Of a stretch of DNA of 23,321 nt, positions 1 through 23,321 are shown in pieces (positions within the stretch are counted from its first letter, which is position 1; the number at the start of each line of letters is the position of its first letter). A program made the position numbers and the translations under genes. Origin of the DNA: a virus; IMG/VR virus record IMGVR_UViG_3300025009_000371, positions 1 to 23,321 of that record; one strand, written 5' to 3'. The notes beneath the pieces were generated by a model, which made no database searches, was not told the DNA's origin, and saw nothing but the letters and a program-made list of their open reading frames with translations.

Positions 1-718
1 GATGTCTCTGCCGGTCGGCCCAATCGCTCCCGATCAACTGCTGCCGGTATTCCTCGATCTGGTCCGCGTAGTCGTCGCCGTAGTCGTCGCCGTACCGCAG
101 GTCGTTGTCCACCAATTCGAAGAAATGGTCTTCCAGGTCTTTGCGCTTTTCTGGGAAGAGCGCCTGCAATTCGTCCAGGTCCATCCACTTCTGGTGGAAG
201 ACGTAACGACAGTTGTCCGGCTCCATCCACGGGGAACCGAAAGGATCGTAGTGCATTTCCTTCCAGTCCCGGTATCCGACCTTGATGCGTTCCTTCCGCG
301 GGTCGTGATTGAGCCCGACCGACAATACTCCAAAACCCGGTACTACCTGATTGTTGAACGCCTGGCTTACCAGCCATTCGCCGCCGTTCTGGTCGAGCAC
401 AAATTTGAGCCCTTCGCTCATAATCTGGGAAAGCTCGCCGTCCTTGTGTGTCCGGGCCTTGCAAATAATGTCCCGCTTGTTGAAAGCCTCGACGCCCAGA
501 ATCAAGTTGACCGTGGGGAAGGTCCGGTTGATCGTCACCGGAGTAATGCCGGCGGCAATGGCCTCGTTCCAATCCTTTTCGTCCCACTGAGCCTTGCCGC
601 CGTCATACATCTGATGATCGCGCCAACTCTCGGCCCGCCATTCCCGGGACACCACCCGGGCGTCATACACCCAGGCTTGGAACGTCTTGATTGTCGGTTT
701 CTTGGTGACGATTTGCAT
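1..718 (-). CDS. P22-type portal protein, 3' part missing (window edge)
   Basis: The first 239 codons of a gene that runs off the left edge. Portal proteins form the dodecameric ring at one head vertex through which DNA is packaged and ejected. The N-terminal part shows the pattern of the P22 portal family: an opening with the segment TINRTFPTVNLILGVEA (about residues 58-74), a long helical stretch, then GFGVLSVG (about 128-135), the motif MHYDPFGSPWMEPDNCRY, and an acidic tail (DDYGDDYADQIEEY). The ATG at 716-718 is 15 bases after the stop of the small upstream gene. Position downstream of the large terminase on the same strand agrees with packaging-module order. I know the P22-like family by pattern; the call rests on the N-terminal third only. 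Confidence 0.83.
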   Translation of the reverse strand, partial: MQIVTKKPTIKTFQAWVYDARVVSREWRAESWRDHQMYDGGKAQWDEKDWNEAIAAGITPVTINRTFPTVNLILGVEAFNKRDIICKARTHKDGELSQIMSEGLKFVLDQNGGEWLVSQAFNNQVVPGFGVLSVGLNHDPRKERIKVGYRDWKEMHYDPFGSPWMEPDNCRYVFHQKWMDLDELQALFPEKRKDLEDHFFELVDNDLRYGDDYGDDYADQIEEYRQQLIGSDWADRQRH

Positions 719-733
719 ATCGAGCGTCCCGGG

Positions 734-901
734 TTATTCGACCCTAATCTCTTTGCTCATGCGCCGAATCCGGCGGTTGTAGAGGTTTTTCCAGTAATGC
801 CGCGTTCGGGGCCGCCAGTTGTAAAATTGTTTCCAACTGGTCAAGGCGTCTTCTTCGCCCATGCTCTTGAGCGGGGCTTTCAGAATATTGGGCGATTGCA
901 T
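734..901 (-). CDS. Small basic hypothetical protein (55 aa)
   Basis: A 55-residue protein beginning MQSPNILKAP, rich in Trp, Tyr and Arg (WRPRTRHYWKNLYNRRIRRM) and strongly basic in its second half. The ATG at 899-901 follows a GGGAG ribosome-binding site. It overlaps the end of the upstream 88-aa gene by 22 bases in another frame and ends 15 bases before the portal start, so it is probably translated with them. Its place between terminase and portal suggests a role in head assembly or packaging, but that is inference; no family is recognised. It is too short for a confident call on coding statistics alone. Confidence 0.6.
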   Translation of the reverse strand: MQSPNILKAPLKSMGEEDALTSWKQFYNWRPRTRHYWKNLYNRRIRRMSKEIRVE

Positions 902-1146
902 TGCCACTCCCTGAACAGCCGGCCGATTTCGTGGTCAGGCAAGCCTTGCAAAACCATCAAGGTGAACTCCCTCAACTTAACGGGGATATAAGTTTCAGTC
1001 TCGATGGGGAGCGTAGGCGAAACGGTCGAAAAGATAGTGGCTTTACTGCTCAAGGGAGTTGTCACCGTAACCCGATAATACTGAGCCATAGGCTCAACAT
1101 CTTTGATCGAACCGTGGGTGCTTCCTCCGATGAACAGCCGGCGCAT
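880..1146 (-). CDS. Hypothetical phage protein (88 aa)
   Basis: An 88-residue protein starting MRRLFIGGSTHGSIKDVEPM. No catalytic motif, membrane segment or cysteine cluster is seen. The middle is rich in Thr, Ser and Val with alternating hydrophobic residues, which suggests beta structure; the last third (REFTLMVLQGLPDHEIGRLF) looks helical. The GGGGAGG ribosome-binding site overlaps the stop codon of the upstream cysteine-rich gene, which fixes the ATG at 1144-1146. It lies in the tight run of small genes between terminase and portal. A small structural or packaging accessory is possible but not shown. Confidence 0.65.
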   Translation of the reverse strand: MRRLFIGGSTHGSIKDVEPMAQYYRVTVTTPLSSKATIFSTVSPTLPIETETYIPVKLREFTLMVLQGLPDHEIGRLFREWQCNRPIF

Positions 1147-1154
1147 AGCCTCCC

Positions 1155-1547
1155 CTACTTCGTTTCGTCCAGCTTATGGTCTCCACAAAAATCGTCCGAA
1201 AAGACGACCGGATACCCGTTCATCGTCGGCGCATGGCGCCGGCATCGGCCGATCAAGTGGCCGACCTGCTGCATCGCATGGGTCCGCTTTTCCACGAACC
1301 ACATACATGTCCCGCAACGCATTCCTTTGCTGCGGTGAGCCCAGGGGTCGTCGGGGTTGTCGGCTTCCGGCGGTGCGGCCACAGCCACGCAGTTGTCGGC
1401 GCCAACCGGCACCCCGCAACCAACCCGCGGCGGGAAGGCTTCAAGATCGTGCCGCATCAACGCCAGGCGCACCTTCTCGATTTCGAGTTTCGTTTCAACC
1501 AATTCCGTTTCGGCAACCGATTGCCGTTCACTCAAAGTCTTTGCCAT
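1155..1547 (-). CDS. Cysteine-rich probable zinc-binding phage protein (130 aa)
   Basis: The N-terminal 35 residues are charged and probably form a coiled helix (LSERQSVAETELVETKLEIE). The C-terminal half carries the metal-site pattern CGTCMWF, then GRCRRHAPT, then DFCGDHK: four cysteines and two histidines spaced as in a compact zinc knuckle. The RCRRHAPT...VVFSDDFCGDHK form recurs in many phage and prophage small proteins of unknown function. The ATG at 1545-1547 follows a GAAGGGAAG ribosome-binding site. It may bind nucleic acid or protein; the actual role is unknown. The cysteine pattern makes coding very likely. Confidence 0.8.
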   Translation of the reverse strand: MAKTLSERQSVAETELVETKLEIEKVRLALMRHDLEAFPPRVGCGVPVGADNCVAVAAPPEADNPDDPWAHRSKGMRCGTCMWFVEKRTHAMQQVGHLIGRCRRHAPTMNGYPVVFSDDFCGDHKLDETK

Positions 1548-1658
1548 CTCGCACTTCCCTTCTTCGTTACATGGTTCGCATTGGACAGGATTATCGCCTC
1601 AGCCCCTCGACATTCCTGTAACTTTCCGTCAAGATGTTGGGTTTACCCCGACCGGCCC

Positions 1659-1814
1659 TCACGCCTTCAACTTCTTCGCCCGCCGATAACGGCGCCTGTC
1701 CGGATCGTCACAGATCACCTGTCCGGTCTTGTTGTTCCGCAGGTATTTCCGCTCCCCTTCGTGAGGGTCGTAACCCAGCCATTGCCGAATCTTCATCACC
1801 CTGACAGTTCCCAT
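1659..1814 (-). CDS. Small basic hypothetical protein (51 aa)
   Basis: A 51-residue basic protein beginning MGTVRVMKIRQWLGYDPHEG and ending in the Arg/Lys-rich run RRRYRRAKKLKA. The ATG (1812-1814) directly abuts the TGA stop of the upstream gene (1815-1817) and is preceded by an AGGAG site, so it is likely translationally coupled. An alternative ATG lies six codons in. The basic tail would suit nucleic-acid binding. The family is not recognised. It sits in the packaging module between the large terminase and the portal gene. Confidence 0.6.
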   Translation of the reverse strand: MGTVRVMKIRQWLGYDPHEGERKYLRNNKTGQVICDDPDRRRYRRAKKLKA

Positions 1815-2207
1815 TCAATGCACTCCTTTTCGGTTTCGATATTCCCTCTCAAACACCACGTTCTCGAGACGCCGAATCACCCCGTGCGTCGCCCTGGCCA
1901 CTTCTCCCTGGACCACATATCGTTCGGCCATCGCGCCAAGCTCCGCGAGCATTCCCTCGCACACCTCGTGAAAGGCCACCTTCGATATCTCGTGCCTGTC
2001 AAGCGGTCTGGAATCCTCCCATTGAGTCGAGAATTGCAGACTCAAAAGACGTCCTTCGACGTTGGCCCAGCAACAGGCAAGGCAGTTGTATTCCAGAAGG
2101 TCTACATGCCTGTAGCTGACCTCCCAATCGACCATGCCCCAGAAGGCCAGCCACCGGCCGGCCTCGGCCTTGAATATCTCGAAGTGCTTCTTGTGCGTCT
2201 TAATCAC
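1815..2207 (-). CDS. Hypothetical phage protein with HExxE-like motif (130 aa)
   Basis: The start chosen is GTG at 2205-2207, one base after the terminase stop, with an AAGGGGG site in front; an upstream in-frame start would run inside the terminase gene. The protein begins as a small globular domain (KAEAGRWLAFWGMVDWEVSY), holds a double cysteine (CLACCW), and has the segment ISKVAFHEVCEGML, which resembles the metal-binding helix of small phage metallopeptidase-like proteins (H-E-x-x-E rather than the classical HExxH). A second helix-rich region follows. Metallopeptidase function is a weak inference because the third ligand cannot be placed. Immediate coupling to the terminase suggests a role in packaging or head maturation. 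Confidence 0.72.
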   Translation of the reverse strand: MIKTHKKHFEIFKAEAGRWLAFWGMVDWEVSYRHVDLLEYNCLACCWANVEGRLLSLQFSTQWEDSRPLDRHEISKVAFHEVCEGMLAELGAMAERYVVQGEVARATHGVIRRLENVVFEREYRNRKGVH

Positions 2208-2208
2208 G

Positions 2209-3540
2209 TTATCGCCCCCTTCGTTTAATCCAACCCACCAGCCCGCCACGCTTCGGCCTAAATCCACTCAAGCCAGTCGTGAAACGATGCGACAAAGCCA
2301 AAGTCTGAATGGCGTCGTTGACGTGAGAAGTCCAATCGTGCACCGGTCGCGCCCTGTACACCCCGTTCACCTCGTCCCATTCCTTGCGATACTGTCTCAA
2401 GCCCTCAATGCCGCGGTCGCAATGGGGCTCTCCAAACCAGCATTTCCCAAGGAACTGTCTCACCGCCTCGATCCCGTCCTCTTTTGTCTGGGGCCGCGGC
2501 GCGATGTCGCAACTCACACCCAACTCATACAAAAAATCCTGGATGCTTTTGCCCGTCGCCAACTCGCGCTTCTTTCCGTCGTGCGGCAACGTAGTGCGGC
2601 CCATCGTCACTTGGTTGTCATCTCGAAAGTCCTTGATATAATTCACGTAATGGCGTAGGCCCTCGCCGCTGTTCTCGTAATACCTGACCAGGTGAACCTC
2701 GCGGCCAACGTCCTGCGTGAACCAAATACTCGTCGAATCGTCAATTCCCAGATCCCACCAGGTGTCTACCGGCACTCCGCTCTCGATCGGCACCGCGCAA
2801 ATCCGCCTCTGCTTCAACGCCAAGTCCATCTGCCGGGCGTAGTAAGCCCCGGCGATCGAAGCCTCGAAGCTGCAATAAAATTCCTGCTGGATCATGTCTT
2901 CCGACATCCCCGCTTGCCGCTCCGCTTCGACATCCTCCTCACTCAAGACTCCCGTGTCCCTGATCGTCTTGAGTTCGTAGAACCAATCCTCGTTCTTCTC
3001 GGCCATGCACTTGAGCGTGTAGCCGTGGTTCTTTCCTCGAGGCGTATAGTTGAAGGCGGCCCAGCCGCCGTTCTCTCTCAAAATCGGACGAATAAATTCC
3101 CAGCCGCTCGGGTTCTGCAAGGAATACTCACTGAACACGCAGCCCACCGGGTTCGTTCCAACAATTGCGTCGATATAATCCGAGCCCACGATCTGTATGA
3201 TCGAGCCATTCAAGAGCGTAATCTTCATTTCCGTCGAGTTGGTCGCCGCCCGAATCGCCTGCGGGATATGGTCCAGAAATTTGAAGCCGTCCTTCCCCAT
3301 CCCGTCCCATAAAATCTTCCGGCCCTGCTTCAACGTAGGCAGAAAATAGAAATACGACCCCACCCTGTCCGCCCAGGCCATGGTCGTCATGATGTTGATG
3401 AAGCTCTTATCCTTGCCGGCGCGGCGATGCCAGATACTCACCGCACGTTTGACCTTGTCCCGCACAATCGCGTTGTACAGCGGCACCTGATAGAATCGCG
3501 GGACGTAGTTGTAGGGGATGGTGAGGGTGGCGGGGGTCAT
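2209..3540 (-). CDS. terL: Phage terminase large subunit (packaging ATPase-nuclease)
   Basis: A 443-residue packaging motor that pumps DNA into the prohead using ATP and cuts concatemeric DNA. N-terminal ATPase: WHRRAGKDKS (about 37-46) is a Walker A variant typical of terminases, and GCVFSEYS (about 133-140) carries the Walker B acidic pair. C-terminal RNase-H-like nuclease: WWDLGIDDST (D263 region), LPHDG (D321) and HDWTSHVNDAIQTL (D409) supply the three acidic metal ligands. The length is normal for compact terminases. The ATG at 3538-3540 is 12 bases after the stop of the previous gene. The terminase-small-like gene lies upstream, but a terminator and the PP-loop gene separate the two, which is unusual. 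Confidence 0.95.
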   Translation of the reverse strand: MTPATLTIPYNYVPRFYQVPLYNAIVRDKVKRAVSIWHRRAGKDKSFINIMTTMAWADRVGSYFYFLPTLKQGRKILWDGMGKDGFKFLDHIPQAIRAATNSTEMKITLLNGSIIQIVGSDYIDAIVGTNPVGCVFSEYSLQNPSGWEFIRPILRENGGWAAFNYTPRGKNHGYTLKCMAEKNEDWFYELKTIRDTGVLSEEDVEAERQAGMSEDMIQQEFYCSFEASIAGAYYARQMDLALKQRRICAVPIESGVPVDTWWDLGIDDSTSIWFTQDVGREVHLVRYYENSGEGLRHYVNYIKDFRDDNQVTMGRTTLPHDGKKRELATGKSIQDFLYELGVSCDIAPRPQTKEDGIEAVRQFLGKCWFGEPHCDRGIEGLRQYRKEWDEVNGVYRARPVHDWTSHVNDAIQTLALSHRFTTGLSGFRPKRGGLVGWIKRRGR

Positions 3541-3552
3541 AGGGCCGTGCGC

Positions 3553-3945
3553 CTACTCCCCGTCCCAGCGGATGTGGAACGAATAGGCCAAGTTGAAGCA
3601 GTCGCCTTTCCACAGGTCGATCTCTGACTCCGGGGCAACGATGCCCTCAATGTAGTTATTGGGGAACTGCCTGCGGTCCGGGTAAAATCGCACCCACTGG
3701 ACGAGGCCCTTACGGTCGGCTATGCCGGAAAACAAAACCTTACCGTCTGTCCGGATATCCGTGACCGGCAGCACGGCCAGGGGCTTGCGGGAAACCTTTC
3801 GGTTGACGTCACACGGCGGCAGGCCGTCAAAGAGGTGCGCCTCGCCGTTGCGAAACCGGTAAGCGAAACTCGGCTCTTCCATGTGGCGATGGAAGGGTTC
3901 GGCGTTCATAAGGCCCGACGAAAATTTGTAGAGCGAGAACTTCAT
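3553..3945 (-). CDS. Hypothetical protein upstream of terminase (130 aa)
   Basis: A 130-residue protein starting MKFSLYKFSSGLMNAEPFHR. It is rich in aromatic residues and charged pairs, with a beta-like centre (LAVLPVTDIRTDGKVLFSGI) and a C-terminal segment with two tryptophans (IDLWKGDCFNLAYSFHIRWDGE). No known motif, signal peptide or membrane segment is seen. An AAAGGA site precedes the ATG. It lies between the PP-loop gene (20 bases upstream) and the large terminase (12 bases downstream), so it is in the same transcript. Function unknown. Confidence 0.72.
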   Translation of the reverse strand: MKFSLYKFSSGLMNAEPFHRHMEEPSFAYRFRNGEAHLFDGLPPCDVNRKVSRKPLAVLPVTDIRTDGKVLFSGIADRKGLVQWVRFYPDRRQFPNNYIEGIVAPESEIDLWKGDCFNLAYSFHIRWDGE

Positions 3946-3965
3946 GGTCGGAAATCCTTTCCGGG

Positions 3966-4754
3966 CTACAGCCCCACCTGTTCGAACAACGGCAACACGT
4001 CCGGCTGACGATCCCCGGCAAAACCGTGATACCAGTTGTCGATAAGCTCTTCGGGCGTCTGGTCGAATCCCTTGGCGGCAACACGGCTAACCCACAGCTT
4101 GGTCATGGCTTTTTCGAAAGCCCGATATTGTTTCGGCCAGCGTTCGCGGTGACGGTCCACGTCTCGAGTATTTTCACGGCAGATGAGCGGACAAATTACG
4201 CAACCGATACGGTCGAAGCCTTGGTCGTAAAGTTCACAGTAGGGCAGGCCGCGGCGCTCGATGTAGTCCCATATCTCCCAACTCAACCAGTGAAAAATAG
4301 GCTTGTAGATGAACTGCTTAACCGGATGCTTGGTCATCTCGATGCGCTTACGTTTGGCCCGCGCCGCACTCTCTTCCGCACGAACGCCGACAAGACGGTG
4401 ACGGGGAAGGTGTTTCGTCGGATCCTTTTTGAGCTTGTCGCAGCACCAGCGCACCCAGCGCGTCGGGTAGCCTTTGTCCTGGATATAGGCGAAGAACGAT
4501 TTTTTTGGATGGCACCATAAAACGTCCGGATAATATTTCCTAATGAAACGGCAGACCTCCGGCGGGTCAATGCCCGTGGCGCTGTAAGTCGCAAGATGCG
4601 GAACGCCGGCGCGGCGGACGAGGTCAAGAAGAACGATGCTGTCCTTGCCGCCGCTAAAGCCGACTACCCAGCCGTCCGGCGGGCAAAACTCTTGAATGAA
4701 AGAGATAGCCTCCTCTTCAACGGTTTGGTTATTTAGTAAGCCGATGCGAATCAT
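3966..4754 (-). CDS. PP-loop ATPase, phage PAPS-reductase-like protein
   Basis: A 262-residue member of the adenine-nucleotide alpha-hydrolase superfamily. The PP-loop SGGKDS is at residues 34-39. WCCDKLKKDP (C104, C105) and GCVICPLIC (C185, C188, C192) are the conserved cysteines seen in PAPS-reductase-like and DndC-like proteins, where they can hold an iron-sulfur cluster. True PAPS reductases reduce activated sulfate; phage members often have unknown substrates, and sulfur insertion into DNA or RNA is another option. The start ATG (4752-4754) follows TGAGGAAC; an open frame continues upstream through a T-tract (coding FFFF) but has no ribosome-binding site. An intrinsic terminator sits just upstream. 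Confidence 0.85.
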   Translation of the reverse strand: MIRIGLLNNQTVEEEAISFIQEFCPPDGWVVGFSGGKDSIVLLDLVRRAGVPHLATYSATGIDPPEVCRFIRKYYPDVLWCHPKKSFFAYIQDKGYPTRWVRWCCDKLKKDPTKHLPRHRLVGVRAEESAARAKRKRIEMTKHPVKQFIYKPIFHWLSWEIWDYIERRGLPYCELYDQGFDRIGCVICPLICRENTRDVDRHRERWPKQYRAFEKAMTKLWVSRVAAKGFDQTPEELIDNWYHGFAGDRQPDVLPLFEQVGL

Positions 4755-4766
4755 TTGTTCCTCAGT

Positions 4767-4796
4767 AAAAAAAAAAAAATCAGCAGGTTCCCCTGC
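4767..4796 (-). terminator. Intrinsic terminator with T13 tract, directly before the PP-loop gene
   Basis: Read on the minus strand: a 5-bp stem GCAGG/CCTGC closed by a GGAA loop (4783-4796), three bases, then 13 consecutive T (plus strand A13 at 4767-4779). This is the layout of a rho-independent terminator. It ends 12 bases before the ATG of the PP-loop gene, so it would stop transcripts coming from the terminase-small-like gene unless antitermination occurs. The stem is short; the T tract is very strong. Confidence 0.55.
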
Positions 4797-5107
4797 GTAT
4801 ACCCATAGAGACACCTATGGTCCCCTATGCGCCCCTACCGTCTTGTGTGCACCCCACCGGGGGCGGGGGGGGGTGGGCGTAGAGAAAGACCGGGGGGGGT
4901 CTTCTTCTCCACCGAACCCAGGTCCGCGACCGGGCCGGCCGACCGCACCGGCCGAGAGATCGGCGCACCGACCAGGCAGGCGGGCCAGTCAATAGCCTGG
5001 ACATGGCGAGCAAGGTCGGCATGATGAAGATGAATACATGAATCGAGAATATACGTATCATATCCACCACTTACGCCATAATCGGCTATTAGTTTACATA
5101 ATACATG
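4797..5107. other. Gene-free GC-rich segment with long G/C homopolymers and inverted repeats
   Basis: No credible gene. An open minus-strand frame (4825-5070) turns into Arg/Pro-rich low-complexity text and lacks a good ribosome-binding site. The stretch holds an inverted repeat CCATAG/CTATGG (4803-4808, 4815-4820), four G runs on the plus strand of 5, 9, 3 and 8 bases (4859-4899), and a 6-bp inverted repeat AAGACC/GGTCTT around the last run. It separates the terminase-small-like gene from the rest of the packaging module. Confidence 0.6.
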
Positions 5108-5641
5108 TTATCGGACAGGCTCCGGTAACTGGTTGTTATCACTGGGCTTATCTGTCACTTGCACATTAATTGGTGTAGGATTGACCACGATTTGACCGGT
5201 TTCCGAGGGCTGGAATCCCATAACGGCCGTGATGGTGATGGGGCCGAGTTGAGGGGTTTGGTTCGGTTGCGTATCTCCGAAGATGAGAGGTAAGACCTTG
5301 CTCATTCGCCAACGGATCGAGTCCAGCATGACACGGGCCGCTTGGCTATCTATCAACCGCTTTTCGAGGCTATTCTCCACCTGGATGAGCTTTTCCAGGC
5401 AGGACCAGGCCGATTGTTCCCGCGCGTATCGGTGGCGCTCCTGGAGATTATCGTTATTGCTGCGTATCCATGACCAGACCGTCGAGATCGCCGGCATATC
5501 GTCCGCCTCACAGGCTTTGACGAGACTTTCGCCGCTGGCGATGATTTCACAAATCTTTTCGCCTATTTCGGGGGTATAGAGGATCGGCCTTGCAGGCTTG
5601 GTAGGTGCGGGCTTGTCTTTAGTCTCACGCATAGGCGCCAT
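5108..5641 (-). CDS. Terminase small subunit-like DNA-recognition protein (177 aa)
   Basis: Small terminase subunits bind the packaging site and load the large subunit. Residues about 24-60 (PEIGEKICEIIASGESLVKA, then MPAISTVWSWI) match the helix-turn-helix region of phage small terminases, in which a repeated 'I..GESL..C..DDMP..STV..W' pattern is common. A helical region follows (LIDSQAARVMLDSIRWRMSKVLP), typical of the oligomerisation core. The C-terminal third is Pro/Thr/Val-rich and probably disordered. The first ATG (5639-5641) has a weak ribosome-binding site and a second ATG is three codons in. Only gene-free sequence lies upstream, so this is the first gene of the minus-strand packaging block. 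Confidence 0.72.
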   Translation of the reverse strand: MAPMRETKDKPAPTKPARPILYTPEIGEKICEIIASGESLVKACEADDMPAISTVWSWIRSNNDNLQERHRYAREQSAWSCLEKLIQVENSLEKRLIDSQAARVMLDSIRWRMSKVLPLIFGDTQPNQTPQLGPITITAVMGFQPSETGQIVVNPTPINVQVTDKPSDNNQLPEPVR

Positions 5642-5796
5642 GTTATGACCGCCGCTTGCCCGTAGCCTACAATTGAGGTAATTTATACGTAATTGAGCAT
5701 CACGCTATTTGACCGGCCGATATTTTTTTCTTTAATAGTTTTCAGCAACTTACATGGTATTTTAGGCTTCACCACAAATTATTTGTATTTCTTTGC

Positions 5797-5825
5797 TTGA
5801 CAAAGTTTTTCATTGGGTTTATCCT
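5797..5825 (+). promoter_or_regulatory. Candidate sigma70-type promoter
   Basis: A perfect -35 box TTGACA (5797-5802), a 17-base spacer and a TATCCT -10 box (5820-5825, four of six matches). It points toward the plus-strand operon; the first gene starts 330 bases downstream, so the transcript would have a long untranslated leader. Seen in sequence; activity is inferred. Confidence 0.4.
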
Positions 5826-6087
5826 TGAATCAGATGGTGCTCATTGACATAGGCCAGACGGGCCACAGGGGAAGCGGGGACAGAGGGCGCAGACAAATTC
5901 ACCTCCCGAATAGCCTCAACGCTGCAATCCAAGCGGGAAATCAGGATAGACACCGTGGGCTGAAATGTCGGCGCACGCAAGGACGGTTAGGGCGGGCCTC
6001 CCAAAGACAGGGCAACAAGTTAGGTCGTCTCCACCGGACCACAACCGACAGTCAATAGCTGGCGGCGGTCTGGGCCGCTCCAACAAA

Positions 6088-6108
6088 GACAGACCTTCCC
6101 GGTCTGTC
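6088..6108. other. 8-bp perfect hairpin GACAGACC/GGTCTGTC
   Basis: Arms 6088-6095 and 6101-6108 with a 5-base loop. On the minus strand it is followed by TTTGTT, so it could act as a weak terminator of leftward transcripts; on the plus strand it would lie in the leader of the 99-aa gene about 50 bases before its start. Confidence 0.4.
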
Positions 6109-6156
6109 CAAGCCGGTCAATCAAGGCCGGTTTAGATTTGCCGGGAAAGGGAGAAG

Positions 6157-6456
6157 ATGGAAATTCATAGGACGCATGTCCGAATCACAACACAAAGACC
6201 AAGCGGCCGGATTTACAGGATTAGCCGGCGGGTTTACCGCCTTGGCTTGGATAGAGTGGGTGTAGACAGCCTGTCCGTCAACGGCCAACGGAAACAGGCG
6301 GTTGAACAGATCGACCGATACGGGGTTGAAGAATTCTGGACGGACTACAGGGATTACCTGGCCGAACTGTATGCGATCAAGCACGAAAGGTTTACGGACA
6401 AATGGTTTTCCGACGCAGTGATTAGCTACCACAGAATCAAGGCTGCGCAGAAATAA
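6157..6456 (+). CDS. Hypothetical protein, first gene of the plus-strand operon (99 aa)
   Basis: A 99-residue basic, aromatic-rich protein starting MEIHRTHVRITTQ. The ATG follows a good AAGGGAGAAG site. The first half is Arg-rich (SGRIYRISRRVYRLGLDR); the second is helical and acidic/aromatic (QAVEQIDRYGVEEFWTDYRD, then YLAELYAIKH). No known motif. It is preceded by a long gene-free stretch and followed by a structured leader before the AAA+ gene. A small DNA-binding or regulatory role is possible given the basic N-terminus, but not shown. Confidence 0.7.
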   Translation: MEIHRTHVRITTQRPSGRIYRISRRVYRLGLDRVGVDSLSVNGQRKQAVEQIDRYGVEEFWTDYRDYLAELYAIKHERFTDKWFSDAVISYHRIKAAQK

Positions 6457-6494
6457 TTTTCCCCCACAAGCAACCTGCCTCATATCCTCAGATC

Positions 6495-6534
6495 AGGCGC
6501 CGAGTTGCGACCATATTTTAGTGACCCGGCGCCT
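6495..6534 (+). other. Inverted repeat AGGCGCCG/CGGCGCCT in intergenic leader
   Basis: Perfect 8-bp arms at 6495-6502 and 6527-6534 with a 24-base spacer, 40 bases after the stop of the 99-aa gene. There is no T tract, so a classical terminator is unlikely. It may be an RNA structure in the leader of the AAA+ gene or a protein-binding dyad. Confidence 0.4.
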
Positions 6535-6597
6535 CCCCTGACGGTATGACGAAAGACGGATTGCATCGGTTAGCGTTACATCCCGTGGGAACGAAAA

Positions 6598-6630
6598 GGC
6601 CCGCTCCCTCCGGCAAGAGGGAAACGGGCC
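6598..6630 (+). other. Two-tier hairpin in the leader of the AAA+ ATPase gene
   Basis: Outer arms GGCCCG (6598-6603) and CGGGCC (6625-6630); inner arms CCCTC (6606-6610) and GAGGG (6617-6621). The structure ends 47 bases before the AAA+ start codon. Read on the minus strand it is followed by TTTTCG, so it could also stop leftward transcripts. Confidence 0.4.
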
Positions 6631-6677
6631 GAGACGCTCCCCCCATCTTCAACCACGAAAAGAAAGGAGCTAATATT

Positions 6678-8009
6678 ATGAGTAGCACAAGCCCCGCGAC
6701 ATTCCCACAAAAAAAGTGTTTGTTTTCCGTGACCGGCCTACGTATCGACGACTGGACGGCCAGTGGAATAGAAGTCGGACAGGCCGGCATGATAATCGAT
6801 ATCGGGTTTAAGTATTTTGGAATCAAACAGTTAGCCGATAAGAGCATTCGGCCGGAATTCGAATTGGCGGTTCGGCGGTTCTTCCCTGGCTGGGAAGTCC
6901 CGGAGAAAACGGTATGGATGGGTAGCAGCAGAAAGAAAAAGGCCGGCAACGGCCAGCGTGACAGCGGGCAGGAACAGCAGAGAGAGGAACCCAAGCCCGA
7001 ACCCCGGCCAGAACCGGAACCTGAACCCCAGGAACCGCCCCAGGCGCCCCAGGAACCGGAGGACAACGGCAGGCATGACAGGCCGTGGGAACAGCGGGGA
7101 GAACCGGAGAGCATCCCGGAGAACATTCCGGAGAGATTGCCGGAACCGGAGGAACCCCGGGAAGCGCAGGAACCGGAGAGAGAAGAAGGCAAGGGCGAGC
7201 ATGACAGCGGGCGGGAACAGGAAAAACAGGAACCCAAGCCCGATGAAGAGGGCTATATCAAACCGAGTATTTACGCGGAATTCCGGGCGCTGGTCAAGGC
7301 GGGTATCAACGTTTTATTGTCCGGCCCGGCCGGTTGCGGCAAGAGCTACATGACCGAGAGAGTGGCCGAAGATTTGGAGATGGAATACACCTGTATCAGT
7401 CTTGGCGGCGGTATGCGCTATGCCCAGGTTATCGGCTCGACGCAGATCGTGGACGGCGATACGGTTTGGAAACCGGGCCCACTTATCGAAGCGATTCAAA
7501 AGCCCGGACTGGTCTTGCTCGACGAAATCTTCGGTTGCGATCCTGACGTGCTGTTGGGACTGAATTCCTTGACCGAACCCGGTTCGAGGAAAATCACGAC
7601 TCCGGGCGGAACATTCAAGGTTGACGAGGGTTGCCGGTTTGTGGCAGCGGCGAACACTGTTGGTAGGACGGTCAGCAGGCAATACACCGGCGCACAACGC
7701 ACGGACGACAGCGTGCTGTCTCGCTTCGCCGTAACGCTCCCCATGGATTACGACACCAGGGTTGAGGAACAATTGCTTGGTCGCATGGGCCTCAACGGCG
7801 AAAGGGCCTTGCTGATGGGCTGGGTACAATCCCTTCGCCGCAAAGTGAAAGACGCGAACATTCCCTTCGATCCTTGCACCAGGCGGGTCCTGGCCGCAGG
7901 GCGGGCGATCAAAGAGGCCGGGTTGAAACCGGAAAGGGCTTTCGAAATCACGTTTCTATCTATGTTGAGCGCGGCCGAACGGCAACGGGTCCACATGGAC
8001 AGCTATTAG
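6678..8009 (+). CDS. MoxR/CbbQ-type AAA+ ATPase with long Pro/Glu linker
   Basis: A 443-residue AAA+ protein. MoxR-type ATPases remodel or activate partner complexes, usually with a VWA-domain protein encoded next door. The N-terminal 80 residues form a small domain (FSVTGLRIDDW...GFKYFGIKQL), followed by a disordered Pro/Glu/Arg-rich linker (about 90-192). The ATPase core has Walker A GPAGCGKS (216-223), Walker B LVLLDE (278-283), sensor 1 AAANT (N326) and arginine finger SRF (R349). The ATG at 6678 is supported by AAAGGAGC; an upstream in-frame start would code through the leader hairpin. The next gene follows after 10 bases and is the probable partner. The closest relatives are phage CobS/MoxR-like proteins; the cellular target is unknown. 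Confidence 0.88.
   Translation: MSSTSPATFPQKKCLFSVTGLRIDDWTASGIEVGQAGMIIDIGFKYFGIKQLADKSIRPEFELAVRRFFPGWEVPEKTVWMGSSRKKKAGNGQRDSGQEQQREEPKPEPRPEPEPEPQEPPQAPQEPEDNGRHDRPWEQRGEPESIPENIPERLPEPEEPREAQEPEREEGKGEHDSGREQEKQEPKPDEEGYIKPSIYAEFRALVKAGINVLLSGPAGCGKSYMTERVAEDLEMEYTCISLGGGMRYAQVIGSTQIVDGDTVWKPGPLIEAIQKPGLVLLDEIFGCDPDVLLGLNSLTEPGSRKITTPGGTFKVDEGCRFVAAANTVGRTVSRQYTGAQRTDDSVLSRFAVTLPMDYDTRVEEQLLGRMGLNGERALLMGWVQSLRRKVKDANIPFDPCTRRVLAAGRAIKEAGLKPERAFEITFLSMLSAAERQRVHMDSY
6959..7243 (+). repeat. Imperfect 42-bp direct repeat inside the AAA+ linker
   Basis: Copies at 6959-7000 and 7202-7243 agree at 37 of 42 positions and both begin TGACAGCGGGC and end GGAACCCAAGCCCGA. They bracket the Pro/Glu-rich linker, whose interior also repeats GAACCGGAG several times. 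This suggests the linker grew by internal duplication and may vary in length between relatives. Confidence 0.75.
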
Positions 8010-8019
8010 GAGATCGGAC

Positions 8020-8766
8020 ATGCAAACACCACAAGAATATGTCGAGCAAAAGCCGCTGGTTATGTTTGTCCATGCCCTGGAAGCGGTCGAATACTGCCTA
8101 CAGGGCGGAGATACCAGGACGGCGTACCCAAGCCCGAACAGAGCATGGACTTTTTTTTACGCGCTCAAGACGGCCATGGAGCGCGGCGCGGCCGAACCGC
8201 CCGAGGAATTCGGCGAGATCGAGCAACAGGTTTTCAATCCCCGAAAACGTACCAGGGAAGTTGACAGCGAAAACGGCGAAATCAATATCGACCGGTACCT
8301 AAACCGAGAAAGATTGTGCTTCGATGAACCGGTCAAAATCCCTCAAGACGCACCAAGCGTGAGTATTGTCCTGGACATGGCCATACCATGGGGAGAGCGC
8401 GAATCCCAAGACATGGCCGCGAGACACAAAGAGGTGTACCGCCTGGCCTTGGAGGCCGAAGCGAACCAGATTCCCTGCCGGGTTATTGCGGCTGTAGGAA
8501 TGAGTATTCCCGAACGGCGGGACAATCTCCGGTGCTACCTGGTTGTCAAAGATTATGACGATCCGATTTTTCAGGGCATTTGGGGCGCCCTGGCGACAAA
8601 CGCCACCACCAACGACTTCGTGAACGTGCTGATGGATTTTTTGATTGGTACAAGAGCGGACGGCAACGGTCGTCCGACCATGATCGACGTTGCCCAGGAT
8701 ATCGACGACGACGAGATAATCCTCATCCAGCCGAGACGGCTGCAAAACAGCAGGGCGGGGCGGTAA
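8020..8766 (+). CDS. Probable VWA-like partner of the AAA+ ATPase (248 aa)
   Basis: Follows the MoxR-type gene by 10 bases with an AGGAG site. The N-terminal part (about 1-60) is helical. From about residue 108, SVSIVLDMAIPWGERES, a region RVIAAVGMS and RCYLVVKDYDDPIF alternate strands and helices as in a von Willebrand A (Rossmann-like) fold. The metal-binding DxSxS motif is not intact (LDMAIPW), so metal binding may be lost. Pairing with a MoxR ATPase is the typical arrangement for VWA proteins, and phages carry related two-gene units of unknown function. The VWA assignment is inference from neighbour and fold pattern; the gene itself is secure. Confidence 0.75.
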   Translation: MQTPQEYVEQKPLVMFVHALEAVEYCLQGGDTRTAYPSPNRAWTFFYALKTAMERGAAEPPEEFGEIEQQVFNPRKRTREVDSENGEINIDRYLNRERLCFDEPVKIPQDAPSVSIVLDMAIPWGERESQDMAARHKEVYRLALEAEANQIPCRVIAAVGMSIPERRDNLRCYLVVKDYDDPIFQGIWGALATNATTNDFVNVLMDFLIGTRADGNGRPTMIDVAQDIDDDEIILIQPRRLQNSRAGR

Positions 8767-8806
8767 GCCCCCTTCCCGGCCCTTGGCGACAAACCCTTGG
8801 TTCCTG

Positions 8807-8860
8807 GCCCGGATATCTCTCCGGGCTTCGCACGAGGGGTTTTCCCCCGATTCAACCACG
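8807..8860 (+). promoter_or_regulatory. Structured leader with TTCAACCACG element
   Basis: The 121-base gap between the VWA-like gene and the 59-aa gene holds a hairpin GCCCGG/CCGGGC (8807-8812, 8821-8826), a second GGGG-TTTT-CCCC hairpin (8836-8847), a C run, and TTCAACCACG (8851-8860) just before the ribosome-binding site. The same C-run plus TTCAACCACG block precedes the AAA+ gene (6639-6657), so it looks like a repeated regulatory leader. Confidence 0.45.
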
Positions 8861-8887
8861 GAAAAAGAACAGAAAGGAGACGGGTTT

Positions 8888-9067
8888 ATGCCGAGCAACT
8901 GGACCAGGCTGAACGGCGGAAAGGTGGCCGCGATTTTTCGCGGTCGGCGGTATGTCGGAGATACGACCGACGAGGTTTTGACGGCGATCAGGTCCGCGCT
9001 CAGGGCCGAAGTAGCCCGCGAGACGTCCCGCAGGGAGGAAAAGAGGGCGGCGCATGGACAATACTGA
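8888..9067 (+). CDS. Small basic hypothetical protein (59 aa)
   Basis: A 59-residue protein starting MPSNWTRLNGGKVAAIFRGR. The ATG is preceded by AAAGGAGACGGG; the open frame extends upstream without a ribosome-binding site. The second half is a charged, probably helical segment (AIRSALRAEVARETSRREEK). It overlaps the next gene by 14 bases. No family recognised; the 'NGGKVAAIFRGRRYVGDTTD' portion may form a short beta-hairpin followed by the helix. Confidence 0.65.
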   Translation: MPSNWTRLNGGKVAAIFRGRRYVGDTTDEVLTAIRSALRAEVARETSRREEKRAAHGQY

Positions 9068-9332
9068 CAGGCCAAAAAAACCGGAATTCCTGGCCGTGCG
9101 GGACATGGCGGACATACCCCTGGCATTCTGCCCATGCGCGGCATTTATTTATCAGGCATTCAAGCCCGACGGCGCGAGTTTCCGGGTTATCCGGGTTGAG
9201 TCCGCCGACAAGGATATTCCGGCGACCTGGCTGTATGAGGCCGGGGACGACTTTGCCCGCGACACCTGCTATGCCGTGGCGCGAGTGCTGGACGGCTCGA
9301 TAGCCAAGGCGAATAAGGCGAAGATGAATTGA
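9054..9332 (+). CDS. Hypothetical protein (92 aa)
   Basis: A 92-residue protein starting MDNTDRPKKPEFLAVRDMAD, with a close pair of cysteines (FCPCAAF) and two more Cys-free acidic stretches, ending in a Lys-rich tail. The ATG overlaps the end of the previous gene by 14 bases and follows purine-rich sequence, consistent with translational coupling. The pattern YQAFKPDGASFRVIRVES and the segment DDFARDTCYAVARVL suggest a small alpha/beta fold. Function unknown. Confidence 0.65.
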   Translation: MDNTDRPKKPEFLAVRDMADIPLAFCPCAAFIYQAFKPDGASFRVIRVESADKDIPATWLYEAGDDFARDTCYAVARVLDGSIAKANKAKMN

Positions 9333-9341
9333 ACCACCTTC

Positions 9342-9361
9342 CGCCGCCCTCCGGGGCGGCG
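9342..9361 (+). terminator. GC hairpin, weak terminator or RNA structure
   Basis: An 8-bp all-GC stem CGCCGCCC/GGGCGGCG with a TCCG tetraloop, 10 bases after the stop of the 92-aa gene and 19 before the next start. Only GTTGTT follows, so termination would be partial at best; it may protect or separate messages. Confidence 0.4.
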
Positions 9362-9379
9362 CGGTTGTTGGAGGGGGAA

Positions 9380-9541
9380 ATGACCCCGCGAATAATCCTA
9401 AAGTGCGCCCAGGCCGACAATGACATAACCGGTCAATGGCGCACCAAACCACTGGCCGAAATGCGTGAAATTTTAAACTGCAATCGAGACGGAGTGCCGT
9501 GCGATCGATGCCCGTGCTTGCGGGTGGAAAAGGAGAGATGA
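9380..9541 (+). CDS. Small cysteine-containing hypothetical protein (53 aa)
   Basis: Start ATG at 9380 is preceded by GGAGGGG; an in-frame ATG upstream (9329) would code through the GC hairpin. The protein begins MTPRIILKCAQADNDITGQW and ends with a cysteine cluster (LNCNRDGVPCDRCPCLRVEK), spacing C-x6-C-x2-C-x-C, which could bind a metal. Its stop overlaps the next start as ATGA (9538-9541), indicating translational coupling. Family not recognised. Confidence 0.62.
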   Translation: MTPRIILKCAQADNDITGQWRTKPLAEMREILNCNRDGVPCDRCPCLRVEKER

Positions 9542-9792
9542 ATATGCCGAAAATCGTCGTCATCGTGGAAGGCGGGGTTGTACAGAATGTCTACACCGAC
9601 ACGCCTCAAAGCGGCGTCCGTTTGGCCGTGGCCGATTACGACCGTAAAGAAGAGGACCGTTTTTTCGAAATGGGACAATGGCACGACCCGGACTCGATCA
9701 AGACGGTTGAGCGGGTTTTCCGCCGGATCGATGCGGACAACGACATGAACTGTCTGGTGGACGAGGCGCAGGACCAGAAAGGGGAAAACTGA
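9538..9792 (+). CDS. Phage protein, first of a paralogous MPKIV pair (84 aa)
   Basis: Begins MNMPKIVVIVEGGVVQNVYTD. The opening is clearly related to that of the next gene (MPKIVIVMDGGLVQTVLTD), followed in both by a VAV/ADYD segment and an acidic helical C-terminus. This type of small protein, with a beta strand, a GG turn and a second strand, is frequent in phages and has no known role. The ATG overlaps the previous stop by four bases and has AGGAGAG in front; a second ATG two codons later is an alternative start. Acidic C-terminus (DADNDMNCLVDEAQDQ). Confidence 0.75.
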   Translation: MNMPKIVVIVEGGVVQNVYTDTPQSGVRLAVADYDRKEEDRFFEMGQWHDPDSIKTVERVFRRIDADNDMNCLVDEAQDQKGEN

Positions 9793-9793
9793 T

Positions 9794-10159
9794 ATGCCGA
9801 AAATAGTTATCGTGATGGACGGCGGATTGGTGCAGACGGTTTTGACCGATGCGCCCGAAAACATGCGTGTCGCCGTCGTGGACTATGACGTGGAAGGAAC
9901 CGACGAAGAGGAATTGACCAAGATTGGCAACGAATGGGCTGATGTTCGAGAACGGGACTACGAATATGAGGAGAACGAACAAACGATCATGAACCAGGTT
10001 TTCGCCTACCTGGACGCCGAAATTGACGCCTCGGACGTGAGTTTCGACGATCCGAACCACTTCTACGCCGACTCCGGTTGTGTTTGCCGCGACTGCGAGT
10101 TCTCCGGTCAAGTCATCGACTTCGCGGTTATGGAGGATGCCGATGCCAAGACTGAATGA
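9794..10159 (+). CDS. Phage protein, second of the MPKIV pair, with C-terminal extension (121 aa)
   Basis: Starts one base after the previous stop with an AAAGGGG site. The N-terminal 35 residues are paralogous to the preceding protein (MPKIVIVMDGGLVQTVLTD, then RVAVVDYD). It is longer and very acidic (DVEGTDEEELTKI, ERDYEYEENEQ), and adds a C-terminal cysteine motif CVCRDCEF, absent in the first copy. The high acidity would suit a protein that mimics DNA or binds a basic partner, but that is inference. The end overlaps the start of the next gene by 17 bases. Confidence 0.75.
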   Translation: MPKIVIVMDGGLVQTVLTDAPENMRVAVVDYDVEGTDEEELTKIGNEWADVRERDYEYEENEQTIMNQVFAYLDAEIDASDVSFDDPNHFYADSGCVCRDCEFSGQVIDFAVMEDADAKTE

Positions 10160-10355
10160 GCCGTTCTTTTCCGCTGTCAGGCGAAACGAAGACAATGGCG
10201 AGGAATGGATCGACCTGGCGACATGGGATTACACGGCCGCCGAGACTGGCAGTAAGGTTGCCCGCCATGACGCTGGGCTGCCCACCTTCGCCCGAAACCA
10301 CCCCGTGGTCAGGATCGAGCAATTTTGCTTGACTCGCTACGACTGTAAAGATTAA
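10143..10355 (+). CDS. Small hypothetical protein (70 aa)
   Basis: The start at 10143 is chosen because GGAGG (10132-10136) is spaced six bases before it; another ATG lies two codons upstream. The protein starts MPRLNEPFFSAVRRNEDNGE and ends HPVVRIEQFCLTRYDCKD, with two cysteines near the C-terminus. It overlaps the end of the acidic 121-aa gene in a different frame. No motif or family is recognised; composition is ordinary for a small globular protein. Confidence 0.6.
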   Translation: MPRLNEPFFSAVRRNEDNGEEWIDLATWDYTAAETGSKVARHDAGLPTFARNHPVVRIEQFCLTRYDCKD

Positions 10356-10389
10356 CATTGTAAAACAAACCCCAAGGAGGGAAAAGCCT

Positions 10390-10584
10390 ATGGCGGATAA
10401 AAAGCCCAAGAAGGATTTTACCTCGATTTCGATCCGGCTGGACAAGGAGACCTACATCGGCCTGGAAAAAGTGGCCCTGATGGAAAACAGAAAGATCGCC
10501 AACGTGGTCTACAACTTTTGTCGGGAAGGAATCGAAAAATACTGCGAGAAACTGAAAGGCCAATGCCCGGACGGGCAGAGGTAG
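10390..10584 (+). CDS. Probable ribbon-helix-helix DNA-binding protein (64 aa)
   Basis: A 64-residue basic protein. KDFTSISIRLDKETYIGLEK is the layout of the Arc/CopG/MetJ fold: a short strand (SISIRL) that would pair across a dimer and enter the DNA major groove, followed by two helices (ETYIGLEKVALMEN and IANVVYNFCREGIEKYCEKL). Such proteins are usually repressors or antitoxins. AAGGAGG precedes the ATG. It sits near the end of the operon, 20 bases before a strong terminator, and may autoregulate the operon; no operator was identified. Assignment is by pattern, not search. Confidence 0.72.
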   Translation: MADKKPKKDFTSISIRLDKETYIGLEKVALMENRKIANVVYNFCREGIEKYCEKLKGQCPDGQR

Positions 10585-10604
10585 GCCGATGATCGGCGGA
10601 TACT

Positions 10605-10635
10605 GACAGGCGGGGAAACCCGCCTGTCTTGTTTT
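10605..10635 (+). terminator. Intrinsic terminator after the RHH-like gene
   Basis: A perfect 10-bp stem GACAGGCGGG/CCCGCCTGTC (10605-10614, 10619-10628) with a GAAA tetraloop, followed by TTGTTTT (10629-10635). The ribosome-binding site of the next gene begins immediately after the T tract, so the terminator probably attenuates expression of the 52-aa gene. Confidence 0.72.
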
Positions 10636-10650
10636 GAAAGGAGGGGCGGT

Positions 10651-10809
10651 ATGTTGAGGGTCGCGGTGCATCTCAACAGGGCCGTGCAATGCCTTGACCG
10701 GGTGATAGCGCGGGCAGTCAAGCCGAGCACGATCAAGCGGTTGAAACGAATTCGGGGCCGGATGGCCGATGAGATAACGCTCATGGAAACGATGGTGGAG
10801 AAAGAATAA
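10651..10809 (+). CDS. Small basic hypothetical protein, last gene of operon (52 aa)
   Basis: A 52-residue protein starting MLRVAVHLNRAVQCLDRVIA, with basic helices (KPSTIKRLKRIRGRM) and an acidic end (ETMVEKE). AAAGGAGGGGCGGT precedes the ATG at 10651. It lies between two terminators, so its expression depends on read-through or a promoter inside the short gap, which I cannot see. It looks like a helical hairpin; function unknown. Confidence is limited by size. Confidence 0.58.
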   Translation: MLRVAVHLNRAVQCLDRVIARAVKPSTIKRLKRIRGRMADEITLMETMVEKE

Positions 10810-10817
10810 AATACAAA

Positions 10818-10856
10818 AGGGGCGGGCCTCGCGGCCTGCCCCTCGTCTTTTTTTTT
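10818..10856. terminator. Bidirectional terminator between convergent operons
   Basis: An 11-bp stem (10818-10828 with 10833-10843, one G-T pair) with a TCGC loop, then CGTC and nine T on the plus strand. On the minus strand the hairpin is followed by TTTTGTATTTT. It separates the plus-strand operon, whose last stop is at 10809, from the leftward operon ending at 10866, so it fits termination from both sides. Confidence 0.85.
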
Positions 10857-10865
10857 GCCCGCAGA

Positions 10866-11408
10866 TTATCTCGTCAATCTCTCGTCTTCCGGCACCTCGC
10901 AAACCCACCTGGCCGGTACACCCAAATAACACCCGAACGGCTGACAATCATGCGTTACAACCGCGCCGGCGCCGACCTTGGCCTCCTCTCCGATGGTCAC
11001 GCCCGGCAGAACCGTTACACCCACGGCAATCCTGGCTCCGCGTCGAATAATCGGCGCGTCGAGGATGAACGGTGTCTTCTCTCGCCGCAGATGGACCATA
11101 ATCGCGTCGTTGGCCCCGACATACATGGGGGCGATAAACACGTCCTCTTCGATGATGGTCCCCTTGGTGATATGGCACTGAGCATGGATCAAGGTCCGGT
11201 CTCCGACCGTGCAGTCGCCCTCAAAAACCGTGCCGTGGCCGATTACGCAGCCATGGCCGATCCAGGTCCGGGGCCGAAGAACGCAGTTGTGGCCGATGAT
11301 GGACCCCGCGCCGATCACGCAGCCCGCCTCGATAACCACGTTCTCGCCCAGCCTGACGCTCTTCTCGATCCACACGCCTTCATGGACCCGTTGACTGACC
11401 AGCTTCAT
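10866..11408 (-). CDS. Hexapeptide-repeat (left-handed beta-helix) acyltransferase
   Basis: A 180-residue protein beginning MKLVSQRVHEGVWIEKSVRL and built of hexapeptide turns of the form [VI]-G-x-G (VIGAGSIIGHN, WIGHGCVIGHGTVF, TVGDRTLIHAQCHI, then VTIGEEAKVGAGAVVTHD). Such LbH proteins are trimeric acetyl- or acyl-transferases acting on sugars, with the active site at trimer interfaces and a catalytic His on the coil. H in RTLIHAQCHI is a candidate. The ATG (11406-11408) overlaps the glycosyltransferase stop by ATGA; an upstream start would sit inside that gene. The pairing suggests modification of a glycan or glycosylated product. Last gene of the leftward operon. Confidence 0.87.
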   Translation of the reverse strand: MKLVSQRVHEGVWIEKSVRLGENVVIEAGCVIGAGSIIGHNCVLRPRTWIGHGCVIGHGTVFEGDCTVGDRTLIHAQCHITKGTIIEEDVFIAPMYVGANDAIMVHLRREKTPFILDAPIIRRGARIAVGVTVLPGVTIGEEAKVGAGAVVTHDCQPFGCYLGVPARWVCEVPEDERLTR

Positions 11409-12373
11409 AGCAATATCTCCTTGAGCCGCCGGCCCGTGGCCGCGTAGGAGTGGTATGCCGTCACCCATTCCCGATGATGCCGTTGGGTTTCCCGGATAAC
11501 CTGGTTCCAATCCTGACGACCGGACCGCCTGGCGCTGAATTTCTTAATCCAGCGCATTAACTCCATGTCGTCTCGCATCTCGTAAAGCGCCGGATACACG
11601 CCGAATTCGGCCATGTATTCCATGTAGGCCGCGCTTTCCCGAATGAAGACGATCTTGCCCAGGGCCGCCGCTTCCATGGCCGTGACGCCCCAACCGAATA
11701 TCGGCCGACCGTTGACCGTGCGGGCCATGTGCTCGATCACGATATCCGCGCCCATCATGCGTTCGATGGACTTTTCCCAGGGCAACTGTCGATGGCTGTA
11801 ACGATATTCCATCTTGTCCCGGAAGTCGGGATGGTCCGTAATTCTGGCCATGACCGCGTTGACTATGCCGGAGCCCTTCATGGTCGGATTGCTTGGGAAG
11901 TGGCCGAAAACGACCGGCGCGGTCTCATCCTCGCGGTATTGCGGTTGCAACAGGTCCGTGTTGATGGCCGGGAGTATCCAGCCGTGTTCGTTTTTCGCCC
12001 CCAGACCCCGTAGGTCCGATGTCTGGATCAGGCTGATATCGACATGCGGGTTGAAAAGCTCGTTAACGGCCTGATGGCCCTCCCGGTAGGCGGAACCGCC
12101 ATGAAAGACGCCGTACCGAGCCTTGGGCAGGTCGTCCCAGGACTTGAACGGGAAGGTGGAGTGCATGAACACGGTCAAGTCGGCCGATTCGATTTCGGCC
12201 ATGAGCCGGTCCCGCTCCGGCGCCGGGGTATCGGTCTGGGGGTAGGCGAAGGGGTGTCGGCCGAAGGCGTAGGCCACGGCCCGGACGCCGACCGCTTTCA
12301 AGCTTTCGGCCAGACCGTAACCGACGTTGGCCCAATCGCAGACGGACAGGAATATGACGCGATTGTCAGTCAT
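11405..12373 (-). CDS. GT-B-type glycosyltransferase
   Basis: A 322-residue protein. N-terminal Rossmann-like half: VIFLSVCDWANVGYGLAESL with a Gly-rich turn (NVGYGLAESL), then ESADLTVFMHSTFPF. The C-terminal half shows NPTMKGSGIVNAVMARI, then MGADIVIEHMARTVNGRPIF and WGVTAMEAAALGKIVF: the last is the nucleotide-sugar-binding E-x7-E type helix of GT4-like enzymes. The start ATG (12371-12373) overlaps the HNH gene stop in an ATGACTGA pattern; a longer frame runs into that gene without a ribosome-binding site. The acceptor is unknown: host or phage glycan, or glucosylated DNA base. The acyltransferase follows by ATGA overlap. Confidence 0.82.
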   Translation of the reverse strand: MTDNRVIFLSVCDWANVGYGLAESLKAVGVRAVAYAFGRHPFAYPQTDTPAPERDRLMAEIESADLTVFMHSTFPFKSWDDLPKARYGVFHGGSAYREGHQAVNELFNPHVDISLIQTSDLRGLGAKNEHGWILPAINTDLLQPQYREDETAPVVFGHFPSNPTMKGSGIVNAVMARITDHPDFRDKMEYRYSHRQLPWEKSIERMMGADIVIEHMARTVNGRPIFGWGVTAMEAAALGKIVFIRESAAYMEYMAEFGVYPALYEMRDDMELMRWIKKFSARRSGRQDWNQVIRETQRHHREWVTAYHSYAATGRRLKEILL

Positions 12374-12956
12374 TGGTTTTCGCCTCCTCCAAACGAACAA
12401 GTCGTGCTTGTTGTATGGGGTCTTTGATATCAGGCCAACATATGCGGCGAGATATATGCGATATTTGTGATGGTGACACATGGAATTGCTCCGCAACACT
12501 TTGTTGTGTTCGGCCTTGACTCAAGAGGAATCGAATATCGCAGACCTGTTTGGCTGTCAATTTGGCCGCAAAGGTATTATTCTTACAGGTCCGTCCGTGT
12601 TGACGTTGGTCTGTGATATTTTCTGCTCTTGTTCCCCACGCCAAATTATCAAGCCTATTATCTTCACTGTTGCCGTTCAAATGACGTGCTTCATGATGTT
12701 GGGGGCAGGGTCCAATAAACGTTTCCAAAACTAAACGGTGGACCAGTTTTTGGAAACACTTACCTTTATGATGCAACTGCACCACGCAATACCTGATCGC
12801 ATCTTGTTTGTTTCGTTTTGCTGTCCGAGTAACAAAAAGAGGCTTTATTTTAGACCCTATTCGTCCATGAGCACCTGGTATTTTGAGTGATACCACCTGT
12901 CCCTGGTTACTGATATAGTAACCGGGAAATGCAGGTATTTCTTTCCATTGTTCCAT
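12366..12956 (-). CDS. NUMOD4/HNH free-standing homing endonuclease
   Basis: A 196-residue protein. A NUMOD4 module opens it (EQWKEIPAFPGYYISNQGQV). The HNH region is HRLVLETFIGPCPQHHEA then HLNGNSEDNRLDNLAWGT, with the metal and general-base histidines and the asparagine in the expected order. A C-terminal helix-turn-helix is suggested by LTAKQVCDIRFLLSQGRT then SVAEQFHVSPSQISHI. Such enzymes nick or cut specific sites and spread their own genes, often beside nucleotide-metabolism genes. The frame is linked to ThyX by TAATG and to the glycosyltransferase by an 8-base overlap. GC content is visibly lower than its neighbours, which points to later insertion. Confidence 0.9.
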   Translation of the reverse strand: MEQWKEIPAFPGYYISNQGQVVSLKIPGAHGRIGSKIKPLFVTRTAKRNKQDAIRYCVVQLHHKGKCFQKLVHRLVLETFIGPCPQHHEARHLNGNSEDNRLDNLAWGTRAENITDQRQHGRTCKNNTFAAKLTAKQVCDIRFLLSQGRTQQSVAEQFHVSPSQISHISRRICWPDIKDPIQQARLVRLEEAKTND

Positions 12957-13627
12957 TATCGTTCCACCCCTTTGGGATGAATATTGTTGAAAAATTCGGG
13001 TAAACTGGTTTTTAGTTTAACCAGTAATGGAACCATAATTTCCCTGCATTGAGGGTGCGCCGCCTTCGAGCAACGCAGGTTGAGAATATGCCGCCATTCC
13101 CGCAGGTTGGCCGTGACGATGATCTCGGTTTTGAGGGAGTTGGGCAGGACGGCGCGGGCCTGCTGGGGGGACCAGCCCAGGTTTAACAGCTTCGAATACT
13201 CCCGTTCCGCCCGAAGCATACTGTTAACCCACCAGAACGACGGGTTATTGTCGTCCGGTAAAACCGCATCAACGGCGTAAAAATATTCCCCCGGCTCGAT
13301 GTCCACCCACGGCGGAATAACGAACGTCACCCCGCCCTTGTAGTTGCAAAAACGGGTAGATTCTTGACTGAACGAAGCCAACCGATGGCGCACCAACTCA
13401 TGGGACACGCCCCGGTCGCAGACGAAATGCACGGTCAAGTTGAAATGCTCGATCACGGAATGATGACCGTTCTCGATGATCTGGGAGACGAAACGGGAAG
13501 CCGTGTCCGGCCCGATTTTGTCCTCGCTTTTGTAGCAGACCCGGCCGATCCGCTCGATGAACATGGGAATCTTGTAGCTTTGTTCGAGGTCGGTCAGTAT
13601 CTCGAAAGACGGTTTTACCAGTCTCAT
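12956..13627 (-). CDS. thyX: Flavin-dependent thymidylate synthase ThyX
   Basis: A 223-residue enzyme that methylates dUMP to dTMP with methylene-tetrahydrofolate and reduced FAD, giving phages a thymidine supply independent of the host enzyme. The ThyX signature RHRLASFSQESTRF (residues 80-93) is intact, with the dUMP-binding serine. HHSVIEHFNLT (55-65) is the FAD/dUMP region and REWRHILNLRCSKAAHPQCR (about 176-195) the C-terminal helix motif. Length is typical (about 220-250). The start overlaps the MazG-like stop by ATGA, and the HNH gene starts at its stop, so these genes are coupled. Confidence 0.95.
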   Translation of the reverse strand: MRLVKPSFEILTDLEQSYKIPMFIERIGRVCYKSEDKIGPDTASRFVSQIIENGHHSVIEHFNLTVHFVCDRGVSHELVRHRLASFSQESTRFCNYKGGVTFVIPPWVDIEPGEYFYAVDAVLPDDNNPSFWWVNSMLRAEREYSKLLNLGWSPQQARAVLPNSLKTEIIVTANLREWRHILNLRCSKAAHPQCREIMVPLLVKLKTSLPEFFNNIHPKGVER

Positions 13628-14145
13628 TCGACACCTGCTTTCTTGACCGGCGGTTTCGGCCGGTCATCGAGTTCGGGGTGTGTGGAGGCGTATTCCAGGA
13701 GGGCGAAACACCACCAAGCCACATGGGCAAGGCTGGGGCCTTGGAAGACAGTGCCGTCAGGCAAAGTTTCCTCGTTCACATCCTTGCCGTTTCGCCAGTC
13801 CTGTAAATGTCGCATGATGGCGGCGTAGCAATCCATCCAGGGAACGCCCTTCTCCCAATTCCGAGGGGCGTATTTCTGAGCGCCCATGGTGTAGACCTTG
13901 GCCAGCGCTTCCAGGGGTTGCGGCGGAACCAGGTCGTAACGCAGTTTGCCTGCTTTTTGTTTCATGGCGCAGTCGGGGGCCTCGACAGAGGTTGACGGGT
14001 CCACCGGCGTCATAGATATCGGTCGCCACTTTTCACCAACAACACAGTCGATGATACATCCACCGCCTTCGGGCCGCGCCGTACCGCCAAAGTCACAGGT
14101 CTGGCACTTCTTGGTCAGAACATCGGGGGGGAGTTTTGACGCCAT
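13624..14145 (-). CDS. MazG-like dATP/dGTP pyrophosphohydrolase (DUF5664) with N-terminal zinc ribbon
   Basis: A 173-residue protein. The core KAGKLRYDLVPPQPLEALAK, then MGAQKYAPRNWEKGVPW, CYAAIMRHLQDW and LAHVAWWCFALLEY is the pattern of the DUF5664 family, all-alpha NTP pyrophosphohydrolases that remove dATP or dGTP; the 'GA.KY..RNWEKG' box is diagnostic. The first 40 residues add CQTCDF...GCIIDCVVG, probably a zinc ribbon not found in all members. The ATG at 14145 overlaps the RusA stop (TGATG) and has GGAGGTGA in front. In some phages such enzymes skew dNTP pools during base substitution; no purZ-like gene is in this window. Confidence 0.85.
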   Translation of the reverse strand: MASKLPPDVLTKKCQTCDFGGTARPEGGGCIIDCVVGEKWRPISMTPVDPSTSVEAPDCAMKQKAGKLRYDLVPPQPLEALAKVYTMGAQKYAPRNWEKGVPWMDCYAAIMRHLQDWRNGKDVNEETLPDGTVFQGPSLAHVAWWCFALLEYASTHPELDDRPKPPVKKAGVE

Positions 14146-14603
14146 CACCTCACCTCCCAGACCCGGACAAAAACCCCGGAATTTCCAAAGGTTTTCCGGA
14201 TGTGCTGTTCGATAATCTGGGAATCGTCCCGCCAGATAATCCCGGTCAAGGCGTCCTCAACCGCCCGGGTGATCTTGGTCGCGTCGGGCTTGATGATGTG
14301 ACAGGACGGCGCGGACGCCTTCAAAACATCGGCGTTCTTGCCGCCGCCGAAATGGCTTTTCGGCCGGGGAAACGCAAAGGTCAATTCCATGCCCACCGGG
14401 CCGGTCCAGGGCGTCTCCGGCTTGCATTGGACGGCGAAGGTTTTGACGTCGCCGCGCCAGTCCTGACCGGCCTTCCCGGAATCGTCCGAGATAATGGCCC
14501 GGCCGGTCTTTTTACTGAGACCGAAAAACCGCTTCGATCCGGCCGGTTTGGGTATGCCCGGCACAAAGAACTCAATCAATCCTGTTTTCTCTTCATTTTC
14601 CAA
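14145..14603 (-). CDS. rusA: RusA-type Holliday-junction resolvase
   Basis: A RusA-family endonuclease of about 152 residues that cuts four-way DNA junctions during phage recombination or packaging. The N-terminal strand IEFFVPGIPKPAGSKRFF and the C-terminal KPDATKITRAVEDALTGIIW-RDDSQI carry the catalytic aspartates (KPD, ED, DD) as in RusA, where the site is usually KPDxDN...DAL.G..W.DD. Here ATK replaces the common LDN, so activity may be altered. The TTG at 14601-14603 has GAGGTG six bases upstream; a GTG three codons earlier (14612) is an alternative without a matching site. The stop overlaps the next ATG by one base (TGATG). Confidence 0.88.
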   Translation of the reverse strand: MENEEKTGLIEFFVPGIPKPAGSKRFFGLSKKTGRAIISDDSGKAGQDWRGDVKTFAVQCKPETPWTGPVGMELTFAFPRPKSHFGGGKNADVLKASAPSCHIIKPDATKITRAVEDALTGIIWRDDSQIIEQHIRKTFGNSGVFVRVWEVR

Positions 14604-14700
14604 CGGTTGCACCTCTTTCTCTTCGTGGTTGATTTTAGGGGGCCTATAGACTGACCTACCCTCCGCGCTTGCCGTCGCGTGGCGGTCGAAAAAACCCGAT

Positions 14701-15057
14701 TCAACACCTGTTTTTTAAAAAGCCCGCGCCGCCCTTCCCCTCTCTTTCCGGGTTGGTCCCGAAACGGTACGGATAAAGGGGGCAAAATTCCGATGCGCAC
14801 CTGGCTACCGCCTCGCGGCTCTTGCCCATACACTCAAGGCAGTAGGCCCGGATCAGTTTGACAGAGGGGCGGCCCTGGCCCAGGCGATAGGGCCAAAACG
14901 CGCAGACCGTCCCGTCGAGCATCTTGTCGCCGCCGCACTTTTCCAATTTTTCCTCCCAGCCGACGCATTCGCGGCACAGGTAGAACACGGCCAGCTTCGG
15001 CGTCAGGTCCACGGCCTCGACGGTGTCTTTTTTACGAATGCTTCGATTAATTGACAT
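14701..15057 (-). CDS. Cysteine-rich zinc-ribbon phage protein (118 aa)
   Basis: Start at the ATG ending at 15057, consistent with the overlap with the next gene. Two CxxC modules: CRECVGWEEKLEKCGG in the first half and YCLECMGKSREAVARCASEF-CPLYPYRFG in the second. The 'IRAYCLECM...R.C....CPLYPYR.G' pattern recurs in phage proteins next to recombination or replication genes; function unknown, probably nucleic-acid or protein binding through zinc. It lies about 100 bases upstream of RusA. The region between holds no clear gene. Confidence 0.8.
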   Translation of the reverse strand: MSINRSIRKKDTVEAVDLTPKLAVFYLCRECVGWEEKLEKCGGDKMLDGTVCAFWPYRLGQGRPSVKLIRAYCLECMGKSREAVARCASEFCPLYPYRFGTNPEREGKGGAGFLKNRC

Positions 15058-15313
15058 GAAAATTTTCCGAGCGCCGCTGGTTGCTCTTCCAGTCAACGTC
15101 TACGGTTTTGCCGGACTGTTTGAGATACGTGAAAACAACCTGCGAATCTCGCACAATCATTTTCTGTAATTCGAAACGTTCATTGCGGTCGTAATGTTCG
15201 GCAAGCTCCCGGTTGACCCGACCGACTATCTGTTCGATAGGCAAATCGCAATCAACACAAATAATAATCTGCTTGTCGGGTCCAATCTTTTTCGTCGCCT
15301 GTTCGGATGACAT
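15047..15313 (-). CDS. Hypothetical protein between origin region and zinc-ribbon gene (88 aa)
   Basis: The start is the ATG at 15311-15313, preceded by AGGAGAGAAAG. The open frame continues upstream through low-complexity Arg/Thr/Pro text that is not coding. The protein begins MSSEQATKKIGPDKQIIICV and shows a strand-turn-helix pattern (IIICVDCDLPIEQIVGRVNR-ELAEHYDRNE), with a CVDC pair, then DSQVVFTYLKQSGKTVDVDW. It overlaps the zinc-ribbon gene by 11 bases. It is the first gene downstream of the iteron field, so it may be regulated by it. Family not recognised. Confidence 0.68.
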   Translation of the reverse strand: MSSEQATKKIGPDKQIIICVDCDLPIEQIVGRVNRELAEHYDRNERFELQKMIVRDSQVVFTYLKQSGKTVDVDWKSNQRRSENFHVN

Positions 15314-15411
15314 CTTTCTCTCCTGTCCATCGTGGTTGGGTTGGGGGATCGAGGGTGAGGCCGGCCGGCGGGAAGTCGTCCGGGTCCGGGTCCGGTTCGT
15401 ATCGCTACGTG

Positions 15412-15455
15412 GTAGTATGGGGCTGCGTAAGCCCATACTACTATATACGTAGTAT
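15412..15455 (-). promoter_or_regulatory. Mutually exclusive hairpins upstream of the 88-aa gene
   Basis: GTAGTATGGG (15412-15421) pairs with CCCATACTAC (15432-15441), extended by CT/AG over one bulged G. The same ATACTAC (15435-15441) also pairs with GTAGTAT (15449-15455). The two stems share an arm, so only one can form, as in attenuators, or three half-sites for a repressor. It lies about 100 bases upstream of the 88-aa gene and at the edge of the iteron field. Confidence 0.5.
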
Positions 15456-15469
15456 ATATATCGCTCTAG

Positions 15470-15907
15470 TGGAAACGTGTAACTTATTGATTTTATTGAC
15501 CGCCTCGTTTCCAAAACTCGATAAGTAAAATAAGTATAATCCATTGATTTTACTCACAGTTCCGTTTCCAGTTGACTGGAATCGGTTTTACTGGAAACGG
15601 GGTGGAAACGAAACGCTTAATAAAATCAACTACTTGAAAAATCGGTTTCCAGTCCCGTTTCCAGTGTGCGAACCAAACCTTAACATGCTGTTTTTGCTTG
15701 GCATTTTGCGATAAAATTATACTTATTTTGTTTTTGACAAGCAATGACTCACAAATGACTGGAATCGGGTGATACAAGCGCACTTGATCGATATTATTAT
15801 CAATCGAGGCTGAGCGACCGCTCAGTCGGTTCCAGTCGAACAGGGTGACTGGAAACGGATTCCATAATAATATCAATACCCCCGTTTTTCGGTTTAGGGG
15901 TGTTTCC
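15470..15907. repeat. Iteron field, candidate replication origin
   Basis: About eleven copies of an ACTGGAAACGG-type element occur on both strands. Exact 11-mers are at 15562-15572 (minus), 15590-15600 (plus), 15655-15665 (minus) and 15848-15858 (plus); one-mismatch copies are at 15575-15585, 15643-15653 and 15758-15768; shorter cores (TGGAAACG or related) are at 15470, 15506, 15603 and 15827. TTGATTTTA occurs three times (15487, 15544, and inverted at 15621). Inverted ATATTATTAT/ATAATAATAT arms (15791-15800, 15864-15873) flank a hairpin CTGAGC/GCTCAG (15810-15825). The block is AT-richer than its surroundings and lies directly beside the primase-helicase gene, the usual layout of an iteron origin. 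Confidence 0.7.
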
Positions 15908-15921
15908 ATGGCCGTTTTCAT
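15550..15921 (-). CDS. Doubtful open frame through the iteron field (123 aa)
   Basis: An ATG overlaps the primase stop by ATGA and opens a 123-codon frame beginning MKTAMETPLNRKTGVLILLW. The text is basic and Trp-rich, with repeated WK/WN units (FDWNRLSGR, AHWKRDWKPI, VNWKRNC) that simply mirror the repeated TGGAAAC elements. No good ribosome-binding site beyond the coupling with primase, and no recognisable family. The iterons explain the sequence better than coding does, but a coupled gene whose DNA doubles as the origin cannot be ruled out. Confidence 0.22.
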   Translation of the reverse strand: MKTAMETPLNRKTGVLILLWNPFPVTLFDWNRLSGRSASIDNNIDQVRLYHPIPVICESLLVKNKISIILSQNAKQKQHVKVWFAHWKRDWKPIFQVVDFIKRFVSTPFPVKPIPVNWKRNCE

Positions 15922-18050
15922 CGGTTTTCACCCTGGGCCTTGACCGCTCCTTTGGCTATTTTCTCTTCGGACCCGGCATAGATTTCCCCGCCCGGCACGT
16001 CCAGGAATTGGGGGATACTTCCGGTAAAAACGCATTGAGCTATGCGCCCTTCGGTTAACAATTCATCTATCAATTGCCATAAATGCCTTTTGGACAACGG
16101 TTGAAGCTCCGGACTCAAGACGTGCTTTAACGTAAAGACTCCGTTCGATCTGCCTGTTTTTGTATACGGTTTCTTTTCCGCCGCCGCCGCCGCAATATCC
16201 TGTACCAAAACACCTTTTAAAAGGTCGTTGGACATCTTCATCTCTTTGAGGATGTGATCGACCACTTCGAGTAAGCCATATTCGTTTCTGACCATGGTTT
16301 TAACGTCGCGGTCGGCCGGACCGTTCGATTTCACCACGGCTCCATGGAAAACCCTGTTGTATGACCAGGGCACACTCATATACCGGCAGACCGTCTTGGC
16401 CCGCTCCGCTTCCGTCGGCCAAAGCACGAAGGCGTTTCGCACCCCGTCCACCAAGGCCGTAGTTCCTCGAATCGCCGCCCGAGCCTGTTCCGGTCCTTTG
16501 ATCTCGTTTCCCTTGCCCGTCTTGCCCATGTGATGGCAGACCACAATGGCCGCGCCCGTCTCCGTAGCCAAAGCCGCCAGTTGACCGGTGACGAAAGCGC
16601 CCACCGCCGGGTCCGCGTTGACGTCGGCCATGATGAAGCTGGCCAGAGGGTCAACCACCACAAGTTTCAAGTCCGGAATCGCAACTAATTGGGCCTTGAG
16701 TTGCAAAAAATCGGGCGTCACGACCGGCTTGCCGTCCTTGCCCGCTTCCATCAAAGGAAATGTTCCTCCGGCGTTCGGTAGGGGCACGATCATCAGACGG
16801 TCGCCCGTGGTATACCGTCTCCCCCCGGGATCGATACCTTCGAGCCGCCTATGGACTTCCTCTTTATCGTCTTCGGCGGTCAGGATGACGGCCGACCCGA
16901 AAGTATGCAGCCAGTTCCCCAGAGATTGCGGCCACATATGAGGCGGGGTTTCATCCCAATACGTCGCCACCTTGAGAGCCAGGTCCAGGGTCAACATGCC
17001 CTTGCCGGCGTCGCCCATGGCGCAGAACAGGGTGACGGAGGCCATAGGGATAGTGTTGACCACCAGCCATTGGCGCTTCTGGGCCTTCCCCTGGAACGCC
17101 TTGTCGATGGTCCAATCGCACAGGCTCACCCCGCAGACGGTTTGTCGCCCGCTCCCCACAAATTTCAAAACTGCGAAACCTTCGGCTACCGCGTCGGCCG
17201 CGTCCCACTTAGGAGATTTTCCGGCCGGTATTTCCAGTGTTGAAACGGAGGTTGAGCGTCCCTGTAGGGCCTGGGCCACGTTGTGGGCATACTTCTGCCC
17301 GGCCGGATCATTGTCCGGCCAAATCACCACATCCTTGCCGACCAGCGGCGTCCAATCAGTCTTCTCGACCTTCGTATTGGATCCGCCCATGGCCGTGGTC
17401 GCCGGTATGCCCAAACCAATCAAGGCGTCGGCGCACTTTTCGCCTTCGACCAGGACAATGCGTTGAGCGCCCAGGATGCCGGGCTGGTTGTAGAGCGGCC
17501 TCGGGTCCGGCATGGCTGCCTTATGTCTTACGGCGTCCCAGGGCCGGAATTCCTTCTTGCCGTCCTCGGTGTCGAACCGTTGCACGGTGGCGATCACGTC
17601 GCCCTTGGCGTTCTTGTAAGTCCACGATCCGGCCGGCAAACCCGGAGCCGTCGGCGGGGTCTTGGGCGCCTGATAAGGCGTAGGAGCGTAACCGGCCGGC
17701 GGGGCCAGACTGAAAAACGTCTCGATGTCCTTGACCGCGGCGCGGAAGTCCTGACCTTTGGTTTTTTGCCAAAGGCTAATCAAATCGCCGCCTTCGCCGG
17801 ATTCGAAGTCCCGCCAGAGCCCGCGATATTCTCCCGACATGGTAATCTTGAGGGATTTCCCCGGCGTACCGCACACGTCCCCGACCTCGAAATGAGGGCC
17901 GTTGACCTTGCCGGCCGGGAAGAGGTAGCGCAGCACATCCTCTGTGCGAGACCTCAGTTCGTGCCTCAGTCGCTCGGTACGTTCCTCGGGGTTGAATTCC
18001 TCGATTTCCTCTTGAAGGGGAGCCTTGGCAAAAGATATAAGTTCGCCCAT
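15918..18050 (-). CDS. Phage primase-helicase (Toprim plus RepA-like ATPase)
   Basis: A 710-residue fusion that would make primers and unwind DNA at the phage origin. The N-terminal part (about 50-110) resembles a primase-type region without zinc cysteines (GEYRGLWRDFESGEGGDLIS). Toprim motifs are IVLVEGEKCADAL (198-210; E202) and WPDNDPAGQK (244-253; DxD). The C-terminal RecA/RepA-like helicase has a Walker A variant AMGDAGKGM (344-352), Walker B LKLVVVDPLASF (461-472) and the VCHHMGK motif (504-510). A final helical region may bind DNA. The ATG at 18050 abuts the stop of the zinc-ribbon gene (TAAATG). Its stop overlaps the iteron-field frame. Confidence 0.92.
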   Translation of the reverse strand: MGELISFAKAPLQEEIEEFNPEERTERLRHELRSRTEDVLRYLFPAGKVNGPHFEVGDVCGTPGKSLKITMSGEYRGLWRDFESGEGGDLISLWQKTKGQDFRAAVKDIETFFSLAPPAGYAPTPYQAPKTPPTAPGLPAGSWTYKNAKGDVIATVQRFDTEDGKKEFRPWDAVRHKAAMPDPRPLYNQPGILGAQRIVLVEGEKCADALIGLGIPATTAMGGSNTKVEKTDWTPLVGKDVVIWPDNDPAGQKYAHNVAQALQGRSTSVSTLEIPAGKSPKWDAADAVAEGFAVLKFVGSGRQTVCGVSLCDWTIDKAFQGKAQKRQWLVVNTIPMASVTLFCAMGDAGKGMLTLDLALKVATYWDETPPHMWPQSLGNWLHTFGSAVILTAEDDKEEVHRRLEGIDPGGRRYTTGDRLMIVPLPNAGGTFPLMEAGKDGKPVVTPDFLQLKAQLVAIPDLKLVVVDPLASFIMADVNADPAVGAFVTGQLAALATETGAAIVVCHHMGKTGKGNEIKGPEQARAAIRGTTALVDGVRNAFVLWPTEAERAKTVCRYMSVPWSYNRVFHGAVVKSNGPADRDVKTMVRNEYGLLEVVDHILKEMKMSNDLLKGVLVQDIAAAAAEKKPYTKTGRSNGVFTLKHVLSPELQPLSKRHLWQLIDELLTEGRIAQCVFTGSIPQFLDVPGGEIYAGSEEKIAKGAVKAQGENR

Positions 18051-18392
18051 TTAATCCATATCCTGATCGAGATATAGGTCGTCGATCTTGACGCGAGCTT
18101 CGGGTGAAAGGGCTTCAATGTCGGCCAGGGAAAATTCGCATTCGCTCAAGTCGCTCCAAACCTGACCGTAGATATACGAACAGAAAAACTTGTCGCGGAC
18201 CTCGACGCAGGCCAGGCAGGTACGGAACCGGTCAAATCCTTGTTCCCATAAACCGGTCACGTATTCGTATTTCTGACCGGGCAAAATGGGCTGGTAGCAT
18301 TCGTTGCATTTGTGCTGTTTGCGAGCCTGGATTATTTGTTGGTTGAAAAGGCGTGGTGGATTGTCGCCGTAATCCGTATCTATGACGCACAT
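18051..18392 (-). CDS. Zinc-ribbon phage protein (113 aa)
   Basis: A 113-residue protein starting MCVIDTDYGDNPPRLFNQQI. It contains HKCNECYQPILPGQKYEYV and then CLACVEVRDKF: two CxxC pairs that would form a zinc ribbon, in the style of small phage proteins of unknown role. The remainder is acidic and helical (DIEALSPEARVKIDDLY). GGGAGG precedes the ATG at 18392. It overlaps the HTH gene by 13 bases and ends at the primase start, so it is co-expressed with replication genes and may assist them. Confidence 0.8.
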   Translation of the reverse strand: MCVIDTDYGDNPPRLFNQQIIQARKQHKCNECYQPILPGQKYEYVTGLWEQGFDRFRTCLACVEVRDKFFCSYIYGQVWSDLSECEFSLADIEALSPEARVKIDDLYLDQDMD

Positions 18393-18661
18393 GGTTCGGC
18401 CTCCCGTTCGTTTAAAAGCGATTCGACCGCCAATTCCAGTTTGAAAAGTTCGCGGGTGCTCAGGTTCGGCAAAATTTCCAGCACATTGGCGATGCCATAG
18501 TTGGACTGATAGTCTTTCTGGGCCAGAAATTCAGTGAACGTCATAGGGTCTATTTCCCAAGTCTTCCGCCCTTTGGTCGCCGGAAACCGGCCGGCCTCGA
18601 TCCAGCGGTAAATGGTCGTGACCGTCACCCCCGCCTGTCTCGCCGCTTCTTCAACCTGCAT
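18380..18661 (-). CDS. Excisionase/MerR-type helix-turn-helix protein (93 aa)
   Basis: A 93-residue protein. The first 50 residues (VEEAARQAGVTVTTIYRWIE then AGRFPATKGRKTWEIDP) form a clear winged helix-turn-helix of the HTH_17/excisionase kind, where residues 12-22 would be the recognition helix. The C-terminal half is helical (RELFKLELAVESLLNE). Phage members act as excisionases, transcription regulators or replication-origin binding factors. GGAGGTAAG precedes the ATG at 18661, which is 5 bases after the exonuclease stop. Location upstream of primase suggests replication or operon control; no integrase is seen here, so excision is not established. Confidence 0.85.
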   Translation of the reverse strand: MQVEEAARQAGVTVTTIYRWIEAGRFPATKGRKTWEIDPMTFTEFLAQKDYQSNYGIANVLEILPNLSTRELFKLELAVESLLNEREAEPCAS

Positions 18662-18666
18662 CCGTC

Positions 18667-19401
18667 TTACCTCCAGCAAATATCCTGGTAGTCGCAGTAG
18701 GTACACAGATAGAAATCGGACTGTTGGGCTACCCTGGGCAGCCACTCGCCCGCTTCGCTGGCTTGAATGATGTTGACCGCCCGGTCGCTCAACCGTTGGG
18801 CTTCGGCCGGGTCGAACGGAACCAGTTCTTCGTAAATATCCATGGTGTCGCTGTTGATCGCCGTGAACACGCCCGGATTGTCGGAGAGGTTCAGATAGGC
18901 TTGATAGAGCGCCATCTGGCCGCAGTATTCCGGGGCGCCCTTGAGCTTCTCTTTGGCAATCCTTTTCCAGGATTTCGAGCCCAGGGCCTTGCATTCCCAC
19001 AGCGCCGGATACTGGTAAATGGCCGGCCCGCCGACGAAAACACCGTCGCAGAATCCTTTCAGCTTCCCGCCGGCCACGGCGAAACCGAATTGCTTGCCGT
19101 ACTGATCGTGGGTCCGCAGGATAAACCCGGCCTTACGAAGCCACCCGGCCATCATATCCTCGAAGATATGGCCTCGTGCGAAGATGCGAAGGGTTTGACC
19201 GCTAAACGCGGACCCTTCGCCCTTCGAGGTCCGTAGATATTCGTATTGAATGGCCCTGACGCACTCATGGCCCAGGCGCGAAGCGCCTATGGCATGGTAG
19301 GTCTTGGGGGGCAATTTGGCGTTCTCGTTCTCGAGAGCCTGGTCAATGGCCCAGACCAGTTTTTCCCGGGTGGTCTGCCGGGCGAAGGACATGCCGGTCA
19401 T
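18667..19401 (-). CDS. PD-(D/E)XK exonuclease, Cas4/RecB-like, with iron-sulfur cysteines
   Basis: A 244-residue nuclease. The catalytic set is visible: H78 (RGHIFED), D119 (GFCDG), E136 and K138 (LWECK), and Q162 in YCGQMALYQAY. Cysteines C47 (GHECVRAIQYEY) and C233, C236 and C242 (CTYCDYQDIC) match the four-cysteine iron-sulfur arrangement of Cas4 and AddB-type nucleases. Phage members resect DNA ends for recombination or replication. It is not next to CRISPR genes. The ATG overlaps the stop of the DUF5131 gene (ATGA). A longer frame upstream is out of phase with the evidence for coupling. Confidence 0.9.
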   Translation of the reverse strand: MTGMSFARQTTREKLVWAIDQALENENAKLPPKTYHAIGASRLGHECVRAIQYEYLRTSKGEGSAFSGQTLRIFARGHIFEDMMAGWLRKAGFILRTHDQYGKQFGFAVAGGKLKGFCDGVFVGGPAIYQYPALWECKALGSKSWKRIAKEKLKGAPEYCGQMALYQAYLNLSDNPGVFTAINSDTMDIYEELVPFDPAEAQRLSDRAVNIIQASEAGEWLPRVAQQSDFYLCTYCDYQDICWR

Positions 19402-20480
19402 ATCGGCAACTCCCGGATGATCGGCACTCCGGCCGGAGCTTTCTTGACGAACACAGGGACACCCGCGGTTTGGCAGTCCTTGATGATTTCGTGGAACCAT
19501 CCTGTTTTCGCCGGGCGGGGTCGGGAACAACCGGTTTCTTGGCCAACGATAATCCAGTTCAACACCGGGACGTCCAATTCGCCAGAGCCGTCTCGATAAC
19601 TCTTCGTATTCAGCGGACTCCAGTTCGGCTCGCCCGTATTCTCAGGCCAGTACTTTGTCCTAAAGGCTATCGGGGACAGTATTGGTTCGATGCTGGCATA
19701 TAAAATCGCATGGGGTCCGATAAAATTACGTATGGTTCGCATATAACGAACACGTTCCTCATACGTATCCTGATTTTCCATCGTGCAACCCAGCCACACG
19801 TTTCCGGCCCCGGCCCGCGCCGGTCGTGAATAATATTTCATCCATTGGCAATCTTCGGCGAAACCCTCGTCATCGTATTTGTATTCATCCGCCACGCCGA
19901 TCGCTTCAAGGTCCTCACGGGTATCGGCTTGACTGGCCACGGGGCACTCACGGTAATCGCATTCCTCACCGGTTATTTGGCAGACGATTTCAACGTCGGG
20001 GTGGGCCTCATAATCGGCATCCACATACCCGCACTCATCCCGCATCAAAATATCATCATAGTGTCGATAACCGCCGAGCTTAATAAAATGAGAGCTTCGC
20101 TCGGTCCAGCCGAATTCGCGTCGATATGCCCGTTCTCTGATATATTCCAACATCCGTTCCGGCCGTTTGGTTAAAACCATGAAAATATGTTGAGGGTTTG
20201 CCCACATAACGTCCCATACCTGGTCGATGAAATCGAAAGGCACGTCTTCATGGAATATATCGTTCCAGATGCTCCACGCCTGCGGTTTTTTGGCGTTAAA
20301 TTGTTTGATTCGTTCGAGATGGGTTATAATATTGCCATTGAAAGGCCAAGGCTGGTTTCCGAACCTCTCAGCCATGGCTTCAGACCAGCAGTTACGACAA
20401 CCCGGGGAGACATGGGTGCAGCCGCCGATCAATGTCGCCCCACGATCCCAATACATGCCCTTATCTATTCGGTCAAACAT
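19398..20480 (-). CDS. DUF5131 (phage Gp37/Gp68) family protein with acidic cysteine insert
   Basis: A 360-residue member of the family annotated as phage Gp37/Gp68. The start has the family's cysteine motif GCTHVSPGCRNCW (C21, C28, C31), then WSIWNDIFHEDVPFDFIDQV, VLTKRPERML, NVWLGCTMENQ and WIIVGQETGCSRPRP, in the normal order. A TIM-barrel-like fold with an iron-sulfur or metal site has been suggested for such families; the reaction is unknown. An insert of about 90 residues after the KRPERM region is acidic and adds several cysteines (MRDECGYVDAD, IVCQITGEECDYRECPV). TGATG joins it to the upstream gene. Confidence 0.85.
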   Translation of the reverse strand: MFDRIDKGMYWDRGATLIGGCTHVSPGCRNCWSEAMAERFGNQPWPFNGNIITHLERIKQFNAKKPQAWSIWNDIFHEDVPFDFIDQVWDVMWANPQHIFMVLTKRPERMLEYIRERAYRREFGWTERSSHFIKLGGYRHYDDILMRDECGYVDADYEAHPDVEIVCQITGEECDYRECPVASQADTREDLEAIGVADEYKYDDEGFAEDCQWMKYYSRPARAGAGNVWLGCTMENQDTYEERVRYMRTIRNFIGPHAILYASIEPILSPIAFRTKYWPENTGEPNWSPLNTKSYRDGSGELDVPVLNWIIVGQETGCSRPRPAKTGWFHEIIKDCQTAGVPVFVKKAPAGVPIIRELPI

Positions 20481-20785
20481 CAGATATCCTTTCTTTTCAC
20501 CGGCAAGATGTCGAGTCGCCTTATTCTAATTTCGTAGTCCCCGATAGATTTGTTCCCATAGGTGACACCGTCAATGGTGAAGGTTGTAACCTCCGCGTTG
20601 CTTTCATGGGCCAAAGCCAACAGAACCACGGCCGCCGCCATAAAACCGCCGGATTGATAATCCTTGGTTTCTTTTTTAAAAATCGTGGGGACCATCAATT
20701 TAATGGCACGGCCAATTGACGCATCGTCCCATTCAAAAATTGAACTGGACGCCTTTTCCTCATCGGTTAAAACAAGTTCAGCCAT
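20480..20785 (-). CDS. Hypothetical protein (101 aa)
   Basis: A 101-residue protein starting MAELVLTDEEKASSSIFEWD. The centre contains a hydrophobic stretch (GGFMAAAVVLLALAH), either one short membrane segment or a buried helix, followed by a beta-rich end (NAEVTTFTIDGVTYGNKSIG). GGAGGTGG precedes the ATG, which overlaps the previous gene by 8 bases; its stop overlaps the DUF5131 start. No family recognised. Probably a coupled accessory to one of its neighbours. Confidence 0.7.
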   Translation of the reverse strand: MAELVLTDEEKASSSIFEWDDASIGRAIKLMVPTIFKKETKDYQSGGFMAAAVVLLALAHESNAEVTTFTIDGVTYGNKSIGDYEIRIRRLDILPVKRKDI

Positions 20786-21365
20786 TGGCCACCTCCACCG
20801 GTCGAATCATGTTGTTCTGGCCAACGGCCTGCTCTTCGCTCCACCAGCGAATTTTCTTTTCGTACGCCATGGCGCAGCCGATCTCGTCGCATGTGCTGAG
20901 ACCGATATAACCGTTCACGTCCAACACCAGAATTTCGTCAGACAGTTTGATTTTTTCGAAGTGCAGATGATCCAGGGCGATTTTCGTTTTCATCCATTCC
21001 GTATGAGATAGGTGGCCAAACAATTCCGGGTCGGAATGGGTAGCACAACCGATCGTGAAGACCATATTGCCTTTCAGGGTTTCTTGAAACATCGCCAAGG
21101 CAAAAACGTCTTTAATTTTCGTGGAACCACATAACGTAACCACCTTGGGAAAGCATTCCAGAGGACACCATTCCGGCAGCGGATGCCCGCCATGCCGTTC
21201 CAGGTATTCGGCCGTGACTCTGCCCCGGTCAAGATCGGTTATGACCGGCACGGTCCCATCCGGTTTCCGCACCTTCGGGTGCCCGCAAGTGGCATGAGCG
21301 CCGCCGCAAATCGAATGGAACCAAAAACACGGATCGCAGGTTTCGAGATGAAGAATTCGAGTCAT
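20778..21365 (-). CDS. Nucleoside 2-deoxyribosyltransferase-like protein with N-terminal cysteine domain
   Basis: A 195-residue protein. From about residue 75, FPKVVTLCGSTKIKDVFALA, then HTEWMKTKIALDHLHFEKI, ILVLDVNGYIGLSTCDEIGC and AMAYEKKIRWW follow the fold of the nucleoside 2-deoxyribosyltransferase superfamily, which exchanges or cleaves nucleoside bases; the D and E around LDVNG...DEIG fit the catalytic region. The first 40 residues hold CDPCFWFHSICGGAHATCGHP, a probable zinc module rarely fused to this family. The ATG (21363-21365) is preceded by AGGAG and overlaps the upstream stop by ATGA. Substrate not known. Confidence 0.8.
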   Translation of the reverse strand: MTRILHLETCDPCFWFHSICGGAHATCGHPKVRKPDGTVPVITDLDRGRVTAEYLERHGGHPLPEWCPLECFPKVVTLCGSTKIKDVFALAMFQETLKGNMVFTIGCATHSDPELFGHLSHTEWMKTKIALDHLHFEKIKLSDEILVLDVNGYIGLSTCDEIGCAMAYEKKIRWWSEEQAVGQNNMIRPVEVANG

Positions 21366-21550
21366 GCTTTTTCTCCTGTTAATAGAAAATGGTGCCATTT
21401 GACACATTCGATCGCGTTGCGCTGAACGGCTTCTTTGAATTCGTTGATCGACCTATAACCTGCTACCTGCTTCAACATGAAATACGGTATCTCGTTGTCC
21501 CAAACGTAGTTCAGCGCCTCGGAAACGATCTCTTTAATAGAATCGTCCAT
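21362..21550 (-). CDS. Small hypothetical protein (62 aa)
   Basis: A 62-residue protein starting MDDSIKEIVSEALNYVWDNE. It is mostly helical and acidic at the start, with one cysteine and two histidines near the end (IECVKWHHFLL). GGAGGGC precedes the ATG, which directly follows the TAG of the upstream gene. Its stop overlaps the deoxyribosyltransferase-like start. No family recognised; size and linkage suggest a small regulator or subunit. Confidence 0.68.
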   Translation of the reverse strand: MDDSIKEIVSEALNYVWDNEIPYFMLKQVAGYRSINEFKEAVQRNAIECVKWHHFLLTGEKA

Positions 21551-21943
21551 CTATTTGCCCTCCGGTTTGCAGGTTTTTCCATACTTCACCCACATCTCGC
21601 GCAGGTCGGCTTGCAGGCCGCCCAAATAGGCCCTGGGACCGCTCGGGCCTTGATCGACGTCAGCCAACAATCGTTTCTGGTATTCCCGGGCGTTCACCCG
21701 AATGATGGTCGCCATTCTGATTTCTTCGTCGGGCAATTCAACCGACCGCAACCAGTCAATCAGGCGCTCGATATCCGGCGGCCAAACGCAAGCGCAGTTG
21801 ACTGCGGCTTTGATCACTTCCACAACTTCAAGGCCCATCCATTTCTCGGGGGGCAGACTGATAAGTCCAGCGGCTTTTAGAAACTGACCAAATCTGGCCA
21901 GGTCTACATTGTGTTTACTGATGTTATTGGATGGGGATGTCAT
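21551..21943 (-). CDS. Hypothetical protein (130 aa)
   Basis: A 130-residue helical protein starting MTSPSNNISKHNVDLARFGQ, with segments GLEVVEVIKAAVNCACVWPP, DIERLIDWLRSV and MATIIRVNAREYQKRLLA. Two cysteines sit in ACVW-type context. The ATG (21943) overlaps the upstream stop by ATGA. No catalytic motif or membrane segment is seen. Unknown; it belongs to the same translationally coupled run as the metabolism genes. Confidence 0.7.
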   Translation of the reverse strand: MTSPSNNISKHNVDLARFGQFLKAAGLISLPPEKWMGLEVVEVIKAAVNCACVWPPDIERLIDWLRSVELPDEEIRMATIIRVNAREYQKRLLADVDQGPSGPRAYLGGLQADLREMWVKYGKTCKPEGK

Positions 21944-22233
21944 TTGTTTTGCTCTATCGCGGCTTTACTTTGGAAGACGTAACGAGCATGATCTAAGTTT
22001 CTGTATTGTTGGGAGGTCATAACCGACCACGTCGCATGGTCTATGGATATCTCCACACTGGTGCCGCGCCAATGGTGATCCAGCCAAGAGGGCGCGACGA
22101 TGCTTAGGTCATCCCTTCCAATTTTTTTTGCCAAGGATTTCGGATACAGGAGATTATTGTTGGGCCAAATATATATGGAATATCTGGGGGCGGCCATCAT
22201 TTGTTTGGTTGTCTGTCCAGATTGTCTATCCAT
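21940..22233 (-). CDS. Hypothetical protein (97 aa)
   Basis: A 97-residue protein starting MDRQSGQTTKQMMAAPRYSI, aromatic-rich (YIWPNNNLLYPKSLAKKIGR, APSWLDHHWRGTSVEI, VMTSQQYRNLDHARYVF). Beta-strand-like segments alternate with basic turns. The ATG at 22233 overlaps the upstream zinc-ribbon gene by 8 bases; GGGAGCAAG precedes it. Later ATG codons (12 and 13) are alternatives. Function unknown. Confidence 0.66.
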   Translation of the reverse strand: MDRQSGQTTKQMMAAPRYSIYIWPNNNLLYPKSLAKKIGRDDLSIVAPSWLDHHWRGTSVEISIDHATWSVMTSQQYRNLDHARYVFQSKAAIEQNK

Positions 22234-22396
22234 TCTTTACTTGCTCCCGTTCGTGCCCCACACTACAAGCAATATGCAAGGTTCGCGGATGCCCGTTGAT
22301 TATCCGAATGACGTGTTTATTGCCCCATAACCGGCGTCCGCAGGCCCAACAAAATTTAGTGGGTTTGTAGTTTTTAACTGGATCGTTTTCGTTCAT
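22226..22396 (-). CDS. Zinc-ribbon mini-protein (56 aa)
   Basis: A 56-residue protein starting MNENDPVKNYKPTKFCWACG. CWACGRRLW and, 23 residues on, HPRTLHIACSVGH provide a CxxC pair plus two histidines and another cysteine, a typical small zinc-binding module. GGAGG precedes the ATG at 22396. It overlaps the upstream 59-aa gene by 23 bases and the downstream gene by 8. Too short for many gene finders, but the metal motif supports it. Role unknown. Confidence 0.7.
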   Translation of the reverse strand: MNENDPVKNYKPTKFCWACGRRLWGNKHVIRIINGHPRTLHIACSVGHEREQVKNG

Positions 22397-22553
22397 CTTC
22401 CCGAAACCTCCAACATTCGCGGCACAGACTTTTTACCCGCCATAACCGATCGAAGTTTTCCTCGGCCGCCCGGAGCGTCCGGCCCTGTTCCGCCTTGCAG
22501 GCGTCTCTTGACAGCCGCCGATCGTCCGGGCATGTGACCAAGGAACGGGTCAT
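22374..22553 (-). CDS. Cysteine-containing mini-protein (59 aa)
   Basis: A 59-residue protein starting MTRSLVTCPDDRRLSRDACK, with CPDD...DACKA and a C-terminal CRECWRF pair, plausibly one zinc site. The ATG overlaps the upstream stop by ATGA (22550-22553), which is the main reason for preferring this frame to a longer open frame on the same strand. It runs into the next zinc-ribbon gene by 23 bases. Charged, Arg-rich, helical middle. Function unknown. Confidence 0.62.
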   Translation of the reverse strand: MTRSLVTCPDDRRLSRDACKAEQGRTLRAAEENFDRLWRVKSLCRECWRFREDERKRSS

Positions 22554-22915
22554 GCGGGCTTGGCTTCTTCTTCCGCCTCTCCTCGCATCCCCGCCAGAAC
22601 CTTATCCAATTCCAGGCTTCGAAGTTGCATGGCCTGGTCCTGGAACTTCCGGGAGAGAACCGAGGGGCGAATACCTGTGATATGAGAGAGTTCATGGATT
22701 ACCAGGGCAACCATGGTGATGGCCTGACCGGTCGGGGAGGCCGGACACAACGTGTCATGGTTACGCATCGTCTCGATGGCAGCCTGCGGATTGTCCGGGT
22801 CGATCTCGATATGTTTACTGCACCAGAGACACATGGCGGCGCGGCGATTGTCCTGGGCGCATTCGCCGGCCTGTTCGTCCACTTGTTCCTTGATCTTTTG
22901 GACTTCTTCGCTCAT
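22550..22915 (-). CDS. Cysteine-containing phage protein (121 aa)
   Basis: A 121-residue protein. After an acidic helical start (EEVQKIKEQVDEQAGE) come AAMCLWCSKHIEIDPDNPQA and AIETMRNHDTLCPASP, a CxxC plus H and C set that is widespread in phage small proteins. The C-terminal half (AITMVALVIHELSHI, RKFQDQAMQLRSLELDKVLA) is helical. The ATG overlaps the upstream stop by ATGA and has AAAAGGAA in front. It may bind zinc and DNA or protein; no role is known. Confidence 0.76.
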   Translation of the reverse strand: MSEEVQKIKEQVDEQAGECAQDNRRAAMCLWCSKHIEIDPDNPQAAIETMRNHDTLCPASPTGQAITMVALVIHELSHITGIRPSVLSRKFQDQAMQLRSLELDKVLAGMRGEAEEEAKPA

Positions 22916-23076
22916 TTGCGGTTCCTTTTCCGGGCCTGCTTGGCCCTTTTTTGGGTCTTGGTGCGTTGACGGCGTTCGGTTTTGGAGATTTCCGAGACGT
23001 ATCGTTCCCGTTCAATTGGGACCTTACCGCCAGAGCGCCCGGTCGATATCCATTCGATGTAGTGTTTCAGAATCAT
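22912..23076 (-). CDS. Small strongly basic protein (54 aa)
   Basis: A 54-residue protein starting MILKHYIEWISTGRSGGKVP, ending in a Lys/Arg-rich tail (TKTQKRAKQARKRNRK). AAGGAG precedes the ATG at 23076, which is 10 bases after the upstream repeat gene. The basic tail would bind nucleic acid; no family recognised. Its stop overlaps the next gene by ATGA. Confidence 0.62.
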   Translation of the reverse strand: MILKHYIEWISTGRSGGKVPIERERYVSEISKTERRQRTKTQKRAKQARKRNRK

Positions 23077-23086
23077 GGTTTTCTCC

Positions 23087-23321
23087 TTATTTTTGTGTCG
23101 CCATGACGACGGTAGGCGGTTGGTCGGCGTCCCGCAGAATGACCACGGCATAGTCGTTGATTGATGCGGGCGCCTTTTGGTTCCGAACAATTATCGTGGC
23201 CGAGCCCCGCACGTTCTGGATGACGGCCGAGTCCCACACGTTCTTGATGACGGCCGAGCCCCCCACGTTCTGGATGACGGCCGAGTCCCGCACGTTCTGG
23301 ATGGTGGCCGAGTCCCGCACG
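23087..23321 (-). CDS. Nonapeptide-repeat, predicted beta-solenoid protein; 5' end missing (window edge)
   Basis: The visible 78 codons encode tandem nine-residue units of the form V-[RGW]-[DG]-S-A-[TV]-I-[QK]-N (RDSATIQN, RDSAVIQN, GGSAVIKN, WDSAVIQN, RGSATIIV), then a non-repeat tail ending DADQPPTVVMATQK. Regular alternation of small and branched residues suggests a beta-helix or solenoid stack. Relatives occur in phages and gut bacteria without known function. The gene continues beyond the right edge, so its length and start are unknown. It lies 10 bases upstream of the basic 54-aa gene. Confidence 0.75.
   Translation of the reverse strand, partial: VRDSATIQNVRDSAVIQNVGGSAVIKNVWDSAVIQNVRGSATIIVRNQKAPASINDYAVVILRDADQPPTVVMATQK
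23199..23321 (-). repeat. 27-bp tandem repeat coding the nonapeptide array
   Basis: Four complete 27-base units (23199-23225, 23226-23252, 23253-23279, 23280-23306) and a 15-base start of a fifth, each beginning GCCGAG on the plus strand and containing CACGTTCT. They keep the reading frame and differ at a few positions. The array continues past the window edge and may change copy number by slippage or recombination. Confidence 0.9.

Follow-up and report, generated by a model that had tools for sequence, protein, structure and literature searches.

A candidate replication origin beside the gene of a RepA-like primase-helicase in tailed phages

Few environmental phages have a known replication origin. 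In the DNA analysed here, a 23,321-base virus record to which we refer as the window, a dense group of short repeats adjoins the gene of a primase-helicase, which raises the question of whether these repeats form a phage replication origin and, if so, which protein would recognise them. An initial annotation had read them as either an iteron origin or a dense repressor operator. The window derives from a tailed phage and also encodes terminase, portal, ThyX, RusA, and a Cas4-type exonuclease. It further contains a PAPS-reductase-like gene between the terminase subunits (3969-4814, - strand), an ATPase (6546-8006, +; PHROG ‘porphyrin biosynthesis’) whose N-terminal half carries a long charged, proline-rich low-complexity stretch, and, at the record end, a tandem-repeat frame of DSAVIQNVR-like units (23087-23320, -).

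Elements and hairpins beside the gene

A region of low GC runs from ~15412 to 10 bases short of where the primase-helicase gene ends. It includes, at 15468-15908, an array in which both strands carry ACTGGAAACGG-like elements, ~11 in all and four of them exact. The elements start at 15468+, 15505-, 15562-, 15575+, 15590+, 15601+, 15643-, 15655-, 15758+, 15826-, and 15848+. This count reproduces that of the initial annotation; the total of eleven includes three-mismatch copies that keep a GGAAACG core (15505- and 15601+). When ACTGGAAACGG was scored against the whole record, all four exact copies lay inside the region and none outside. With up to one mismatch, seven copies were found inside, all within 15562-15858, and again none outside; with up to two, nine were inside and five outside, the outside density predicting 0.1 inside. 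The core CGTTTCCA occurs seven times in the region and never more than three times in 500 dinucleotide shuffles of the same bases. By both measures, which had been proposed as checks, the element is not frequent elsewhere and its clustering is beyond chance.

The inverted pair of elements at 15562-15585 (both strands, 2-base spacer) and the direct pair on the - strand at 15643-15665 (12 bases from start to start, 15643 and 15655) are as the initial annotation had described them. The second repeated motif that it mentioned is also real: TTGATTTTA stands at a fixed distance from an element in four composites of the form TTGATWTTA-N10-(C/G)GTTTCCA, with identical spacing (15487+, 15544+, 15629-, and 15876-). 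The first composite, TTGATTTTA-N10-CGTTTCCA, occupies 15487-15513 (+), the second 15544-15570 (+), the third 15603-15629 (-), and the fourth (TTGATATTA) 15850-15876 (-). Many 50-base windows within 15425-15775 are 60-72% AT, against ~41-48% in the surrounding genes, and the AT-rich inverted arms that had been reported around a hairpin were located at 15788-15804 and 15861-15877, on either side of a perfect palindrome read from the sequence, CTGAGCG-AC-CGCTCAG (15810-15825). As in iteron origins, multiple copies of a short element are clustered at one place, next to AT-rich DNA. The region contains no clear DnaA box (one site has a single mismatch), the exact dyad pattern had no match in viral contigs, and a tRNA scan was empty. 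Cumulative GC skew, suggested as a further check, gave no origin signal in the window or in Rhizobium phage RHph_Y3_1 and was uninformative.

The IHF consensus WATCAANNNNTTR is matched exactly at three places in the region and at only two others in the window, all by motif match only. Those in the region are AATCAATAAGTTA at 15480-15492 (-; TAACTTATTGATT on the + strand), AATCAATGGATTA at 15537-15549 (-), and AATCAACTACTTG at 15624-15636 (+); the composites at 15487 and 15544 also fit the consensus, and the third exact match is the one at 15624. Across the family, IHF-core sites reach 2.96 per kb in the arrays, compared with 0.15 elsewhere and 0.24 in AT-matched windows (20-fold and 12-fold enrichments, respectively), and within the arrays they are often spaced ~66 bases apart.

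In addition to what had been annotated, the region extends to the left into two tandem hairpins (15412-15458). The first, TATATAC-TAC-GTATATA (15442-15458, -), and the second (15412-15441, -) make up a terminal double palindrome; the DNA fold z-score for 15395-15475 is -3.9, the hairpins being more stable than shuffles, and ATACTACGTATAT of the first hairpin is also present in two relatives, L092 and L205. Beyond the array of most loci, a short palindrome overlaps a longer hairpin, so that the middle strand can pair with either side. Among 27 loci, this double palindrome lies 160-470 bases after the gene, differing in sequence from locus to locus and recurring in architecture. A tandem hairpin pair was found in 23 of the 27, and none of 162 shuffles reached its score; as the 27 loci include many near relatives, ~12 independent forms support the double palindrome; for the window and for L172, the pair with the best score is not clearly an overlapping one. 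By analogy with RSF1010, our guess is that the double palindrome could be a single-strand priming site.

The primase-helicase and its relatives

The gene adjoining the array (15918-18050, -) encodes a primase-helicase of 710 aa, the proposed initiator, which was characterised with Pfam/PHROG, PDB, AlphaFold2, and Foldseek. It is composed of a Toprim primase, an AAA_25 RepA-like helicase, and a C-terminal predicted winged helix. The family profile matched RSF1010 RepA in the PDB (1g8y, E 4.5e-20), and Foldseek with the AlphaFold2 model (pLDDT 82) retrieved T7 gp4 (E 3e-18) and RepA (TMt 0.77). In this model, the last 110 residues follow the order helix-helix-strand-wing-strand, and this secondary structure, together with the covariation described below, supports a predicted winged-helix domain at aa 596-702 (15945-16265, -), the proposed reader of the elements. 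With the C-terminal domain alone, the proteins listed by Foldseek were mostly winged-helix proteins, with weak E-values (best 0.04), and for this reason the C-terminal winged helix is a prediction.

A nucleotide search of phages returned a short primase match only. The first relatives collected (L001-L080) have only the primase half in common, and AcaML1, tested among them, has a D5-type helicase and a different element. Because k-mer statistics were uninformative among these primase-half relatives, a helicase-only alignment served as query, and the resulting profile identified 80 viral loci matching across the helicase and the C-terminal domain, with further matches in a Magnetococcales contig, RHph_Y3_1, an Azospirillum plasmid, and the Agarilytica plasmid pSU2. 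The last of these (L173, from Agarilytica rhodophyticola) is a 71-kb plasmid with the primase-helicase, an array, and a RuvC-like gene, and is possibly a phage-plasmid.

In nearly all non-marine relatives, the most repeat-rich window of the locus is the 350 bases directly 3′ of the gene. GTTNCC cores number 5-15 per 420 bases 3′ of the gene in 22 of 39 representatives, against ~0.9 per 420 bases elsewhere, and occur in both orientations in all but one of these 22. Each phage has one main letter at N of its CGTTNCC elements, which is T in the window and C or G in the others. For RHph_Y3_1, the deposited genome is complete and the host is named; eight of its nine CGTTCCCA copies fall in the gap matching the window array (array at 12934-13239), and the same gap is the top repeat window genome-wide. 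No origin is annotated in its record, and it provides an unannotated example of the arrangement. The window encodes a RusA-like Holliday-junction resolvase (14145-14612, -), a RuvC-like resolvase comes next after the array in many relatives, and the Cas4-domain exonuclease (18667-19530, -) has a conserved place in relatives, ~2.9 kb ahead of the point where the primase-helicase gene ends.

A marine clade (L215-L255) serves as an internal control, as it has the helicase, a divergent C-terminal domain, and no array; in these phages, the origin must be at a different site or of a different kind. Among the Wolbachia WO relatives, L088 and L175 have no clear array, and the few GTTCCTA-like copies in L091 fall short of significance by k-mer test. 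The AcaML1-type phages combine the same primase region with a D5/DUF5906 helicase and carry TGACGG dyads at the same place; on this comparison, element type follows the C-terminal half of the protein. A long dyad, GAGTGACGGATTTGACGGG...CCCGTCGCATCCGTCACTC, was observed at most ~200 bases after the primase gene in L115, L125, L039, L161, and others, with an alternating purine-pyrimidine centre and then a RuvC-like gene, and is probably the equivalent origin of the D5-helicase phages.

The relation between protein tail and element letter was analysed in 12 close relatives, eight with GTTGCC and four with GTTCCC. Loci with the same letter and loci with different letters have helicase identities of 90.6 and 90.9%, and winged-helix identities of 86.4 and 69.7%, respectively. 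Among the 495 labelings of four loci, only the observed one reaches a difference in winged-helix identity that large. Alignment columns separating all G from all C loci make up 9 of ~100 in the winged helix and 5 of ~580 outside it. A letter-residue mutual-information scan over all classes is confounded by relatedness and served as a pointer only.

L188 (GTTGCC) and L207 (GTTCCC) are 95-100% identical over aa 301-633 and 69% identical over aa 634-700, and their DNA identity drops ~225 bases before the stop and recovers after the array. L188 and L190, both GTTGCC, are 88-98% identical over the final 200 bases of the gene, and the resemblance runs through the array. Judged by its sequence, L188 is a natural block exchange of gene tail and array. 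As tail and array adjoin, co-transfer (hitch-hiking) alone could yield part of the linkage. L205, a single case, argues against co-transfer alone: its array is C-type and its winged helix partly G-like, with six G-like residues, four of its own, and five C-type residues at the 15 type-separating positions. Among the five are the C-type residues N, E, E, and L at two recognition-helix positions (655 and 658, at the start of the helix) and two wing positions (676 and one next to 680).

The proposed origin and its alternatives

Taken together, we consider it likely that the region is a phage replication origin and, with marginally less assurance, that this origin is recognised by the winged helix of the primase-helicase itself. 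In the mechanism that we propose, the primase-helicase from the adjoining gene would use its C-terminal winged helix to bind the ACTGGAAACGG (CCGTTTCCAGT) elements, and IHF would probably bend the DNA between the element groups. Opening of the AT-rich stretches would then expose strands onto which the attached RepA-like helicase would be placed directly, and synthesis would be started by the Toprim primase. At the far end, the double palindrome may act as a single-strand priming or structural site. We infer protein-DNA binding, strand opening, helicase loading, and origin activity from these patterns, and IHF binding and the roles of IHF and of the double palindrome at the level of motifs.

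It is unlikely that the array is instead a dense operator at which a phage repressor, or the primase-helicase itself, regulates the resolvase and nucleotide-metabolism genes downstream. Such an operator would fit the position of the array between co-oriented genes and the mixed-orientation dyads, which suit dimeric regulators, and Arc-like and HTH proteins are encoded in the window. However, a promoter scan of the region showed no excess of promoters, neither of the window proteins encoded immediately ahead of the primase-helicase (one being the HTH protein) was found in relatives, and the type of element varies together with the winged helix of the primase-helicase. Of the two readings first put forward, the origin has gained support and the operator is the weaker, because no family-shared regulator was found and the primase-helicase beside the array, a family-shared protein, has a predicted, covarying DNA-binding domain; autoregulation at an origin would be compatible with origin function. 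The Arc-like protein (10390-10581) and the HTH proteins of the window were considered as binders and rejected, as nothing links them to the array; the HTH proteins are not shared with the relatives. Quite improbable is a structured RNA, in which hairpins of the primase transcript would form an attenuator or processing site before the resolvase gene and the double palindrome a switch. Overlapping, mutually exclusive stems do recur with different sequences, and the stability of the window hairpins exceeds that of shuffles, but no Rfam family was found, no terminator-like T-run is listed after the hairpin pair, and an RNA leaves the covariation of CGTTNCC letter and domain, the direct pairs, and the IHF-like sites unexplained.

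Very little probability attaches to a partition, attachment (att arm sites), or packaging site. Iteron-like and arm-type sites resemble each other, and IHF sites occur in attP; nevertheless, the att sites annotated in RHph_Y3_1 are at 4414 and 35153 and its array at 12934-13239, no integrase or partition gene is among the window proteins scanned, the terminase is more than 10 kb away, and the conserved neighbour is the primase-helicase. A 123-aa open frame across the array (15550-15921, -) was judged not to be a gene, and we give next to no credence to its being a real one with the repeats as coding repeats, even though an ATGA overlap joins it to the end of the primase-helicase gene. Its GC by codon position is flat and low (0.44/0.35/0.48, against a GC3 of 0.69-0.74 in four neighbouring genes), no family match was found, and the elements are on both strands, some of them outside the frame (15468-15549). 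The comparison with relatives, by which the initial annotation would have its proposal judged, showed the elements to be conserved and the open frame to be without a relative.

Returning to the origin, we lean towards the broader view that it represents a widespread phage replicon family, in which a primase-helicase of the T7-gp4/RSF1010-RepA class has its own origin-reading winged helix and would serve as initiator, helicase, and primase in one protein. Specificity would change by joint swaps of gene tail and array or by changes at a small number of residues in the recognition helix and wing; the end of each origin would be formed by a double palindrome, variable in sequence and recurrent in its three-strand architecture. 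No description of this family’s origin was found in the literature searched, which covered few subscription journals and argues only weakly for novelty. As the window is a fragment of 23 kb, there may be other origins or a role in transcription. As a rule, CGTTNCC-like elements in both orientations 3′ of a RepA-type primase-helicase gene mark a candidate origin, and they do so in phages, in prophages, and in one plasmid. Initiator-origin recognition becomes directly testable with the near-identical natural variants, whose winged helix and array differ.

Comparison with known replicons

The oriV of RSF1010 depends on three separate proteins (RepA helicase, RepB′ primase, and RepC) and has 20-bp direct iterons. 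The helicase described here is related to RepA in both sequence and fold and belongs, as in IncQ, to the RepA-family hexameric helicases, and iterons, AT-rich DNA, and hairpins are similarly laid out. Unlike in RSF1010, the primase, the helicase, and the presumed origin reader are fused in one protein, with no Pfam RepC match and no separate RepC and RepB′; because the functions are fused, this is not an IncQ replicon.

The P4 alpha protein is a single primase-helicase polypeptide whose C-terminal part binds short repeats in both orientations, as we propose for the protein in the window, although the helicase and primase families differ; the ori and crr of P4 are kilobases apart. P4 alpha and the Pri-Rep initiators of PICI/SaPI have an SF3-class helicase, whereas the helicase here is of the AAA_25/RepA class, and because of this difference in helicase class we claim no membership in the PICI/SaPI or pRN1 families. 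In the PICI/SaPI pri-rep-ori, iteron sets surround an AT-rich stretch and the initiator is a cognate primase/replicase; the pri-rep-ori region of the E. coli PICI EcCICFT073 was tested for driving plasmid maintenance, and the P4 replicon is mentioned alongside (PMC6092414). Our loci share with these elements the layout and logic of an iteron replicon with its origin by the primase-helicase gene. They differ in their RepA/T7-gp4-like helicase and Toprim primase, in their scattered dyads and direct pairs, IHF-like sites, and terminal double palindrome, and in belonging to tailed phages, not satellites.

The origin of the archaeal plasmid pRN1 is directly 3′ of a primase-helicase gene that encodes an SF3 helicase and an archaeo-eukaryotic primase. 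A single stem-loop of this origin is required, and the sequence of the structure varies between relatives (PMC4234260). The position and the sequence-variable structure are alike in the phage loci, which have an iteron array and not a single stem-loop. The AcaML1-type loci (L090, L115, L125, and others) have a homologous N-terminal primase region, with repeat dyads right after the gene and then a RuvC-like gene; their D5_N/DUF5906 helicase and TGACGG element differ together, which is what recognition of the element by the C-terminal half would predict.

Finally, in PLE, the DNA-binding domain of RepA and the origin repeats swap together between relatives, a covariation that replication assays proved to reflect initiator-origin pairing; the initiator is of the RepA_N type, the iterons are three semi-palindromic repeats of ~30 bp, and the origin lies in a separate noncoding region (PMC8263062). 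As in PLE, the predicted DNA-binding domain and the repeats change together in the phages described here, with a proposed initiator of another kind and a candidate origin that adjoins its gene.
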